This document shows, in pieces, positions 1 to 64,000 of a stretch of DNA of 64,000 bases. The notes below the pieces were generated by a model. That model was not told the DNA's origin. It worked only from the letters and a program-made list of their open reading frames with translations, and ran no database searches. Position 1 is the first letter of the stretch. Every line of letters begins with the position of its first letter. The stretch covers positions 1 through 64,000 of the forward strand of contig JADBYQ010000025.1 of NCBI GenBank assembly GCA_020402945.1. The letters are read 5' to 3'. The translations under genes and the position numbers were made by a program. This stretch comes from Cytophagales bacterium. Lineage in GTDB: Bacteria > Bacteroidota > Bacteroidia > Cytophagales > Cyclobacteriaceae.

Positions 1-427
1 AGAGTGGCACAGGAGAGTTTCAGATTATCGTGAGTTTTTTTGAGACCTGACCGCACAGAAATGTTAGACTGTACAAGGGATCACTTTACAAGTTAAAGGT
101 ATTCGTCAGGTCGGAAGACCTGACGGCAAAGAGAACTATCGTGAGTTCTTTTGAGACATGGCTGCACAGAAATGTTAGACTGTACAAGGGATCACTTTAC
201 AAGTTAAAGGTATTCGTCAGGTCGGAAGACCTGACGGCACAGAGAACTATCGTGAGTTCTTTTGAGACATAGCTGCTCAGAAATGTTAGACTGTACAAGA
301 GATCACTTTACAAGTTAAAGGTATTCGTCAGGTCGGAAGAACTGACGGCACAGTAAATGCTAAACGGTACAAGAAATCACTTTACAAGTAATAGGTTTTC
401 GTCAGGTCGGAAGAACTGACGGCACAG
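1..427. repeat. 111-bp tandem repeat array with hairpins
   Basis: Units begin at 104, 215, 326 and 400, preceded by a partial unit from the window edge. The first two complete units are 111 bp and nearly identical. The third is 74 bp because about 37 bp in its middle are missing, and the fourth stops after the hairpin. Each unit starts with 9-bp arms CGTCAGGTC and GACCTGACG around a GGAA loop, a GNRA-type tetraloop if transcribed. In the last two units the right arm reads GAACTGACG, so one pair is broken. The array probably continues upstream of the window. There is no open frame of note in it. Its function is unknown; it resembles intergenic REP-like tandem repeats rather than CRISPR, because the units are long and adjacent with no variable spacers. 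Confidence 0.9.
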
Positions 428-473
428 GCAGAGCTGACAAGTGCTTCGACTAATTCAGTAAATTGAAAAACTA

Positions 474-1385
474 CTAACGCAGCGTTTCCGCAATTCCCAT
501 TTTATAAGAAGTCGCTGACATGCCAAACGCCTTCTCAAACTTTGAGCTATCAAAAAAGTAGTCGTTTTCGTATTGATACATCATCTCCACAAACTCGCGC
601 AACACTGGAATAAATATTCCAAGTGCTCGCACGCCCCATTTGGGTAGTGGCTGAATTTTGTAAGGCTGCCCTGCAAACTCACTGGCCGTGCGCACATATT
701 GTTCGCCAGTAATCCTTTCCTGACTTGTCAAAGCATGCCAGGTTTGATTAAATGCAGAAGGCGTATTTCCTAAAACCGCGACCGCCTTACCGGCATCTGG
801 TGTATAGGTAAAGCTGTGAATTTTTTTAGGATCACCGATCCACTGAGCGGCCTTCTTAGCTTTCAATTTTTCTGTTACCATCGAATGCGTTAAACTCAAC
901 AATACATTCGGTCCATAAAAATCGGCTGCTCTTACGATCATCCCTTGCAAATTCCCAGCTTTGATTTCCTCTAACAACTGGGTAGCAATCTTTGCCCGTA
1001 CTTCACCTTTCTTGCTAGTCGGGTTGAAAGGCGTCTCTTCTGTCATCGTTCCCTTCACGAGTCCGTATGAATAGACATTGTCAAAAAACACCAACTTGCT
1101 ATTGTGTTTTTTACAAGCATCAATCGTGTGCTTCATCACTTTCGGCCATTGTTCTTGCCAGACTTTTATATCATACTTCAGGCCTGCCAACAAATAGGTC
1201 ACCTCACTGCCAGCCACCGCCTTTTCTACTTCTTGGTAATTCAACAAGTCTGCCGAAAACAGCTCATCACTGGCATTTGCTTTTTTGGGGTTACGACTTA
1301 CCTGTCTGATTTTATCGGTGTACTGTGGCAGGTGTTTAGAAAGTTCGCTGGCAATCGTTCCGTTAGCTCCGAGGATGGTTTGCAT
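474..1385 (-). CDS. NAD(P)-binding epimerase/dehydratase-like protein
   Basis: A 303-residue cytoplasmic protein of the short-chain dehydrogenase superfamily, extended or atypical type. The N-terminus carries the dinucleotide-binding glycine motif LGANGTIAS (residues 5-13) right after the first beta strand. Segments such as VFFDNVYSYG (about 99-108) and MIVRAADFYGPN match the usual strands of NAD-dependent epimerases. A Tyr107-x3-Lys111 spacing is visible but lies earlier than the usual catalytic pair, so catalysis is not certain. Substrate cannot be read from the sequence. It runs divergently from the MATE gene, with an 83-bp shared upstream region, and ends about 50 bp from the tandem array. 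Confidence 0.85.
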   Translation of the reverse strand: MQTILGANGTIASELSKHLPQYTDKIRQVSRNPKKANASDELFSADLLNYQEVEKAVAGSEVTYLLAGLKYDIKVWQEQWPKVMKHTIDACKKHNSKLVFFDNVYSYGLVKGTMTEETPFNPTSKKGEVRAKIATQLLEEIKAGNLQGMIVRAADFYGPNVLLSLTHSMVTEKLKAKKAAQWIGDPKKIHSFTYTPDAGKAVAVLGNTPSAFNQTWHALTSQERITGEQYVRTASEFAGQPYKIQPLPKWGVRALGIFIPVLREFVEMMYQYENDYFFDSSKFEKAFGMSATSYKMGIAETLR

Positions 1386-1447
1386 AAAGAGGGTTTTTAA
1401 GAGGGACGTATGTTTCTTAAAGTTAGTCTAAGGTGATGGAATTAATT

Positions 1448-1455
1448 TACTTTTG
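1448..1455 (+). promoter_or_regulatory. Candidate -7 box for the MATE gene
   Basis: TACTTTTG fits the Bacteroidota -7 consensus TAnnTTTG and would place the transcript start a few bases before the ATG at 1469. No good -33 TTTG is visible at the expected distance, so this is a weak promoter call. Confidence 0.35.
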
Positions 1456-1468
1456 AAGTTCAAATCTG

Positions 1469-2812
1469 ATGAAATCAAAGGACCTACGCCTTCAAACCGG
1501 CTACAAGCAAATACTTAGTTTGGCGATGCCGATCTCATTGGCGTTGATTGTCCCTCAAATCAATTTCATTACCAACAACGTCTTTCTGGGAGGATTGGGC
1601 GAAAAGGCGTTGGCCAGTGCGGCCATCACCGGAGTCTATTACCTGATCTTTGCTGTGATCGGTAGTGGCTTAAACAATGGACTGCAATCGTTGATCGCGC
1701 GCAAAGCAGGAGAAAACCAACCGAAGGAAATTGGTAAGCTGTTTTATCATGGTGTGTGGGCTGCTCTGGGAGTCTCGTTCATTGGAATTTTGATTAGCTA
1801 TACGTTGGCGCCCATGATTTTGCGCGCCACCATTCACAATCAGGTGATAGCTGAAGAAGTGATTGGATTTATTTTTATCCGTATCTGGGGTTTGCCTTTT
1901 CTGTATCTGTATGTCATGCGCAATGCGCTTTTGGTCGGAACAAACCAAACAAAATTTTTAGTATGGGGTACACTAACTGAAGCCATTGCCAACATCTTTT
2001 TCGACTATGCTTTTATTTACGGTCACTTTGGTTTTCCGAAAATGGGTTTCAATGGTGCAGCGTATGCTTCCATCATTGCAGAAGCAACCGGCTTGCTGGT
2101 CATCTTTGCCGTCATTCATGCAAAGGGAATCAACAAAGCCTTTGGGCTATTTGAAAGTTGGAAATTAGAACTCAGCTCTATCAAGTTGATTCTGTTTAAA
2201 TCAACGCCACTCATTTTACAATTCGCACTCAGCATTGTGACGTGGGAATATTTTTACATTCTGATCGAGCACCATGGCGCGCGCGATTTGGCTGTTTCCA
2301 ATACGATGCGAAATGTATTTGGCCTTGCCGGGATTTTTTCGTGGGCCTTTGCGGCCACCGCCAATACGATGGTGAGCAATGTGATTGGCCAAGGCAAACA
2401 AGAAGAAGTAATGCCCCTGGTGAAACGCATCGCCAAAGTGAGCGCCAGTTTTTCAATAACGTTAATTGTTATTCTCAATATTTTCCCAGGCACGTTGCTC
2501 TCGATGTTTGGCCAGGGCGAAGATTTCATTGCCTACGCCACTCCTGTTTTACGAGTGGTGTCTTCCGCCTTGTTCCTTCAATCATTCTCTGTGGTGTGGC
2601 TCAATGCAGTCACTGGTTCAGGAAATACAGTGGTCAATCTGATTATTGAAATCGTAACTCTTTTTGCCTACATACTCTATGTTTACCTCGTACTCGAAGT
2701 ATGGAACATGTCTATCACGTGGGGTTGGGTGAGCGAATGGGTTTATTGGATTTGCATGTTCTCGATGGCCTTTTGGTATATGCGGTCGGGAAAGTGGAAG
2801 AATAGAAATTGA
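1469..2812 (+). CDS. MATE family multidrug/metabolite efflux transporter
   Basis: A 447-residue inner-membrane protein with about 12 hydrophobic helices in two repeated halves, the normal size and layout of MATE antiporters, which export drugs or metabolites in exchange for Na+ or H+. The N-terminal region (SLAMPISLALIVPQ, then a loop with GGLGEKALASAAI) is typical of the first MatE domain; the second begins near residue 235. The ATG at 1469 follows a TAnnTTTG box. The final 20 codons (2738-2797) recur as stray fragments at 4507-4566 and, more decayed, at 5542-5606 (see findings). Substrate is unknown. Confidence 0.93.
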   Translation: MKSKDLRLQTGYKQILSLAMPISLALIVPQINFITNNVFLGGLGEKALASAAITGVYYLIFAVIGSGLNNGLQSLIARKAGENQPKEIGKLFYHGVWAALGVSFIGILISYTLAPMILRATIHNQVIAEEVIGFIFIRIWGLPFLYLYVMRNALLVGTNQTKFLVWGTLTEAIANIFFDYAFIYGHFGFPKMGFNGAAYASIIAEATGLLVIFAVIHAKGINKAFGLFESWKLELSSIKLILFKSTPLILQFALSIVTWEYFYILIEHHGARDLAVSNTMRNVFGLAGIFSWAFAATANTMVSNVIGQGKQEEVMPLVKRIAKVSASFSITLIVILNIFPGTLLSMFGQGEDFIAYATPVLRVVSSALFLQSFSVVWLNAVTGSGNTVVNLIIEIVTLFAYILYVYLVLEVWNMSITWGWVSEWVYWICMFSMAFWYMRSGKWKNRN

Positions 2813-2837
2813 AATTTTTATCGGCAATTCATGAAAT

Positions 2838-3884
2838 TCATTCAGAATTCTGCTTTTCAAAATCTATCATCCACTTTTTTCTTGGCAATCCGCCACCATA
2901 GCCCGTGAGGTCGCCATTTTCTCCTATAATCCGATGGCAAGGAATGATAATAGCAATGCGGTTGCGACCGTTAGCCGAGGCAACAGCCCTCACAGCAGTC
3001 GGACATTCCATCCTGATGGCCAATTGCTTGTAAGAGATCGTCTTTCCGTATTGTACTTGCTGCAATTTTTTCCAAACCTCATTTTGAAAATCAGTACCAG
3101 GCGTATGAAGTGGAACCGCAAAGACTTTTCTGGTTCTGTTAAAGTATTCTAATATTTCTTTCTCTACCTGACTCAAAAATCTATTTTCCCCTGGAAGTAT
3201 AACGGCATTCAATCGTTTCTTCAACTCTTCAAATTCTGTTTCCAACATTCTGCGATTGGTGAATTCTAATAGACAAATGCCTTGTTTGGTGGCACATGCA
3301 AACATCGGGCCGAGTGGCGTGGTGAAGCGCGTAATATTAATAATGGTTTTATCTTTCGAAGCAGTTGGCGCCTTACCAACAATCGCGCGAAAGCTACCAT
3401 TGAAGCCACTCAACGATTGATACCCTGTATCAAAGGCGGAGACGGTAACTGTTTGGCCATTGCCGATTTTGGTAAAAGCAGCGTTGATGCGAAGCATGCG
3501 CTGAAATGCCTGAAAGCTCATATTGTGATTCTTTTGAAACCACCTGCGTACCTGAATGGGTTCAATTTTTCTCCTTCTCAAATCTGCGTCTTTCAATCGC
3601 AACTCTACGTTCGCACTAATTTCGTCAATCAAAAGCTGGATGTGATAGGGCGTTTTATTGGCTTGCTCCATCGGCTTGCAAACAAGGCAAGGCCGAAAGC
3701 CTTGATGAATGGCCTCTTGTGCCGATTCATAAAACTCAACGTTCTCTGGCTTAGGCTTTCGAGCGGGGCAAACAGGTCTACAAAAAACACCTGTGGTTTT
3801 TACTGCTGTTACAAATAGCCCTTCAAACGAAGGATCTTTTCGAAACATGGCATCATATTTTTCTTGAAATGTTAACTTGCTCAT
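2838..3884 (-). CDS. ada: Bifunctional Ada: DNA methyl repair and transcription activator
   Basis: A 348-residue Ada protein that removes methyl groups from DNA phosphotriesters and from O6-methylguanine, and activates the adaptive response. The N-terminal zinc domain has Cys35, Cys39, Cys66 and Cys69 (FCRPVCPAR and PCLVC), with Cys35 in the place of the E. coli methyl acceptor. An AraC-type helix-turn-helix follows (about 80-180; RRWFQKNHNMSFQAFQRMLR). The C-terminal methyltransferase domain has the active-site IPCHRI with Cys316 and the downstream GYGGGLPRKKW. All modules are present, so the protein should be functional. The start overlaps the stop of the upstream outer-membrane-type gene as ATGA, so the two are probably co-translated. 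The gene converges on MATE. Confidence 0.96.
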   Translation of the reverse strand: MSKLTFQEKYDAMFRKDPSFEGLFVTAVKTTGVFCRPVCPARKPKPENVEFYESAQEAIHQGFRPCLVCKPMEQANKTPYHIQLLIDEISANVELRLKDADLRRRKIEPIQVRRWFQKNHNMSFQAFQRMLRINAAFTKIGNGQTVTVSAFDTGYQSLSGFNGSFRAIVGKAPTASKDKTIINITRFTTPLGPMFACATKQGICLLEFTNRRMLETEFEELKKRLNAVILPGENRFLSQVEKEILEYFNRTRKVFAVPLHTPGTDFQNEVWKKLQQVQYGKTISYKQLAIRMECPTAVRAVASANGRNRIAIIIPCHRIIGENGDLTGYGGGLPRKKWMIDFEKQNSE

Positions 3885-4387
3885 GACTTGCTTTTGATGA
3901 TTGGCAATGAATAGTTGAATATGATGCGCGAATTTAAGCTGAGGGTGTCGTCATAAAAAGCAGCCCCTATGGTTAAAGCTATCGCAAATGCCCCAAAATG
4001 AAAGGGCCGCACCAATACAGGGCTGATGCCTACCGTTTGTACCCAATAGCTTTTCTTGTCTTGCTGTGCAGGAAAATACGTTGCTTCGCCAAACCAGTTT
4101 GTTACAAATAACCAATTGTCTGGGCTTTGCCTGTTGTAAAGAGCTGAACCAAAATAACTGTAATGCCCAACCACATTAGTATTTCCAATAAATGACCCTA
4201 CATCAACAAAGGCTTTTTTGTATCGTAAAGTGAGACCCGTTGAAATAAGAGGTGCATAAGAAATAGTGGGCTTGGTGAAATTATAATTTACTACTTGGGG
4301 AAGGCGAATGAATAAATCAATACCCATTTTTTGTGCATGAGCAAACTGAGCGCTGCATAGTATGATTACATAGAGAATTCCTTTCAT
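3881..4387 (-). CDS. Secreted outer-membrane-type protein, unknown function
   Basis: 168 residues with a clear signal peptide (MKGILYVIILCSAQFAHAQ) and alternating hydrophobic and aromatic strands (for example LRYKKAFVDVGSFIG and FHFGAFAIALTIGAAFY) ending in a hydrophobic strand. This suggests a small beta-barrel or lipid-facing periplasmic protein. I do not recognise a family. Its stop overlaps the ada start (ATGA), an unexpected partner for a repair gene, which suggests cotranscription but not a shared function. Confidence 0.7.
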   Translation of the reverse strand: MKGILYVIILCSAQFAHAQKMGIDLFIRLPQVVNYNFTKPTISYAPLISTGLTLRYKKAFVDVGSFIGNTNVVGHYSYFGSALYNRQSPDNWLFVTNWFGEATYFPAQQDKKSYWVQTVGISPVLVRPFHFGAFAIALTIGAAFYDDTLSLNSRIIFNYSLPIIKSKS

Positions 4388-4505
4388 GGCTAATAAAATT
4401 TATTGCAAATGAAAAGAAACGCTTGGCTACTTGACTACCGAAAAATGAACACGCATTTTTTTATTTTAACTTCAATCGAATTTTGGTGATAATCAAGTCA
4501 ATTTT

Positions 4506-4566
4506 ATGGGTCTATTGGATTTGTATGTTCTCGATGGCCTTTTGGTATATGTGGTCAGGTAAGTGG
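4506..4566 (+). pseudogene. Stray copy of the MATE gene 3' end (copy 2)
   Basis: These bases match 2737-2797, the last coding part of the MATE gene. The 20 codons from TGG at 4507 differ at only five bases, and four of the five changes are synonymous; the only amino-acid change is Arg to Trp. The similarity begins abruptly at 4506 and fades after 4566. Such silent divergence shows that the fragment came from a MATE gene that had been under selection, not from random decay of a recent local copy. It lies between two unrelated minus-strand genes and has no start codon or upstream domain. Confidence 0.85.
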
Positions 4567-4582
4567 CAAACTACCTCCTTTA

Positions 4583-5233
4583 TCAGAAAATAAAGCCAAC
4601 CAAAAACGCCAAATTTGAACTCGCAAAAGTCTTGTCGCCAATGCCACTGACTTCACCTCTTCGATTGTCTTGTTCATACTCTATTCCAATAGTAATCCGG
4701 TTTTTCCTGTTGGTTGGCAAGTCAAGCGCATAGCCGATACCCACTGCATAGCCACTGCCGATGGCAAACTGATGATTAAATTCTAAATTTGCAGTGGATC
4801 GATATTTTTGAGTAAACTGAGTTATGAAAAAGTAATCAGCTTGTAAGAATAGCCCCCGATGAGCCATTTTGTGAAAGGGAAAGTAACGTGCCGACACGGC
4901 AACGCCCCAATAATTAAAGAACATCTCGCGCCCATTATCCCCTTTTGAAGGTGCTGCTCCCAGCGATTTGTACTTCATTCCAATTACGGTGTGATTGATT
5001 TTTTTAAACTTGTGGTAAGCTGCTAGGGTTGCGAGAAAGCCGCCCGAACTGCTGAAGTTTCCGGCTTCATAGTCTTCAGAAAGTCCTTCTCCAAAATAAT
5101 TCGTTCCGTAACCAAATCGAATTTCTGCAAATGTAAACGATGTATCCCTCTTTACATTTTGCGCGTATGTACTGCCTGCCAGCACGATCAAGATGAAGAT
5201 ATACAACGGGTGTTTGAACGATGAGCAAATCAT
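4583..5233 (-). CDS. Outer-membrane beta-barrel-type protein
   Basis: 216 residues from the ATG at 5233, starting with a signal peptide (MICSSFKHPLYIFILIVLAG, cleavage after STYAQ). A TTG at 5272 would add 13 residues in front of the signal, which is less likely. The mature part has repeated amphipathic strands (TFAEIRFGYGTNYFGEG, AVSARYFPFHKMAHRGLFLQ, ITIGIEYEQ) and a final hydrophobic strand SSNLAFLVGFIF, as in 8- to 10-stranded porin-like barrels. Function is unknown. It stands alone, bounded on both sides by fragments of the MATE 3' end. Confidence 0.75.
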   Translation of the reverse strand: MICSSFKHPLYIFILIVLAGSTYAQNVKRDTSFTFAEIRFGYGTNYFGEGLSEDYEAGNFSSSGGFLATLAAYHKFKKINHTVIGMKYKSLGAAPSKGDNGREMFFNYWGVAVSARYFPFHKMAHRGLFLQADYFFITQFTQKYRSTANLEFNHQFAIGSGYAVGIGYALDLPTNRKNRITIGIEYEQDNRRGEVSGIGDKTFASSNLAFLVGFIF

Positions 5234-5541
5234 AAATTTTTGTTTTGAATAATAAATTTTTTGATGGCTCAAATTTGGAACTCATCATGCAAAGAATGAA
5301 TTGATTTGAGTTAACTTCAGTGAATTCGCTTCTTTACTTAACCCAAATCAAGCGAATACTGTCTGGGCAATTGACTCTAATTAAGAAATTGCCTCAAGTA
5401 TCATCGGTCAGTTTGTACTAAAGCCTCCCATTGAGGGCAATCTTATCAAGAAAGTGCAGGGGGTATCTTAGAAAATTTGGATATTCGCCAATGTTTCCAA
5501 TTGCTAAAACTCCAACGCATAAAAAACATTTGTAGAGATGA

Positions 5542-5606
5542 GTAAGCGATGGCGCTTAATCTTTATGCCCTCGATAGCCTTTTGGTACATGCTGTCAGGA
5601 GGGTGG
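5542..5606 (+). pseudogene. Decayed copy of the MATE gene 3' end (copy 3)
   Basis: Over the last 14 shared codons (5565-5606) 34 of 42 bases match the MATE gene, and the peptide core AFWYM plus a final Ser-Gly-x-Trp is still readable. Weaker similarity with a one-base gap extends back to 5542. It shares the TCA serine codon with copy 2 rather than TCG of the intact gene. No start or stop in frame makes a gene of it. Confidence 0.7.
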
Positions 5607-5652
5607 AATCCAGGGGCGCGTTGTAACACTTTTTTAACTTCTCACCTTTCCT

Positions 5653-5660
5653 TAAATTTG
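5653..5660 (+). promoter_or_regulatory. Candidate -7 box of the toxin-antitoxin operon
   Basis: TAAATTTG matches TAnnTTTG and lies 20 bp before the ATG at 5681, giving a leader of about 14 nt. No convincing -33 TTTG is seen. Confidence 0.4.
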
Positions 5661-5680
5661 AAAGAGTTTAATTAAACCAT

Positions 5681-5911
5681 ATGTATACAACCTATCATTT
5701 GAATTCGGCTGAAGAGGTTAACTCAGATTTACTAGATTCTATTAAGGCTACATTTAAGTCTAGGCCCATCACAATAGTCGTGGAAGAAGATGATTTGGAG
5801 CTAACTCCCGAGATGAAAGAAATTTTAGATGAAAGATTGAAGGAAAACGAGAAAGACTACGTCAGTTCAGAAGAGTCTATTCGTCAACTAAACCAAAAAT
5901 ATGGTTTATAA
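5681..5911 (+). CDS. Putative antitoxin of a RelE/ParE-type module
   Basis: 76 acidic residues. The N-terminal part (ITIVVEEDDLELTPEMKEIL, about 31-50) looks like the short strand-helix unit of addiction-module antitoxins, and the acidic helical tail (LKENEKDYVSSEES) would wrap around the toxin. It overlaps the next gene by 11 bp, the usual order of antitoxin first. There is no obvious DNA-binding domain, so autoregulation may need another factor. The call rests mainly on size and context. Confidence 0.75.
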   Translation: MYTTYHLNSAEEVNSDLLDSIKATFKSRPITIVVEEDDLELTPEMKEILDERLKENEKDYVSSEESIRQLNQKYGL

Positions 5912-6197
5912 AGTAATCGTGTCTCCGAGAGCTCAAAAAGAAATAGAAAATTCGATCGATTATTACACAGCGAATAGTACTTATGCCCCTCAAAATTTTG
6001 TTGCGTCTTTGAAAAATAGCTACTCTCAATTAGCAGTCAATCCATTTTATAGACTGCGATATAAAGAAGTACGGTCTTTAAAGCTTCGAAAGTTCCCCTT
6101 TTCTCTATACTTCGTTATTCATGAATCCAGCAATACCGTAAGAGTACTTTCGTGTTTTCATGATAAGCGAGACCCCATAAAACTTCCTAGAAGCTGA
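5901..6197 (+). CDS. RelE/ParE family toxin
   Basis: 98 basic residues with the ParE/RelE pattern: an opening strand (YKVIVSPRAQKEI), a helical hairpin with YY (residues 19-20), a strand region YRLRYKEVRSLKLRKFPFSLYFVI and the final VLSCFHDKRDP. Members cleave ribosome-bound mRNA (RelE) or poison gyrase (ParE), and the sequence does not tell which. The start lies inside the antitoxin gene, so translation is coupled. Its last 11 bases overlap the convergent trans-sulfuration gene end. Confidence 0.88.
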   Translation: MVYKVIVSPRAQKEIENSIDYYTANSTYAPQNFVASLKNSYSQLAVNPFYRLRYKEVRSLKLRKFPFSLYFVIHESSNTVRVLSCFHDKRDPIKLPRS

Positions 6198-7326
6198 TTA
6201 AATCACTCAAGGCCTGTTTTAGATCAGCAATCAAACTATTGCTATCTTCTAAGCCCACACTTAGTCTAATCAAATTATCCGGTGTTGGTGAATCCGGGCC
6301 TTCTACACTCTTGCGATGCTCCAATAAACTTTCCGTGCCACCCAAACTAGTGGCATTGGTAAATACTTTTACGCGTTGGGCAACTTTGATAGCATCTTCT
6401 TTCGTGCCTCTTACTAAAAATGACACCATGGCCCCGAAATCGCTCATTTGTTTTTTGGCTACTTCGTGCCCTGTGTGTGTGGGCAGTCCGGGATACAATA
6501 CTTTTTCTACTTTAGGATGCGTTGATAAAAATAGAGCTACTGCTTTTGCGTTGCTCAAGTGTTGCGTCATGCGCGGAACAAAACTCCGGATGCCCCGCAT
6601 CAACAACCAACAATCAAATGGACTCGGTATCGCACCTTGTATGTGTTGGATGTGACGAATGCGTTCCCACATTTCGTCCTTTCGTGCTGTAATCAACGCG
6701 CCTCCCGTCATATCACTATGTCCACCCAAATATTTGGTGGTACTGTGCATCACAATATCTGCACCGAGTACAATTGGATTCTGTAAGGCGGGGGTGGCAA
6801 ACGTATTATCGACAGCCACTTTGATATGATGTCGCTTGCAAATGGAGATCACTGAAATTAAATCTACAATTCGAAGTTGTGGATTGGTGGGTGATTCAGT
6901 CCATACCAACCTGGTGTTTGGCTGAATCGATTTAGGTAGATTGTTGATATCACTCAGGTCAACAAATGTTACTTGTAATCCCCATGGCATAAAGATCTCA
7001 CGAAGCATGGTGCGAATCCCGGCATATGCATCGAAGTTGATGATTACATGATCGCTTGGCCGTAAACTTAAAAAGACGGCATTGGCGGCTGCGCTGCCAC
7101 TGCTGAATGCGGCTGCATCTTCGCCTTGTTCCAATTGTGCCAATATTGTTTCAAGAGAGGTGCGTGTTGGGTTTGATTCGCGACTGTAAATATGCCCACT
7201 TGGGTATTCGCCTGTGGGCGGATAATGAAATGTAGATGAAAAATAAAGGGGAGATGTAACAGCTCCCGTTGAAGGATCGGGTGTGGCGCCAGCATGGGCG
7301 CAAATGTTCTTGAAGTGCTCGGTCAT
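6187..7326 (-). CDS. PLP-dependent trans-sulfuration enzyme (cystathionine synthase/lyase family)
   Basis: 379 residues, the normal length of the Cys/Met-metabolism PLP family (cystathionine gamma-synthase, beta/gamma-lyase, methionine gamma-lyase). Visible motifs are YSRESNPTR (48-56, phosphate loop), SSGSAAANAV (75-84), the Asp of AVDNTFATP that holds the pyridine ring, and the Schiff-base Lys198 in HSTTKYLGGHSD. The C-terminal LGGTESLLEHR matches the substrate-binding segment. Which reaction it catalyses cannot be decided from sequence alone. It stands as a single gene facing the toxin-antitoxin pair. Confidence 0.93.
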   Translation of the reverse strand: MTEHFKNICAHAGATPDPSTGAVTSPLYFSSTFHYPPTGEYPSGHIYSRESNPTRTSLETILAQLEQGEDAAAFSSGSAAANAVFLSLRPSDHVIINFDAYAGIRTMLREIFMPWGLQVTFVDLSDINNLPKSIQPNTRLVWTESPTNPQLRIVDLISVISICKRHHIKVAVDNTFATPALQNPIVLGADIVMHSTTKYLGGHSDMTGGALITARKDEMWERIRHIQHIQGAIPSPFDCWLLMRGIRSFVPRMTQHLSNAKAVALFLSTHPKVEKVLYPGLPTHTGHEVAKKQMSDFGAMVSFLVRGTKEDAIKVAQRVKVFTNATSLGGTESLLEHRKSVEGPDSPTPDNLIRLSVGLEDSNSLIADLKQALSDLISF

Positions 7327-7445
7327 TTCAATTTTCTTTTTTCAAAGTTAATTTATTAGTCAGTATTGATTGGTTCATTCATTTTTATTCTTCCTCAAAA
7401 AATCACAACTTGGGTTTGTTAAGTAATCATAAACCCTGACAAATT

Positions 7446-7754
7446 ATGAAAAAGGTTATTCTTCTCAGTTTATTCTTATTCTTTGGGTTAGCCATCAAAG
7501 GCTTCAGCCAAACGGTATATGCCTCGGCCAAAGGCGAAAAATACCACACCGCGGATTGCAAACTTTCGGGCGATGCCGATGGAATGACGTTGGCCGCTGC
7601 GAAGAAAGCAAGCAAGGGTCCTTGTGGTGTTTGTAAACCTGACGATCACACCAAAGACAAGGTAGCTCAATGCAGTGGAAAAACAGCCGATGGCACCAAG
7701 TGCAAACGCATGACTGCAAGCAAATCCGGCAAGTGCTATCAACATAACAAGTAA
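7446..7754 (+). CDS. Small secreted Cys-rich protein, DUF5763-like tail
   Basis: 102 residues with a signal peptide (MKKVILLSLFLFFGLAIKGF, then SQ). The first half contains KYHTADCKLSG and GPCGVCKP, a His/Cys pattern (H-x3-C ... C-x2-C) likely to bind metal and also found beside secreted nucleases. The second half, AQCSGKTADGTKCKRMT followed by GKCYQH, is the short DUF5763-type motif with Cys-x7-Cys and Cys-x2-His. The aldo/keto reductase start follows one base after the stop codon, so they are probably cotranscribed. Function is unknown. Confidence 0.72.
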   Translation: MKKVILLSLFLFFGLAIKGFSQTVYASAKGEKYHTADCKLSGDADGMTLAAAKKASKGPCGVCKPDDHTKDKVAQCSGKTADGTKCKRMTASKSGKCYQHNK

Positions 7755-7755
7755 C

Positions 7756-8628
7756 ATGTATATTCAACCGCTTCATCCACAAGGGCCAAGTTTTTCGCGC
7801 ATCATCACCGGTGTATGGCGGTGGCACACGTTGTCTACTGAAACGGTGGAACGGTTGATTCATACTTCGCTAGATGAAGGTATCACCACTTTCGACCATG
7901 CCGATATTTATGGAGATCATAGTTGTGAAGAGTTGTTTGGCAACGCATTGAAAAAAGACGCGTCTCTTCGAGAGAAGATTCAGCTTGTCACAAAATGTGG
8001 CATCAAGTTTAGTTCTGCCAAGCGGCCTGCTACCTGGGTCAAACATTACGACACATCGGAAGAGCATATCACCTGGTCGGTTGAGAATTCATTAAAGATG
8101 TTGCATACCGATCATCTTGACTTGCTGTTAATTCACCGACCCGATCCACTTCTTGATCCGCATGAAGTATCGGAAACATTTGTGAAGTTAAAGGCAGCTG
8201 GTAAGGTCTTGCACTTTGGCGTTTCGAATTTCACGCCCTCACAATTTGAAATGCTGCAGCATTTTTTACCGTTCCCATTGGTCACTAATCAAATTGAGAT
8301 TTCGCTTTCGCGGATCGATCCACTTTTCAATGGAGATTTGGACTTAATGCTGAAGCATGGGGCAAGCGCAATGGCATGGTCACCACTGGGTGGTGGAAAG
8401 CTCCATTTTGAAGAACGTGTTTGGTTTGCAAAAGCCGCCAAGTACAATGCTTCTTATAGTCAGTTGGCACTGGCATGGTTGCTTAAACATCCTTCCCATA
8501 TTTTTCCCATCCTTGGCACAACTAAACCAGAGCGAATCACTGAAGCGGCTAAATCGGTCGACATTGATTTAGATAAACAGGATTGGTTTGAAATGTTGAA
8601 GTGGGTGATGGGGAGGGAAGTAGACTAG
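7756..8628 (+). CDS. Aldo/keto reductase, YdhF-like
   Basis: 290 residues forming one TIM-barrel oxidoreductase that uses NADPH. The catalytic tetrad is visible: Asp and Tyr in FDHADIYG (about 49-56), Lys in LVTKCGI and His in LLLIHRPDP. Cofactor-binding segments AWSPLGGGKL and ILGTTKPERITEA follow. The DHADIYG/HRPDPL pattern and short length are closest to the E. coli YdhF branch. Substrate is unknown. The next gene starts three bases after its stop. Confidence 0.92.
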   Translation: MYIQPLHPQGPSFSRIITGVWRWHTLSTETVERLIHTSLDEGITTFDHADIYGDHSCEELFGNALKKDASLREKIQLVTKCGIKFSSAKRPATWVKHYDTSEEHITWSVENSLKMLHTDHLDLLLIHRPDPLLDPHEVSETFVKLKAAGKVLHFGVSNFTPSQFEMLQHFLPFPLVTNQIEISLSRIDPLFNGDLDLMLKHGASAMAWSPLGGGKLHFEERVWFAKAAKYNASYSQLALAWLLKHPSHIFPILGTTKPERITEAAKSVDIDLDKQDWFEMLKWVMGREVD

Positions 8629-8631
8629 CGC

Positions 8632-10290
8632 ATGCCTCCACAAATTGGATATCTCATTTTACTAACAATTCTTTTTGTTTCGGTTGTACTGATACTCCGA
8701 CTCATCAACAAAAAAAGACAAAAAAAGAAAAAGTTAGAGCTCCGCGCCCGTTGGGCGAAGCCTAAATCTGTTCCATTCGAATTCGACAGAATTAAAAAGT
8801 ATTCAGATTTATCGCAAGGTGATCCGTTTCATCGGCTTACCGAGCAGACGATAGAAGATATTGACTTATATAGTCTGTTTTCATTTATTGATAGAACAAC
8901 CAGTCGCGTTGGGCAGCAGGTGTTATACGCAAAAGTCATGCAGCCTACCGATCAATTGCATAATCCGTTAGATCCTTTTATTGACGCCTTTAAAAAAGAC
9001 GAACTGCTGCGCGAAGAAGTTCAATTTGAACTTGCAAAATTAAACCACACCGATGCCTATCACATCGCCTCATTAATGGGTGGTGATCTTTTAAAACGAC
9101 CGAAATGGTTATGGGCTATTTACTTGAATCTGGCTTTGTTACTAGTGCTGGCGTTGCTGGCGTTTAGTTATCCGGTTTGTCTCATTCTGATGATTGTGCC
9201 CTTCACGGCAAATATGTTGGTGCACTACTGGAATAAAGGAAATACCTATCAGTTTATACGGTCTTTCCCTCTGCTAAACGTGTTAATCCAGGTATCGAAT
9301 GCATTACTAAAAAGAGGAAAACTCTTTTCGAATGCGCAAGCGATTGAAGCCATTGGAAGCTTGCGATCCTTTCAGCGGAAATCCAGGTTTATTTCCTTGA
9401 GTGGCAATGATGGGTTAGGGGCAGAACTAAGTCAAATCGGATTGTACTTTGTCGAGCTCATCAAGATATTTTTCCTGGTGGAAGTCATATCCCTATTTCG
9501 AATTATCCATGAACTTGAAAAGAAACGAGAAGCCATTTCCGAGTTATTCACCTACGTGGGAAATATTGATTTGGCCATTTCAATCCTATCTCTTCGGGCA
9601 GGTTCATTGAAAACCTGCCAGCCAAATCTCACTGACTCCAAAAAGAGAATTATCGCCCGAGGCATCTTCCATCCGCTGATTGAAGCATGTATAAAAAATG
9701 ACCTGACCATCGATGGGAAAAGTGTTCTGATTACCGGCTCAAATATGTCGGGCAAATCAACTTTCTTGCGAACACTCACTATTAACTCCATACTTGCACA
9801 AACCATTTATACCTGTTTTGCCGATGAATTTGTTTCGCCTCCTATCAAGCAATTTTCATCCATTCGCATTGACGACAACTTGTTTCAAGGCAAAAGCTAT
9901 TACTTCCAAGAAGTGAAAATTATGGCCTCTTTATTAACGGAAGCTGAAAGTTCGCACCAGAACCTATTCGTATTGGACGAAGTTTTCAAAGGAACCAACA
10001 CGGCTGAGCGAATTGGTGCAGCAAAAGCTATCCTCTCTTACTTAAATAGAAAAGATAACATTGTCATCGTGTCCACACACGATATTGAGCTGGCAGAAAT
10101 GCTTTCATCAGAGTACGACTTGCATCATTTCACCGAAACGGTGGAAAGCAAAGAATTACATTTCGATCACACACTAAAGCCAGGTCCTTTGACCACTCGA
10201 AATGCCATTAAGCTTTTGGAACTCGCCAACTATCCGAAGGAGGTAATTGATGAGGCGAAAAAAGTGAGCAATGGATTGCTCAAGCATTGA
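8632..10290 (+). CDS. Membrane-anchored MutS-family ATPase
   Basis: 552 residues. An N-terminal membrane helix (YLILLTILFVSVVLILRLI) is followed by a Lys/Arg-rich stretch, and a second hydrophobic pair lies at about 160-200 (LWAIYLNLALLLVLALLAF). The C-terminal half is a complete MutS ATPase domain: Walker A GSNMSGKS at 369-376, Walker B LFVLDEVFKGTNT, and the switch VSTHDIELA. The mismatch-recognition domains I and II of true MutS are absent, and so is the Smr domain of MutS2. This is the short membrane MutS-like group seen in Bacteroidota, of unknown role. A genuine MutS is encoded at 57639. A hairpin lies inside the gene at 9597-9619. Confidence 0.88.
   Translation: MPPQIGYLILLTILFVSVVLILRLINKKRQKKKKLELRARWAKPKSVPFEFDRIKKYSDLSQGDPFHRLTEQTIEDIDLYSLFSFIDRTTSRVGQQVLYAKVMQPTDQLHNPLDPFIDAFKKDELLREEVQFELAKLNHTDAYHIASLMGGDLLKRPKWLWAIYLNLALLLVLALLAFSYPVCLILMIVPFTANMLVHYWNKGNTYQFIRSFPLLNVLIQVSNALLKRGKLFSNAQAIEAIGSLRSFQRKSRFISLSGNDGLGAELSQIGLYFVELIKIFFLVEVISLFRIIHELEKKREAISELFTYVGNIDLAISILSLRAGSLKTCQPNLTDSKKRIIARGIFHPLIEACIKNDLTIDGKSVLITGSNMSGKSTFLRTLTINSILAQTIYTCFADEFVSPPIKQFSSIRIDDNLFQGKSYYFQEVKIMASLLTEAESSHQNLFVLDEVFKGTNTAERIGAAKAILSYLNRKDNIVIVSTHDIELAEMLSSEYDLHHFTETVESKELHFDHTLKPGPLTTRNAIKLLELANYPKEVIDEAKKVSNGLLKH
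9597..9619. repeat. Hairpin inside the MutS-like coding region
   Basis: Arms GGCAGGTT (9597-9604) and AACCTGCC (9612-9619) surround a 7-base loop within the coding sequence. The arm core AGGT/ACCT resembles the arms of the array at the window start. It may be an in-frame insertion of a REP-like element; the codons read RAGSLKTCQ. Confidence 0.5.
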
Positions 10291-10318
10291 AGTGCCCGGC
10301 AAGCCTGAGGTTCTTTTA

Positions 10319-10840
10319 CTATTCTAACTCTACAATTATTTCAATCTCCACAGCCATACCCATAGGCAAGGCATACATTCCCACTGCAGAGCGCGCGTGT
10401 TTTCCTTTCTCGCCAAAAACGGCCACCATTAAATCTGAAAAACCATTGATCACTTTCGGTTGGTCTCCAAACGTTTCGGTACAATTCACCATGCCTAGAA
10501 CTTTTACGATTCTCTTTACTTTATTCAAATCACCAATTTCGGATTTCAACGTAGAGAGAAGAGATATCCCGGTCTGCCTTGCTGCATCATAGCCTTGCTC
10601 GATGGTTAAGTCTTTGCCTACTTTTCCAATGATGTTGCTGCCATCCGGCTTCGTAGGTCCGTGGCCTGACAAGTAAAGTAAGTTGCCCGTTCTTACTGCT
10701 TTCACATAATTTGCAATGGGCTTGCCAGGCGAAAATAGTTCGATGTTTAATTCCTTCAACTTCTTATCAAAGTCGATTTTTTGTGCCGTGCAAATGCCCA
10801 GGTTAAATAAGAAAACCAGAACGAGTGTAAATGATTTCAT
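10319..10840 (-). CDS. Secreted RidA family protein
   Basis: 173 residues: a signal peptide (MKSFTLVLVFLFNLGICTAQ), then a RidA/YjgF domain with the signature RSAVGMYALPMGMAVEIEII near the C-terminus and YLSGHGPTKPDGS in the core. Cytoplasmic RidA deaminates reactive enamines and imines; here the Arg of the signature is kept, but the protein is about 45 residues longer and exported, so a periplasmic variant role is likely. It converges on the MutS-like gene with a 28-bp gap. Confidence 0.88.
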   Translation of the reverse strand: MKSFTLVLVFLFNLGICTAQKIDFDKKLKELNIELFSPGKPIANYVKAVRTGNLLYLSGHGPTKPDGSNIIGKVGKDLTIEQGYDAARQTGISLLSTLKSEIGDLNKVKRIVKVLGMVNCTETFGDQPKVINGFSDLMVAVFGEKGKHARSAVGMYALPMGMAVEIEIIVELE

Positions 10841-10871
10841 AAGAGAGTTTTATAGACCAAATATGATTTAT

Positions 10872-11105
10872 CTAAATGCCAATTAGTTCGTGAATGGAAT
10901 AAACCTCGTCAAGTGCTAAAAAGGAAAGATTTTCGCCATCAATAATTTCAAAGTCTTCTTTTTGCAATCGAGTCAATGACTCAATCTGCTTGAATTTCTC
11001 AAGCGGCACAATACAAGTCCTGTCGTTAGATAGAGACAGCAGCATGGAACTGTTTCTGACAAACTTCACGTCAGTGACTTCAATTTCTGTTGTGGTTGTT
11101 GCCAT
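10872..11105 (-). CDS. DUF2442-like small protein
   Basis: 77 residues matching the DUF2442 pattern: an opening strand TDVKFVRNSSMLLSLSNDR, the IVPLEKFKQIESL helix, then EIIDGENLSFLALDEVYSIHELIG. Family members often sit beside RelE-like or DUF4160 toxins as possible antitoxins, but no partner gene is adjacent here. It lies just upstream of the RidA gene on the same strand (31-bp gap). Confidence 0.72.
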   Translation of the reverse strand: MATTTTEIEVTDVKFVRNSSMLLSLSNDRTCIVPLEKFKQIESLTRLQKEDFEIIDGENLSFLALDEVYSIHELIGI

Positions 11106-11194
11106 TCTCGGAAGGTAGTTCGATTGATTGCTTTTCTGCCATGTAAATATAGCCAGAGTAAGTAAATGGCCTCACACACATCTTAAAAAGGTTA

Positions 11195-11263
11195 GCCACG
11201 AATACACGAATTTACACGAATTTTTCGTGCCTCGATTTGTGCCTATTAGAGTGGATTCGTGGC
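11195..11263. repeat. Small MITE-like inverted repeat element
   Basis: A 69-bp segment bounded by GCCACGAAT (11195-11203) and ATTCGTGGC (11255-11263), with an inner hairpin CACGAA-TTT-TTCGTG (11215-11229) and an extra direct repeat ACACGAATTTACACGAA. It fills the gap between the DUF2442-like and YcxB-like genes. It looks like a dispersed palindromic element rather than an operator, since both neighbours read toward lower coordinates. Confidence 0.6.
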
Positions 11264-11338
11264 AAAAGAACAGACGGTGCTTAAGTCAAGTAAGTAATTT
11301 GAGAAAGTTTAGCTACCTAACAAGACGTACAAAAACAA

Positions 11339-11815
11339 CTACGCCTTCAGCAAGCCTTTATTTTTCAAAATGCTAGTTAGAAACTTGCGTTCGTTTTCAG
11401 TAGTAAATATTTTGAAGGGTAAATGAATCAATTGCGCCTTATTCACAAAAAGAACAAACGCCTCTTTGGTCACCTTGGCGCTTTTGATTTGATCCCACTT
11501 CATTGGCATGCCTTCGCGAGCATTCAACTTCATCACAATTTGTTGACTGGTAATTTCGTACGAGAATCTCTCAAAAAGCATCTTGCCTTGCTCTAATTGC
11601 GTGACCCCATAAAATTGGATCCACCAAAAAAGTAAATACAACCCCGCAGCGGTAAATGCGCCAATGAACCACCAAATGCTTGGGATCCACAAATACAAAA
11701 GGCAGATGGCTACCACAATCAAACTTACCCACCACTGCTGAAGCAGGATGTTTCGCAACGCCATACGGATGTAGTCTTTCTTTTCTAAGCGATAGTTTTT
11801 GGTCTTAACAATCAT
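11339..11815 (-). CDS. YcxB-like membrane protein
   Basis: 158 residues with two adjacent membrane helices (about 30-75: WWVSLIVVAICLLYLWIP and WFIGAFTAAGLYLLFWW), then a soluble domain with FERFSYEITSQQIVMKL and MKWDQIKSAKVTKEAFVLFV. This two-helix plus PH-like sandwich layout is that of YcxB-like proteins. Function is unknown. It is followed downstream, after a gap with the MITE-like element, by the DUF2442 gene. Confidence 0.75.
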   Translation of the reverse strand: MIVKTKNYRLEKKDYIRMALRNILLQQWWVSLIVVAICLLYLWIPSIWWFIGAFTAAGLYLLFWWIQFYGVTQLEQGKMLFERFSYEITSQQIVMKLNAREGMPMKWDQIKSAKVTKEAFVLFVNKAQLIHLPFKIFTTENERKFLTSILKNKGLLKA

Positions 11816-11902
11816 AATTCTAACTGAATGGGTCGCAAAAATAGCTGATTTTTTGGAAGGATGTATAGTTAGTTTTAGGCAAAGAAGGAAACAGCCCTCA
11901 GG

Positions 11903-12766
11903 TCATTTAACCACCTTTAGACTCAGGTCAAGGCTTTTGGTAGAATGCGTCAACGCACCCATTGAAATAAAATCCACGCCAGTTTCGGCCACTGCACGCA
12001 ATGTGTTTTCGGTAATTCCCCCACTTGCTTCCGTTTTGTATTTTCCATTAATCAAGTGGACGGACTTTCGCATATCATTCAAGCTCATGTTATCCAGCAT
12101 GATCGTATCAACACCCCCCACACGGATTACTTCTTCCACTTCTTTGAGGTTACGCACCTCAATCTCAATTTTTAAATCTTTATTTTTCTCCTTGAGGTAT
12201 CGGTGAGCATTTTCAATAGCTTTTTGCACACCCCCGGCCATGTCAATGTGATTGTCTTTGAGCATTACCATGTCATACAAAGCAAACCGATGATTCTGAC
12301 CTCCTCCAATTGCCACCGCCCACTTTTCCATGGCGCGAAAATTCGGAGTCGTCTTGCGCGTGTCGAGCAGTTTGGTGGAAGTCCCTTCAAGCATTTGACA
12401 AAGCGCTTTTGTGTGGGTAGCTATACCGCTCATCCGCTGCATACAATTGAGTACTAAACGTTCGGCCGATAAAATGGACTGTGCCTGACCGGTGACTTCA
12501 AAAGCAACTTCACCCCGGTGAACCAAGTCTCCATCGTGCTTGAAATAGGTTACTTGAAGGGCGGGATCAACTTGCTGAAATATTTTTTCTGCCAACGAAA
12601 GGCCGGCAATCACACCCTCATCTTTCACCAATAAACGCGCCTTGCATGGAGTATTTTTCGGGATGGCGCCTAGAGAGGAGTGATCTCCTTCACCAATGTC
12701 TTCCCCTAAAGCGGACTGTATAAATAAATGAATGGCCTCCTCTGTGAGGTACGCTGGTGAAATCAT
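11903..12766 (-). CDS. nadC: Nicotinate-nucleotide pyrophosphorylase (carboxylating)
   Basis: 287 residues. It converts quinolinate and PRPP to nicotinate mononucleotide in de novo NAD synthesis. Clear family segments are EDIGEGDHSS (about 22-31), SAERLVLNCMQRMSGIAT, LDTRKTTPNFR, GGGQNHRFALYDMVMLKDNHI and the C-terminal EASGGITENTLRAVAETGVDFISMGALTHS. These include the Arg, Lys and His residues that bind quinolinate and PRPP. The start overlaps the stop of the DUF4783 gene (ATGA). nadA and nadB are not in the window. Confidence 0.97.
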   Translation of the reverse strand: MISPAYLTEEAIHLFIQSALGEDIGEGDHSSLGAIPKNTPCKARLLVKDEGVIAGLSLAEKIFQQVDPALQVTYFKHDGDLVHRGEVAFEVTGQAQSILSAERLVLNCMQRMSGIATHTKALCQMLEGTSTKLLDTRKTTPNFRAMEKWAVAIGGGQNHRFALYDMVMLKDNHIDMAGGVQKAIENAHRYLKEKNKDLKIEIEVRNLKEVEEVIRVGGVDTIMLDNMSLNDMRKSVHLINGKYKTEASGGITENTLRAVAETGVDFISMGALTHSTKSLDLSLKVVK

Positions 12767-13155
12767 TCTTTGATAAAGCTGATTTCGTGAACAAAGTATT
12801 TTTTGTCTGATTCTTTTACGCGCATGAGTACGCTGTAGCTATCGCTGCCACTTTGATATTTGCCAATAGCAAACTTAAGCCCGCTCGGTGAAGAGCCGGT
12901 GTGGACAATGTTGAAATCGGCAATTGGGTGTTTCTTGAAAAAATCGCCCAATACAAACTCTGCCTGAGCCTTGCTGTAATTATTTACCTCACCCTCAATG
13001 TTGATGTCTGCCGATTGGTTGAAGTACTTTACTGCTTCTTTGGCATTATTGGCCTTAATGGCATCCTTAATAGGCGCAAAAATTTCTGCCTGCCCCCACA
13101 CGTTCGCAACGGGAATAGCCAAAAACACAATCCATAACCACTTTTTTGTTCTCAT
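12763..13155 (-). CDS. DUF4783 secreted protein
   Basis: 130 residues from the ATG at 13155, beginning with a signal peptide (MRTKKWLWIVFLAIPVANVW then GQ). An ATG at 13185 would add ten residues in front of the signal, which is unlikely. The mature part has the NTF2-like pattern of DUF4783: an N-terminal helix (IFAPIKDAIKANNAKEAVKYF), NYSKAQAEFVLGDFFKKHP, then strands ending HEISFIKE. It is probably periplasmic and its function is unknown. It is coupled to nadC by a 4-bp overlap, a common pairing in this phylum. Confidence 0.85.
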   Translation of the reverse strand: MRTKKWLWIVFLAIPVANVWGQAEIFAPIKDAIKANNAKEAVKYFNQSADINIEGEVNNYSKAQAEFVLGDFFKKHPIADFNIVHTGSSPSGLKFAIGKYQSGSDSYSVLMRVKESDKKYFVHEISFIKE

Positions 13156-13294
13156 AGGCTCTAAGTTAGGCCAAAAGTATGCCATAATCGGGGTTTGAAA
13201 AAGATATTACAGGTCAAATTAGCAGGAACATTTAGGAATAACATCGTATCTACTCATTGGCATAGTTTTGATCAGCTATTATCATGAATGAGCC

Positions 13295-13302
13295 TATATT
13301 TG
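13295..13302 (+). promoter_or_regulatory. Promoter -7 box of gpmI
   Basis: TATATTTG matches TAnnTTTG exactly, 13 bp before the ATG at 13316. A TTTG at 13267-13270 could serve as the -33 box, though its 24-bp spacing is slightly long. Confidence 0.55.
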
Positions 13303-13315
13303 AGACTTATTTTAA

Positions 13316-14851
13316 ATGGCTATGAATAAAAAAGTGCTATTGATGATATTGGATGGCTGGGGCATTGCTAAAAACCTAAAAGTTTCTGCCATCGACCACG
13401 CCCAGACTCCCTACATCAACTCTTTATACCAGAAGTATCCACATAGTAAATTAGAAGCCTCTGGTTTAGCGGTTGGGCTTCCTGCCGGGCAAATGGGCAA
13501 CTCCGAAGTGGGCCATATGAATATTGGTGCGGGAAGAGTAGTTTACCAGGACCTAGTGCGAATCAATAAAGCTGTAGAAGAAAAAGAGTTAGATGAAAAT
13601 CCAACACTGCTGGCCGCGTTTGATTATGCAAAAGCGAATAACAAGTCCGTGCATCTCATTGGTCTTGTTAGTGACGGTGGCGTTCACTCACATGTAGAGC
13701 ACGTGAAAGGGCTTTGCACGATAGCTAAAAATCTGAACGTAAAAAATCTATTTATCCATGCTTTTACCGATGGCCGAGATACAGACCCGAAAGGCGGATT
13801 TGGATACCTGTCTGATTTACAAAATCACCTCAACAAAACAACGGGTCAACTGGCCAGCATTGTGGGGCGCTACTTTGCCATGGACCGCGACAAGAGATGG
13901 GAACGCGTGAAGTTAGCCTATGATCTTTTGGTAAAAGGTGATGGCGAAAAGTCGACTGATCTATTGGCCACGCTACAAAAATCATATGATGCAGGCGTCA
14001 CCGATGAATTCATTAAACCCATCGTTGCTGTTGATGCTAACGGCAAACCGATTACAACCATACAGGAAGGCGATGTGGTCATCTGTTTTAATTTCCGCAC
14101 CGATCGCGGACGAGAGATTACCATGGCGTTGACCCAACAAGATTATCCCGAGCAGGGGATGAAGAAATTGAAACTCTATTACGTAACCCTCACCAACTAC
14201 GATGACTCCTTCAACGATGTGAAGGTGATGTTCGATAAAGATAACTTGGAAAATACATTAGGAGAAATCGTTTCGAAAGCAGGCAAGAAACAAATTCGTA
14301 TTGCTGAGACAGAGAAGTATCCACATGTGACGTTTTTCTTTTCAGGAGGGCGAGAAGATGTATTCGAAGGTGAATCGCGGTTAATGTGCCCCTCGCCAAA
14401 AGTGGCCACCTACGATCTAAAGCCGGAGATGAGTGCCAATGACATTAAGGACGAAATCATTCCTGAACTGGAAAAAGGATCTGCTGATTTTATCTGTTTG
14501 AATTTTGCCAATCCAGACATGGTTGGACACACAGGCGTATTTTCAGCGGCCGTTAAAGCAGTGGAGACAGTTGATAAATGCAACGAGGCGGTAACAGAAG
14601 TAGCGCGCAAAAATGGCTATGCCGTTATCATTATTGCAGATCACGGTAATGCTGATATTATGGTCAACGAGGATGGCAGCCCAAATACTGCACACACCAC
14701 TAACCTGGTACCTTGCATTTTAGTAGATGACTCCAAGACCTATTCTAAAATCAATGACGGCAAACTGGGTGATTTGGCACCGACTATTCTTACGTTAATG
14801 GGAATTACTATTCCTGGTGAAATGACCGGAAAGGTATTAGTGGAAAAATAG
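13316..14851 (+). CDS. gpmI: 2,3-bisphosphoglycerate-independent phosphoglycerate mutase
   Basis: 511 residues. It interconverts 3- and 2-phosphoglycerate in glycolysis and gluconeogenesis using two Mn ions. The alkaline-phosphatase-like fold is visible from LMILDGWG (9-16), the phospho-acceptor Ser63 in MGNSEVGH, DGRDTDPKG, the metal-binding IIIADHGNADIM and the C-terminal NTAHTTNLVP. Length is normal for the family. A second ATG two codons later (13322) is equally possible as start. It heads a run of plus-strand genes. Confidence 0.98.
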   Translation: MAMNKKVLLMILDGWGIAKNLKVSAIDHAQTPYINSLYQKYPHSKLEASGLAVGLPAGQMGNSEVGHMNIGAGRVVYQDLVRINKAVEEKELDENPTLLAAFDYAKANNKSVHLIGLVSDGGVHSHVEHVKGLCTIAKNLNVKNLFIHAFTDGRDTDPKGGFGYLSDLQNHLNKTTGQLASIVGRYFAMDRDKRWERVKLAYDLLVKGDGEKSTDLLATLQKSYDAGVTDEFIKPIVAVDANGKPITTIQEGDVVICFNFRTDRGREITMALTQQDYPEQGMKKLKLYYVTLTNYDDSFNDVKVMFDKDNLENTLGEIVSKAGKKQIRIAETEKYPHVTFFFSGGREDVFEGESRLMCPSPKVATYDLKPEMSANDIKDEIIPELEKGSADFICLNFANPDMVGHTGVFSAAVKAVETVDKCNEAVTEVARKNGYAVIIIADHGNADIMVNEDGSPNTAHTTNLVPCILVDDSKTYSKINDGKLGDLAPTILTLMGITIPGEMTGKVLVEK

Positions 14852-14864
14852 GCTATCTGGAAAT

Positions 14865-15452
14865 ATGACTCGGTTAAAATTCGGTGCCTTCCTTTTTGTA
14901 CTAGGCGTTATTTCGTTTTCTTGTCGGCAGGCTAATCTAAAATATGACAAGCCATACTTCGATTTTGATAGTTTGGTCAATGTCCAAATTAGCTATTTTG
15001 CCAATCAAAAAGATTCTGTTTTTAAAGTGGCAAGCGTAGATGATAAAGAAGGAAAATCATCCTTCCTGGCAGATAGTGCCCAGCTGGCCCATGAATGGGA
15101 TGTTTTTCGGCAGTTAGATGTGATAAACAAACCGACCTACAAGGGTCATTACATTGTAACTGAAGAAAAGGATTCGAAAAGTAATCTAACCGTAAGGCGC
15201 TATACGTGTGACATCAAATCTTCTGTTCCAGTAGTTCGATTCTATTTTCAAAATGATTTATCAAATCTTAAACGTATAGAATCACAATACATCGAACAGA
15301 ATGCCCTTTACTATACAACAAGGGAATTAATGCTGTCACTGGAGGGAACCCAAGGGCAGATTTATGTCTCTGACTATGCGATCAAAGGCGTTCAAAAAAT
15401 GATCCTGAGCGACTCTGTTCAATTTTCCATACATGCATATATTTCAAAATAG
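14865..15452 (+). CDS. Hypothetical lipoprotein
   Basis: 195 residues starting with a lipoprotein signal (FGAFLFVLGVISFSC; acylated Cys20). The mature chain is hydrophilic with alternating strands and no recognisable family. It sits 13 bp after gpmI and 3 bp before the ABC exporter, so it is probably in their transcript. Possibly an outer-membrane-attached accessory protein. Confidence 0.8.
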   Translation: MTRLKFGAFLFVLGVISFSCRQANLKYDKPYFDFDSLVNVQISYFANQKDSVFKVASVDDKEGKSSFLADSAQLAHEWDVFRQLDVINKPTYKGHYIVTEEKDSKSNLTVRRYTCDIKSSVPVVRFYFQNDLSNLKRIESQYIEQNALYYTTRELMLSLEGTQGQIYVSDYAIKGVQKMILSDSVQFSIHAYISK

Positions 15453-15455
15453 CCG

Positions 15456-17240
15456 ATGGCCAAGCGCACATTTTTAGAGGAAGGAGAAAAGAAGAAGCTG
15501 AACAAAGAGGGAATCCGTAAGCTGCTGGGCATTTTCAGATTTGTTATCCCCTATCGAAAGACGTTTATTCTTGGGTTAGTTTCTCTCGCACTCTCCAGCG
15601 GTACACTATTGTCCTTTCCCTACTTTGCCGGAAAGCTCCTTGATGTGGCACAAGGCAAAGGAGGATTTGTACTTACCAGCATAAACCAAATTGCTCTGGC
15701 ACTTGTGGGCATATTGGCCATTCAAAGTGTTTTTTCTTTCATTCGGGTGTACACTTTTACTATTGTTAGTGAACGCTCACTTGCAGATTTGCGCCAAGCG
15801 GTGTATTCCAAAATGATTTGGTTGCCACTTTCTTTTTTTGACAGTCGAAGAGTTGGTGAGTTGACGAGTCGTATTACTTCCGATGTGGGAACACTTTACG
15901 ACACATTCACTTTTACACTAGCAGAACTGTTAAGACAGGTATTGGTGTTACTCATTGGTATTCCACTCATCTTTATCCTCACTCCAAAGCTTACCATTTT
16001 CATGCTGCTTACTTTCCCTGTATTAGTAATTGCCGCCTTGTTTTTTGGGAAGTTCATTCGTAAACTTTCGAAGAAGACCCAAGATCAACTGGCCAGCGCG
16101 AATGTAATTGTGGAAGAAACGTTGCAATCTATTGCTGTCGTAAAATCTTTTACCAATGAGCTGTTTGAGATTGGCCGTTATAAAAAGTCCTTAACTGAAG
16201 TAGTGAAAACATCGATTCATGCATCAAAGTACAGAGGGCTTTTTATCTCGTTTACCATACTCGCCCTTTTTGGTGGAATTGTTGCCGTCAGTTGGTATGG
16301 GGCCTATCTTCTACAAAATGGCCAATCCACGGTGGGCGAATTGTTCTCGTTTATTTTATACACTTCCTTCATAGGGGGTTCGATTGCCGGGCTTGGAGAT
16401 ATTTACAGTTCACTTCAACGTTCTATTGGCGCTTCTGAGCGGGTGTTGGAAATACTGGAAGAGAAAGATGAGAGCACTACTTCCGCGCAATCGCTCAAAT
16501 TGAAAGGCAGAGTGGAGTTTAAAAACGTATCATTTACTTACCCAACACGCACTGATTTTGAAGTTCTTAAATCAGTCGATTTCACCGTTGAGCGCGGGGA
16601 AAGAATTGCACTGGTTGGACCGAGCGGATCGGGCAAATCGACCATCATTAATTTACTGATGCGGTTTTATTCTGCTTCATCGGGAAGCATCGAAGTGGAC
16701 AATGAAGAGGTGTCACAATTCAGTCTCACTGACTTCCGCAGGAACATTGGCATTGTGCCCCAGGAGGTAATGCTTTTTGGCGGAACCATTCGTGAGAATA
16801 TCGCTTACGGAAAAGCGTATGCCACAGAATCTGAAATAATACAGGCCGCTCAAAAGGCAAACGCCATGGAATTTATCGAGAGCTTTCCTGAAAAGTTGGA
16901 TACGCTGGTAGGCGATAGAGGTGTAAAATTATCGGGCGGCCAAAAGCAGCGTGTTGCTATTGCTCGCGCCATCTTGAAAGATCCTTCAATTTTAATACTG
17001 GATGAAGCCACAAGTTCTCTCGATGCAAAATCGGAAAGTCTGGTACAGGAAGCATTGGAAAAACTGATGGAAAACCGAACCACCATTGTCATTGCCCACC
17101 GTCTTAGTACTATTAGAAAAGTAGACCGGATTCTCGTCATCAAAGACGGGCAGATTGCAGAAGCGGGAACCCATCAGGAGCTTACTCAGCGCGACAATGG
17201 CATTTATCGTAACTTGCTTGAACTTCAAATGGACAGTTAA
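15456..17240 (+). CDS. ABC exporter, fused permease and ATPase (MsbA/LmrA type)
   Basis: 594 residues: an N-terminal six-helix transmembrane domain (about 30-320) joined to one nucleotide-binding domain, so it works as a dimer. Walker A GPSGSGKST is at 388-396, then the Q-loop (IGIVPQEVMLFGG), the signature LSGGQKQR, Walker B ILILDEATSSLD and the switch His in IAHRLS. The transmembrane part has SFFDSRRVGELTSRITSD, typical of lipid or peptide exporters. The substrate (lipid A, drug or peptide) cannot be told. The next gene starts 14 bp later. Confidence 0.95.
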   Translation: MAKRTFLEEGEKKKLNKEGIRKLLGIFRFVIPYRKTFILGLVSLALSSGTLLSFPYFAGKLLDVAQGKGGFVLTSINQIALALVGILAIQSVFSFIRVYTFTIVSERSLADLRQAVYSKMIWLPLSFFDSRRVGELTSRITSDVGTLYDTFTFTLAELLRQVLVLLIGIPLIFILTPKLTIFMLLTFPVLVIAALFFGKFIRKLSKKTQDQLASANVIVEETLQSIAVVKSFTNELFEIGRYKKSLTEVVKTSIHASKYRGLFISFTILALFGGIVAVSWYGAYLLQNGQSTVGELFSFILYTSFIGGSIAGLGDIYSSLQRSIGASERVLEILEEKDESTTSAQSLKLKGRVEFKNVSFTYPTRTDFEVLKSVDFTVERGERIALVGPSGSGKSTIINLLMRFYSASSGSIEVDNEEVSQFSLTDFRRNIGIVPQEVMLFGGTIRENIAYGKAYATESEIIQAAQKANAMEFIESFPEKLDTLVGDRGVKLSGGQKQRVAIARAILKDPSILILDEATSSLDAKSESLVQEALEKLMENRTTIVIAHRLSTIRKVDRILVIKDGQIAEAGTHQELTQRDNGIYRNLLELQMDS

Positions 17241-17254
17241 ATCACGCTCAATTA

Positions 17255-17668
17255 ATGAAAGCCGAGCAAAAAATATTGCAAGATTTTGACCTTCGTAAAA
17301 CGAGCAGCAGAACGGCTATCCTTAGCCTTTTTCTAAAGAAGCCTTTTGCATTGTCCTATTCCGATTTGGAAGAACAAATTTCAGATGAGTATGACCGTGT
17401 GACGGTATATCGCACGCTAAAAACCTTTGTTGACAAAGGCGTAGTCCACAAGGTGCTAGATGATGGCGGGAGCTTAAAGTATGCCCTTTGCAATGATCTG
17501 TGCTCTTCCTCAGCACATCACCATGAGCATGTACATTTCAAGTGCTCTGTTTGTGGCGAAACCAGCTGTCTAGACCAAGTGAACATACCGCTGGTAGAAT
17601 TACCTGTGGGCTATAAACCAAGGGAAATCAACCTGCTGATTCAGGGGAAATGCCCAAAATGTGCCTAA
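17255..17668 (+). CDS. Fur family metalloregulator
   Basis: 137 residues: an N-terminal winged helix with recognition segment YDRVTVYRTLKTFVDKGVVHKV, followed by the dimerisation domain. HHHEHVHFKCSVCGE gives the His-rich regulatory site and the first CxxC, and the C-terminal KCPKCA gives the second CxxC of the structural zinc site. Whether it senses Fe, Zn or peroxide is not decidable. The spacing suggests cotranscription with the ABC exporter. Confidence 0.92.
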   Translation: MKAEQKILQDFDLRKTSSRTAILSLFLKKPFALSYSDLEEQISDEYDRVTVYRTLKTFVDKGVVHKVLDDGGSLKYALCNDLCSSSAHHHEHVHFKCSVCGETSCLDQVNIPLVELPVGYKPREINLLIQGKCPKCA

Positions 17669-17736
17669 TTAGCTGCAATTACTGGTTTCCTCTTGCCTGT
17701 CAATGATATAAAATCAACCTTTACTTACTTCTGAAA

Positions 17737-17744
17737 TATATTTG
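17737..17744 (+). promoter_or_regulatory. Candidate -7 box of the TerC/Alx gene
   Basis: TATATTTG matches TAnnTTTG and would give a leader of about 80 nt before the ATG at 17830. No clear -33 TTTG is present. Confidence 0.4.
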
Positions 17745-17829
17745 TAGATTTGATATTGTTTTAATCAAAATCCCCTTGAAAAGTTCTGTTTGGCTCTTCT
17801 TTTAAACCCTCTAACCTTTCTGTTTTTAG

Positions 17830-18843
17830 ATGCTTCTGTTTTCTCTGTTCGGTACTTCGATTAGCTCACAGACACTTCTATACGGGGTTTTTGCAATAAT
17901 AATCGTGACCTTTCTTCTTGTTGATCTGGGCTTTTTCAACAAAAAGGCTCACAAGATTACAACCAAATCAGCTTTGTATCAGTCCATTTTCTGGGTTGTT
18001 GTTAGCACCATATTTGGCTATTTCATCTACCTAGATGGGCCGTATACGCACGTACAAGATGGCGTAACAAAGTCAATTTCCGGCACTGATGCGATGATTG
18101 AATATTTTTCGGCCTACCTTACAGAGTATGCGCTTTCAGTAGATAACATTTTCGTAATTCTTCTAATTCTCAAATATTTTGCCGTTAAAGAAGAATACTA
18201 TCACAAGATACTATTTTGGGGCATTTTAGGAGCTGTCTTTTTTCGTGGTATCTTCATCTTTGTGGGTGCGTTTGTCATCGCAAAGTGGCATTTCATCCTT
18301 TATATTTTCGGTGTCTTCCTGATCTATTCCGGAATCAAAATATACTTTGAAGACAGTGACGAAAAAATTGATCCTGAAAAAAACCCCATTTTAAAACTCT
18401 GTCGGAAATACCTGCCTATCACAAACGATGAAATGGGTGGAAAATTTATAGGTAGAGTAAATGGAAAATTGATGTTTACCCCACTATTTTTAATCATTGT
18501 TTTAATCGAAACTACGGATTTAATATTTGCCGTTGATTCAATCCCCGCTGCTTTTGCAATCACGCAAAATGAGTTTTTGATCTATACTTCAAATATTTTT
18601 GCGGTGATGGGACTTCGTGCAATGTTCTTTTTGCTTTCGGGTATTATCGACAAGTTTTATTTGCTGCAGAAAGGCCTGTCTATTATTCTTTTCTTCATTG
18701 GGGCTAAGATGTTATTGGAGATAATTCCTTACGAAATATCTCCTGAACTTTCATTTGCGGTAATTATTATCACGTTAACTCTTTCTATCATATTTTCAAT
18801 TGTAGTACCCCGAAAGGAGAAACCTTCTGGGGAAATTGGCTGA
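17830..18843 (+). CDS. TerC/Alx family integral membrane protein
   Basis: 337 residues with about nine membrane helices. The core shows the TerC signature: EYALSVDNIFVILLILKYF (about 101-119) with the intramembrane Asp, and the repeated IETTDLIFAVDSIPAAFAIT in the second half. Relatives such as Alx handle manganese export or metal homeostasis, and others are linked to tellurite resistance. The long N-terminal extension with helices places it with Alx rather than short TerC. It follows the Fur-family gene by 160 bp and ends exactly where the convergent TerB/LETM1-like gene ends. Confidence 0.93.
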   Translation: MLLFSLFGTSISSQTLLYGVFAIIIVTFLLVDLGFFNKKAHKITTKSALYQSIFWVVVSTIFGYFIYLDGPYTHVQDGVTKSISGTDAMIEYFSAYLTEYALSVDNIFVILLILKYFAVKEEYYHKILFWGILGAVFFRGIFIFVGAFVIAKWHFILYIFGVFLIYSGIKIYFEDSDEKIDPEKNPILKLCRKYLPITNDEMGGKFIGRVNGKLMFTPLFLIIVLIETTDLIFAVDSIPAAFAITQNEFLIYTSNIFAVMGLRAMFFLLSGIIDKFYLLQKGLSIILFFIGAKMLLEIIPYEISPELSFAVIIITLTLSIIFSIVVPRKEKPSGEIG

Positions 18844-20103
18844 TTAAACTTCAGCAAAAAAATTTGTGGGTAAAATTCTCATTAGAACTGGAAGCGCTAA
18901 AAAACGCTTTGGGAGAGATATCACCACAAACGTGGGAATCGTTTTCAGCACCACGACTAATTGTTCTTGCATTTCTTTTTTCTCTGTCTCCGTTAGCTCA
19001 CTTGATTTTGCCTTTTTGAGAAGGGCGAGTAAATCTTTGTTTCCCTGAACCGCTTTTTTCAGTTTGCTTTTATGATTGGCCGTGACGCGAGACAGCCTCT
19101 TTATAAAGCGCTCACTTACTTGATCATAGTCTTGTTTGTTTTGCAGATAGTTCAGCTTTTCCCAGTGTTCTAACACAAATCCCTCAATGCCCATCATACT
19201 ATTCTCTAAGTCATCCTCCGAAAACGTAAGGTGTGTACACAATCTTTTCAAAAAATCTTGTTCATTCCCGTCAACCTTTTTATCTGCCCAAATAGTAAGG
19301 ATGGCCATTTCAAGGAAATACTTTTTCAGTATCCATGAGTTGTTGGTCGGCAAGTTAATTTCTTCTACCTCAATTCCTTTTTCAAAAATAGCAACAGCCT
19401 CTCTCTTCTTTTCTGCAGGCAAATGGGCACTTTGAAGAAAATACTCCAATAGTTTGCGCTCTTCAAACTCTACAGCCTCATTGGCATGTGCAGCTGCTGC
19501 AATTACTTTTACTACTGAAAAGCGAAGCTCTTCGCGTTCGTATTTAAAGAAATCCGAAACAATGCGGTCTGCATTGGTATGAATCCATTGGCCAAAGATA
19601 AATATGTCCAGAAAAAGAAGACTATTATGAAAGAATTGAGCCCAAAAATTATTTTTAAATTCTTCTGTAATCTCAATGCGCTTATCTAGTATTCTCTCCG
19701 CTATCTCCAGCGGTGTTTTTCTTCTGCCAAACAACGTTTTTGCAGGTGTTGCCAATTCAGGAAAAACCGTGTTGTAGAAATTGCCTATGCTGTCAAGCGT
19801 TTTCAAAATAACCTCTGACAGTTCCTCCGTACTTTTGATTTGCCTATTGAAAAAAAGAAAAGAGCTACTAATGAGACTTTCGGCCAACAAAATTTTCATT
19901 CTTTCTTTGTTGCTCCAATCATTGGAATTGGGATAGTCAAGCGATAGAATCGCCTGACCATACATCAAACCTGTGGGCTGAATCACCCTATATAATGCCT
20001 GTTCGGGGTGAGCTGTTTTGACTCCGCCCGGTTGCACTTCCTTGAGAAGTTCCTTTCTCAACTCAAGGTAATCTTTTAGCCAGCCTTTTTCATTTGGTTT
20101 CAT
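18844..20103 (-). CDS. TerB-like/LETM1-related protein
   Basis: 419 residues without signal peptide. The middle contains two helical segments of the TerB-like type (VIAAAAHANEAVEFEERKLL and AILTIWADKKVDGNEQDFLK), the second with an acidic loop that could bind metal. The last 60 residues (VVVLKTIPTFVVISLPKRFL then ALPVLMRILPTNFF) match the LETM1-type membrane-proximal region, as in the LETM1-related biofilm-associated family of Bacteroidota. Its stop abuts the stop of the TerC/Alx gene with no gap, which is striking because TerB and TerC domains commonly occur together. The function remains uncertain. Confidence 0.78.
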   Translation of the reverse strand: MKPNEKGWLKDYLELRKELLKEVQPGGVKTAHPEQALYRVIQPTGLMYGQAILSLDYPNSNDWSNKERMKILLAESLISSSFLFFNRQIKSTEELSEVILKTLDSIGNFYNTVFPELATPAKTLFGRRKTPLEIAERILDKRIEITEEFKNNFWAQFFHNSLLFLDIFIFGQWIHTNADRIVSDFFKYEREELRFSVVKVIAAAAHANEAVEFEERKLLEYFLQSAHLPAEKKREAVAIFEKGIEVEEINLPTNNSWILKKYFLEMAILTIWADKKVDGNEQDFLKRLCTHLTFSEDDLENSMMGIEGFVLEHWEKLNYLQNKQDYDQVSERFIKRLSRVTANHKSKLKKAVQGNKDLLALLKKAKSSELTETEKKEMQEQLVVVLKTIPTFVVISLPKRFLALPVLMRILPTNFFAEV

Positions 20104-20158
20104 AAGACCTTTCTAATGGTTAGTCAATTTAGTTCTGTCAATCTTAGGTCGAATATTA

Positions 20159-20680
20159 TCACAATTTAATCTGATCATTTTTCCATCCTTTTTGCTCCCA
20201 TTCTTTTATCTGGATTTCAACTTTATCTCGAAGGCTTTCTTTGTACATATCAAGCTTTGCCGAAACTGCTTCGCTGTTCGTTCCCATAATTTGTGCGGCC
20301 AATATGCCCGCATTTTTTGCTCCATTAAGTGCAACAGTAGCTACGGGTACGCCTCCAGGCATTTGTAGAATTGACAAAATAGAATCCCAGCCATCAATGG
20401 AATTAGTTGATTTGATAGGTACTCCAACAACTGGCAAAGAAGTAAGGGATGCAACCATACCCGGCAAATGGGCTGCACCGCCTGCTCCTGCTACTATCAC
20501 TTTTAACCCCCGCGCTTTGGCAGATGACGCATACGAAACCATTCGTTCGGGGGTTCGATGAGCGGAAACGATAGTTATCTCAAAGGGAATTTCCAGTTCC
20601 TCTAAAAAGTCAGCAGCTTCCTTCATGATCTTTAAATCAGATTGACTTCCCATAATGATTCCCACTACCGGTTTGCTCAT
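20159..20680 (-). CDS. purE: N5-carboxyaminoimidazole ribonucleotide mutase
   Basis: 173 residues of the class I PurE family, which moves the carboxyl group from N5-CAIR to CAIR in purine synthesis. The opening VVGIIMGSQSDLKIMKEA (5-22) and SAHRTPERM carry the active-site Ser, Asp and His, and GAGGAAHLPGMVAS forms the nucleotide site. The ATG overlaps the purK stop (ATGA), giving a coupled purK-purE unit. Confidence 0.98.
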   Translation of the reverse strand: MSKPVVGIIMGSQSDLKIMKEAADFLEELEIPFEITIVSAHRTPERMVSYASSAKARGLKVIVAGAGGAAHLPGMVASLTSLPVVGVPIKSTNSIDGWDSILSILQMPGGVPVATVALNGAKNAGILAAQIMGTNSEAVSAKLDMYKESLRDKVEIQIKEWEQKGWKNDQIKL

Positions 20681-21810
20681 GCTACCACTTTTAGAGTTTG
20701 TTTAACAAAGTTGGCTTTCTTTTTTAAACTTTCAATATCTCCGTCCACTATCGTTACATGGCCCATCTTTCGAAATGATTTTGTCATCCTTTTCCCATAA
20801 AGATGAACATGCGTGCCCGATACGCCAAGAACTTCTTCTAAACCAGCGTATTTGGCTTCACCTGAATATCCTTCTTCACCCAACAGATTGACCATCGCAC
20901 TGGGCAGATAGGCATCAGTACGTCCTAAGGGGAAGTTTAGGATAGCCCGGAGATGTTGTTCATATTGCGAGGTTGTATTCGCTTCAATTGTTTGATGTCC
21001 GCTATTATGAGGCCTAGGTGCAACTTCGTTAACTAATACTTTTCCCTCTTTTGTCACAAACATCTCCACAGCTAAAAGCCCAATCATACCCAATTTTTCA
21101 ATAATCGATCTGGCAATAGAGTCTGCCTCAGCCGCAATTTGAGAAGTAATGGCGGCTGGTGAGAAGAGGTATTCCACCAGATTTGCTGTGGGGTGAAAGA
21201 CCATTTCTACCGCAGGATAGCTCACCACTTCGCCACTTTCGCTGCGCGCAACCATAACCGCAATTTCTTTGTCAAAATCAACCCATTTTTCTAGCAGCCC
21301 TGGAGCATCAAACGCCCTCGCCAAGTCAGCTTCTGTTCGCAATAGTTGGACTCCTCTCCCATCATAGCCTTCTCTTCCCAGTTTATTTACAGCCGGCAGG
21401 AAAGATTTATTGTCTATAACCTCCTGCCTATTGGTCGTTAGAATAAACTCTGCTGTGGGAATTCCGTTCGCCTTGTAAAATTCTTTTTGTATCCGTTTAT
21501 CTTGAATCAACTCAATCACCTCTGGTTGAGGAAAAACTTTTTTGCCTTGTTTTACCAATTCCTTGAGAGCCGCTACGTTTACATTTTCAATCTCGATGGT
21601 AATTAGGTCGCAAGCACTTCCAAAGTCAATCACCGTTTGATAATCTGACAGCTTGCCCTGCGTAAAATCTGAAATAGTATTGCAGGGTGCTGTGGCATCT
21701 GGGTCGAGTACGGAAAAATTAATATTAAAATCAATTCCCGATTGGATAAGCATGCGCCCCAGTTGGCCGCCACCTAGAATACCAATGCGTTGGTTTATAG
21801 ATTCAGGCAT
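20677..21810 (-). CDS. purK: N5-carboxyaminoimidazole ribonucleotide synthase
   Basis: 377 residues of the ATP-grasp superfamily, making N5-CAIR from AIR, ATP and bicarbonate. The N-terminal IGILGGGQLGRMLIQSG (8-24) starts the pre-ATP-grasp domain. VNKLGREGYDGRGVQ and LLEKWVDFDKEIAVMVAR bind ATP, and VNEVAPRPHNSGHQTIEA holds the metal site. It is upstream of purE with a 4-bp overlap. Confidence 0.98.
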   Translation of the reverse strand: MPESINQRIGILGGGQLGRMLIQSGIDFNINFSVLDPDATAPCNTISDFTQGKLSDYQTVIDFGSACDLITIEIENVNVAALKELVKQGKKVFPQPEVIELIQDKRIQKEFYKANGIPTAEFILTTNRQEVIDNKSFLPAVNKLGREGYDGRGVQLLRTEADLARAFDAPGLLEKWVDFDKEIAVMVARSESGEVVSYPAVEMVFHPTANLVEYLFSPAAITSQIAAEADSIARSIIEKLGMIGLLAVEMFVTKEGKVLVNEVAPRPHNSGHQTIEANTTSQYEQHLRAILNFPLGRTDAYLPSAMVNLLGEEGYSGEAKYAGLEEVLGVSGTHVHLYGKRMTKSFRKMGHVTIVDGDIESLKKKANFVKQTLKVVA

Positions 21811-21888
21811 TTTTTACTTACGATTTTCGAGGTACAAAGTACGATTTTCGAGTGCGGTAGGAAAATCATCTTGTACTACGTACTTCAA
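21811..21888. repeat. Short repeats between purK and the M1 peptidase gene
   Basis: ACGATTTTCGAG occurs at 21820-21831 and 21841-21852 (period 21), and GAAAATC at 21861-21867 is its inverted core. GTACAAAGTACG is followed by TTGTACTACGTAC. The tract is an imperfect palindromic intergenic repeat with no gene in it. Confidence 0.5.
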
Positions 21889-24114
21889 TTAGTTTTTCTT
21901 CAACTGATCAAACTTCGTCTCTGTTGGTTTCTTAGGAAACACATTATCAGTTAGATTGACATCAGCCGTTGATCCTGTTGGGTCGATGATCACATTCACG
22001 ACTTCCCTCTCTTTCAAAAATGTTTTTTTCACTTCACTTTCATTGATTCGCCATATTTCCGCAGGAATAGTTTCTGTTTCCTTCGAGCCGTCTTTGTATG
22101 TCCATTCGATGACTACCGGTGTTACCAAGCCCCCCTTATTTTTTAATGTAATCTCATACAAATTCTTGTCGGTCAGTTTTTTTCTGACATCCCCATCATT
22201 GATTTTATTTTTAAACTCTCCGTAAGCTCTATCATCTGTGTTAACAAGGGTGATCTCTTGAGGGCCGGCACTAAAATCAGTCGCTTTCTCTTTTGTCTTG
22301 GTATCTTTAGCGAGGTCGCCAGTTTTCGCTTTCACTGTTTTATTCTCAAGATCCTTCTGTTCTGATTTCACTTTAAACCATTTCACTTCATCCAACTCGA
22401 CATCTACATTATCTACCGTGTAGAACCAACCTCTCCAAAACCAATCCAGATCCACTGCCGATGCATCTTCCATTGTTCGAAAGAAATCAGCAGGCTTGGG
22501 ATGCTTAAATGCCCACCGCTGCGCGTACTCTTTGAATGCTTTGTCGAATAACTCCGGACCCATAACCGTTTCTCTCAACAATGTTAAAGCAGCAGAGGGT
22601 TTTCCATACGCATTAGGCCCAAAGTCACCGCGAGGGATATTATCTGAATCCCACATGATAGGGCGCATCATGTTTTTGTCGCCCTTCATATAATTAGCCA
22701 TTCCTTTTGGAGAGCCCCAAGCCACGTCTACAGTTGGATAACGCTCCCTTGTTGTTTCTCGTTCTAAAAACGTATTCAATCCTTCATCCATCCAACTCCA
22801 TTGACGTTCGTCTGAATTGACAATCATCGGAAAGAAATTGTGACCGACCTCGTGTACAATGACGCCTATCAAGCCCTCATACGTTCTGTGCGAATACGTT
22901 CCATCCGCCTTTGGTCGTCCACCATTAAAACAAATCATGGGATACTCCATTCCCTGATTGGCGGTGTGAACCGAGTAGGCAGTTGGATAGGGATAGTCAA
23001 ACGTCCGAGCAGAATAAACCTCTAATGTATTTTTAATGGCCATGGTAGATTCTTTTGACCATAAAGGGTTTCCTTCTTTAGGATAAAGCGACTGTGCCAA
23101 TGGCGTTTTACCGTTCAATTTGACCGCCATCGCGTCCCAAATGAATTTGCGCGAAGAAACAAAAGCAAAGTCTCTCACATTTTCCGCATAAAATTCCCAG
23201 GTGCTTTTTTTCTTCGAGCGCTCTTTTTCTCTCTTTTTAGCTTCGTCTTCTGTTACAATAAATACGGGTTTGTCAAACGTCTTTTTTGCTGTCTCAAATC
23301 TCTCAATTTGTTCTTTACTCAATACAGCCTTAGGGTTCTGTAGCATGCCGGTTGCTCCAACAATATGATCAGCGGGAACAGTAATACGCACTCTGTAATT
23401 TCCAAAGGTCAACGTGAACTCGCCCTGACCCAAAAACTGCTTATTCTGCCATCCTTCATAATCATCAAACACACACATACGTGGAAACCATTGTGCCTCT
23501 GCATAGAGATAGTTCCCATCCTCAGGAAAATACTCATACCCACCGCGCTCACTAAACTTAACACGGTCTTTTTCGGTAAAGCTCCATTCTACCTTAAAAC
23601 TATATTTATCCCCTGTTTTCATGGGCGTTGGCAGATCTACCCTCATCATTGTATTGTTAATGATAAAAGGAAGGTCTTTGTTTGTGATTGCGTCTTTCAC
23701 CGACTTGATTTTAAAGCCACCTTCATAGCCGTAGGTGTCTTCTGCCAAGGGAAAAAATTTGGCGGGAATAGAATCGCGAACACGATTAGTGGCCGACTTA
23801 TCCGTCATATTGCCTTTAGATAAATTGTTTTGATCCAATTGCAACCATAAATATTTAATGGTTTCCGGAGCATTATTAAAATAGGTAATCGTTTCTTTTC
23901 CTGTTACCACTTGAGTCTCATCATTCAACTCCACATCGATATCATAATCTGCGCGTTGCTGCCAATAATTGACACCTGGCGCACCAGAAGCAGAACGATA
24001 GCTGTTGGGTGTAGGCAAAACTTGGTCGAGCTGCTCAAACTTGCCTTGCCATTTTTGTTGGGCAAAAGTGGGGACTGCAAAGATGACGAATACGAAAACA
24101 ATTAACTGCTTCAT
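21889..24114 (-). CDS. Secreted M1 family metallopeptidase (first paralog)
   Basis: 741 residues with a signal peptide (MKQLIVFVFVIFAVPTFAQ). This is a zinc aminopeptidase-type gluzincin: HEVGH at 421-425, with Glu444 in WMDEGLNTF 18 residues later as third ligand. The exopeptidase motif GAMEN is replaced by GMEYPMI (388-394), so N-terminal recognition may differ. The N-terminal beta domain precedes the catalytic part, and the C-terminal about 150 residues hold a Lys-rich linker and a beta domain (TPVVIEWTYKDGSKETETIP). A close paralog lies at 27441-29678. It probably degrades peptides in the periplasm or outside. Confidence 0.94.
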   Translation of the reverse strand: MKQLIVFVFVIFAVPTFAQQKWQGKFEQLDQVLPTPNSYRSASGAPGVNYWQQRADYDIDVELNDETQVVTGKETITYFNNAPETIKYLWLQLDQNNLSKGNMTDKSATNRVRDSIPAKFFPLAEDTYGYEGGFKIKSVKDAITNKDLPFIINNTMMRVDLPTPMKTGDKYSFKVEWSFTEKDRVKFSERGGYEYFPEDGNYLYAEAQWFPRMCVFDDYEGWQNKQFLGQGEFTLTFGNYRVRITVPADHIVGATGMLQNPKAVLSKEQIERFETAKKTFDKPVFIVTEDEAKKREKERSKKKSTWEFYAENVRDFAFVSSRKFIWDAMAVKLNGKTPLAQSLYPKEGNPLWSKESTMAIKNTLEVYSARTFDYPYPTAYSVHTANQGMEYPMICFNGGRPKADGTYSHRTYEGLIGVIVHEVGHNFFPMIVNSDERQWSWMDEGLNTFLERETTRERYPTVDVAWGSPKGMANYMKGDKNMMRPIMWDSDNIPRGDFGPNAYGKPSAALTLLRETVMGPELFDKAFKEYAQRWAFKHPKPADFFRTMEDASAVDLDWFWRGWFYTVDNVDVELDEVKWFKVKSEQKDLENKTVKAKTGDLAKDTKTKEKATDFSAGPQEITLVNTDDRAYGEFKNKINDGDVRKKLTDKNLYEITLKNKGGLVTPVVIEWTYKDGSKETETIPAEIWRINESEVKKTFLKEREVVNVIIDPTGSTADVNLTDNVFPKKPTETKFDQLKKN

Positions 24115-24135
24115 GGATGTGGTTTTTTAAGGCTC

Positions 24136-24143
24136 CAAAAGTA
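24136..24143 (-). promoter_or_regulatory. Candidate -7 box of the first M1 peptidase gene
   Basis: On the minus strand TACTTTTG matches TAnnTTTG about 21 bp before the ATG at 24114. No -33 box is convincing. Confidence 0.35.
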
Positions 24144-24218
24144 ACCAAAGTTGTTAGAATGCCGAATGGTTTTTATGCAGGCAGAAATCTCAAAAAAAAC
24201 GTGCATAACCAATATCTA

Positions 24219-25034
24219 CTAAAAATAGAGCCAGTGAAATCGAATACCGTGTGTTGAAATTTCAATGGTTGGAGCAGGACATTTAACCATTGTGAGTAAA
24301 TAGGCAATTCCCTTAAGCGATTTTTTAGTAGGATTAAAATAATTCGGATTCAAATCCACGGAGAGAAAAAATTTTCGATAGGGTGAAAAATTGTGTGCTG
24401 TATTCTCAGCATCTCGTCCATACACCATGCCTTCCGCCCCGATTCCAATGGCGATTGATAGGAAAGAGGGCCACCATTTTTTTTGTGGGGACCAAGTGTA
24501 CCAAAATGTCTGGCCGTTATAGTCCTTCAAAATTTCTTGAAAAAAACCATCGCCCAATAGGCTAGGTCGCAGCACGGCAAAAGAAGTAAAATGAAAAGAG
24601 AACTTTGGGAAAATTGCAATGCGGTTCCAGTACTTTGTTTGGACCAGAAATAACAAAGCGCCTAGCGCATTGGCAAGGAAATCAAAAATCGAGGCCCCGT
24701 AGCCTACCGAAAAACCATCTAATATTTCTATAGAAGACACGATTAAGAACCCAGTTATCACACCGACTATTAGATGCTGATCCAGCCCGCCCCACTTCAA
24801 TAGCCTGGAAGAAATGGCACACACATGAAATGCCCAAAGCGCATGGGCGAATTTGTCCAATTGCTTCCATTCCGGCAGATCATTAAAAAAATGAAAGGGC
24901 TGCACCATTTGATCGGCATACCAGGCGGTGCCTAACAGCAAAACAATTATTCCGTAAGCGGCTGCAATTCCTGTCAGGATCCACAGAAATTTCTTATTGG
25001 TTTTTTTTTGCAAATTATTTCCGTGTAAAGGCAT
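24219..25034 (-). CDS. DUF2279 (YfiM-like) membrane protein
   Basis: 271 residues from the ATG at 25034; a GTG at 25058 would add eight residues and is less likely. The N-terminal half has several hydrophobic helices (WILTGIAAAYGIIVLLLG, LIVGVITGFLIVSSIEIL) and the DUF2279 motifs DKFAHALWAF and YGASIFDFLANALGALLF. The C-terminal half is more hydrophilic and ends TIEISTHGIRFHWLYF, perhaps periplasmic strands. Function is unknown. It is divergent from the hexosaminidase gene with a 62-bp shared region. Confidence 0.8.
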   Translation of the reverse strand: MPLHGNNLQKKTNKKFLWILTGIAAAYGIIVLLLGTAWYADQMVQPFHFFNDLPEWKQLDKFAHALWAFHVCAISSRLLKWGGLDQHLIVGVITGFLIVSSIEILDGFSVGYGASIFDFLANALGALLFLVQTKYWNRIAIFPKFSFHFTSFAVLRPSLLGDGFFQEILKDYNGQTFWYTWSPQKKWWPSFLSIAIGIGAEGMVYGRDAENTAHNFSPYRKFFLSVDLNPNYFNPTKKSLKGIAYLLTMVKCPAPTIEISTHGIRFHWLYF

Positions 25035-25096
25035 TGTGCCAAGATACAAGAGCCTCACAAATAATTATTATTTTTAGAGTTGATTACTGTCCCTTT

Positions 25097-26713
25097 ATGT
25101 ACCAGCACATTCCCACGATCCTCCTCTTTACTTTATTCCTATTCTCTTGTGACAAGAAGAATAAGTATTCAGAATTGAGCGTAGTACCAATTATTCCACA
25201 ACCCGCCTATGTCGAATCGGGTAGAGGCGTCTTTGAGCTGACTAAGAACTCGATCATTTATGTTGACACAGCCACACCAGAATGGCTTTCTATAGCCGAA
25301 GCATTAGCTGAGAAAATCAGACCCTCTACCGGCTTTGCCATGAACATTTCGGTCGCACAGCAGCCAACATTGTCGGGCATCCGCCTTACGTTGGTGAATG
25401 AGCCCGAACTTGCCACCGAAGGTTATCACCTAGACATAACCGAAAAGTTTGTAACGGTTTCGGCCAATACTGCACAAGGCGCCTTTAGAGCGATACAGAC
25501 AATCCGACAGCTGTTACCCACCAGCATTGAGTTGACCTCCCGCCAGGATATGTCTTGGAAGGTACCAGCCGGTGTAATTCGAGATTTTCCAAGCTATGCC
25601 TATCGTGGCGCAATGCTGGATGTAGCACGTCATTTTTTCTCAGTAAATGAGGTAAAGCGATTTATTGATCTAATCTCTCTGTATAAAATGAACTATTTGC
25701 ACCTGCATTTGTCGGATGATCAGGGCTGGAGAATCGAGATAAAATCATGGCCCAATTTGACGTTGCACGGAGGTAAAACAGAAGTAGGTGGAGGCGAGGG
25801 TGGCTATTACACACAAGAACAATACAAGGAAATCATCAATTACGCACAAGAACGATACATTACCATCGTTCCCGAAATAGATATGCCTGGGCATATTAAC
25901 TCAGCTCTCGCTTCCTATGGAGAATTAAATGGTGGCACGATTGTTCCAAAGGAAGGCAGACTACCAATAGATGCAAACGCCAACAAAATTTTAGATGGCA
26001 AATCAAAACCAACAGAACTCTATACAGGTGTTGAAGTGGGTTGGAGCACTCTTCGGCTTGAGAAAGAGGCAACTTTTCGATTTGTGGAGGATGTGATCCG
26101 GGAGATCTCTGCGATCACGCCTGGCCCTTACTTTCACATTGGCGGTGACGAGGCACAAGTGACAAAAAAAGAAGACTACGTGCAGTTTATTAACCGCTTC
26201 CAACAGATTGTAAAAGCCAACGGAAAGACGATGATGGGTTGGGAAGAAATTGCACAGGACGAAATTGGAAATAATACAATTGTACAACATTGGAACTTAC
26301 CCAAGTATGCAATGATGGCTGTTGAGAAAGGAAGTAAACTACTGATGTCTCCCGCGAAAAAAGCCTATCTCGATATGAGTTATGATTCTACCTCTTCATT
26401 TGGCCTTCATTGGGCTGCCTTCATTGAGGTAGATAGTGCCTATAGTTGGAATCCCGCGACTTACGTAGATGGTATTTCCAAAGAAAACATCATTGGGATT
26501 GAAGCCCCGCTTTGGTCAGAAACAATTTCCAACATGGATGAGGTCGAATATCTATTGTTTCCACGACTACCAGGCTATGCAGAAATTGGGTGGTCGCAGG
26601 AAACAGGGAGAAATTGGGAGGAATATAAAGTAAGACTCGGCAAACACGCACCAAGATTCAAAGCAATGAATATTGATTTCTATCGTTCTAAATTAGTTCC
26701 GTGGACAAATTAA
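25097..26713 (+). CDS. GH20 beta-N-acetylhexosaminidase lipoprotein
   Basis: 538 residues from the ATG at 25097, which directly precedes a lipoprotein signal (PTILLFTLFLFSC, Cys18); an in-frame TTG at 25034 would put 21 unhelpful residues in front. An N-terminal GH20b domain (about 25-160) leads into the catalytic barrel: MNYLHLHLSDDQGWRIEI (199-215), EIDMPGHINSAL (260-271), and the catalytic pair Asp351-Glu352 in HIGGDEA, then WEEI and the C-terminal IEAPLWSE. It removes terminal GlcNAc or GalNAc, for example from chitin oligomers or glycoproteins, at the cell surface or periplasm. It lies between two M1 peptidase genes. Confidence 0.96.
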   Translation: MYQHIPTILLFTLFLFSCDKKNKYSELSVVPIIPQPAYVESGRGVFELTKNSIIYVDTATPEWLSIAEALAEKIRPSTGFAMNISVAQQPTLSGIRLTLVNEPELATEGYHLDITEKFVTVSANTAQGAFRAIQTIRQLLPTSIELTSRQDMSWKVPAGVIRDFPSYAYRGAMLDVARHFFSVNEVKRFIDLISLYKMNYLHLHLSDDQGWRIEIKSWPNLTLHGGKTEVGGGEGGYYTQEQYKEIINYAQERYITIVPEIDMPGHINSALASYGELNGGTIVPKEGRLPIDANANKILDGKSKPTELYTGVEVGWSTLRLEKEATFRFVEDVIREISAITPGPYFHIGGDEAQVTKKEDYVQFINRFQQIVKANGKTMMGWEEIAQDEIGNNTIVQHWNLPKYAMMAVEKGSKLLMSPAKKAYLDMSYDSTSSFGLHWAAFIEVDSAYSWNPATYVDGISKENIIGIEAPLWSETISNMDEVEYLLFPRLPGYAEIGWSQETGRNWEEYKVRLGKHAPRFKAMNIDFYRSKLVPWTN

Positions 26714-26719
26714 ACGATC

Positions 26720-27367
26720 ATGAAAAACCAAATCTACTACCCACTAGTTTTAGCAATCATTCTTGCAAGTTGCAAATCACAAGATCAGTTTGTTTCACCG
26801 GAAAAATTGAACTATGATGGAGAGGAGCGGCAACTGCTTCTAAAGGGTGTCACAATTCAATACATTCCGTCCGAACGATTTGGAATCAAATCTTCGAATA
26901 AAAAACTCAAGCTCATTGCCGTGAAAATAGAGAACGAAACTAACGAAGAGATTATTTTACGACAACCGCTGCTCCAAATAAAGAAAGTCAACGGAACTGA
27001 AATCCATTTAGTGAATCCCACTGTTCGATTAGATTGGGAAAAAGGCAGCGGTAAAGACGTTGTTTTTTACAGCCTAAGAGATTTCAATCTTACTTATAAA
27101 AAAGAAGACATCGAATCTCAAAAACTCATGCCAAGCGCAACTGCTATCTCCAACGGGGTCGAAGAATCACTAATCCTCGGAGCGGCAGATTGGGCTTTGA
27201 AAAAAAGGGATTTGAAAAAATACAAGAAACCCTTTTACTCAGCTATTTTCCAAAAGGCTATCGCGCCAAAAACTTCAGTGTATGGATTCATCCCCATCGA
27301 AGACAACGATAAGAGCCGCCTTATATTTGGATACAATAGCTCGGCAGAAGAAGCAAACGCCAAATAG
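26720..27367 (+). CDS. Hypothetical lipoprotein after the hexosaminidase
   Basis: 215 residues with a lipoprotein signal (PLVLAIILASC, Cys18 or so). The mature part is rich in charged strands (KLIAVKIENETNEEIILRQP) and ends YGFIPIEDNDKSRLIFGYN. No family recognised. It starts 6 bp after the GH20 gene and is probably cotranscribed; a strong terminator follows. Confidence 0.8.
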   Translation: MKNQIYYPLVLAIILASCKSQDQFVSPEKLNYDGEERQLLLKGVTIQYIPSERFGIKSSNKKLKLIAVKIENETNEEIILRQPLLQIKKVNGTEIHLVNPTVRLDWEKGSGKDVVFYSLRDFNLTYKKEDIESQKLMPSATAISNGVEESLILGAADWALKKRDLKKYKKPFYSAIFQKAIAPKTSVYGFIPIEDNDKSRLIFGYNSSAEEANAK

Positions 27368-27390
27368 ATTTGAAAGGGCTTATTATAAAA

Positions 27391-27420
27391 AGTAGGGCTG
27401 CCTCGAAAGACAGCCCTACT
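27391..27420. terminator. Bidirectional terminator hairpin
   Basis: Perfect 10-bp arms AGTAGGGCTG (27391-27400) and CAGCCCTACT (27411-27420) enclose a 10-base loop, with A-rich sequence before and weak A/T after. It lies between convergent genes and can stop both. Confidence 0.85.
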
Positions 27421-27440
27421 GTATAAAACTAAAACAGAAA

Positions 27441-29678
27441 TTACTTCTTCTTCTTCAACTCATCAAACTTGCTTGGCTGCGCTACTTTCGGAAACACGTT
27501 GTCTTCAACCATAATGTCGGCTGTTTCTTTTTCTGGATCTAACACAACGCTTACCACTTCTTTTTCTTTAGAGAACACTTTGGTCACTTTCGTTTCGTTT
27601 ATCCTCCATATCTCGGCTGGCAAGCGTTCAATTTCCTTGCTGCCATCTTTAAATGTCCACTCAATAATTACGGGCATGACTAAACCGCCTTTGTTAGTGA
27701 GTGCGATCTCATAGAAATTTTTGTTTTCCATTTTTGCCATCACTGCTTTATCATCGATGCGATTGGCAAACTCTCCGTAAAAACGACTATCTGTAGGGAT
27801 CACCGTAAAATATTCTGGGCCATTGCTAAAGTCGTCTGGTTTTTTATTCGCATCACCCTCCTTAGGAAGATCACCTTTGGCAACTTTTTTCTCTTTGTTT
27901 TCAAGGCTCGTTTTTTCGTTTCGCACCTTGTACCATTTCACATTATCTAGCGACATGTCTACATTGTCTGTAGTGTAGAACCAGCCCTTCCAAAACCAAT
28001 CCAAGTCAACGGCCGATGCATCTTCCATCGTTCTGAAAAAATCAGATGGCTTTGGATGTTTGAACGCCCAACGTTGCGCATATTCTTTAAATGACTTGTC
28101 GAAAAGTTCCTTACCCATCACTGTCTCGCGAAGAATAAATAGTGCCGTGGCAGCTTTGGCATATTGCTCAGCGCCTGCCTGAACTACCTGCTCTCCACCA
28201 GTCATCAGTGGCCTCATGATACTTTTGTCGCCTTTCATATAAGGTACAATACCCGCAGGCCTGCCACGACTCCAATCTAAATTTGGGTAACGCTCTAGTT
28301 CTGTTAACAATTGAACAAAGCTGTCGATGCCCTCGTCCATCCAGGTAGTTTGACGTTCGTCACTGTTGATAATCATAGGGAAAAAGTTATGACCCACTTC
28401 GTGAATAACAACACCTAACATTCTGCGCAGTGTTGCGTCATCATAGGTTCCGTCTTTCTTTGGTCTTCCAAAATTGAAGCAGATCATTGGGTACTCCATG
28501 CCTATCGAAGCGGCATGAACAGAAGTGGCATGTGGATACGGATAGTCGATCGTATACTTAGAATAGATTTCTAGAGTGTTCTTTACCGCGATAGTAGATT
28601 CCTTTTCCCAAAGCGGGTTGCCCTCCTTCGGGTAGTAGGACATAGCCAATGGAGTTTTATCTCCAATTTTTACGGCCATTGCATCCCAAATAAATTTACG
28701 TGAAGAAGCAAAGGCAAAGTCGCGAACATTTGTTGCTTCAAACTGCCAGGTTCTTTTCTCAGAAGATTTTGTTTTTTCTTTTGCAGTTGCCTCCGACTGC
28801 GTGACAATGATGACCGGCTTATCGTAAGTGGTTTTTGATTTTTCAAAACGCTCAATTTCTGTTTTCGTTAGCACCTGCTGCGGATTAGCCAAGGATCCTG
28901 TTGCACCCACAATATGGTCGGCAGGGACGGTAATGCTCACTTTGTAATTACCGAAGGGCAAGGTAAACTCACTTCTCCCAAGGAATTGCTTATTCTGCCA
29001 ACCGACCAAGTCGTCATAAACACACATGCGAGGAAAAAACTGGGCAATGGTGTAAACATAATTGCCGTCTTCCGGGAAAAATTCAAGTCCACTTCTTCCA
29101 CCATACAAATTGCGGTCGTTTATATTGTAAGACCACTCCACTTTAAAAGAAACCTTTTCACCGGACCTGAGTGGTGTGGTCAAGTCTACCCGCATCATGG
29201 TTTTGTTAATCGTATGCGACAACGCCTTGCCATTTACATCCGTCACCGATTTCACTTTGTACCCACCTTCATAGTCGTAAAGGTTAAACTGGCTCGCCAT
29301 CGATTTAGCAGACGAAGAATCACGAACGGTGTTGGTTTGTGTTTTCGTTGTATTGCTTTCTTTATCTAATATGTTTTGATCGAGCTGAACCCACAGGTAT
29401 TTCAGCACATCGGGAGAGTTATTGGTATAGGTAATGGTTTCCTTTCCGCTAATACTCTGGTTCAGATCGTTTAATTCAACAGCCATATCATAGTCTGCTT
29501 GTTGTTGCCAATATTTTGGTCCCGGTGAACCCGAACCTGAGCGATATTCATTCGGAGTAGGGAGCATTTGATCGAGTTGCTCAAATTTGCCTTGCCATTT
29601 TGGGGGTTCTGGTTTTTGTTCTTGAGCAAAGGCGGTCAGTGAAGCAGCGAAGAGGAGAAATAGTAAAAGATGTTTCAT
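27441..29678 (-). CDS. Secreted M1 family metallopeptidase (second paralog)
   Basis: 745 residues with signal peptide (MKHLLLFLLFAASLTAFAQ). Zinc site HEVGH at 426-430 and Glu449 in WMDEG; SIGMEYPMI again replaces GAMEN. It matches the paralog at 21889-24114 along its whole length, including KWQGKFEQLDQ near the N-terminus, WQNKQFLG, EYAQRWAFKHPKPADFF-type helices and the beta tail, so the two arose by gene duplication. Between them now lie the DUF2279, GH20 and lipoprotein genes. Function is expected to be peptide breakdown in the envelope. Confidence 0.94.
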   Translation of the reverse strand: MKHLLLFLLFAASLTAFAQEQKPEPPKWQGKFEQLDQMLPTPNEYRSGSGSPGPKYWQQQADYDMAVELNDLNQSISGKETITYTNNSPDVLKYLWVQLDQNILDKESNTTKTQTNTVRDSSSAKSMASQFNLYDYEGGYKVKSVTDVNGKALSHTINKTMMRVDLTTPLRSGEKVSFKVEWSYNINDRNLYGGRSGLEFFPEDGNYVYTIAQFFPRMCVYDDLVGWQNKQFLGRSEFTLPFGNYKVSITVPADHIVGATGSLANPQQVLTKTEIERFEKSKTTYDKPVIIVTQSEATAKEKTKSSEKRTWQFEATNVRDFAFASSRKFIWDAMAVKIGDKTPLAMSYYPKEGNPLWEKESTIAVKNTLEIYSKYTIDYPYPHATSVHAASIGMEYPMICFNFGRPKKDGTYDDATLRRMLGVVIHEVGHNFFPMIINSDERQTTWMDEGIDSFVQLLTELERYPNLDWSRGRPAGIVPYMKGDKSIMRPLMTGGEQVVQAGAEQYAKAATALFILRETVMGKELFDKSFKEYAQRWAFKHPKPSDFFRTMEDASAVDLDWFWKGWFYTTDNVDMSLDNVKWYKVRNEKTSLENKEKKVAKGDLPKEGDANKKPDDFSNGPEYFTVIPTDSRFYGEFANRIDDKAVMAKMENKNFYEIALTNKGGLVMPVIIEWTFKDGSKEIERLPAEIWRINETKVTKVFSKEKEVVSVVLDPEKETADIMVEDNVFPKVAQPSKFDELKKKK

Positions 29679-29703
29679 AATTAGTGTAAAAAAATTTAGA
29701 ATT

Positions 29704-29765
29704 TTAGAAGTCAGAATTTAGAATTTTAGAATCACTTATCGTTTCTATTAAAGTCGATCCTTCAT
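29704..29765. repeat. Direct repeat, copy A (copy B at 29816-29877)
   Basis: 62 bp identical to 29816-29877 except for one base, 112 bp apart. Copy B covers the last six codons of the HupE gene and its downstream region, so copy A is a duplicated gene tail. It lies in the upstream region of the second M1 peptidase gene. Degenerate similarity continues about 20 bp further into the HupE sequence. Confidence 0.85.
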
Positions 29766-29815
29766 AAATATCAACCTTATGCCAGAGAAGGTGCTTCATA
29801 AGTATTGGAAAAAAA

Positions 29816-29877
29816 TTAGAAGTCAGAATTTAGAATTTTAGTATCACTTATCGTTTCTATTAAAGTCGATCCTTCAT
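29816..29877. repeat. Direct repeat, copy B, overlapping the HupE gene end
   Basis: Partner of 29704-29765. It starts with a tract of the TTAGAAGTCAGAATTTAG type that recurs inside itself and includes the terminal codons of HupE. Confidence 0.85.
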
Positions 29878-30441
29878 CAGTATTAATGCGATTCCAGCAA
29901 TAGCCGATGACAAAACTAACTTCCAGTCTCTTCGGTTTACTTTTAAGAAATCGACCAAAAGAAAGCTAAAGCTTAAGAAAATAGCTACGACTATTATTTG
30001 GCCGAACTCCAAACCCAGATTAAAGGCCAATAGCTGTGACAGAATACTCTGGTCTTTGCCCAAAATTGCCCGCAGATAGTTGGAAAAGCCTAACCCGTGG
30101 ATGAGGCCAAAGAAAACAGCAAATAGATAATTAACTTGAAATCCTTTTTCGTTCGACAACACTTCTTTCTTAAAAAGGTTTGAAACGGCCGTAATAAAGA
30201 TGGTAAGTGGAATCAAAAACTCAATAAGTTGAGCATTGACTGTGACAATTTTTAGTGTGGCCAATGCCAATGTAATGGAGTGACCAATCGTAAATGCCGT
30301 AACCAGAATAAGTATTTTTTTCCAGTCGCGGATGAGATACACTGCACACAACGCCAGTACAAACAAGATGTGGTCGTAGCCATTTACGTAGTCTAAAATA
30401 TGGTCTTTGCCCAACCCAAAATATAAAGAGAATTCACTCAT
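29860..30441 (-). CDS. HupE/UreJ-type membrane protein
   Basis: 193 residues from the ATG at 30441, whose product starts MSEFSLYFGLGKDHILD as usual for the family; the ATG at 30459 would add six residues. Six or seven membrane helices, with the conserved GYDHILFVLALCAVYL (about 21-36), FTIGHSITLAL and FGLIHGLGFSNYL; the His and Asp residues suggest metal or cofactor handling. HupE/UreJ proteins are tied to nickel or cobalt uptake. It is divergent from the DUF6702 gene, its usual partner in Bacteroidota. Its 3' end is duplicated downstream. Confidence 0.9.
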   Translation of the reverse strand: MSEFSLYFGLGKDHILDYVNGYDHILFVLALCAVYLIRDWKKILILVTAFTIGHSITLALATLKIVTVNAQLIEFLIPLTIFITAVSNLFKKEVLSNEKGFQVNYLFAVFFGLIHGLGFSNYLRAILGKDQSILSQLLAFNLGLEFGQIIVVAIFLSFSFLLVDFLKVNRRDWKLVLSSAIAGIALILMKDRL

Positions 30442-30513
30442 TGCACACAATTGAACCATGCAAGTATAAAGCTAATTTTGAATTAGGACAATTAGGGGTA
30501 ATTTTACGAGTCT

Positions 30514-31119
30514 ATGAGAATACTTTTTGGAAAATATCTCTATCTCTGTTTAATGATGGCTGCAAGCTGCCGGCTGCAAGCTGCAGGCTACGAGCATTTG
30601 GTCACACGCTGCGAGTTTTCACCCCAAGCGTGCCTGCAGCTTGAGGCTTGTAGCTTGAGGCAACCCATCCACGCTATCCACATTTCAGTTACCGAAATCA
30701 CTTACAGCGAGAAAGACAAAGCGCTTCAAATTACTTCTCGTTTGTTCATCGATGACTTAGAACTCTCGATTCGCTCACAGCGCAAAGAGGCCGAACTTGA
30801 TATTTTGGAACCAAAGAATGGCCTTACCACACAACAACTGGTAATCAATTACCTCACTGAACATATTAAGATTAAGCTAGACGGCAAATGGTGCAAGCTT
30901 ATGTTCTTGGCGGTAGAACGCGAAGACATATCCTTGATTGCCTATATCGAAATTGAAGGCGTAAAAAAAATAAAAACACTCGAGGTTTTTAATGATGCCA
31001 TTATGGCAACGCATGAGGACCAATCAAATTTGGTGCATGTCACATTCAAAAGCCCGGTGAAGAGTGCTCGACTTACTTCATCCAGCCCGTCTGAAAAATT
31101 TGTTTTCGAAAAAAAATAA
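30514..31119 (+). CDS. DUF6702 family protein with repeat-disrupted N-terminus
   Basis: 201 residues. From about residue 50 (HAIHISVTEITYSEKDKALQ) the sequence fits DUF6702: IDDLELSIRSQRKEAELDIL, then IKLDGKWCKLMFLAVERE. The hydrophobic start MRILFGKYLYLCLMMAASC would be a normal signal peptide, but about 35 residues encoded by an inverted repeat (30558-30661) separate it from the His-Pro-like beginning of the mature domain (PIHAIHIS). The frame stays open, so a longer protein may still be exported. It is divergent from hupE, its common partner. Confidence 0.8.
   Translation: MRILFGKYLYLCLMMAASCRLQAAGYEHLVTRCEFSPQACLQLEACSLRQPIHAIHISVTEITYSEKDKALQITSRLFIDDLELSIRSQRKEAELDILEPKNGLTTQQLVINYLTEHIKIKLDGKWCKLMFLAVEREDISLIAYIEIEGVKKIKTLEVFNDAIMATHEDQSNLVHVTFKSPVKSARLTSSSPSEKFVFEKK
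30558..30661. repeat. Inverted repeat element inside the DUF6702 gene
   Basis: The left arm (30558-30588) and right arm (30632-30661) are imperfect inverted copies; the inner 12 bases CAAGCTGCAGGC pair perfectly. Units of the GCTGCAAGCTGC type are repeated in the arm. The segment is a multiple of three away from disrupting the frame and looks like an intergenic palindromic element that landed inside the signal-peptide coding region. Confidence 0.75.
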
Positions 31120-31140
31120 CCCTTAACCCTTATCCTTTTT

Positions 31141-31899
31141 ATGCGTCAGAAAATAGTAGCCGGCAACTGGAAAATGAACAAGACTTTGGAAGAAGCACAC
31201 ATCTTAACTGCAGAGTTGATGGGCATGGTAGCCGATGAAGTAAAAGGAAATGTGATCACCATTTTGTGTACTCCCTTTCCTTATCTCGTACCGGTTAAAA
31301 ACCAATTGGGCGACTCGTCTATAATAGTAGGCGCGCAAAATTGTAGCGAGCACGATAGCGGTGCCTACACCGGTGAAGTCTCTGCGCACATGCTAAAATC
31401 AATGGCTATCCCTTACGTAATTATCGGCCACAGCGAACGCAGACAGTATTTTGGAGAGAGCGGAAAACTACTTGCCACTAAAGTAGACAAAGCACTGGCA
31501 AATGACGTTACACCTATTTTTTGTTGCGGAGAACCTTTAGAAATTCGAGAGAAAGGAACCCATGAAGCGTTGGTAAAGCAACAAGTAGAAGAAAGCTTGT
31601 TTCACTTGAATCAAGAAGCTATCCAAAAAGTAGTGATTGCCTACGAACCCGTTTGGGCCATTGGCACAGGCAAAACAGCTACGTCACAACAAGCGCAAGA
31701 TATGCATGCCGTTATTCGCAAGCATATTGCCGGAAAATACGGTTCAGCCATAGCCGAGGAAATATCTATTCTATATGGTGGTGGTGTTAAAGCCGATAAC
31801 GCCAAAGAACTTTTCGCTTGTGCGGATGTAGATGGTGGCTTAGTCGGAGGCGCTTCACTCAAATCAAGAGAGTTTGTGGAGATTATAAAGTCGATTTGA
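31141..31899 (+). CDS. tpiA: Triosephosphate isomerase
   Basis: 252 residues, the standard length. Interconverts dihydroxyacetone phosphate and glyceraldehyde-3-phosphate. NWKMNKT (9-15) holds the substrate Lys, GHSERRQYFGES holds the catalytic His, AYEPVWAIGTGKTA holds the catalytic Glu and the mobile loop, and YGGGVKADN and DGGLVGGASL close the phosphate site. It starts 22 bp after the DUF6702 gene and may share its transcript. Confidence 0.99.
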   Translation: MRQKIVAGNWKMNKTLEEAHILTAELMGMVADEVKGNVITILCTPFPYLVPVKNQLGDSSIIVGAQNCSEHDSGAYTGEVSAHMLKSMAIPYVIIGHSERRQYFGESGKLLATKVDKALANDVTPIFCCGEPLEIREKGTHEALVKQQVEESLFHLNQEAIQKVVIAYEPVWAIGTGKTATSQQAQDMHAVIRKHIAGKYGSAIAEEISILYGGGVKADNAKELFACADVDGGLVGGASLKSREFVEIIKSI

Positions 31900-32023
31900 T
31901 TCGTTAATTCGATAATTTGTTAATTCGGTGATGATAGAACTCCATCGAAATTGAGTTAACATGCTTTATTCAACAAATCAACAAATCAGCACATCAACGA
32001 ATCATCGAATCATCGAATTAGAT
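31900..32023. repeat. AT-rich palindromic repeat upstream of prmA
   Basis: Two opposed tracts, one built of TTAATTCG/TTTGTTAATTCG units (31904-31933) and one of AATCATCGAATCATCG units (31999-32021), form a long imperfect inverted repeat. No separate gene lies here. It continues in frame with prmA without a credible start codon before 32024. Confidence 0.5.
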
Positions 32024-32851
32024 ATGTATTACACCCGCCTTCAAGTAGTTTGCGATCCAGAGTTTTCAGAAATTCTCATGGCTGAAATTGGAGAAGTTGG
32101 CTTTGATACATTTATGGAAAACGACAACGGGTTTGAGGCGTTTGTTGAAGAACGAAAGTTTAATGAACAACTATTAGAAGAAGTAAAAGAAAAATATAAG
32201 TCAGTAAATCCATTACTCTTTTATTGGGACAAAATCCAAAAGGAAAATTGGAATGAGCAGTGGGAGAAAAACCTGGAGCCTATCATCGTAGACGATCGCT
32301 GCTTGATCCGCGCTGAGTTTCACAAGATCGAAAAAAAATATCCTTACGAAATCATCATCACTCCAAAAATGTCATTTGGTACGGGGCATCACCAGACTAC
32401 TTACTTGATGATCAAAAACCAGCTGGATCTTGATCATTCGAATAAGCGCGTGATGGATGCGGGCTGTGGCACCGCCATTCTATCGATCATGGCCTCAAAG
32501 CGAAACGCAAAAGAAGTGGTAGCCTTTGACATCGATGAGTGGAGCGTGATCAATGGCAAAGAGAATATTGAAAACAACGCGTGCACCAACATTGAAATAT
32601 ATCAAGGGACGATTGCAGAGGTAATTCCCACGGGCACTTTTGAAATCATCCTAGCCAATATCAATAAGAACGTACTTCTTCAGGAAATATCTACCTATGC
32701 TAGCTACCTTGCACCTTCAGGCGTACTGCTGCTAAGCGGGTTTTATACCAGTGATATTACTGATCTAAATGCTGAAGCCATTCTGTACGGGCTGAAAGAA
32801 GAGAAACGCGATGAGAAAGAAGGATGGGCATCTCTCCTACTCAGAAAATAA
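32024..32851 (+). CDS. prmA: Ribosomal protein L11 methyltransferase
   Basis: 275 residues from the ATG at 32024 (MYYTRLQVVC); an earlier ATG at 31961 would translate repeat sequence and is rejected. An N-terminal ferredoxin-like substrate domain is followed by the SAM-binding Rossmann fold: MSFGTGHHQTTYLM, VMDAGCGTAILSIMA (motif I), VVAFDIDEWSV, and the NPPY-like region ILANINKNVL. It methylates ribosomal protein L11. Confidence 0.95.
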   Translation: MYYTRLQVVCDPEFSEILMAEIGEVGFDTFMENDNGFEAFVEERKFNEQLLEEVKEKYKSVNPLLFYWDKIQKENWNEQWEKNLEPIIVDDRCLIRAEFHKIEKKYPYEIIITPKMSFGTGHHQTTYLMIKNQLDLDHSNKRVMDAGCGTAILSIMASKRNAKEVVAFDIDEWSVINGKENIENNACTNIEIYQGTIAEVIPTGTFEIILANINKNVLLQEISTYASYLAPSGVLLLSGFYTSDITDLNAEAILYGLKEEKRDEKEGWASLLLRK

Positions 32852-32940
32852 AAACGCGGTCTAATCGTTAGTCCTCATTAGAACTTTCGCTAATTATTTC
32901 CGAATTTTCATCTCTTAATATTTACTTTTAGGGTCGAATG

Positions 32941-32960
32941 CCTGACTGTTGACAGACAGG
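32941..32960. repeat. Short palindrome before the giant secreted protein gene
   Basis: CCTGACTGT and ACAGACAGG are inverted arms broken by one A-A mismatch with almost no loop. It lies about 70 bp before the GTG start at 33028. It could be an operator or a small REP-like element; similar CCTGNC/CAGG cores occur elsewhere in this window. Confidence 0.5.
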
Positions 32961-33027
32961 GAATGGCCAAAATTATGATGCCGTTGATTGTTGACCATTT
33001 TTGTCGCCATTTCAAGCCATTTCGCTT

Positions 33028-36000
33028 GTGAAAAAATCTATCTCGGTCTTATTGCTGGCAATTGGTTTACCGCTCTCTGTTTTTGCACAAAAGGGCAATC
33101 CAACAGAGGTTATCCAACAACTGACATTTCCTGACAGTATTCGGGTTCTACTAAATAATACAAAGCTGGTAGATGTAATGGCGGTTGGCGATGGGTTTGG
33201 CTCGGTGTGGGCAACCATTGGCCCCGTCCAACAAACCCAAATTAAGAAGCAAGCTAAGTTGATGAAAAAGAAGGGCTATAAACTTCGCCCACATTTTGTC
33301 AACTATTATGCAGCGATTGTGGCCGCCCAGTCGGTGGAAAAATTGGACCTCGACCGCTTTAACAACTTTCTTCAAATTGTTGACAAAGTCATTGCAAAAG
33401 AGAATAGCAATCATGCAAATACCATGTTTCAGCAAAGCCGCGATTTCTTTGAGCATCATGCGCTTCATTTTCAAAAATATTTCCGCCTCAAAGCGTTAGA
33501 CGATGACTATTCTTTTGCCTATCTCGAGCCCAAAGTAATTGTAAGCGACACTGCACAGAACTATACTGCACCCACAGAGCCAGATACAATTTCACGTTTA
33601 CCCTGGAAGCAGCCCATTGTACAACCTGAAATACTCGGAGCAGCGATCGTTTTCTCAAAAGTGACACTCTATTTTATTACCCTTTATGATTCTGCCATTC
33701 TCAAAAATACTAAAGGCACATTCTCGTTGCGAGAGCAATTGTTCGTTGGTGAACGGGGTCAATTTGATTGGCGTAGTGCGGGCCTTTCGCCCGACTCGGT
33801 AAACTACGAATTCAACAAATACAGTTTCAGAACCACACGGCCGTATCTTCTGGCGCAACAGGGGAAGCTTCTTTACCTCGGAAAATTACAAGGTCGAATT
33901 CCCGGCCAATTTGAATTTAACAGTATCTATCACAAATCAAAAGCCACAGCTGTATATCCTAGTTTTAAATCATATGAAAACAACGTGTCTATCCTTGGTC
34001 TGGGTGAGTTTATTAACTTCAGGGGTGGATTTAGTATGGTAGGGAAAAACATAAACAGTTTTTCTGTTAGCGGAAGGCCCTCCACGTTAGAAATTCTGGG
34101 TAATGCTGACAAGCGTTTTGAAATGCAATCCTATTCCATTTCTTTCCAAGACTCCTTAATTAATTCCACTAATGCGAAAGTGAATATTTACCAGGGAAAT
34201 GATTCAATCTTTCACCCTTCATCAGAAGTGCGCATTGACAGAGCCAAACAAAAGATCATAATTTCTAAAGATGGATCATCTCTACGTAAAGCCCCTTTCT
34301 CATCCTCTTTCTTTGGAATTGATTTTAATGTAGACAAACTTCGATGGGATCTAAAGTCTGATAGTATAATGCTTTCCATCGAAGGCAGTGGCGGTATTGC
34401 CCCAATGATCATTGAATCACATGATTTCTTTGACGAAGATGATTTTCAACGACTTTCAAACCCTACTTTTGGATATAATCCACTGCAATTGTTCACTGGT
34501 TTTGCCAAACAAATCAATTCTCAAAAATTTTCTGTATTTGACTTAGCTTCCGCCAAAGGGAATCTAGAAAAAATCAAGATAGCCGCGGATTTTTTATCTC
34601 AAAAAGGAATGATTCTTTACCAATCCAGAACTGGTGCTGTTTATGTTAAAGACAAAGCCATGCATTTCGCAGACGCAAAGGAAGGAAAAGTTGACTACGA
34701 TAATTTTAAGATATTATCGTACACCGGCACAACACCCAATGCAACAATTAGCCTGTCGCAAGGATCCATGATCGTAAATGGTATTGAAGAATTCAATTTG
34801 AGCGACTCGCTCAATGTGGTGATTAAACCCGATAGCAGCGTCATCACTTTTCTCCAAAACCGCGATATCAAGTTTAACGGCACCATCAATGCAGGTAACT
34901 TTGAGATCACTGGAAAGGACTTTACAATTAAATACGATAGCTTTTTTGTCAGTTTAAATCACATTGATTCTATTCGCTTTTACGTGACCGATAAAAATGG
35001 CACACGTAGACGTGTAAACAATTCGTTAGTAGGAGCGGACTCAACTGCAGCCGTTGCCGGAGGACTGCAGGCCAGTGCTAACAAAACGTCCGGAACACTT
35101 TTTATCAATCGCCCAGATAATAAATCTGGTCGAGTGCAGGAACCAAATTATCCAAGACTAGATGCAACAGCTGGGGGAGTCATTTATTTTGATCGCCAGG
35201 AAGTGCTTGATGGTGTTTATGATAAATCGGTTTTCTTCGTTGTTCCACCTTTTAAACTAGATAGCCTAAACGATGCAGATCCGGGAGCTATTAGTTTTGA
35301 GGGAAAATTCCTTTCAAGCGGGATGTTCCCACCATTCGAAGAAAAATTACATACGATGCCTGACAAGTCATTAGGATTTAATCACTTGGTGCCTAGCAAA
35401 GGATACAACGTATACCAAGGCGAGGGGAAGCTTTTTGGCGAGCTAAACTTGGACAACTCAGGCCTTCGTGCCAACGGTAGAATTGAATATCTAACGGCAA
35501 CGCTACTATCTGATGATTTTGTTTTCTACCCGGACTCTGTATTATCTCGAGGGAAATCGGGCGAGTTGAAAGAAAAACAAATTGGCAATGTCACTTTCCC
35601 GCAGGCAACATTTGGTGATTATCAAATGAAATGGTTTCCCAAGCAAGATCGTTTCCGGTTAAAAAATTCAAGAGAGCCATTTTCATTTTATAAAAACACG
35701 GCTACACTCACAGGAATAGTGACGGTTGCTAAAACTGGGCTTACCGGAAGTGGAAAACTAAGTACGCGAGGGTCAGAGGTATCATCTAAAGAGCTGACGT
35801 TTGCAGCCATGGATTTTGGCGCGCGACATGCTCGCTTCGAAGTAAAAACGGGCAATCCCGACAAACCCGCCTTGGCAGGAAGCGATGTGCGATTGAAATT
35901 TGATCTAGAGAAAAGTGTGGCTACCATTAGCCCGGAGATTGAAGGTGTAGCGGCTATTGAGTTCCCTTATGCTCAATTCAAAACATCTATTCCACAAGCA

Positions 36001-37722
36001 AAGTGGGATTTACAGACACAAAAGATTGTGATGAATAAAGCCTCTGACGTGCCGATCGAGAATTCATATTTCTATACCACTCGAAAAGAATTAGACTCAC
36101 TTCACTTCAATGCTGAGAAAGCAGAGTATGACATTGCCACGCAGCAATTGAAGGTTAGCGGAATTCCATTTATAATCGTGGCTGATGCAAAGATTACTCC
36201 CGAAAACAATGAAGTTTTAATTCTCGAAAATGCGAAAATTGGTCAACTCAAAAATACTACGATTGTCCTCGATACTTTAAATGGTTACCACAAACTTACG
36301 GCTGGTGTGGTTGATATTATTTCGCGCAAAGAATTCAGTGGTTATGCAACTTATCAATATGTCAATGCAATAAACGACACGTTTAACATTAAGATGACTG
36401 ATTTTCATTTGGAAGCTATTTCGCCTGAAGGAAAATCGCGAAAAAAAAATACTATCAACGCAACTCAACAAACCGTTGGAAAAGGAGCCGTGGCTGACTT
36501 GGACAAGATTCTGGTGGCACCTCGAATATTTTACAAAGGCGATATGGTGATGTATGCCACAAGACCCGCTTTGCAATTGAAGGGATTTGTCAAGCTCGAT
36601 CTAAAAAAGTTAAAGAACTACAACACTTGGCTCGCCTATGACCAGAACGGTGATGAGAAAGAAATTTACTTGGATTTCGACAAAACAGTAACCGAAGAAG
36701 GGCGAAAGGCTACAGCGGGCTTACATTTCGCGCAAGATAATAGCCTTTACATTACTTTTATCTCTGATAAAAAAGATGAAAGCGATGAAGATTTCTTCTT
36801 GCCAAGTGGTTCACTCTTCTTTGATAAGGAAAGTAGTCAATTTAAAATAGAAGACCGACAAAAAGCGGCTGGCGAGAAACTTTCAGGAAAAGTATTTACC
36901 TATAACGAAGAGAAGCAAGAAGTTACTTTTGAAGGCCCCATCAACTTCTTCAAAAATACGAATGGCTTCAAGCTTACAGCTTCCGCCATAGGGTCGGGGA
37001 GTTTGACCACCAATGAAATCAAGATAAATTCATTCATCATGACCGATATGGCGATTCCTGATATGGCGTATCAGCTAATGGCTAATAATCTGTTAGAAGT
37101 CATAAAAAGTGAGGGCGCTCCCGAGGGGTTGGGAGATCAAACCGAACTGCTGTATAAAATTAGCAATCTGATTGGCGAACGAGTAACAAAAGATTACGAA
37201 CAGAAATCGCAGCAAGGTTATGTCTCACTGGGTACCGTGCAAGGCTTAATTCAACCCATTGTTTTTTCCAATGTGAATTTGAAATGGTCTCAAGATCGAA
37301 AGGCATTTTATAGTGAGGGAACAATCGGTATTAGCAACAGCAATCGACTGGATATCAATGGCGCTTTTGAAGGCTTCATGGAAATTCGAAAAAATGAAGA
37401 TGGCGCACCCGTTTTTCATGTTTTTTTCAAGGCCTCTCCCGAATCGTGGTATTACTTTGGTTTTGAAGACAACCGTTTAATGGTTCACTCCGCCAATCAG
37501 GCATTTAATGAGTTGATCACAAAAAAATCAAACGCCAGCAAAGCAAAGGTGGGTGAATTGGTTTCCATTCCTGGAACAGACGAAGAAACGCTCTCGTTTG
37601 TCAATCGTTTTAGGCTGCAATACTACGGCCTTGAGGCGCCTTATGATTTAACAAGTGGCACCTCTTCAGCTAAAAAGAAGGAAAAGAAAAAAGAGGAAAA
37701 GAAAGAAGACGATGGGTTTTAA
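33028..37722 (+). CDS. Giant secreted beta-rich protein, unknown family
   Basis: 1564 residues from a GTG at 33028, which gives a clean signal peptide (KKSISVLLLAIGLPLSVFAQ); a TTG at 33001 would add nine residues. After a helical region (about 20-150, with LMKKKGYKLRPHFVNYYAAI and FNNFLQIVDKVIAKENSNHA) the chain is a very long series of beta strands with turns, such as FEMQSYSISFQDSLINST, AKVNIYQGNDSI, NGTINAGNFEITGKDFTIKY and GKLSTRGSEVSSKELTFAA, suggestive of a stacked beta or OstA-like architecture. Near the C-terminus it ends in a Lys/Glu-rich tail (KKKEKKKEEKKEDDGF). I recognise no family and assign no function. Its last 11 bases overlap the start of a small membrane protein gene. Confidence 0.85.
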   Translation: MKKSISVLLLAIGLPLSVFAQKGNPTEVIQQLTFPDSIRVLLNNTKLVDVMAVGDGFGSVWATIGPVQQTQIKKQAKLMKKKGYKLRPHFVNYYAAIVAAQSVEKLDLDRFNNFLQIVDKVIAKENSNHANTMFQQSRDFFEHHALHFQKYFRLKALDDDYSFAYLEPKVIVSDTAQNYTAPTEPDTISRLPWKQPIVQPEILGAAIVFSKVTLYFITLYDSAILKNTKGTFSLREQLFVGERGQFDWRSAGLSPDSVNYEFNKYSFRTTRPYLLAQQGKLLYLGKLQGRIPGQFEFNSIYHKSKATAVYPSFKSYENNVSILGLGEFINFRGGFSMVGKNINSFSVSGRPSTLEILGNADKRFEMQSYSISFQDSLINSTNAKVNIYQGNDSIFHPSSEVRIDRAKQKIIISKDGSSLRKAPFSSSFFGIDFNVDKLRWDLKSDSIMLSIEGSGGIAPMIIESHDFFDEDDFQRLSNPTFGYNPLQLFTGFAKQINSQKFSVFDLASAKGNLEKIKIAADFLSQKGMILYQSRTGAVYVKDKAMHFADAKEGKVDYDNFKILSYTGTTPNATISLSQGSMIVNGIEEFNLSDSLNVVIKPDSSVITFLQNRDIKFNGTINAGNFEITGKDFTIKYDSFFVSLNHIDSIRFYVTDKNGTRRRVNNSLVGADSTAAVAGGLQASANKTSGTLFINRPDNKSGRVQEPNYPRLDATAGGVIYFDRQEVLDGVYDKSVFFVVPPFKLDSLNDADPGAISFEGKFLSSGMFPPFEEKLHTMPDKSLGFNHLVPSKGYNVYQGEGKLFGELNLDNSGLRANGRIEYLTATLLSDDFVFYPDSVLSRGKSGELKEKQIGNVTFPQATFGDYQMKWFPKQDRFRLKNSREPFSFYKNTATLTGIVTVAKTGLTGSGKLSTRGSEVSSKELTFAAMDFGARHARFEVKTGNPDKPALAGSDVRLKFDLEKSVATISPEIEGVAAIEFPYAQFKTSIPQAKWDLQTQKIVMNKASDVPIENSYFYTTRKELDSLHFNAEKAEYDIATQQLKVSGIPFIIVADAKITPENNEVLILENAKIGQLKNTTIVLDTLNGYHKLTAGVVDIISRKEFSGYATYQYVNAINDTFNIKMTDFHLEAISPEGKSRKKNTINATQQTVGKGAVADLDKILVAPRIFYKGDMVMYATRPALQLKGFVKLDLKKLKNYNTWLAYDQNGDEKEIYLDFDKTVTEEGRKATAGLHFAQDNSLYITFISDKKDESDEDFFLPSGSLFFDKESSQFKIEDRQKAAGEKLSGKVFTYNEEKQEVTFEGPINFFKNTNGFKLTASAIGSGSLTTNEIKINSFIMTDMAIPDMAYQLMANNLLEVIKSEGAPEGLGDQTELLYKISNLIGERVTKDYEQKSQQGYVSLGTVQGLIQPIVFSNVNLKWSQDRKAFYSEGTIGISNSNRLDINGAFEGFMEIRKNEDGAPVFHVFFKASPESWYYFGFEDNRLMVHSANQAFNELITKKSNASKAKVGELVSIPGTDEETLSFVNRFRLQYYGLEAPYDLTSGTSSAKKKEKKKEEKKEDDGF

Positions 37723-37936
37723 GTTTCAGCCAAAAGCAAAATGGTTGTTGTTCTCAAGCAGTGGGCTGATGCTGGTGGGACTTGGTTTGTCAATGGCCAT
37801 TGATGCGGGATTTAAACGATACAGTGGTGAGCCTTGGTTTTTTTATGGCACTATTGCTCTTATCATATTTAATTCAGGAATCAGTCTTTTCGGTCAGGCT
37901 GTGATTGAATTCATTCAGTGGAAAAAAGTACGCTAG
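37712..37936 (+). CDS. Small two-helix membrane protein coupled to the giant protein
   Basis: 74 residues from the ATG at 37712, which overlaps the stop of the giant gene by 11 bp. Two hydrophobic helices (WLLFSSSGLMLVGLGLSMAI and FFYGTIALIIFNSGISLFG) with Lys at both ends (KFQPKAK, WKKVR). An upstream start at 37655 would translate the giant gene's Lys-rich tail in another frame and is rejected. Overlap suggests coupled translation and a shared task. Family not recognised. Confidence 0.72.
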   Translation: MGFKFQPKAKWLLFSSSGLMLVGLGLSMAIDAGFKRYSGEPWFFYGTIALIIFNSGISLFGQAVIEFIQWKKVR

Positions 37937-37964
37937 TCCACAAACCAGTTGTTCTATCTTCTTA

Positions 37965-38365
37965 CTAAACCGATTCCGGGTATTCAACCCTATTTTTCTT
38001 GTAGAATAATTTCAAAAAGACGAGCACTAAATGAGTATGGTCGCTATCAGTTTTTTTGCTGCAGACCACATCACCATCCGCAAGGCCCGATCGTGACTCA
38101 AATTGATCACTTCCTAATTTCTTGAACCCCATTGACCATCTCTTGAACATTCTTTCTTCCGGCTTGCCTTCAATCACAATCTTACCCTTTTTATGATGAA
38201 GTCACCAGCAATTTTAGTGTAGAGTTTATTGACAGATGATTTCTCACATTCCAACGCTTGAATAAATTTACCCTGTAAATGGAGAGGGATGCCGGTTGTA
38301 CCTGACGCTTGTTTGTATTGCCACTTCACTCCAATAAATGAACCAAGTCTGCTTCTGAAAACGGG
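37965..38365 (-). pseudogene. Frameshifted remnant of an unknown protein gene
   Basis: Two adjacent frames read like one protein. Upstream, after a stop at 38366-38368, come SFIGVKWQYKQASGTTGIPL and FIQALECEKSSVNKLYTKIA. A one-base loss in an A-run near 38190 then shifts into KIVIEGKPEERMFKRWSMGF and KKLGSDQFESRSGLADGDVV. The 70-residue second half alone has only a GTG start and no family. Protein-like composition (Trp, Tyr, alternating charged residues) in both halves supports a decayed gene. It fills most of the gap between 37937 and 38427. Confidence 0.5.
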
Positions 38366-38427
38366 TTAACTGCAACAATTGTGTAGACTAAGTGATACAT
38401 GGATCGACTTTACACAATAAACCATCG

Positions 38428-39129
38428 TCAGCCACGATCTTCTTCAGAATCCCTTCGAATGAAGGGAGAAGCTTGTTGGTGAATGTGTATTGCCCTTCGA
38501 GACAAAACGATACCAATGATCAAGGATATCACGGCTCCGATCCAGATGCCTGGCACATAGGAAATAAACCAAAAATAATCATAGGCACCATGAAAAAGTG
38601 TGGCAACACCCAACGCATAAATTGCATAATGAGCCTTTTTATGTTCAAACTTTGCCTTGCCTAAAAAGTATCCCATCAACACACCAAAGGAAGCGTGTGC
38701 TGGCACAGCCGTAAACATTCGAAGGACTGCCGTCTCCACGCCACCATCCATCACGTATAAAATATTTTCAAGTCCGGCAAAGCCTAAGCTGACGGTTACA
38801 GAGTAGACAATACCATCGAAAGGTTCGTTAAAATTCTTATTTGGATACAATACCCACCTAACAAAAATGAATTTGCTGAACTCTTCGATTAGTGCAACTA
38901 AAAGAAATGCATGAACAGCTTGCTGAGTTAGGCTGGTAGGATCTAGCGGTATAAGTCGGCTAATCGGCCAACTAATCAGCAACGTGATGAGTGTGCTGAT
39001 CACCCCAAAGAAAAAACTTTTTACCAAAAGTCCGAGTGGCTCGCGCTCATGTTTGTCCTTCCAATAGATGTAAAGACCGATCGCTGCACCGGGTGCCAAC
39101 GCAATTGCTAAAAGAAAAAAAATATTCAT
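38428..39129 (-). CDS. PrsW family intramembrane metalloprotease
   Basis: 233 residues with about seven membrane helices. The PrsW motifs are present: ALIEEFSKFIFVRWVL (EExxK, about 78-93), SLGFAGLENILYV, and the His residues in VPAHASFGVLMGY and LFHGAYDYFWF. PrsW of Bacillus cleaves an anti-sigma factor in the membrane; the substrate here is unknown. It is downstream of coaX (18-bp gap) and the GMC oxidoreductase gene. Confidence 0.9.
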   Translation of the reverse strand: MNIFFLLAIALAPGAAIGLYIYWKDKHEREPLGLLVKSFFFGVISTLITLLISWPISRLIPLDPTSLTQQAVHAFLLVALIEEFSKFIFVRWVLYPNKNFNEPFDGIVYSVTVSLGFAGLENILYVMDGGVETAVLRMFTAVPAHASFGVLMGYFLGKAKFEHKKAHYAIYALGVATLFHGAYDYFWFISYVPGIWIGAVISLIIGIVLSRRAIHIHQQASPFIRRDSEEDRG

Positions 39130-39147
39130 CGTTTGTGTTTCAGTATG

Positions 39148-39921
39148 CTAAGAATCCGGTTTCACAGCCTTGGCAATGTAGCGAAGCCCATCCAATGTTA
39201 AAGACGGGTCTATGGCGTAGAAAAAGGAACTTAACGGTGTGATGACAAATGAAAGTCCACCTGTAGCAATAGCCGGACATTCAATTCCTAGCTCCTTTCT
39301 AATAGCTTCTACGATTTTTCTCACCAACCCTTCGTACCCGATTACGATCCCAGATTGAATGGCGGTTACCGTATTAATCCCCAACGCGGATTTTGGTATT
39401 TCCAATGGAACATCGAAAAGTTTTGCTGCATTTTGAGTGAGCGCTTTGAGTGCCGTTCGTAATCCGGGTACAATCGAAACGCCCAGAATTTTTCCTTCGC
39501 CCGACACCGTTGTGAATGTAAGCGCGGTTCCAAAATCGACTACAATACAAGTTTGCTTAAATTTCACAAAAGCTCCCAGGGCATTGGCCACTAAGTCCGA
39601 GCCAATTTCATACGGATTCAATACGGTAATAGGAAGGGCATCATAAATTTTCGGTCCAACCACAATGGGCTCCTGTTGAAAAAGTGTGCGAATGACTCCT
39701 TTTATTTTTTCATTCAGTGATGGCACCACGCTGCTGATCACGACCGTGCGAACCACATCAAGTCCAAGGCTGGATTCCAAAAAAAATTCTCTGATTTTGA
39801 TACCATAATATATTTCAGGTTGATCTGGCTTGGAAGGAATGCGCCAATTATGTTGCCAGTTTTCGTTCACCCATAAACCTAATGTGATGTCACTGTTCCC
39901 AATATCTATTCCAAGGAGCAT
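39148..39921 (-). CDS. coaX: Type III pantothenate kinase
   Basis: 257 residues of the ASKHA fold. It phosphorylates pantothenate, the first step of CoA synthesis. Visible are the phosphate loop LLGIDIGNSDITLGLW (2-17), NPYEIGSDLVANALGAF with the substrate Asp, the FGTALTFT motif and the C-terminal GGLSFVI nucleotide site. Type III kinases need a monovalent cation and are not inhibited by CoA. It lies 16 bp after the GMC oxidoreductase gene. Confidence 0.96.
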   Translation of the reverse strand: MLLGIDIGNSDITLGLWVNENWQHNWRIPSKPDQPEIYYGIKIREFFLESSLGLDVVRTVVISSVVPSLNEKIKGVIRTLFQQEPIVVGPKIYDALPITVLNPYEIGSDLVANALGAFVKFKQTCIVVDFGTALTFTTVSGEGKILGVSIVPGLRTALKALTQNAAKLFDVPLEIPKSALGINTVTAIQSGIVIGYEGLVRKIVEAIRKELGIECPAIATGGLSFVITPLSSFFYAIDPSLTLDGLRYIAKAVKPDS

Positions 39922-39937
39922 AGGCGAATATTGTTGA

Positions 39938-41542
39938 TTAGCTTATCATTATCATATCCGCCCCCTTCTCTGCAATCATAATTGTCGGTGCATTGGTATT
40001 CCCACTGCTAATTGTCGGCATGATCGAGGCATCAATAACTCTGAGATTGTAAACTCCTTTTACTCTAAGTTGAGGATCAACTACTGCCATTTCATCGACT
40101 CCCATTTTACATGTGCCTACCGGATGATAAACGCATTCTGCCGATTCGCGAATGTGCGCCAACCATGCCTCGTCCGAATCACGTTGCTTGGGCAAATGGG
40201 TTTTGATGCGGATAGAGGCAAATGCATCTGCTTCTAAAACCTCCAATGCCTTTCTGCCACCTGCAACTTGTATCTTTTTGTCTTCTTCTTCGCTTAGATA
40301 ATTGGGATCGATGATTGGGGCTGCCGAAAAATCAGCCGACTGCAACCCTACATACCCACGACTTTCCGGTCTAACTTGTGCCGGAAAAATGGAATAACCA
40401 TCAGCTGAAGGAAATGAACTCATGTCATACATGTTTGCAATTTTATCCGTACCTGCATTGGTAGGCGTAAACTGGAACTGAATATCAGGACTGGTTTTTT
40501 CTGGTGTGGACTTGACAAACGCCACTGCTTCCAAAGGGCCAATTGACATGGGGCCGCTCTTGGTAAAAAGAAATTCTACCAAGGCTGCCGCTTGACGGTA
40601 CAAGGGCAAGTAATAATTATTTGATTTGATATTCGTCAAACTACTTACCGGGTAGAAAATGTGATCGTGGAGATTTTTTCCAACACCAGGTAATTCCTTT
40701 TTCAATTCGATACCATGCCGTTTTAATTCATCCTTTTCACCGATGCCCGAAAGCATCAACAACTTGGGGGATTCAAAAGCACCTGCACTTATAATTATTT
40801 CTTTGCGAGCGCGCGCCACCAGCGTATTACTTCTGCTTGTCATAAACTCAACACCAACCGCCCGATCGCCCTCCACTACAATCCTTTTGCAAAGCGCACC
40901 TGTCATCACCGTAAGGTTTTTGCGTTTCAATGCAGGCACTAGAAATGCCTTTGCTGAGCTAAAGCGTTTGCTGTCTTTCATCGTGTATTGAAACCATCCG
41001 GCTCCTTCCTGAAATTCTCCATTCACATCGTTGTTTTGGCGTATTCCTCTTTCTACGCACGCGTTGATAAAGGCTTGACCCATTTGAGTGTGGTACCAAT
41101 AAGCTTGTGTCACGTTGAGCAATCCATTCTTAGCATGGAATTCATTTTCAAATTGCTCGTTGTGTTCAGACTTTCTAAAATACGGCAACACGTCTTGAAA
41201 TCCCCACCCTTCATTGCCTAAGCTTTTCCAGTGATCATAATCTTCTCGCTGCCCACGAATGTAGGCCATCGCATTGGTGGAGCTAGACCCCCCCAGTACT
41301 TTACCTCTTGGGTGATAGATTTTCCGGTTATCTAAATGCTTCTGCGGTTCGGTCCAGTAACAGTTCCAATCTACATTGCTGTGGTGAAGTTTTAAATAGG
41401 CCTGTGGAATGTGGATCTCTAGTTTAGTGTCCTTACCTCCGGCTTCAATGAGCAAAACGGTTTTGGATGGATCTTCCGAAAGGCGATTGGCCAATACACA
41501 TCCGGCAGAGCCGGCACCGATGATAATGTAGTCGTAGGTCAT
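39938..41542 (-). CDS. GMC family oxidoreductase (choline dehydrogenase-like)
   Basis: 534 residues, FAD-dependent alcohol oxidoreductase. The N-terminal YIIIGAGSAGCVLANRLSED (5-24) binds FAD, VLGGSSSTNAMAYIRGQREDYD is the GMC signature, the second signature is GAFESPKLLMLSGIG, and the catalytic His lies in YHPVGTCKMG near the C-terminus with SSGNTNAPTIMIAEKGADMI. The substrate could be choline, another alcohol or a glucoside; no betaine genes are beside it. Confidence 0.94.
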   Translation of the reverse strand: MTYDYIIIGAGSAGCVLANRLSEDPSKTVLLIEAGGKDTKLEIHIPQAYLKLHHSNVDWNCYWTEPQKHLDNRKIYHPRGKVLGGSSSTNAMAYIRGQREDYDHWKSLGNEGWGFQDVLPYFRKSEHNEQFENEFHAKNGLLNVTQAYWYHTQMGQAFINACVERGIRQNNDVNGEFQEGAGWFQYTMKDSKRFSSAKAFLVPALKRKNLTVMTGALCKRIVVEGDRAVGVEFMTSRSNTLVARARKEIIISAGAFESPKLLMLSGIGEKDELKRHGIELKKELPGVGKNLHDHIFYPVSSLTNIKSNNYYLPLYRQAAALVEFLFTKSGPMSIGPLEAVAFVKSTPEKTSPDIQFQFTPTNAGTDKIANMYDMSSFPSADGYSIFPAQVRPESRGYVGLQSADFSAAPIIDPNYLSEEEDKKIQVAGGRKALEVLEADAFASIRIKTHLPKQRDSDEAWLAHIRESAECVYHPVGTCKMGVDEMAVVDPQLRVKGVYNLRVIDASIMPTISSGNTNAPTIMIAEKGADMIMIS

Positions 41543-41545
41543 CTT

Positions 41546-41628
41546 GAATTTGAAAATGTATCAATTTGAAGATTTGAAAATGGAAATGCAAATCTTCCTT
41601 TCAAAGGATTTCATACAAATGATTTGAA
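41546..41628. repeat. AATTTGAA repeat tract
   Basis: The tract repeats TTTGAAAATG and AATTTGAAGA motifs several times between the GMC gene and the next gene. No coding sequence lies here. It resembles simple intergenic repeats of Bacteroidota. Confidence 0.5.
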
Positions 41629-41629
41629 A

Positions 41630-42103
41630 TTAAGAAATCGAAGCAATGGCTTTTGCATAGTCGCTTTGCAGATCTTCCGGCAACTTGGTGACGATCGCAT
41701 TAATTTTTTTTAGTTGGCCTTGATAAAGATTGGAAAGTGTGGTACTAGTAGCCAAAGGGATATTGGCTGCTTTTACTTTCTCACAAAAATAAATTCTCAA
41801 TTCTAAGTCGGTCTCGTCATTAACCGAATATTTTATATGCCTATTCGTAAATCGAAGTATCTTGCGCAACATCTTTTTTACGATGTACAAATTGCGATCT
41901 TTCAGTTCCTCAAATTGTAGGTCGATATCTTCTTTTATTTGCCGAACATAACTAGGTTCGTTCTGTGATTCAAACAGCAAGTAACCCAACAACTCTTTGT
42001 TCTCCTTCTTATACTTCGCTAACCGAAGGCAGAGCGTTTGTAACAAATCAGCATCTGCTTGTTGCAGTTCTTTCTTGATTTCAGCAAGGGTGGCGAAATT
42101 CAT
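41630..42103 (-). CDS. Hypothetical helical protein
   Basis: 157 residues from the ATG at 42103; a TTG directly before it is the alternative. Charged, helical and without signal or membrane segment (LAEIKKELQQADADLLQTLC, LQFEELKDRNLYIVKKMLRK). The start overlaps the preceding methyltransferase stop by one base (TGATG), so it is probably translated with it. No family is recognised. Confidence 0.75.
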   Translation of the reverse strand: MNFATLAEIKKELQQADADLLQTLCLRLAKYKKENKELLGYLLFESQNEPSYVRQIKEDIDLQFEELKDRNLYIVKKMLRKILRFTNRHIKYSVNDETDLELRIYFCEKVKAANIPLATSTTLSNLYQGQLKKINAIVTKLPEDLQSDYAKAIASIS

Positions 42104-42630
42104 CAACGTGTCTTTTTAAAAAACTCCCAAGCCACAATACCCACACACACCGAAATATTCAGTGAATGCTTTGTCCCACTTTGTGGAATCTCCAATGCTA
42201 CATCGCCCAGTTCGATGGCTTCATCACTTACCCCATTGACTTCGTTTCCAAATAACAAACAATACTTTTTATCTCGCTCAATGGAAAAAGATTGAAGCGG
42301 CCTGCTTTCAGTGGTTTGCTCAATCAATACAATAAGGTAGCCTGTAGCTTTAAGCTGTTGAATTGCTGTAAGGGTACTTTCTGAATACTCCCAAGAGACA
42401 GACTCAGTGGCGCCTAAAGCCGTTTTATGAATTTCACGGTGCGGTGGAGTGCCTGTAATTCCTGTCAGCACTAGCTTTTCAATTCGAAAGGCATCTGCTG
42501 TGCGAAAAGCCGAGCCAACGTTGTGTAGGCTTCGAACGTTGTCCAAGAGAATGCAAACTGGAATTTTGTTGGTTTCTTTAAATTGATCTACAGAAATGCG
42601 GCCTAGCTCTTCGAGCTTGAGTCTTTTCAT
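42103..42630 (-). CDS. TrmH/SpoU family RNA methyltransferase
   Basis: 175 residues of the SPOUT fold, transferring methyl from SAM to the 2'-OH of tRNA or rRNA. All three motifs are seen: LDNVRSLHNVGSAFRTAD (29-46, motif 1), YCLLFGNEVNGVSDE (motif 2), LEIPQSGTKHSLNISVCVGI (motif 3, with the knot). It lacks the N-terminal substrate domain of longer relatives. The target position is unknown. Confidence 0.94.
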   Translation of the reverse strand: MKRLKLEELGRISVDQFKETNKIPVCILLDNVRSLHNVGSAFRTADAFRIEKLVLTGITGTPPHREIHKTALGATESVSWEYSESTLTAIQQLKATGYLIVLIEQTTESRPLQSFSIERDKKYCLLFGNEVNGVSDEAIELGDVALEIPQSGTKHSLNISVCVGIVAWEFFKKTR

Positions 42631-42646
42631 ATTTTTAAAGATACTA

Positions 42647-45484
42647 CTAATACCCCTTTATCGCACCTTTATTAACTGCGGGAATCCCTTCCTTCATCCA
42701 AACTGGCATAGGTGCATTCTTTAGGTAATGGTCAAAAAACTGCATCATGCGAATAGCAAAGTCGGTGCGGTCCTGTCGTTGTGTAAGACCATGGCCCTGA
42801 CCATTGTAGTTAAGCATCCACACAGGTTTGTTCAGTCTGCGCATGGCCATATAGTATTCGATCCCTTGGTACCATGGCACAGCACCATCCGCATCGTTGT
42901 GCATCATGAGTAATGGTGTTTGCACTTTGTCGGCAAAGAAGATGGGTGAGTTTTCTAAATAGAGCAGTGGTTTCTGCCACAAGGATGCCCCCAATCGGGT
43001 TTGTGATTTTTCATACTGAAACATCCGACTCAAGCCACTCTCCCAGCGCACTCCACCGTATGCACTGATCATGTTCACTACGGGCGCTCCTGCTTCGGCA
43101 GCAGCAAACAAATTAGTGCGCGTAATTAAATAAGCTGCTTGATAACCTCCCCAACTATGGCCTTGTACTCCAATATGTTTCTCATCTACAAATCCTTTGC
43201 TGATCAAAGATGTAACACCCGACAACACGCAGTTATGTGCACTCTCTCCCGGATAGCCGATTTTATAAACGATGTCTGGTACGAAAACCAAATAACCATT
43301 GCTGGCATATAAAGAGAAGTTAATAAACGACCGAATAGGCGCAGGTGCGTAATGTTGATGAATATCCTCGGCATACTTCTCGTAGAAGTACACCATCATA
43401 GGATATTTCTTTTTCGGATCGAATCCCTCGGGCTTGTATAGCAAGCCTTCTAACGGAATATTATCAAGTGATGTCCACGAAATTTTTTCTACCGAACCCC
43501 AGAAATAATTTCTCATTTGTGGATTGGCATCACTGATTTTCTTTGGCGTTGCGAATGAGAAATCGGTGGTCCACACATCGGGATATTCGCGGAAGCTTTC
43601 CCGAGTGAACAAAAGCTGATTAGCATTTTTTGCTTTTGAAGTAAATGAATAGCGATGGTCGCTCATCATTAACTTGGTCAGTTGATTGGTTCTTAAATTG
43701 AATTTGTAATAGCCCGCAGCCTTGGTCGTTTCATTAAATGCACTCAACAAAAGTTCTTTGTCGGGGTCGATAAATCGTTCTTCATTATCAAGACGAACAT
43801 AACGGAATCGAATCTTTTCCGTGCGGCCAATCTTGGTAATATTGGTAGGCGCTTCGTTTCCTTTTGGATTGAGCGACCAAATATCGTAGCGGTCGTAAAT
43901 CAATAGGCGTGCATCGTCTTTTGTCCAACCAGCCAAACCATATGAGCTTGGAAAATCAGGGTGGTCATCTTCTTCATCGCCTGCGCGTATGCCTTTTGAA
44001 ATCCGGCTGGTTTTTTCTGTCGCGATGTGATAGGCAAACCAAGTTGTGTCAGGTAGACTATACCAATACACGTACTCTGCCAATGGAGAGAGATTGGCGT
44101 TTCCTTTTACTTTTTCTTGCACCAATTTTCGGGTGTTGGTGGCTAGGTCAAACACATATACGTCTGAAAAATTCTGAGTGTCCCAGGTAATCATCTTTCG
44201 GTGCTTTACGTCACTTTCTCCCAACAGAATTTTTGAATTGCCTTCGTTGCCGATGGTAGTCGTGGGCACCTCTTTGTTGCCAATCTGCCTAATGGTGTTT
44301 GTTGCCAAATCATAGGCTACTAAATAACTGCGCTTCTTTTCAGTGTCGAGCTGTTTGTTTTGCTGCGGATAGATATAATCGTCATTGCCGCCCCACACTT
44401 CTACCACGGCCATTTCTTCTGGGAGCAGTGTGGTGTCGGAAACGGCAGGAGTTGGTGCTGAACCAAAAAACAACTTGCCCCCGTCTCTGCTGAACAGTGG
44501 TGTATAGTTTTCACTCACCAACCAATTGGTAGGTAATGCCAACGAATTTTCAGCATCGATCAGCTTGGCAGAAGGCTCACCTTGCTTCCACACATACAAT
44601 TGAAAGTGACGCACCAGTGCTTTTGTTGTATCGGTGTCCACTAAGAAGGCCGCTTGTTTTCCGTCTTCGCTGATGGAAAGACCTTTGTATTTGAATTTAG
44701 ATTTGCCTTGATGCAATGTGGCAAGATTGCCATTGGTCAAGTCATACCAATACACACCCGCTTTCATGGTCGAATCGTTTCCCGTAGAGGAAAACAACAA
44801 GCCTTGACCAAGTTTTGCAAAAGAATAGTCTTTCACATAACCGAAAGTTTTCTCTTTGCCATCTGCCAATGAGCGCAATACGAGGGTATAGCCGTTGTCA
44901 TCGGAGTTACCTTTTTTCTTTTTAGTAGACTTTTTCTCTTCTTTCTTTTCTTCAGGCTTTACCTCGGTCTTGGATTTATCATCCGCCTTAGGCTTCACTT
45001 CTTTTTTGGCTTCTAACTGATAGGCCACCCATCCTCCTGCTTTTTCCGGTATTTTAAATGATTTCACCTCGGCTACTTTTTCAGTTTTTCTTGTGGTTAT
45101 TGAATAAATGCCTAATGAATCTTTTGGTAAATCTTCTTTTTTCTTTTTCTGCCTGCGCAATTCTCTCACTACTTTCTGCTGCGGCTTGATTTTGAAAACG
45201 ACTTGCTTGCTATCAAACGTCAGCCCGATTTCGGCTGCTCGCTTCACCGAATCTTGTACATTTGTTTTGAGATGATAGAATATCGCTTTGCCATCTCCAT
45301 CTTGTGGGTTGATAGCCATAACGGCCACTGTACCATCTGGTGTTAGTGATTTAAATGGTATTTCTTTCCAGTTGTCATATACCGAGTGGCTAAGTGGCTT
45401 TTTAACAACTGGCACGGATGTATTTTTTTTCTGGGCATAGGCCGAAAAAGAAATCAGGAAAAGCACAACGAATAAGTAGCGCAT
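42647..45484 (-). CDS. Secreted S9 family prolyl oligopeptidase-type peptidase
   Basis: 945 residues with signal peptide (MRYLFVVLFLISFSAYAQ). The N-terminal beta-propeller part (about 40-650) bears a Lys/Glu-rich insertion (about 155-195, with KPEEKKEEKKSTKKKKGN). The C-terminal alpha/beta hydrolase has the catalytic Ser777 in GVQGHSWGGY, Asp near 866 in HNDADGAVPW and His near 898 in GQGHGLT. The C-terminal part reads like the dipeptidyl-peptidase IV/acylaminoacyl type. It degrades oligopeptides in the envelope or outside. Confidence 0.93.
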   Translation of the reverse strand: MRYLFVVLFLISFSAYAQKKNTSVPVVKKPLSHSVYDNWKEIPFKSLTPDGTVAVMAINPQDGDGKAIFYHLKTNVQDSVKRAAEIGLTFDSKQVVFKIKPQQKVVRELRRQKKKKEDLPKDSLGIYSITTRKTEKVAEVKSFKIPEKAGGWVAYQLEAKKEVKPKADDKSKTEVKPEEKKEEKKSTKKKKGNSDDNGYTLVLRSLADGKEKTFGYVKDYSFAKLGQGLLFSSTGNDSTMKAGVYWYDLTNGNLATLHQGKSKFKYKGLSISEDGKQAAFLVDTDTTKALVRHFQLYVWKQGEPSAKLIDAENSLALPTNWLVSENYTPLFSRDGGKLFFGSAPTPAVSDTTLLPEEMAVVEVWGGNDDYIYPQQNKQLDTEKKRSYLVAYDLATNTIRQIGNKEVPTTTIGNEGNSKILLGESDVKHRKMITWDTQNFSDVYVFDLATNTRKLVQEKVKGNANLSPLAEYVYWYSLPDTTWFAYHIATEKTSRISKGIRAGDEEDDHPDFPSSYGLAGWTKDDARLLIYDRYDIWSLNPKGNEAPTNITKIGRTEKIRFRYVRLDNEERFIDPDKELLLSAFNETTKAAGYYKFNLRTNQLTKLMMSDHRYSFTSKAKNANQLLFTRESFREYPDVWTTDFSFATPKKISDANPQMRNYFWGSVEKISWTSLDNIPLEGLLYKPEGFDPKKKYPMMVYFYEKYAEDIHQHYAPAPIRSFINFSLYASNGYLVFVPDIVYKIGYPGESAHNCVLSGVTSLISKGFVDEKHIGVQGHSWGGYQAAYLITRTNLFAAAEAGAPVVNMISAYGGVRWESGLSRMFQYEKSQTRLGASLWQKPLLYLENSPIFFADKVQTPLLMMHNDADGAVPWYQGIEYYMAMRRLNKPVWMLNYNGQGHGLTQRQDRTDFAIRMMQFFDHYLKNAPMPVWMKEGIPAVNKGAIKGY

Positions 45485-45583
45485 ATTGATGAGGTTTGCG
45501 CTAAAGTTGTTTCAATTTCTGCTCGAAAACAATGGTCTGGCTTTGAGATATTCTATATTCGTTTTGGACGGTCGAGAAATAGT

Positions 45584-46186
45584 TTATTCAGGTCTCTCCA
45601 TCTCATCAATTAGCGCTTTCAATTCAATAAGGCACTTCCCGTAGGATACTTTATACATCCATCTGGTTAGATAAAAGCCGATTGGAGTAAGAACAATACT
45701 GGTTATGATCATTATTAGGATCACCTCCTTGACCTCCAACATTTTCTCAACATTTCCGCTGCCGGCCGATCCGCCCATTAAAAAACCAGAAGCTGCAGCC
45801 AATGGATATATGAAGAGAGCCACCCTTTCTTGAAAACGAATGTTATCTGTAATAAATCGATAGGTGTGTTCTAGTGCCTGCTTTAAACTTTGATCGATCG
45901 GCAATACCACGTTGACTTTTCGATACATCGAAAAATTTGCTGCGAAAAAGAAAATGTAACTCACGATCATGAATACCAATCCGGCCTTGACGATTGTCTC
46001 ATCAAACAAAAAGAAAAGAACCACAAATCCTATCAAGAATGCGAGCGAAAAACCTGTTGTCCATAAATAGGCGTTTTTCAACTTTTGTACCGGGTGCTTA
46101 GATTTCTTTTGAATATGCACGGCTCCCAACACAGGTTTGCTGAGTTTATCTGAGTCTAATTTTTTCCAAAGCTCCCCTAATTCCAT
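45584..46186 (-). CDS. Four-helix membrane protein partnered with an ECF sigma factor
   Basis: 200 residues. After a soluble 35-residue start come four membrane helices (FSLAFLIGFVVLFFLFD, AGLVFMIVSYIFFFAANF, ALFIYPLAAASGFLMGG, VILIMIITSIVLTPIGFYL). The gene begins one base after the sigma factor stop, so it should be cotranslated. Position suggests an anti-sigma or signal partner, but no zinc anti-sigma motif (HxxxCxxC) is present. No family recognised. Confidence 0.8.
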   Translation of the reverse strand: MELGELWKKLDSDKLSKPVLGAVHIQKKSKHPVQKLKNAYLWTTGFSLAFLIGFVVLFFLFDETIVKAGLVFMIVSYIFFFAANFSMYRKVNVVLPIDQSLKQALEHTYRFITDNIRFQERVALFIYPLAAASGFLMGGSAGSGNVEKMLEVKEVILIMIITSIVLTPIGFYLTRWMYKVSYGKCLIELKALIDEMERPE

Positions 46187-46187
46187 A

Positions 46188-46667
46188 CTATAAGTCTGTC
46201 AATTTTTTGGTTAAGGTTTCTTTAATGCGATGCAGCTTCACGGCTGTATTATTTTTCGTGAGCCCTGATATCTCGGCAATCTCCTCATTCTCGTACCCAT
46301 CCAAATGCAACGTGACAATCATCCGGTCAATTTCATTTAGTTCCCGGATAGCGATGTATAACGCCTCGGTTTCTTCGCTTGGAATTTTGTCCCCCGAACT
46401 CGTCTTCAACAACGCCAAGTCTTCGTGCGGCACCACCAACTGCGGCCTGCGCTTAAACGTCAATACCGTGTTCAGCCCCACCCGATAGAGCCACGTAGAA
46501 AACTTTGATTGCCCTTTGAAATTGGGGTACGATCGCCAGGCTTGAAAAAGTATTTCCTGAAACAAGTCGCGCTCATCTTCCTCATGGTTCACATAAAGAC
46601 GTATCACCTTAAAGATGATGCCCCGGTTTTCTTCAATGAGGTTGGTAAACTCGCGTTCAGATGCCAT
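46188..46667 (-). CDS. ECF-type RNA polymerase sigma factor
   Basis: 159 residues. Region 2 is at about 10-75 (DERDLFQEILFQAWRSYPNF, FSTWLYRVGLNTVLTFKRR) and region 4 is at about 103-155 (LNEIDRMIVTLHLDGYENEE, IAEISGLTKNNTAVKLHRIK). The short linker is typical of ECF sigma factors. It is in one unit with the four-helix membrane protein, which may control it. Confidence 0.93.
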   Translation of the reverse strand: MASEREFTNLIEENRGIIFKVIRLYVNHEEDERDLFQEILFQAWRSYPNFKGQSKFSTWLYRVGLNTVLTFKRRPQLVVPHEDLALLKTSSGDKIPSEETEALYIAIRELNEIDRMIVTLHLDGYENEEIAEISGLTKNNTAVKLHRIKETLTKKLTDL

Positions 46668-46781
46668 ACTTTCTTTTTTGCGCCTTAGCTAACATCTTCC
46701 CGAAACCAAATGTTTAATTCAACTATAAGTAGGTCCAATGGCCACAATATTACAGCGGATGAAAACAATTATAAAAATAAA

Positions 46782-46808
46782 AGCCTCCCCGTTTTGATGG
46801 GAAGGCCT
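46782..46808 (-). terminator. Terminator of the small secreted protein gene
   Basis: GCCTCCCC and GGGAAGGC arms pair with one mismatch around GTTTTGAT, flanked by A-rich and T-rich bases. It lies just beyond the gene end at 46827 in its reading direction. Confidence 0.7.
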
Positions 46809-46826
46809 CTTAATAATTAGGCTTTT

Positions 46827-47228
46827 CTATTTAGCAGCTATCTGGTCGGTACCTATTGTAACCTTTAAAATGGTTCCTTTCTTCTTTGTGCTGAGCATAG
46901 CGCTCAAGACCAATTGATGTACGCCATTAGCAGCATCTTGGGCAACTGTTACCGTAGCAATGCTCGATTCAAAATTTCCTTCTTTTGGCTCATACGAAAC
47001 CGTTACGCCTTGGGGCAGAGAACTCTGTAAGCCAAGTATTGCCTTTTCTTTTGCATAATATTTTGACCGTGCAATAGAAACCGTCACTTGCTTGGATTCG
47101 CCTGGTTTAATCATCAGACTGGACTCCGAAAGATCAATGGTAAAATCTGTGCGAGGTATTTCGGTTTTAGTTTGAGCCGAAACGAGAGCGAAAGCAAAAA
47201 GGAAAGAGAGGGTTAATGCTGTTTTCAT
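46827..47228 (-). CDS. Small secreted Ig-like protein
   Basis: 133 residues with a signal peptide (MKTALTLSFLFAFALVSAQ). The mature part reads like one beta-sandwich domain of the NEW3/alpha-galactosidase-associated type (LMIKPGESKQVTVSIARSKYY, VTVSYEPKEGNFESSIATV, NGVHQLVLSA). No catalytic residues are seen. A hairpin terminator follows. Confidence 0.75.
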   Translation of the reverse strand: MKTALTLSFLFAFALVSAQTKTEIPRTDFTIDLSESSLMIKPGESKQVTVSIARSKYYAKEKAILGLQSSLPQGVTVSYEPKEGNFESSIATVTVAQDAANGVHQLVLSAMLSTKKKGTILKVTIGTDQIAAK

Positions 47229-47413
47229 AAAATTGTTGTTTAGTTTTTTTATGAAAGACGTAGAAGTTGTCCGTTTTAGTCACTGGCAATTGGCATTTGG
47301 GGCAAACAGGAAAGAGTTTGAAGCAAATGAACGAATGGAGGGGCGAGTAGAGTAGCGTTGTGGTGAACAGAAGGGAGTCCTTTTGACGAGACTACCAATT
47401 GGTTTTCTGCAAG

Positions 47414-47872
47414 TCAAGCGTCAAGACCATCCGAAGTCCCAGACGTTTTTTTTACTCTTGGCCATTTCCAGGCATACCACACAATTGCAATTGTAATGCA
47501 GCTCTCAACAGCCGCATAGAATACATAGGCGGCTATCTCTGGAGTGATAGGGATTGACGTAGCCGCAATTAATACCATAATAGCTGTGAAGATGATACCG
47601 AAAACTATATTTAACCACCGTGTGAAAGCGGACGCGGAGAGGATTGTTAGAATAATAACAAGCGGTGGAAATGACATCAAAACAGAAGCAGCAAAAACTT
47701 TGATTGGACTATCTAGCAAGGTGTCGCCTGCTACAAGTTCGCCAGCCCGGCCAGGTATGTACAGCGCGAAGTAATCGCCATAGATATAGAAAAACATCAC
47801 CGCAACCCACAGGGCAGCCAATTTGATCCGAATGTTGACGTGGGCTTTGTCCAACGGTATGTTGTTGTTCAT
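47414..47872 (-). CDS. DUF6326-like membrane protein
   Basis: 152 residues from the ATG at 47872; a TTG at 47923 would add 17 residues and is unlikely. Four helices (LAALWVAVMFFYIYGDYFAL, FAASVLMSFPPLVIILTIL, IVFGIIFTAIMVLIAAT, AYVFYAAVESCITIAIVWYAW). The order and the loop GRAGELVAGDTLLDSP suit the DUF6326 family. Function is unknown. Confidence 0.75.
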   Translation of the reverse strand: MNNNIPLDKAHVNIRIKLAALWVAVMFFYIYGDYFALYIPGRAGELVAGDTLLDSPIKVFAASVLMSFPPLVIILTILSASAFTRWLNIVFGIIFTAIMVLIAATSIPITPEIAAYVFYAAVESCITIAIVWYAWKWPRVKKTSGTSDGLDA

Positions 47873-47958
47873 AATTAAGTTGTCAATAAATTTTATAATA
47901 AGCCGATGGTGTAAGACGCCCAACTTAATTAAAAGTTACATTTTAGCTGATTGGAATT

Positions 47959-48531
47959 TTAGTTCTTAGCAGTAACGAGGTGTACAATCTTTGTGGACAC
48001 TAATATTATTGCAGGTCGAATAAGCAGATGTAATACTACACCTAATAAAGTTAGAATAGACCCAATGATAATCGGAAGCACCCCACCAAACGTAAAGGTC
48101 ATACTAATGACGAACCCAAGAAAACATTCTGATCTATAAATAGGGAAGAAAAGGGCAAGTGCAAGTAGCCCCATCATCATATAGAATGGAAACTCCTTAT
48201 TCCCGAGCGTAAAAAAAATTGAAAGCACTGTTCCAAATAACAGCGCACCAACAAAACCATAAACTACCGGAGAGGGTATGTTTGCTTGTTTTGAATCTCT
48301 ATACTTTCCATTATCAATTCTCCTTTGAATACGATAAGATAGAAACCAAGTAAGCAGTGGAAGCGAAAGTCCGCCCCACCAATTAGAAAATGAGGGCAAA
48401 TCCTCTTGAGCTAGTAAATGATGACTGGGTACGCCTCCATGATAATAATTCCAAATCAGAAGTGACCAGATCGCAATCGTTACCAGCCCGGTTAAGTACA
48501 AACGGTATCTAAAAAGTATCTTATCATTCAT
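47959..48531 (-). CDS. Hypothetical membrane protein
   Basis: 190 residues with about five helices (TGLVTIAIWSLLIWNYYHG, LSLPLLTWFLSY, VVYGFVGALLFGTVLSIFF, FYMMMGLLALALFFPIY, GFVISMTFTFGGVLPIIIGS). No family is recognised. It sits downstream of the LytTR gene on the same strand with a 149-bp gap. Confidence 0.7.
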   Translation of the reverse strand: MNDKILFRYRLYLTGLVTIAIWSLLIWNYYHGGVPSHHLLAQEDLPSFSNWWGGLSLPLLTWFLSYRIQRRIDNGKYRDSKQANIPSPVVYGFVGALLFGTVLSIFFTLGNKEFPFYMMMGLLALALFFPIYRSECFLGFVISMTFTFGGVLPIIIGSILTLLGVVLHLLIRPAIILVSTKIVHLVTAKN

Positions 48532-48680
48532 GAATTGAGATTTTGAGTTTTCATTCCTTGGTTGCAGTTAATGAACGAAAAGATATCTGTGGGGTTGCCG
48601 CGCTGATCTAATCCATGAGAAACATGCTTGAAATGCTGATTAGAGAAGGGATAAAGGCCAGTTGGTCCTGACTAACTGAG

Positions 48681-49643
48681 TTAACTCAACTCCATCATGT
48701 TCCGTAACTGACTAATTTTCTCCATAATCTCCTTTCCCTTTGGGCGAGAAACAGGGATGGAAAAATCAGAGCCGTTGATTTTTAGTTTGTATCCGTTGGT
48801 GTTGCCACTGATGGCGCTAATAGCGTTAACGTTTACAATATAAGATCGGTGACAACGAAGCGTGAATGAATTATCCAGTTGCGACTCGAGGTTTTTAAGA
48901 TTTACGCGGAGCAATTTTTTTTGAAGGGTTCCGTTTTCCTTCCACATCACGGTAGAATAATTATCATCTGCTTCGATAAATAGTAAATCCGGGAGATTAA
49001 AGGAAAGGCTCTCGCTTGTATCTGAATAGAGGGTAATCTGACTTGCGGTTTTAATTGCTTCCTTGGCCTCTCGCTTTAGCACTTGAATTTTTTGCAGTTC
49101 TTGATTCGTCTTGATTGCCTCGCGCAGGCTCTGCTGCAAGAGCTGCGCTTTCAAAAACAACGTGCAAAGTGCAATCGGTATGATTCCTTTGATCGCTACC
49201 TGCACTATCGTATGTCTCATAACAGTTATCCACCCCATGTCGAAAGGGCAGAAAAACATTTTTTCAAAAACGGTAGCAATCGCCCAAATCAAAACTAAAT
49301 GCCAAACATTGAAAACAATATATTTTTTAATGGTCCATGCGGTGGGATCCATCAACGCAGGAAAAATTCGCGGAAGTACCAAAAGATTAACTAACAGTGC
49401 TCCGAAGGTGATCAGCCCATGAAGCCACTCTAGCCCATTGGCAAATGAAAACTCAGATTCCGTTTTGAATAGGTACAGAAACAGAGTAACAAAAGCGCTG
49501 AGAACCGTAACTAACAAAAAGTTCTTGCGGTCGTCATTCAAATAGAATGGGAAGGGAGCGTTGAGCCAATCCCCAAATCGCTGGGTCCAAGAAACTTGCT
49601 GCGAATTGATTTCTGAAGATTTAACAGCCTGGGTTTGTTCCAT
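48681..49643 (-). CDS. Membrane-bound LytTR transcription regulator
   Basis: 320 residues from the ATG at 49643 (a TTG three codons earlier is the alternative). The N-terminal half has four membrane helices (NFLLVTVLSAFVTLFLYLF through IKGIIPIALCTLFLKAQ), a short coiled stretch (LREAIKTNQELQKIQVLKRE) and a C-terminal LytTR DNA-binding domain: LLFIEADDNYSTVMW, LQKKLLRVNLKNLESQL, FTLRCHRSYIVNVNAI and FSIPVSRPKGKEIM. The lack of a receiver domain means it probably senses a membrane signal directly. Confidence 0.92.
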   Translation of the reverse strand: MEQTQAVKSSEINSQQVSWTQRFGDWLNAPFPFYLNDDRKNFLLVTVLSAFVTLFLYLFKTESEFSFANGLEWLHGLITFGALLVNLLVLPRIFPALMDPTAWTIKKYIVFNVWHLVLIWAIATVFEKMFFCPFDMGWITVMRHTIVQVAIKGIIPIALCTLFLKAQLLQQSLREAIKTNQELQKIQVLKREAKEAIKTASQITLYSDTSESLSFNLPDLLFIEADDNYSTVMWKENGTLQKKLLRVNLKNLESQLDNSFTLRCHRSYIVNVNAISAISGNTNGYKLKINGSDFSIPVSRPKGKEIMEKISQLRNMMELS

Positions 49644-49683
49644 ACACCACAAACTTAAAAACTAGTGTTTGGGTTGCAAAAAA

Positions 49684-49824
49684 TTAGCCAACTGAGGGGT
49701 GAGAAGACTGCTTTTGGGGTAAAATGCGCAGATTTACTTTGGCTTCATTGTCGCTGGTTGTGGTGAAGCTGAACATCAGGGTGATGGCTACCACCGGCCT
49801 GAGAGAAAGAAATAGTTTTTTCAT
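49684..49824 (-). CDS. Candidate small secreted peptide (46 residues)
   Basis: The ATG at 49824 opens a reading frame of 46 codons with a signal-like start (MKKLFLSLRPVVAITLMFSF) and a short hydrophilic tail. It fills the gap between the LytTR gene and the SDR gene. No family is known, and an Arg-Pro pair within the hydrophobic core weakens the signal. Supported only by start, length and hydrophobicity. Confidence 0.4.
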   Translation of the reverse strand: MKKLFLSLRPVVAITLMFSFTTTSDNEAKVNLRILPQKQSSHPSVG

Positions 49825-49900
49825 ATCGTTTTGGTTTGTTTCTCAGTGAGATGAACGAGAAAGCACTAGCGGAAAGAGTTAGCCTCGCAACCCAGTTGGT

Positions 49901-50713
49901 CTACGCCCGCTGATGCTCCGTCATCCCACCCATTACCAACTTCATAATTTTCACTTTACCCCAACGCGGCACGGTGCTCAGCGAGTACACTAAAAATTTA
50001 GTTTGGAAGCCCGGCAATACCGTTGCCTTTCGACCCAAGGCTTTGAGAATAGGTATGCCCACTTGTTGTGGTGTGAGTGACATATTCATTTTAATGTTCG
50101 CGCGTTGACCAAAACCACTAGCCACCGGCCCGGGTGCTGCTGCCAACACATCTACTCCGTATGGCTTCAATTCTTCAGCGAGTGCTTCGGCCAGCGATTG
50201 TACATACGCTTTGGTAGCGGCATAGTTTGCGGAGTACGGAACTCCTTGAAAAGCGACCATGGAACTCATCAGAATGATACCACCTCTTTTTTGCGCAACA
50301 AATCTCTGTGCGAAGTGATGGGTGAGTGTTAGTAATGCTTCGCAATTCAGTCGCAGCATATTGATCTCTGCATGCACGGAAGTGTGAATAAATTCACCCG
50401 ATGTGCCATAGCCTGCCGAAGCTACCAACAAACCGATAGGCAATGCATGTGTGGCCTCAATCAATTTCTGGATACCTGCTGGTTCTGAAATATCAGCCGC
50501 CACCACTTTTACCTCAATGTCGTGAGTAGACGTTAATCGTTTGGAGATTACCTGAAGTATGTTCTCACTACGAGCATGGATTATGAGGTTAAGCCCCGAT
50601 TCGGCCAATCGCTCAACTATTTCGAGACCGATGCCGGAGGAAGCTCCGCTCACGATTGCCCAAGGGCCGTAATTATCTTTTAATCGAGTTCTTTCGCTGG
50701 CAGAAAGTTGCAT
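49901..50713 (-). CDS. Short-chain dehydrogenase/reductase
   Basis: 270 residues of the classical SDR fold: WAIVSGASSGIGLEI (18-32, GxxxGxG cofactor site), VVAADIS, LLVASAGYG, the catalytic Ser in ILMSSMVAFQG, and Tyr-x3-Lys in YAATKAYVQSLAEAL. Substrate is unknown. It starts one base after the stop of the upstream membrane gene, with which it is probably cotranscribed. Confidence 0.94.
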   Translation of the reverse strand: MQLSASERTRLKDNYGPWAIVSGASSGIGLEIVERLAESGLNLIIHARSENILQVISKRLTSTHDIEVKVVAADISEPAGIQKLIEATHALPIGLLVASAGYGTSGEFIHTSVHAEINMLRLNCEALLTLTHHFAQRFVAQKRGGIILMSSMVAFQGVPYSANYAATKAYVQSLAEALAEELKPYGVDVLAAAPGPVASGFGQRANIKMNMSLTPQQVGIPILKALGRKATVLPGFQTKFLVYSLSTVPRWGKVKIMKLVMGGMTEHQRA

Positions 50714-50714
50714 G

Positions 50715-51491
50715 TTATGGATGGTTGAATGTTTTAAAGATGGATGTACCGTTTAATGCCTGTATCAGCACGAATAAGGCAAGCAACCCGTAAAGGATGC
50801 TTACAAAAATGGTAGCCTTTGTATGTTTTAATATATAAAACGAAAGCAATGGCAGCACTTGTAAAGCGTGCATGCCGATGAAATGTGCGATGCGTAAGTC
50901 ACCATGACTAAGACTCCAATTTAGGAATGGAATTCCTTTGCTTCCATCTTCGATGCCAACGGTATGCGATAGGCGCGAACCCATCACAAAACCTTCAAAT
51001 GAAAATAGTACGAAGATGATGAGGCCTAATCGGATTGACCACAAGTAGTAATTTGGAAGTGAAGTGAATTTATTTGCAAAGAACAAGACTGCGACATAAG
51101 CTGTGTAAAGAGTAACTAACGTAGCAGCCAATGCCATCATAGAAAAAAGTGCTGAATACATTGGGGTGCTTACATTGTAATGAGAAAGTTGGCCCCGCCC
51201 GGCTTGAAATGCGATGTAGGCAACTTCAAATCCTAAAAGAACTACCACTGACCAACTAAAGGTGGTTGTGTTAAAGGAAGGCAGATAAGAAATAAACCAA
51301 GCCATTGCCCAGGAATAAAGAACGGTGGAAAGAGCGAACTTTGTGGGTTTGTACCACGCGCTAATACCCATCACTTGAGTGCTGGTTGTTTGCGTCAACA
51401 CGAAGAAACAGACCGCAACCACTACATTGATAAGTCCAAAATAAAACAGGATTTCATTCCTGTGATAAAGCGTTTCAATAAATTGCTTCAT
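50715..51491 (-). CDS. Hypothetical polytopic membrane protein
   Basis: 258 residues from the ATG at 51491; an ATG at 51560 would overlap the upstream pseudogene and is less likely. Seven or so helices (ILFYFGLINVVVAVCFFVLT, LGFEVAYIAFQAG, MALAATLVTLYTAYVAVLFF and others) with the polar loop FNWSLSHGDLRIAHFIGMHA that contains two His residues, possibly a cofactor or metal site. No family recognised. It belongs to the Crp-led string of genes. Confidence 0.8.
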   Translation of the reverse strand: MKQFIETLYHRNEILFYFGLINVVVAVCFFVLTQTTSTQVMGISAWYKPTKFALSTVLYSWAMAWFISYLPSFNTTTFSWSVVVLLGFEVAYIAFQAGRGQLSHYNVSTPMYSALFSMMALAATLVTLYTAYVAVLFFANKFTSLPNYYLWSIRLGLIIFVLFSFEGFVMGSRLSHTVGIEDGSKGIPFLNWSLSHGDLRIAHFIGMHALQVLPLLSFYILKHTKATIFVSILYGLLALFVLIQALNGTSIFKTFNHP

Positions 51492-51504
51492 ACTAATTGC
51501 TTTT

Positions 51505-52158
51505 TCATTTTTTCGCAAATTCAACAATTCCTCCGATAGAAAGCTGAATTGAGAAAGCATTTACATTACTTTTAAAGCCTGATTCAAGCTCGCCTGACTG
51601 ATACTTCCAAGCCGATTCTCCGCCAGTACCGACCGAGTAAATAAGCCTCAATCCAAAGCATAAGTTATTGGCGCCTTTCTGATATATGGAAAGACTGGGA
51701 TTTAGCAACAGTTGATTATTGATCACATTTTGAAAGGGCGTGCTTTGCTTGTCTTGACTGATAATTTGATTATTGGAGAATGTGAACCCTAAAGTAGTTT
51801 CCAAATGCGTGTTTTTTCTCTCCAATAAACAATAACCAAAAGAAACTGTGGTAACTGCGCCAATAAACTGTATCGACTCGGTAGCACGTGATTAGTTGCC
51901 ATTCAGTTGATAAAATTCTCCACCGAGTACCAACCGATTAGAAAGGTAATTGGCGCCTGCCCCAAGAGCAAATGCATTAAAGTTGAGTTGAACCGTGGTT
52001 CAGCCAAATGTTGAACTAAGGTTGTTTATACTGGTGCCTACTATTGCACCCAAACGAAGTCCTTTTTTAGCAAATTGCTCCTGCGAGACAATTGAGGTTG
52101 CCAGTAAAAACAAAAAAAGTGCGCACGTATTTGTTTTATTGAAATGAATTCCAGCCAT
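51505..52158 (-). pseudogene. Outer-membrane beta-barrel gene broken by two in-frame stops
   Basis: From the ATG at 52158 the frame encodes a signal peptide (ALFLFLLATSIVSQ) and beta-barrel-like sequence (KKGLRLGAIVGTSINNLSS). It is interrupted by TGA at 52002-52000 and TAA at 51894-51892, and continues unbroken to the true end at 51505 (NAFSIQLSIGGIVEFAKK). There is no frameshift; 217 codons in all. The last 106 codons stay open. The position, 7 bp after the DUF2141 gene and 13 bp before the membrane gene, marks it as a former operon member. Confidence 0.8.
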
Positions 52159-52165
52159 TATCAAA

Positions 52166-52591
52166 CTATTTTAGCGTAATAGTTAACGTAAGTGTTTTTC
52201 CGGCTTCGACTTTTACCTTCGCATCCTCAAAATCAGGCGGGCCAAGTTTAATTTTTGCATCGTTGGAAAAGCCAATTGGCTCCTTTGGGAAGCCCACAAA
52301 ATTTGTCTTCAGGTCTTTGTTTTTGTCGATGTCTTGAAATGCCACCAGCCCGTATTCGCCAGCAGGTACTTTTTCAAAAACAATTTGCATTGAGCTACCG
52401 ATCACTGGCCGTTCCGTGCCGATCATTTCTTTGCCCATTTTCGGAAAATTTTCCTTTTTAAAAATACCGGCAGAGATTTCTCCACCTTTGTCGGCTTGGA
52501 TTTGCTGCACGTTGATTACCACCGTGCCCGTTTGCGCGTAGCCCTCCAGCCAAAACCAGAGCAGCGTCATTGCTAAAATTATCTTTTTCAT
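52166..52591 (-). CDS. DUF2141 secreted protein
   Basis: 141 residues from the ATG at 52591 with a signal peptide (MKKIILAMTLLWFWLEGYAQ). The mature part is a DUF2141 beta-sandwich: TGTVVINVQQIQADKGGEIS, MQIVFEKVPAGEYGLVAFQD, then DKNKDLKTNFVGFPKEPIGF. The DxDxN-like loop DIDKNKDLKTN could bind calcium. Function is unknown. It is immediately downstream of the Crp-type regulator gene. Confidence 0.88.
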   Translation of the reverse strand: MKKIILAMTLLWFWLEGYAQTGTVVINVQQIQADKGGEISAGIFKKENFPKMGKEMIGTERPVIGSSMQIVFEKVPAGEYGLVAFQDIDKNKDLKTNFVGFPKEPIGFSNDAKIKLGPPDFEDAKVKVEAGKTLTLTITLK

Positions 52592-52654
52592 TTTGTTTCG
52601 TTTTTGATAAGTCAAAGGTGGCAGGTTGACCGCACCCCAAACGATAACAAATGT

Positions 52655-53233
52655 TTAGACTTTAGAATAATCTGACTTTTTTAGGCGACTAAGGTGCACA
52701 GGCGTAATGCCGAGGTAAGAGGCAATCATGTGCTGTGGCACGCGATTATGGATGTTGGGGAAAACTTCGGTGATGGTATCGTAACGCTCTTTAGCACTGC
52801 GCGCATACAGGTTTTTGATTCGGTTATCTTGGTAAATAAAATAAAACTCGGCAATGAGCCGCCCCAGCTTATCGCCTTCCTTCAAGTTTTTGTAACCCCA
52901 GTCTACAGCCGAGCGAGGTATCACAATTACTTCCGTCTCTTCCAATGCTTGCAGTGTATAAAGCGAAGGTAGTTGTTGAATGAAGCTCGAATAATCGGCA
53001 ATGAATTGATTCTCTAACGCAAAATGAATGGTATGCTCGCTTGCCTCTTTATCGTGAACAATCACGCGAAGGATTCCTTTGTTGATAAAAAAGATGTCGT
53101 TAGGAATTACATTAGGATGGCTAAGGGATTGATGTCGCTGAAAATTTTTTATAAAGCAGTTCTTGAGAAAATTCTTAAGCTCCTCTTCCGAGATGGAAAT
53201 CATTTGCTGAATGACTTGACTGATTTGCTTCAT
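52655..53233 (-). CDS. Crp/Fnr family transcription regulator
   Basis: 192 residues from the ATG at 53233. The N-terminal cNMP-binding beta-roll (about 25-120; NDIFFINKGILRVIVHDKE) is followed by a helix-turn-helix (RVPQHMIASYLGITPVHLSR). There is no FNR cysteine set. It heads a minus-strand string of five genes (DUF2141, the barrel pseudogene, a membrane protein, SDR), which it may control. Confidence 0.9.
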   Translation of the reverse strand: MKQISQVIQQMISISEEELKNFLKNCFIKNFQRHQSLSHPNVIPNDIFFINKGILRVIVHDKEASEHTIHFALENQFIADYSSFIQQLPSLYTLQALEETEVIVIPRSAVDWGYKNLKEGDKLGRLIAEFYFIYQDNRIKNLYARSAKERYDTITEVFPNIHNRVPQHMIASYLGITPVHLSRLKKSDYSKV

Positions 53234-53378
53234 GTGAACTGCCAAATTAAACAATAGAGGAAGTGTTTGGTTTCACTGCACCTTGTTTCTCAGTGTAATT
53301 TTATCTAAGACCAGTTTTGCCACACAAATAAATCAATTGAGTAAATTCCAATTTAGCGTTGATAGCACAAAAGGCAGC

Positions 53379-54719
53379 TTATTTCAACGTTAACTGTTGT
53401 CCTTTCACAGATTCGTAAAATTTCCCATTGTCATAAATCAATCCCCCATTGACAAACGTCTGAACCACCTTGGTTTGAAAGGTGGTGCCCAGCAATGGCG
53501 ACCAGCCGCATTTGTACAAAATGTTGTCCTGGCTTACTATCCACGGCTTATCCAAATCTACCAATGTGAGGTCGGCAAAATAGCCTTCTCGTATAAACCC
53601 GCGGTTAGCAATATGGTACAAAATGGCCGGGTTATGGCACATCTTCTCTGCAATTTTCTCAAGCGATATTTTTCCCTGTTTATAAAACTCAAGCATAATA
53701 TTTAATGAATGCTGAACAATGGGCGCGCCCGACATAGATTGAAAATAGGGCTTTTGCTTTTCCTCTAAAGCATGTGGCGCATGGTCAGTCGTTACAATAT
53801 CAATTCGATCATCGAGCAGCGCTTTCAAAAGTCCTTCTTTATCCTTTTCGGTTTTGATGGCAGGATTCCACTTGATTAAGTTGCCCAGCCGTTTGTAGTC
53901 GACATCCGAAAACCAAAGATGATGCACAGATACTTCGGTGGTTATTCGCTTTTGTGTTAACGGAATATCATTACGAAACAAGTGTGTTTCGGCCTCGGTA
54001 CTCAGATGTAAAATGTGAAGCCGTGCATTGTGTTTTGTGGCCAATGCAATGGCATCTTTTGATGCTTCGAAGCAACCTTGCGCACTTCGAATGATAGGAT
54101 GAAATTCAATTGGCACGTCTTCTCCATATTTTTCTCGAAAGATTCTTTCATTTTCTTCTACTAATTTTTCTTTCTCTGCGTGGATCGCGATAATGGATTG
54201 GCAGTTGGCAAAAAGCTTCTCTAGAATTGCCGGATTATCTGCCAGCAGATTTCCCTTTTTGGTAAAGTACAGACCATCATCTGAAACTCCAATAAGATTA
54301 GACGTGTCTGTCTGAATGACGGTATCAATGTTATCTGCGTTCACTCCGAGAAAAGAGGAATAGTTGACAAGTGATTTTTCAGCAGCTATCTGATGCTTTT
54401 GTTCAAGTAGTTCAATTGACAAAACATTAGGTACAGTGTTGGGCATATCAATAACCGAGGTGACACCACCAGCGATGGCGGCTCTGCTTTCTGTGTAAAA
54501 GTCACCTTTGTGGGTTAGGCCTGGGTCTCGAAAGTGAACCTGACCGTCAATAATGCCTGGGAATAAATACTTTCCAGAGCCATCGATAACCAAGCTGTTT
54601 TCGGTGGGGTGAACGTTTCCAATCTTATCAATGAACTGGTCTTTAATAAGCAGGTCGGCTACCCGCAGCTGACCTTCGTTAACAAGCGTTACGTTTTTTA
54701 TTATAGTGTCTTTGCTCAT
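53379..54719 (-). CDS. pyrC: Dihydroorotase
   Basis: 446 residues from the ATG at 54719. Amidohydrolase that closes carbamoyl aspartate to dihydroorotate in pyrimidine synthesis. DGQVHFRDPGLTHKGDFYTE (about 58-77) has the HxR-type metal and substrate motif, HILHLSTEAETH holds a metal His, and TTDHAPHALEEKQ the catalytic Asp and His. The class I type is supported by length; allantoinase is the alternative but less likely. The gene name is by function only. Confidence 0.93.
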   Translation of the reverse strand: MSKDTIIKNVTLVNEGQLRVADLLIKDQFIDKIGNVHPTENSLVIDGSGKYLFPGIIDGQVHFRDPGLTHKGDFYTESRAAIAGGVTSVIDMPNTVPNVLSIELLEQKHQIAAEKSLVNYSSFLGVNADNIDTVIQTDTSNLIGVSDDGLYFTKKGNLLADNPAILEKLFANCQSIIAIHAEKEKLVEENERIFREKYGEDVPIEFHPIIRSAQGCFEASKDAIALATKHNARLHILHLSTEAETHLFRNDIPLTQKRITTEVSVHHLWFSDVDYKRLGNLIKWNPAIKTEKDKEGLLKALLDDRIDIVTTDHAPHALEEKQKPYFQSMSGAPIVQHSLNIMLEFYKQGKISLEKIAEKMCHNPAILYHIANRGFIREGYFADLTLVDLDKPWIVSQDNILYKCGWSPLLGTTFQTKVVQTFVNGGLIYDNGKFYESVKGQQLTLK

Positions 54720-54813
54720 ATCGTTCAATTTTTGACGTGACGCAAGTTTATAAAAAAATCATGGATGCCTGTAATTGTTATCGATCAAAAACTACTAACT
54801 GGAAGAAAGATTC

Positions 54814-55038
54814 ATGGAGACTAAAAAATCTTCCCGTTTCGGAAAGTATGCATTAGCGATCGGCATTGCTGCTGGTTTTGTTTTTCTGGCAGCTCTCTTT
54901 ACTGTTCTCGATTCAAGTTCTGGTATTTCTGATACGATGATTTGTGTAGCGATTGCAGCCAGTTCTATGTCTGTATTTCTTTCTTCGATGGAAACGCAAA
55001 AGAAAAAGTCTTGCAAAATATCAACTCCTAAAGTATGA
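54814..55038 (+). CDS. Small membrane protein, first of a pair
   Basis: 74 residues: a basic start (METKKSSRFGKY), helix AIGIAAGFVFLAALFTVL, a short loop and a second helix MICVAIAASSMSVFLSS, then a basic tail. Its stop overlaps the next ATG as ATGA, so the two small proteins are made together. No family recognised. Confidence 0.7.
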   Translation: METKKSSRFGKYALAIGIAAGFVFLAALFTVLDSSSGISDTMICVAIAASSMSVFLSSMETQKKKSCKISTPKV

Positions 55039-55319
55039 CCACAACAAAAGAAAACGACAAGCCGACAGACCTTACCTTTACATACAACCGATTTTTGTAT
55101 GGAGCGTTTGTCGCTCTAGGTCTTTACTTCCTATTGGCCAAAAATGATGTTTCCACGGCCATGTCAAACTTCGGCATTACCTTAATCTTTGACCCCTTTG
55201 ATCAAAAAGAGATGTGGAACAATCGACCCGCTTACCAACAGATTTGGTTAATCGTGCACATTAGCATTGTGTTCGGCTTATTGGGTATTATGCTTTTTAA
55301 CTGGATGGTGGCAAAATAG
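55035..55319 (+). CDS. Small membrane protein, second of a pair
   Basis: 94 residues with two helices (FLYGAFVALGLYFLLA and IWLIVHISIVFGLLGIMLFNW) joined by a 40-residue loop with ITLIFDPFDQKEMWNNRPAY. Translation is coupled to the previous gene (ATGA). Its last 23 bases overlap the end of the convergent GH130-like gene. Family not recognised. Confidence 0.75.
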   Translation: MTTTKENDKPTDLTFTYNRFLYGAFVALGLYFLLAKNDVSTAMSNFGITLIFDPFDQKEMWNNRPAYQQIWLIVHISIVFGLLGIMLFNWMVAK

Positions 55320-56430
55320 GGGAAACAGCCACCGCAATCTTAGAATCAGCCGTGCCAAAATACAAAAACCATTTCCCATGAAAAGGAACTAGCCCTTCCA
55401 CAAAACAAACCTGATTGATCTGTCCGGAAATTTCATAAGGCTTATCAGGACGCAGAAAATTTTTCTCCAAACGGTCGATTAGTTTAGAAGGATCATTTTT
55501 GTCAAACAAAGCCTGACCTGCACAGTAAGCTCCTTTGGCAATTGTACTATCGCCACCTACATCGAGGTTCATGCCATTGTAAATCAATACAATCCCTTTG
55601 TCAGTCAACAAAGCATAGGGTCCACTTTCAACTAACCGACTATCAAAATAATTTTTACGTGGTTGAAGGATCGATTTGAATTTTTGATTTTCGTCAACAA
55701 CAGGCTGCCAATGAATCAAATCGTCAGACGTAGCGAGAAATAAATCGGTGTCTCCAAAATACATCCAGTACTTCCCGTTGATTTTTTTAGCAACTATTTT
55801 TTCTCCCACTCGCTTGGCTACAATTGCTCCTGACTTACTCCACGAGTCAACATATTTCCCCTGCAATACCAGCCCGTGTTTTATCCACTTCACCAAATTG
55901 GTGGAAGACGCAACACATAACCTCGCCACTTTTCCATCATAAGCAGTATACGTCATGATGTAGGTTCCATCATCTCTTTCCACAATGCGTGGATCTTCAA
56001 TTCCCCCCTCCCATTCGTATATTTTCATTTCATCTTCTGCGGGAAATAAAATGGGTTCCTTCTTACGAATGAAACGCAAACCGTCCGTGCTTACTGCCAA
56101 TCCCAATCGAGAAGTGCCCGCATATTTTCCGATATTATCTTCTGCCCGATAAATCAGAAAGACAGAATCGTTGCGAACGACTGCGGCTGGGTTAAAAACA
56201 TCCTTTTCTTCCCAGCTTATTTCCTTTTTCAAGATAGGACAAGTAAACATCCTATCGCCAGCTGCTAGAATAGGATTCAGGCTATCAACTTTTACAAATG
56301 GTAGAATGGCCCAAGCGGTGTCTTTGATTTCCTTTGCCTGATTTTCATTTTGAGGCGTGCAACCAAAGAGTAAAAGCAATCCAACAACGCTGCTAAATAG
56401 AAGAAGTGTTTTAAAATAGTGAAAGTTCAT
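55297..56430 (-). CDS. GH130-like glycosidase/phosphorylase lipoprotein
   Basis: 377 residues with a lipoprotein signal (SVVGLLLLFGC, Cys24). A five-bladed beta-propeller of the GH130/GH43 type follows: FNPAAVVRNDSVFLIYRAED, the EWEGGIEDPRIVERDDGTYI blade with the GH130 EDPR core, and GKYWMYFGDTDLFLATSDDL. GH130 enzymes phosphorylate or hydrolyse beta-mannosides; the activity here is not decidable. Surface or periplasmic. Confidence 0.88.
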   Translation of the reverse strand: MNFHYFKTLLLFSSVVGLLLLFGCTPQNENQAKEIKDTAWAILPFVKVDSLNPILAAGDRMFTCPILKKEISWEEKDVFNPAAVVRNDSVFLIYRAEDNIGKYAGTSRLGLAVSTDGLRFIRKKEPILFPAEDEMKIYEWEGGIEDPRIVERDDGTYIMTYTAYDGKVARLCVASSTNLVKWIKHGLVLQGKYVDSWSKSGAIVAKRVGEKIVAKKINGKYWMYFGDTDLFLATSDDLIHWQPVVDENQKFKSILQPRKNYFDSRLVESGPYALLTDKGIVLIYNGMNLDVGGDSTIAKGAYCAGQALFDKNDPSKLIDRLEKNFLRPDKPYEISGQINQVCFVEGLVPFHGKWFLYFGTADSKIAVAVSPILPPSS

Positions 56431-56479
56431 AGATGCTAATATACAGAGGATATACTACGAGCCTTCAAATTTATTTAAG

Positions 56480-57343
56480 TTAACTTTTCAGCTTCAAAAG
56501 TTGGGCTTTCGCATTTTCACTTTTAGGGTCTAACTCCAACACATATTCATAGGCTTGAATGGCTTTGTCTTTCTGCCCATCTTTCGCATACGCTTCGCCC
56601 AAGCTATCCCAGCAATTGGCCGATTGCGGAAAAAGATTGGCATTTATTCTAAGCACTGTGATTGCTTCCCTCAAATTTCCCTGCGCCATCAGCACATATC
56701 CACACGCGTTGAGCTCGGATTCATTACTGACGCGACTTTTCAATTGCATGGCAAGGCCGCGGGCACTGATGTTTTCATCCGTAAGTAATCCATCTTTCAT
56801 CCACCGAATGATCTGCGGATATCCGAAATAATTGGCGGTGTATTCCTTTCTGGCAAAAATCTTTAATAAGTCTCGCTCCATTGTTTCTGTGGGGTATTCT
56901 ACGATGCGACCGACCTCCTTGCCATTTTCAAAAACAATAAAAGTTGGCACTCGGAAAATGTTCATTCCGGCTTCTTGTCTTTGAGGCGATTGCTTGTATA
57001 CCTCCGTAGAATCGTCAACACCAATCAAGGTAAGATTCTTTTGAGGAAATGATAGTTTCTCCAAAACCTTTGTCATCTTCGGCAGTTCGCGTTTGCTATC
57101 GCCACACCAAGAGCCAAAAAATATTTTCACCATGTATTTTGTGGGATTGGTTTTCTTGAGTGCTGCCAAAACTTGTATATTAGGTTCGTAAGCAGAAAAG
57201 TTCTTGGCATACCATTCTGAGTATGGCTTTTTTTCTAATTGAGATAAAGAGCAATTTCCTAAAATTTTCGGCTCTGCGTTCTGTGCAAAAAGAAATTCAC
57301 AAAAAACACTTAACAGAGCAAAGAGTACAATTGCTTTCTTCAT
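56480..57343 (-). CDS. Secreted thioredoxin-like protein with TPR tail
   Basis: 287 residues with a signal peptide (MKKAIVLFALLSVFCEFLFAQ). The thioredoxin fold includes VKIFFGSWCGDSKRELPKM, with WCGDS in place of WCxxC, so the second Cys is missing and redox cycling would need another thiol. RVPTFIVFENGKEVGR holds the cis-proline. The last 70 residues form TPR helices (YVLMAQGNLREAITVLRINA, WDSLGEAYAKDGQKDKAIQA). Possibly a periplasmic thiol chaperone. Confidence 0.88.
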   Translation of the reverse strand: MKKAIVLFALLSVFCEFLFAQNAEPKILGNCSLSQLEKKPYSEWYAKNFSAYEPNIQVLAALKKTNPTKYMVKIFFGSWCGDSKRELPKMTKVLEKLSFPQKNLTLIGVDDSTEVYKQSPQRQEAGMNIFRVPTFIVFENGKEVGRIVEYPTETMERDLLKIFARKEYTANYFGYPQIIRWMKDGLLTDENISARGLAMQLKSRVSNESELNACGYVLMAQGNLREAITVLRINANLFPQSANCWDSLGEAYAKDGQKDKAIQAYEYVLELDPKSENAKAQLLKLKS

Positions 57344-57638
57344 AGGATTGGATTTAGATTTTTTTCAAAACTATACCCTTCTTTTCTTGCTCCCTGTTAA
57401 TGGATTGCCAATTGTTTCTTAATGGAATGTTAAAGTCAAACTCTCAATAGCTATCTGAGTGCATGCCCATAAACTGAAAGGTTATCAAAACCGAATAACA
57501 TAAGATAGAAAAAAATCATTCATTCTAACTTTCAGCTTCGAATCTCCAACTTCTAACTTCTATATTTGCCTCCTACTTAGTACTACGTAGTGTGTAACCA
57601 CACGAAACAAGTAGACTCAAATTAATACGCGAAGTAGC
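57344..57638. other. Intergenic region before mutS, 295 bp
   Basis: No gene is supported here. It contains a short tract of CTTCTAACTTCT-type repeats, the palindromic TACTTAGTACTACGTAGTG region near 57573, and the mutS promoter. Confidence 0.55.
57561..57568 (+). promoter_or_regulatory. Candidate -7 box of mutS
   Basis: TATATTTG fits TAnnTTTG exactly and gives a leader of about 65 nt before the ATG at 57639. No clear -33 box. Confidence 0.4.
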
Positions 57639-60263
57639 ATGGCAGGAGCAGGCGCAATGGATACCCCTTTAATGAAACAATACAACGCCATCAAGGTGAA
57701 ATACCCTGGTGCGCTGTTGCTTTTTAGAGTGGGTGATTTTTATGAAACGTTTGGCGAAGATGCCATCAAAGCCAGTAAAGTACTGGACATCACCCTAACC
57801 AAGCGCGGCAATGGGTCTGCCTCTGAAATTGAACTGGCTGGTTTTCCACATCACGCTTTGGATACCTACCTACCTAAGTTAGTTCGGGCAGGCCATCGCG
57901 TAGCAATTTGTGATCAATTGGAAGACCCTCGTTTTGTAAAAGGAATTGTAAAGCGTGGTGTGACTGAATTGGTAACGCCTGGTGTTTCCTTTAACGACAA
58001 TGTGCTGGAGAAACGAAGAAATAATTTTCTCGCATCTGTTCATGTCAACAAAAACATTCTAGGAATCGCTTTTCTAGATATTAGTACCGGTGAGTTCTAT
58101 GCCGCTCAGGGAACAGAAATCTACATAAACAAGCTCATCCAAAGTTTTGGACCAGCGGAAATTATTTTTTCTAAAACACACCGAGAAAAGTTCGAGTCAC
58201 AATTTGCCGAAGGGTATGCCACGTTTGCATTGGATGAGTGGGTCTTTGCCTATGACTTTGCAAACGAAAAATTGATTCAACAATTTAAAACGAATACGTT
58301 GAAGGGCTTCGGTATAGATGGAATGAACGAGGCCATCATTGCAGCGGGAGCCATCTTGCATTACTTAGAAGCCACCGAACATAAAGAGATGAATCACATT
58401 GCTGGCATCTCACGCATCGATGAAGAGAAGTACGTGTGGCTTGATCGATTCACTATTCGAAATCTGGAACTCATTCATTCGCCCAACGAAGGGGGGGTAC
58501 CTCTCTTGCAAATACTCGATCAAACCATCACGCCTATGGGCTCGCGCCAACTGCGGCAGTGGATGATCTTGCCGTTAAAAGAAAAAGCGGCAATCGAAGA
58601 ACGATTAAAAGTGGTTGAACATTTCTACGCTGAATCTGACCTTACGGAAAAGTTGGCTGAGCACCTTCATCAAATTGCCGACTTAGAACGACTCATTTCA
58701 AAAGTAGCCGTGGGGCGTATTAATCCACGTGAATTGCTCCAATTGAAGCGATCTCTTCAAGCTATTCTTCCTATCAAAGATTCACTTTCAAAATCTACGA
58801 AATCAGAATTAGTGAAACTGGCTGATCAATTGCATGGTTGCGAGTTTCTCTTGGAGAAGATTGAAAAGGAATTGAAAGACGATGCGCCAATGTTGATGCA
58901 TCTCGGTGGAATCATTAAAACAGGCGTGAATGCGGAATTGGATGAATTGCGCACGATCGCTTTCGCAGGCAAAGATTATTTGTTACAAGTGCAAAGGCGG
59001 GAAGTGGAGCGTACGGGTATCAACTCACTGAAAGTTTCTTACAACAAAGTCTTTGGTTACTATCTTGAAGTAAGCAACGCCAACAAAGACAAAGTGCCTT
59101 CCGATTGGATTCGCAAACAGACGTTGGTGAATGCCGAGCGCTACATCACCGAAGAATTGAAAGTTTATGAAGAAAAAATTCTGACAGCCGAAGAAAAACT
59201 GTCGGTAATCGAGCAACGATTGTTTCTAGAGTTAATACAGCACACAGCGGATTACATTTCTCAAATACAGCAAAACGCGAAGGTGATTGCCGTGTTGGAT
59301 TGCCTACTGTCATTTGCCATTACTGCCAAAACCAATAAATACAGCAAGCCCGAAATCAGTGACTCCACGCGGCTCGCTATCAAAGCAGGTCGCCATCCCG
59401 TTATTGAAAAACAATTGCCCATTGGAGAAAGCTACGTACCCAATGATATTTACCTTGATACCGAAACACAACAAATCCTGATCATCACCGGACCGAACAT
59501 GGCAGGTAAGTCAGCCTTGTTACGGCAAGTTGCCTTGATCGTCTTGATGGCGCAGATGGGAAGTTTCGTTCCTGCCGAAGCAGCCACCATTGGCATTGTT
59601 GATAAGATTTTTACACGCGTAGGCGCCAGCGATAATCTTTCGCGGGGCGAGTCAACGTTTATGGTGGAGATGATTGAGACGGCCAGCATCTTGAATAACC
59701 TGAGCGACCGCAGTTTGATTTTAATGGATGAAATCGGTAGAGGGACTTCTACCTACGATGGCGTTTCAATTGCCTGGGCAATCGTAGAATATTTGCATCA
59801 GCACAAAGACTACAAACCGAAAACACTTTTCGCCACACACTATCACGAACTCAACCAACTGGCGGAAGATTTTGTCCGTGTGAAAAATTTCAACGTAAGT
59901 GTGAAAGAAATTGGCGACAAAATCATTTTCATGCGCAAGCTGAAAGAAGGTGGCAGCGAACACAGTTTTGGTATTCACGTAGCGCAGATTGCCGGCATGC
60001 CCAACAAGGTGGTGTTGCGGGCAAATGAGATTCTGCGTTTTTTAGAAAAGGACAAACACCCGCCTGACGGACGGGCAGGCAAAAACGAACCAATAAATAT
60101 GTTTGATGAATTGCCGAAAGCCACACAACAAATGAGCTTGTTCGAGATCGACCCCAAATCAAAAGCCATTCACCAAATGCTTTCACAAATCGATATCAAT
60201 ACGATAAGTCCTGTAGAGGCGTTGTTGAAGTTGAATGAGCTGTTGAGTTTGTTAAAAAAGTAA
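57639..60263 (+). CDS. mutS: DNA mismatch repair protein MutS
   Basis: 874 residues, the standard length. The mismatch-recognition domain starts with FRVGDFYETFGEDA (about 28-41; Phe-x-Glu motif in DFYETF). The ATPase has Walker A GPNMAGKS at 618-625, Walker B LILMDEIGRGTSTYDG and the THYHEL switch. Domains II-IV lie between. A short palindromic insertion (60058-60081) adds PPDGRAG to the linker after the ATPase domain. The true MutS of the window, distinct from the short relative at 8632. Confidence 0.98.
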   Translation: MAGAGAMDTPLMKQYNAIKVKYPGALLLFRVGDFYETFGEDAIKASKVLDITLTKRGNGSASEIELAGFPHHALDTYLPKLVRAGHRVAICDQLEDPRFVKGIVKRGVTELVTPGVSFNDNVLEKRRNNFLASVHVNKNILGIAFLDISTGEFYAAQGTEIYINKLIQSFGPAEIIFSKTHREKFESQFAEGYATFALDEWVFAYDFANEKLIQQFKTNTLKGFGIDGMNEAIIAAGAILHYLEATEHKEMNHIAGISRIDEEKYVWLDRFTIRNLELIHSPNEGGVPLLQILDQTITPMGSRQLRQWMILPLKEKAAIEERLKVVEHFYAESDLTEKLAEHLHQIADLERLISKVAVGRINPRELLQLKRSLQAILPIKDSLSKSTKSELVKLADQLHGCEFLLEKIEKELKDDAPMLMHLGGIIKTGVNAELDELRTIAFAGKDYLLQVQRREVERTGINSLKVSYNKVFGYYLEVSNANKDKVPSDWIRKQTLVNAERYITEELKVYEEKILTAEEKLSVIEQRLFLELIQHTADYISQIQQNAKVIAVLDCLLSFAITAKTNKYSKPEISDSTRLAIKAGRHPVIEKQLPIGESYVPNDIYLDTETQQILIITGPNMAGKSALLRQVALIVLMAQMGSFVPAEAATIGIVDKIFTRVGASDNLSRGESTFMVEMIETASILNNLSDRSLILMDEIGRGTSTYDGVSIAWAIVEYLHQHKDYKPKTLFATHYHELNQLAEDFVRVKNFNVSVKEIGDKIIFMRKLKEGGSEHSFGIHVAQIAGMPNKVVLRANEILRFLEKDKHPPDGRAGKNEPINMFDELPKATQQMSLFEIDPKSKAIHQMLSQIDINTISPVEALLKLNELLSLLKK
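60058..60081. repeat. Palindromic element inside mutS
   Basis: GCCTG (60062-60066) and CAGGC (60076-60080) are inverted arms, with a CCCG/CGGG pair around CGGA also possible. Translated as PPDGRAG in mutS and, on the opposite strand, as the LPVRQAG type known from REP-like elements in Bacteroidota genomes. It keeps the frame. Confidence 0.6.
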
Positions 60264-60270
60264 CATGTTT

Positions 60271-60294
60271 GTAAGTTACATAATTGTAACTTAC
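60271..60294. promoter_or_regulatory. Perfect dyad operator of the ATPase gene
   Basis: GTAAGTTACA (60271-60280) and TGTAACTTAC (60285-60294) are perfect 10-bp arms around TAAT. A further TGTAACTTT at 60300-60308 repeats the right arm 15 bp downstream and overlaps the -7 box, and TAACATGTTT at 60261 forms a weaker left half. The dyad covers the -33 region of the promoter at 60302, so it is well placed for repression. Confidence 0.75.
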
Positions 60295-60301
60295 ATTTAT
60301 G

Positions 60302-60309
60302 TAACTTTG
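60302..60309 (+). promoter_or_regulatory. -7 box of the P-loop ATPase gene
   Basis: TAACTTTG fits TAnnTTTG and lies 12 bp before the ATG at 60322, giving a near-leaderless transcript. The dyad overlaps its -33 region and the third half-site overlaps the box itself. Confidence 0.55.
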
Positions 60310-60321
60310 AAAAATGCGAGT

Positions 60322-61443
60322 ATGGAAAACCCGTTTGTTTTTGGCAAAACCGTTAGTAAGACTGACTTCTGCAACCGCAGCAAGGACATTGAGTTCATGC
60401 ACCATCAATTTAACACCAATGCCAACACGATTTTAATTTCTCCGAGACGCTGGGGCAAGTCTTCGCTGGTGGAGGAAGCAGCCAGGCGTTATCACAAAGA
60501 CAATGTCCGTTTTGCCTACATTGATCTTTTCAAATGCCGCACACCAGAAGAGTTTCACGAAGCGTATGTTCATGCATTACTCAAGGCAACTAATTCTAAA
60601 ATGGATGAGGCTTTTCAGTTTGCCAACAAATGGCTGAAGGGCATTTTGCCTTACCTCTCTTTTCAGCCCGACCCCAACACCGAGTTCTCCATCAAGTTTC
60701 AGTCAAACTCGGCAATAAAAGAAGATGAAATTATAAACCTCTCTCAGACCATCGCTGTAAAGAAAAATGTGCGAATCATTTTGTGCATCGATGAATTTCA
60801 AAACGTGAACCACTTTCCTCACCCAATTGACTTTCAAAAAAAATTACGGAGCTATTGGCAGCGGCACGACAAAGTGCATTATTGTCTCTACGGAAGCAAA
60901 CGACACCTGATGACCCAGTTATTTGAATCATCTGACTTGCCTTTTTACAAATTTGGCTCGGTGCATTACCTCAAGAAAATTGATGAGGCTGAATGGATAC
61001 CTTTTGTGATTTCAAAATTTAAAAAAACCGGAAAGACTATTTTAGGAGAACAGATTAGTCTTGTATGCCGAGCGATGGAATCTCATTCTTACTATACCCA
61101 AAATGCATTTCAAATTCTATGGTATATTTCTTCCAATAAAGTAAAAGATAGCGATGTGGAACAAGCCCTGATACGTCTTGGAGAGCAGAACGAACTGCAT
61201 TTTCAGAAGATCATTGAAGGATTGACTACGTATCAGTTAAATTTCATCAAGGCGGTTTGCAAGGGAGTTGAAAGTCTTCATTCTAAAAAAGCGATAAAGG
61301 ATTTTTCATTGGGCACCACTGCCACCATTCAACGATCGATACAGGCACTGCTTCAAAAAGATGTAATTGATGTGATGGGCAAAGAAATCTCAATAGTTGA
61401 TTCTGCTTTTAAATGGTGGTTTATAAGAAATTTTATGGCCTGA
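60322..61443 (+). CDS. AAA/STAND-type ATP-binding protein with wHTH tail
   Basis: 373 residues from the ATG at 60322; an ATG at 60265 would translate the operator array and is rejected. The ATPase domain (about 10-240) resembles the archaeal ATPase_2 family: MENPFVFGKTVSKTDFCNRS opens it, Walker A reads SPRRWGKSSL (an Arg-Trp variant of GxxxxGK), and Walker B IILCIDEFQN. C-terminal residues about 290-370 form a winged-helix-like unit (KKAIKDFSLGTTATIQRSIQ). Role is unknown; relatives are common in Bacteroidota and may act in defence or stress. Confidence 0.86.
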   Translation: MENPFVFGKTVSKTDFCNRSKDIEFMHHQFNTNANTILISPRRWGKSSLVEEAARRYHKDNVRFAYIDLFKCRTPEEFHEAYVHALLKATNSKMDEAFQFANKWLKGILPYLSFQPDPNTEFSIKFQSNSAIKEDEIINLSQTIAVKKNVRIILCIDEFQNVNHFPHPIDFQKKLRSYWQRHDKVHYCLYGSKRHLMTQLFESSDLPFYKFGSVHYLKKIDEAEWIPFVISKFKKTGKTILGEQISLVCRAMESHSYYTQNAFQILWYISSNKVKDSDVEQALIRLGEQNELHFQKIIEGLTTYQLNFIKAVCKGVESLHSKKAIKDFSLGTTATIQRSIQALLQKDVIDVMGKEISIVDSAFKWWFIRNFMA

Positions 61444-61652
61444 GGGATTATCCTTGGCGAAGCGGCAAAATGTGGTTTAGATATCTTAAATCAATGAAAA
61501 AAGACTCGCTTTTGAGAAGCACGCTAGGTCAAGAACTATTGAAATTCACCGTTCATCTATCCAATAGCGCACTCAAAATTCTGTTTTATAATCGATTATT
61601 TCTTTGACTAAATTTCGGTAGAGTTTACCAGTTCTCCATTTTACTATCACCT

Positions 61653-63119
61653 ATGAAAAGTCTTCTGACAACCCTATCGATCTTCGTTTATGTGTGCTTA
61701 CTTGCGCAGGAGCGTGCGCTACCCGCTGAGTCAGCCGTCAACTCCACTGGCAATGTCACCATAAAAGGAAAAGCCATTCCCTACAAAGTAACAGCCGGTA
61801 CACAGCCCGTTTGGAATGCAGAAGGCAAACCGAGCGCTTCGTTATTTTATACCTATTACGAACGTAGTGACGTGTCCGACAAAAGCAGACGTCCACTCAT
61901 TATCTCGTTTAATGGCGGCCCAGGCTCCGCTTCTGTGTGGATGCACGTGGCCTACACGGGGCCCAAAGTTTTAAATATTGATAGCGAAGGATTTCCCGTT
62001 CAGCCCTACGGAATTCACGACAATCCACATTCCATTTTAGATGTAGCCGATATTGTCTATGTCGATCCGGTGAATACCGGCTTCTCTCGCATCCTCGATC
62101 CAAAAGCTGAAAAAACAACTTTCTTCGGAGTGAATGCCGATATTAAATATCTTGGTGATTGGGTAGACAACTTCGTTTCTCGTCAAGGTCGCTGGACTTC
62201 TCCAAAATATTTGATTGGCGAAAGTTATGGCACAACGCGCGTATCGGGGTTGGCACTTGACTTACAGAACAATCATTGGATGTATTTGAATGGCGTGATT
62301 TTGGTTTCGCCAACCGAGCTAGGAATCAAGCGCGATGGCCCTGTGAATGATGCCTTGTCACTTCCTTATTACACGGCTGCCGCGTGGTATCAAAAAGCAT
62401 TGCCTGCCGACCTTCAACAAAAAGACTTAATGGATGTACTGGCAGAATCAGAAGCATTTACTGTCAACGAATTTATTCCGGCATTATCACGTGGCGGATT
62501 TCTAGAAGAAGCTAAGAAAAAACAGATAGCAGCCAGTGTTTCACGTTACTCAGGATTATCGGAGCGCACCGTAATGCAACACAATCTGGCCGTACCTACG
62601 CAATATTTTTGGAAAGATCTGTTGCGTGAAAAAGGATTCACCGTTGGGCGTCTTGACTCTCGTTATCTGGGTATCGACAAACAACAAGCCGGCAGTAGTC
62701 CTGACTATAACTCTGAACTTACTTCGTGGTTGCATTCCTTCACCCCTGCCATCAACTACTACCTTCGCGATGTGTTGAAATACAAAACCGATTTGCAGTA
62801 CAACATGTTTGGCCCAGTCCGCCCTTGGGATAACTCAAATGACAACACTGGTGAGAACCTTCGTTTGGCGATGGCAGAAAACCCATACATGCATGTGATG
62901 ATTCAAAGTGGTTATTATGATGGAGCTACGACCTACTTCGATGCCAAATATTCCATGTGGCAACTTGACCCCAGCGGCAAAATGAAAGACCGCCTGCGCT
63001 TTGAAGGCTACCGCAGTGGGCACATGATGTATTTACGTGCGGAAGATTTAGCGACCTCTAATGAGCACATTCGTGATTTTATTAAGAAGAGTACGCCAAC
63101 GGGATCGGCTAAGTATTGA
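61653..63119 (+). CDS. Secreted S10 serine carboxypeptidase
   Basis: 488 residues with signal peptide (MKSLLTTLSIFVYVCLLAQ). Alpha/beta hydrolase with the oxyanion motif FNGGPGSASVWMH (86-98), catalytic Ser191 in LIGESYGTTRVSG, Asp in SGYYDGATTYFD and His in RSGHMMYLR near the C-terminus. It removes C-terminal residues from peptides in the envelope, complementing the M1 and S9 enzymes elsewhere in the window. It converges on the FtsX-type permease gene. Confidence 0.95.
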   Translation: MKSLLTTLSIFVYVCLLAQERALPAESAVNSTGNVTIKGKAIPYKVTAGTQPVWNAEGKPSASLFYTYYERSDVSDKSRRPLIISFNGGPGSASVWMHVAYTGPKVLNIDSEGFPVQPYGIHDNPHSILDVADIVYVDPVNTGFSRILDPKAEKTTFFGVNADIKYLGDWVDNFVSRQGRWTSPKYLIGESYGTTRVSGLALDLQNNHWMYLNGVILVSPTELGIKRDGPVNDALSLPYYTAAAWYQKALPADLQQKDLMDVLAESEAFTVNEFIPALSRGGFLEEAKKKQIAASVSRYSGLSERTVMQHNLAVPTQYFWKDLLREKGFTVGRLDSRYLGIDKQQAGSSPDYNSELTSWLHSFTPAINYYLRDVLKYKTDLQYNMFGPVRPWDNSNDNTGENLRLAMAENPYMHVMIQSGYYDGATTYFDAKYSMWQLDPSGKMKDRLRFEGYRSGHMMYLRAEDLATSNEHIRDFIKKSTPTGSAKY

Positions 63120-63135
63120 AAAAGCTTTTCTTTGT

Positions 63136-64000
63136 CTATTCGTTCTTTAGTGAATCCACAGGATTAACTTTAGTCGTCTGCAATATTTGCCTACTTATCG
63201 TTAGCAAAGCAATCGAGATCAGTATTGCCAGTGGAATGATAAACTGATCGATCGATACATTGATTCTGTAGGGAAATTGTTCAAGCCATTTGTTTGCCCC
63301 AAACCAAACCAATGGATATGCAATTGCACTTCCTATCAATATTGGCTTCAAAAATTGACCTGTAAGTAAGAACAATATCGAATTTGCTGAAGCACCCAAT
63401 ACTTTGCGAATGCTTATCTCCTTCATTCTAGTTAGCATAGCGAACGATGCAAGTCCCCAGAGCCCTAAGCACCCGATCAATATTGCCAATATTGAAAAGG
63501 AGCTGAAGAGTTTGCCGAATTGCTGCTCCGCATCGTATAACCTCTGGTAAGAATCATCCATGAAATAATAAGAGAATGTTTCCCCGGGAAACGAGGCAGA
63601 ATACGTTTGCTTTATTTGATCAATTGCAAGTTGGTTGTCGCCAGTTAATCGAACTGAAACATTGCCGTCAGCCGATTTTGCAGCTCGGAACACCATAGGT
63701 TTTTGGACATGTTTCAGCGAGTTCCAATGATGGTTTTTCACCACACCAAGAATAGAAAAGGTGTCGCCAAGCATAATCAACTTTTCTTTAAGTGCATCGA
63801 TATTTGTTCCCAATCGAAAAACCCTGACAGCTTCTTCATTCACAATTACTTGATCCATTTCAGACTCAATGCGGGCATCCCAAAACTTGCCGGCCACCAG
63901 TGGAATCTGGTAAAGCTCCATGAAATCAGGCCCAGCCCAATAGCTATCTCCAATTCTATTTTCTTCCACTGGATTTCCAAGTTTTCTGATGCCCGAGCTC
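63136..64000 (-). CDS. FtsX/MacB-type ABC permease, 3' part
   Basis: The frame runs to the window edge without a stop, so the start lies outside. What is seen is the end of the periplasmic MacB core (IVNEEAVRVFRLGTNI, FSILGVVKNHHWNSLKHVQK) and the last three membrane helices (SFSILAILIGCLGLWGLASF, GQFLKPILIGSAIAYPLVWF, IPLAILISIALLTI). The loop FAMLTRMKEISIRKVLGAS is the FtsX signature. These proteins typically work with a separate ATPase in exporting lipids, peptides or signals. Gene partial at the 5' end. Confidence 0.9.
   Translation of the reverse strand, partial: SSGIRKLGNPVEENRIGDSYWAGPDFMELYQIPLVAGKFWDARIESEMDQVIVNEEAVRVFRLGTNIDALKEKLIMLGDTFSILGVVKNHHWNSLKHVQKPMVFRAAKSADGNVSVRLTGDNQLAIDQIKQTYSASFPGETFSYYFMDDSYQRLYDAEQQFGKLFSSFSILAILIGCLGLWGLASFAMLTRMKEISIRKVLGASANSILFLLTGQFLKPILIGSAIAYPLVWFGANKWLEQFPYRINVSIDQFIIPLAILISIALLTISRQILQTTKVNPVDSLKNE

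Follow-up and report, generated by a model that had tools for sequence, protein, structure and literature searches.

In a genome of a Cytophagales bacterium (Cyclobacteriaceae; assembly GCA_020402945.1), the gene for a MATE family transporter is followed by two further copies of its own 3' end. We consider it likely that these copies, which we call scars, are displaced 3' ends of the resident gene, produced by imports that had one homologous and one illegitimate joint. The DNA that we analyzed, hereafter the window, is positions 1 to 64,000 of the forward strand of contig JADBYQ010000025.1 (genome G000; other G numbers denote the genomes compared). The gene order at the locus is MATE, Ada, barrelA, copy 2 of the MATE end (scar 1), barrelB, copy 3 (scar 2), a toxin-antitoxin (TA) pair and a Cys/Met metabolism enzyme (CysMet). 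A preliminary description of this DNA had given the modules in the same order, and MatE, Ada, ParE and Cys_Met_Meta_PP were identified by Pfam. The features are as follows.

1469..2812, forward strand: MATE family transporter, the anchor gene (Pfam MatE, 4.2e-34; 97% in amino acids to G025 and G010)
2838..3884, reverse strand: Ada-like methyltransferase/regulator, presumed cargo of the youngest import (Pfam Ada_Zn_binding, DNA_binding_1)
3881..4387, reverse strand: barrelA, probably a small secreted-like protein, presumed cargo of the youngest import
4388..4505, no strand: linker between barrelA and scar 1, with an insertion-sequence-like element at this spot in G075
4506..4593, forward strand: scar 1, apparently the displaced former 3' terminus of the resident MATE, ending in the TAA stop at 4591-4593; its 68-bp match to MATE 2737-2804 is 88% identical
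4583..5233, reverse strand: barrelB, presumably imported earlier as cargo, with its stop codon within scar 1
5258..5389, no strand: barrelB upstream region, with 70-80% DNA matches to the upstream region of a TonB-receptor gene that lies in the same interval in G011, G080 and G071
5546..5613, forward strand: scar 2, a decayed and older copy of the MATE 3' end (core 5570-5608) that G025 and G075 share
5681..5911, forward strand: antitoxin-like small gene, presumed oldest cargo (76-aa ORF; 99% in G025 and G075)
5901..6197, forward strand: ParE-type toxin, presumed oldest cargo (Pfam ParE_toxin, 1.4e-7)
6187..7326, reverse strand: CysMet, a PLP enzyme of Cys/Met metabolism that forms the conserved right-hand border of the hotspot (Pfam Cys_Met_Meta_PP, 1.8e-122)

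Because barrelA, barrelB and the antitoxin-like gene have no Pfam match, those names are provisional.

MATE positions 2737-2804 are repeated on the same strand at 4506-4573 (88% identity) and again at 5546-5613, where identity is 60% ungapped and 85% in the well-aligned core. Alignment and a whole-genome search confirmed the repeats previously placed at 4507-4566 and, in decayed form, near 5542-5606. Queried with MATE 2680-2830, this search returned, apart from the gene itself, those two places (E 1.3e-18 and 2.5e-5) and no further tail copies elsewhere in the genome. With scar 1 masked, the MATE tail scored 48 against the interval, a value reached by none of 1048 control segments taken from the window from 8700 onward and from the MATE body on both strands (best, 39). 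Scar 1 extends to 4593, where it terminates with the stop codon that a G025-type MATE allele has; it also contains the barrelB stop codon (4583-4585, minus strand). Similarity to the MATE tail is 88-92% for scar 1 and 60-85% for scar 2, and the older remnants lie farther from the anchor, as in a sequential displacement stack.

The state before the scar 1 event is preserved in G025, where the tail of the 97% identical MATE leads directly into barrelB (86%). Positions 11269-14098 of locus L058 of G025 are colinear with 4506-7334 of the window at 91%; in G025 the part that corresponds to scar 1 is the end of the intact MATE, and scar 2 lies farther along the colinear DNA. Because the G025 tail is colinear from scar 1 onward, we read scar 1 as the old tail of the resident MATE, displaced by Ada-barrelA; scar 2 must be older than this event since G025 also has it, whereas scar 1 has no G025 counterpart as a scar. 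The modules arrived stepwise, as had been proposed, but the scar is the resident's old tail and not the imported end for which it had been taken. Judged by position, the tail that the complete MATE gene bears today would be the imported one, and the present MATE 3' end (about 2735-2812) probably arrived with the Ada-barrelA module. The stop codon in scar 1 and the DNA downstream of it belong to another MATE allele, which is not the pattern of fragments matching only the local MATE with random changes. G025 and the window are continuous through MATE, and a search for a donor tract within the window MATE gave no clustered signal. The MATE body and the downstream DNA are both about 91% identical to G025, with no identity jump at scar 1, and an allele with MATE-Ada-barrelA and no scar 1, as expected of a donor, was not found among the relatives compared. 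If complete MATE copies had stood in tandem and then lost their bodies by deletion, tails in the same orientation would likewise be left. This origin is highly improbable, given the pre-insertion state in G025, the presence of tails only, at five different genes, and the fact that no second MATE of the family was seen at the locus in the relatives compared.

The linker in front of scar 1 showed no significant MATE homology in a shuffle test, and we rejected an upstream extension of scar 1 into it. Of 1000 shuffles, 80 for the G075 linker and 116 for the window linker scored as high against the window MATE tail, and 70 did so when the G075 linker was set against the G010 tail; the three remaining comparisons gave 617-671. 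The insertion-sequence-like element of G075 has inverted ends and a repeated flank, seen in L034/L129. Between the window and G075, bins 4434-4570 contain about 20 substitutions, and the neighboring bins contain 0. An open frame passes through the linker and scar 1, and all three differences between the window and G075 scars are synonymous, which pure neutral decay does not predict. A translated micro-ORF in scar 1 is nevertheless not supported: the linker codons differ non-synonymously, and just three scar sites vary. A palindrome upstream of barrelB was rejected as a dispersed repeat, being present as a single copy in the genome.

The MATE-CysMet interval is an import hotspot. Nine arrangements occur in 13 genomes (one of the nine is cut by a contig end and one lacks the right border gene), in agreement with the cassette-like hotspot suggested earlier. 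CysMet lies immediately 3' of MATE in G012, G062 and G059. Elsewhere cassettes are shared among lineages in differing combinations: S41 in G076, TonB receptor-NmrA-Crp in G011 and G080, DUF4386-barrelB in G060 (barrelB, 69%) and a DUF2252 cassette in G010, assigned because its DNA is 67% similar to the gene in G071; G071 stacks S41, DUF2252 and TonB receptor-NmrA-Crp. Ada (at E<=1e-60) and barrelA are each present in two of 62 genomes of the genus, G000 and G075. Among the 13 genomes, the three-copy layout of the window recurs in the close relative G075 alone and in no distant relative. Scars were detected in three of the 13; the other 10, including G071 with its three stacked cassettes, show none in a search that does not pick up scars with the degree of decay seen in G025 scar 2, and the expectation that every import leaves a scar does not hold at this level of detection.

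Many genomic islands use the ends of tRNA genes as attachment sites and restore the gene. A site-specific recombinase or small integrative element attaching at gene 3' ends in this manner would account for a gene end that is kept whole and for repeats spanning from inside the gene to its end. The target genes are five and unrelated, scar lengths are unequal (about 60-150 bp), most hotspot alleles have no repeat, and no integrase or transposase was found among the interval genes identified, except for the insertion-sequence-like element in the G075 linker. The MATE end as a general attachment site was rejected, since 80 other MATE loci contained no tail copy and gave 26 weak matches of 14-27 bases, in a search that likewise did not recover G025 scar 2, which is decayed, and in which many flanks were short and of unequal length. 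We therefore regard such an element as very unlikely. Alternatively, double crossovers in both flanking core genes could move whole interval alleles, with scars made once elsewhere and carried along. Scars are undetected in most hotspot alleles, and one and the same scarred allele, lying within near-identical tracts, is common to the window and G075. In support of displacement by import, near-identical tracts alternate with tracts of about 10% divergence between the window and G075 at both MATE and proC; assembly switching could account for part of this mosaicism because all the named close genomes are metagenome assemblies. Double crossover explains how alleles spread but not how scarred alleles are born; as the sole explanation it is extremely improbable, and it is likely an addition to displacement by import rather than exclusive with it.

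Displacement is not special to MATE. The same tail-scar architecture was found in this genome and its relatives at ispD (ispD-TA-tail), a radical-SAM gene (radical SAM-YefM/YoeB-tail-Fic), GH130 (GH130-genes-tail) and proC (proC-genes-tail). The gene in front of the cassette has an intact 3' end at all five loci, and its orthologues occur in cassette-free relatives. Cassettes without a detected scar also occur, namely ispD-TA behind ispD in G080, and radical SAM-TA in G012, G080 and G076 (there followed by Fic). Empty ispD alleles are present in G025 and G010, whose tail and downstream DNA match the scar and its downstream DNA at 96% over 1563 and 426 bases, and the ispD scar starts abruptly. 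Similarity alone cannot name the resident ispD copy, because the last 53 bases of the intact tail, with 1 difference from G025/G010, are nearer to these alleles than the scar; the resident copy is identified by the stop codon and by contiguity with the downstream DNA. At the radical-SAM joint, an old scar, about 5 shared bases were judged by eye, at best suggestive of microhomology. The G075 GH130 gene lacks about 264 bases that G000 has, and its scar lies inside an 88-aa ORF; G000 has part of the G075 GH130 cargo, without the scar.

Insertion with long target duplication has reportedly been described by Nobusato (2000) for restriction-modification genes of Helicobacter pylori. In such an event, a de novo cassette would duplicate 60-150 bases of the resident target, and both tails would stem from one resident allele. 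The outline is the same: the available portions of the H. pylori reports describe inserts, often addiction-type modules, between direct repeats of about 100 bp with no mobile element (PMC1643837, PMC3874152); here the repeats are of that order, and TA pairs lie directly between the copies at two of the five loci. Differences at random codon positions would be expected, however, and this was not observed. Four of five differences between MATE 2738-2797 and 4507-4566 are synonymous, as the preliminary description had noted (P 0.0013-0.0039 for at least four of five under random mutation). Pooled over six blocks in five genes, 29 of 43 scar-versus-tail differences are synonymous and 14 are not (expected synonymous, 10.2; 29 reached in none of 4000 simulations), with two of the six blocks not significant alone. 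Moreover, the GH130 scar is 91% identical to the G076 tail over 181 bp and the intact GH130 74%, so that the scar appears to belong to a different allele group than the intact gene. The ispD-TA pair is 73% identical to that of G080 and the ispD scar 93% to its tail, and the association is apparently much older than the scar. A common resident origin of both repeats is thus contradicted by the synonymous excess and the GH130 allele mismatch, with ispD similarity alone giving a mixed picture, and we consider long target duplication unlikely. In contrast to the H. pylori case as far as those reports present it, the two copies here look like different alleles, one of which continues into the empty-allele backbone where relatives were compared.

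We also scanned for tail copies. A scan of 115 loci (2.11 Mb, 1832 genes; the window counted twice) gave downstream non-coding tail rows, besides MATE and proC, at L075 (34 bases), L076, L080 (a repeat family) and L188 (70% over 106 bases), non-coding meaning no ORF of 90-100 aa or more. A second scan covered 53 stretches (0.90 Mb, 764 genes), overlapping some first-scan loci, with 12 L252 rows left out. A strict recount took in 2.74 Mb in 152 stretches, a few of them overlapping, with 2337 ORFs of 100 aa or more; eight tail copies lay downstream and one upstream, and there were nine head copies. It dropped matches inside another ORF (26), inverted (17), in repeat families (7), beyond 12 kb (7), within 300 bp (6), inside their own ORF (6), short (3), at contig edges (2) or in paralogue fragments (2), and left out the loci L182, L227-L240 and L252, which duplicate other stretches. 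Two of the eight tail matches (L076) adjoin a putative transposase gene, which we take to be REP-associated; six of the nine head matches lie in two-copy loci (L169, L178, L268) and one near paralogues (L278). We claim no tail-over-head bias, and no frequency because the stretches were chosen partly around known loci.

In the displacement scenario, DNA from a relative, carrying MATE and then new genes, would enter the cell as a linear import, presumably by natural transformation, conjugation or transduction. One end would recombine by homology, in or upstream of MATE, and the other, non-homologous end would join illegitimately within the 60-150 bases at the 3' end of the resident gene. MATE would be completed by the incoming tail and so stay whole, and the old tail with all behind it would be displaced downstream. 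Repetition would create a last-in-first-out stack, with the youngest cargo beside MATE and the most decayed tail farthest off. Scar length may be set by the purging of longer repeats and by gene integrity. Homologous recombination at the MATE end, as originally envisaged, would hold for one end, while the other joint looks illegitimate. A scar is a cheap marker of which copy was resident, of the order of cargo arrival and of rough age, and the synonymous test helps to tell import from local duplication; scars also allow older cases of insertion with long target duplication to be re-examined. We advance tentatively, and with more doubt than confidence, the broader idea that 3' ends of housekeeping genes in this genus may be general integrase-free docking points, at which cassettes of a gene plus its followers, some with TA pairs, would leave datable tail scars and give the genome a last-in-first-out import record readable by a displaced-tail scan.

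Minimal mobile elements of Neisseria are variable genes between two conserved genes, without mobility genes. The hotspot likewise has varying genes between the same two conserved genes and no mobility genes among those identified; gene-tail scars and stacks are an added feature here. Homology-facilitated illegitimate recombination, in the parts of the reports available, involves one homologous and one illegitimate end (PMC3240628; PMC2884548). One joint in a recipient-homologous region was found at all five loci, where the process is deduced, unlike in those portions, from repeated natural events with gene-tail scars. The closest parallels are the sequential displacement of T6SS effector-immunity modules in Vibrio cholerae (Kirchberger 2017, PMC5361080) and the orphan cdi segments of Acinetobacter (PMC6336857). 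According to the accessible sections of these reports, a new module arrives beside a conserved upstream anchor, as here, and the old 3' end with its followers is shifted downstream in a 5'-to-3' stack, the proposed mechanism being the same homology-facilitated illegitimate recombination. The anchor there is a polymorphic toxin gene, whereas here the anchors are ordinary genes (MATE, ispD, radical SAM, GH130, proC), the tail stays homologous and the cargo is unrelated. Our observations are best explained by a process that would work like T6SS/CDI displacement, but at housekeeping genes with ordinary cargo. At toxin loci, stepwise displacement that leaves remnants of gene ends was already known; its occurrence at ordinary genes, with pre-insertion and scar-free cassette-bearing relatives, suggests a general route of gene gain.

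The window (G000:C55:1-64000 within its genome) holds three copies of the 3' end of a MATE gene, as an earlier reading had proposed, and a whole-genome search confirmed that these are the only copies in G000. When scar 1, the first left-over copy downstream of the intact gene, was masked, the MATE tail still outscored all 1048 control segments. The interval is arranged as follows.

The MATE interval in the window
1469-2812: MATE gene, start of the interval
After MATE, minus strand: Ada, then barrelA
4506-4593, after barrelA: scar 1, second copy of the MATE end
Between scar 1 and scar 2, minus strand: barrelB
Core 5570-5608, after barrelB: scar 2, decayed third copy of the MATE end
After scar 2: antitoxin-like gene and ParE-type toxin gene (TA pair), then the Cys/Met metabolism enzyme gene (CysMet)

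Neither barrelA nor barrelB has a Pfam match, and "barrel" is a putative name in both. Upstream of barrelB, a palindromic region (TTGATTTGAGTTAA...TTAACCCAAATCAA, 5298-5354) is homologous to a stretch preceding a TonB-receptor gene, next to a Crp-like regulator, in three genomes of the genus (G011, G080 and G071) and is possibly a shared regulatory site. At the contig start, a 111-base tandem repeat of about four copies with decaying identity (26-432) lies downstream of a minus-strand NAD-epimerase-like gene.

The origin of scar 1 is indicated by the related genome G025 (stretch L058, JADBYK010000030), whose MATE is 97% identical to that of the window in amino acids, in which Ada and barrelA are absent, and whose MATE tail adjoins barrelB. 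L058 11269-14098 aligns colinearly with window 4506-7334 at 91%, and the barrelB stop codon, as read from the comparison, overlaps the MATE tail in G025 and scar 1 in the window. Scar 1 terminates (ATCAGAAAATAA, a stop codon) as the G025 MATE gene does and not as the window's own MATE does. Among nine MATE tails tried, the G025 tail aligned best to scar 1 (score 104 versus 97 for the window tail). Scar 1 thus appears to be the former end of the resident MATE, the recipient's own copy before import. The core of the preliminary description, stepwise import at the MATE end, holds, but its direction has to be corrected. Scar 2 is older, because G025 has it too. In G025, the ParE homologue (L058 12445-12958) matches only from residue 30 on and may be truncated or frameshifted, unlike the antitoxin beside it, which aligns in full. 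G075 carries the genes and scars of the window on two contigs (L034/L128 and L129), both of which break inside an insertion-sequence-like element. This element lies in the linker that separates barrelA from scar 1, and its 40-residue end has no Pfam match.

Ends of the insertion-sequence-like element in G075 (inverted ends CAGGGAAATCGCTTTTAA, flank repeat of about 10 bases)
L034, about 13020-13163
L129, 1-150

The same architecture was found at other genes, and the phenomenon reaches beyond the MATE locus of the earlier reading. A first scan found a copy of the proC tail in G079, 2.1 kb downstream behind DUF4389-DUF4870-M48; proC runs straight into a LysR gene in G012 and G059. A second scan (53 stretches, 0.90 Mb, 764 genes) added three loci: ispD and a radical-SAM gene in G000, and GH130, with several cargo genes, in G075. 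A strict recount of the scans also counts head copies, and we draw no conclusion on a tail bias or on how frequent such copies are.

TA pairs flanked by a housekeeping gene and by its displaced 3' end copy (G000)
L255 11489-12895: ispD; cargo a TA pair, antitoxin Pfam match 1.4e-4, slightly short of the cut-off, and no Pfam match for the toxin
L248 16737-18520: radical-SAM gene; cargo YefM/YoeB, then Fic

At these loci the alleles of relatives argue for import rather than local duplication. The ispD tail, stop codon and following DNA of G025/G010 match the scar and downstream DNA of G000 at 96% (1563/426 bases), against 86 and 85% between the ispD bodies. The profile along gene and scar speaks against a simple reading of the 96% match: differences per 100 bases fall from 19 and 26 at the 5' end of the body to about 10, there is one in the final 53 bases of the intact tail, and 12 and 8 occur in the 100 bases that open the scar. 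The ispD scar is identified as resident by its position and stop codon more than by similarity. G080 carries ispD-TA at 73% identity, without room for a scar. Had the scar been of the same age as this association, it should have decayed below the 93% found in G000, so ispD and its cassette probably moved together at a later time. The radical-SAM gene is followed by TA without a detected scar in G012 and G080, by TA-Fic in G076, and directly by the common downstream DNA in G010, G059, G062 and G025 (in G025 by a 32-base match only). Over 181 bases, the GH130 scar of G075 shares 91% identity with the tail in G076, against 74% for the intact gene; the G075 gene lacks about 264 bases present in G000. 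In G000, GH130 (window about 53392-55980, minus strand) is accompanied by the first part of the G075 cargo at 98%, without a GH130 tail scar.

The excess of silent over replacement changes noticed earlier in scar 1 was borne out. Six in-frame ungapped blocks from five genes, chosen by the analyst and leaving out scar 2, gave 29 synonymous and 14 other changes between scar and tail; random mutation predicts 10.2 synonymous changes, and 29 was reached in none of 4000 simulations. With P values that assume independent substitutions, MATE, ispD, GH130 block 1 and radical SAM were each significant (P 0.0002-0.004), and GH130 block 2 (P 0.15) and proC (one change, non-synonymous) were not.

MATE was present at at least 79% identity in 13 of 62 genus genomes, and the interval up to CysMet, read in all 13, showed nine distinct arrangements. 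The variable genes anticipated there were thus found, and the interval is a hotspot.

Contents of the MATE-CysMet interval (Pfam names for G071, G060, G076 and the window; genes in G010, G011, G080 and G025 named by similarity to these)
G012, G062, G059: empty, CysMet directly after MATE
G076: S41 peptidase gene
G010: DUF2252
G011, G080: TonB receptor-NmrA-Crp
G071: S41, DUF2252 and TonB receptor-NmrA-Crp cassettes in a row
G025: barrelB-TA
G060: DUF4386-barrelB, contig ending there
G000, G075: window type
G079: CysMet lost

Ada (E<=1e-60) and barrelA each occur in 2 of the 62 genomes. Apart from the element in G075, no recombinase was seen among those interval genes that were identified. That each import leaves a gene-end scar does not hold for detectable scars: they were found in G000, G075 and G025, but in none of the other ten, including G071, whose gaps between cassettes (14 and 62 bases) leave little room. 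Because the automatic search overlooks scar 2 of G025, it would also pass over scars of similar decay in other genomes.

Between the window and G075, tracts without differences alternate at MATE and proC with tracts of roughly 10% differences, a pattern that fits frequent exchange among lineages; assembly of mixed strains could contribute. In near-identical surroundings, about 20 substitutions cluster in a short tract (bins 4434-4570) that spans the linker and scar 1 and that we read as unexchanged or separately exchanged. A ComEC-type competence gene is present in G000, which says little because such a gene also occurs in 10 of the 14 control genomes, including E. coli.

Sharply bounded divergent tracts versus G075, embedded in near-identical DNA (pronounced mosaicism, or switching between strains during assembly)
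1734-2234
6271-6700
7471-7771

The pattern can most simply be explained by a homologous joint within or upstream of the anchor gene whose end recurs, together with an illegitimate joint in the resident tail. A joint at any other place would disrupt the gene or produce no scar that could be seen, and repeats of greater length would be expected to be lost by recombination. PMC3240628 and PMC2884548 describe such homology-facilitated illegitimate recombination in naturally competent species; it is proposed in PMC5361080 for displacement of T6SS modules, in which the 3' end of the effector is moved back, and likewise in PMC6336857 for cdi orphans. In the open-licence literature searched, we found no paper that describes gene-tail scars at housekeeping genes. 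Stepwise displacement is thus already known from T6SS and cdi loci, whereas its occurrence at housekeeping genes with ordinary cargo appears to be new.
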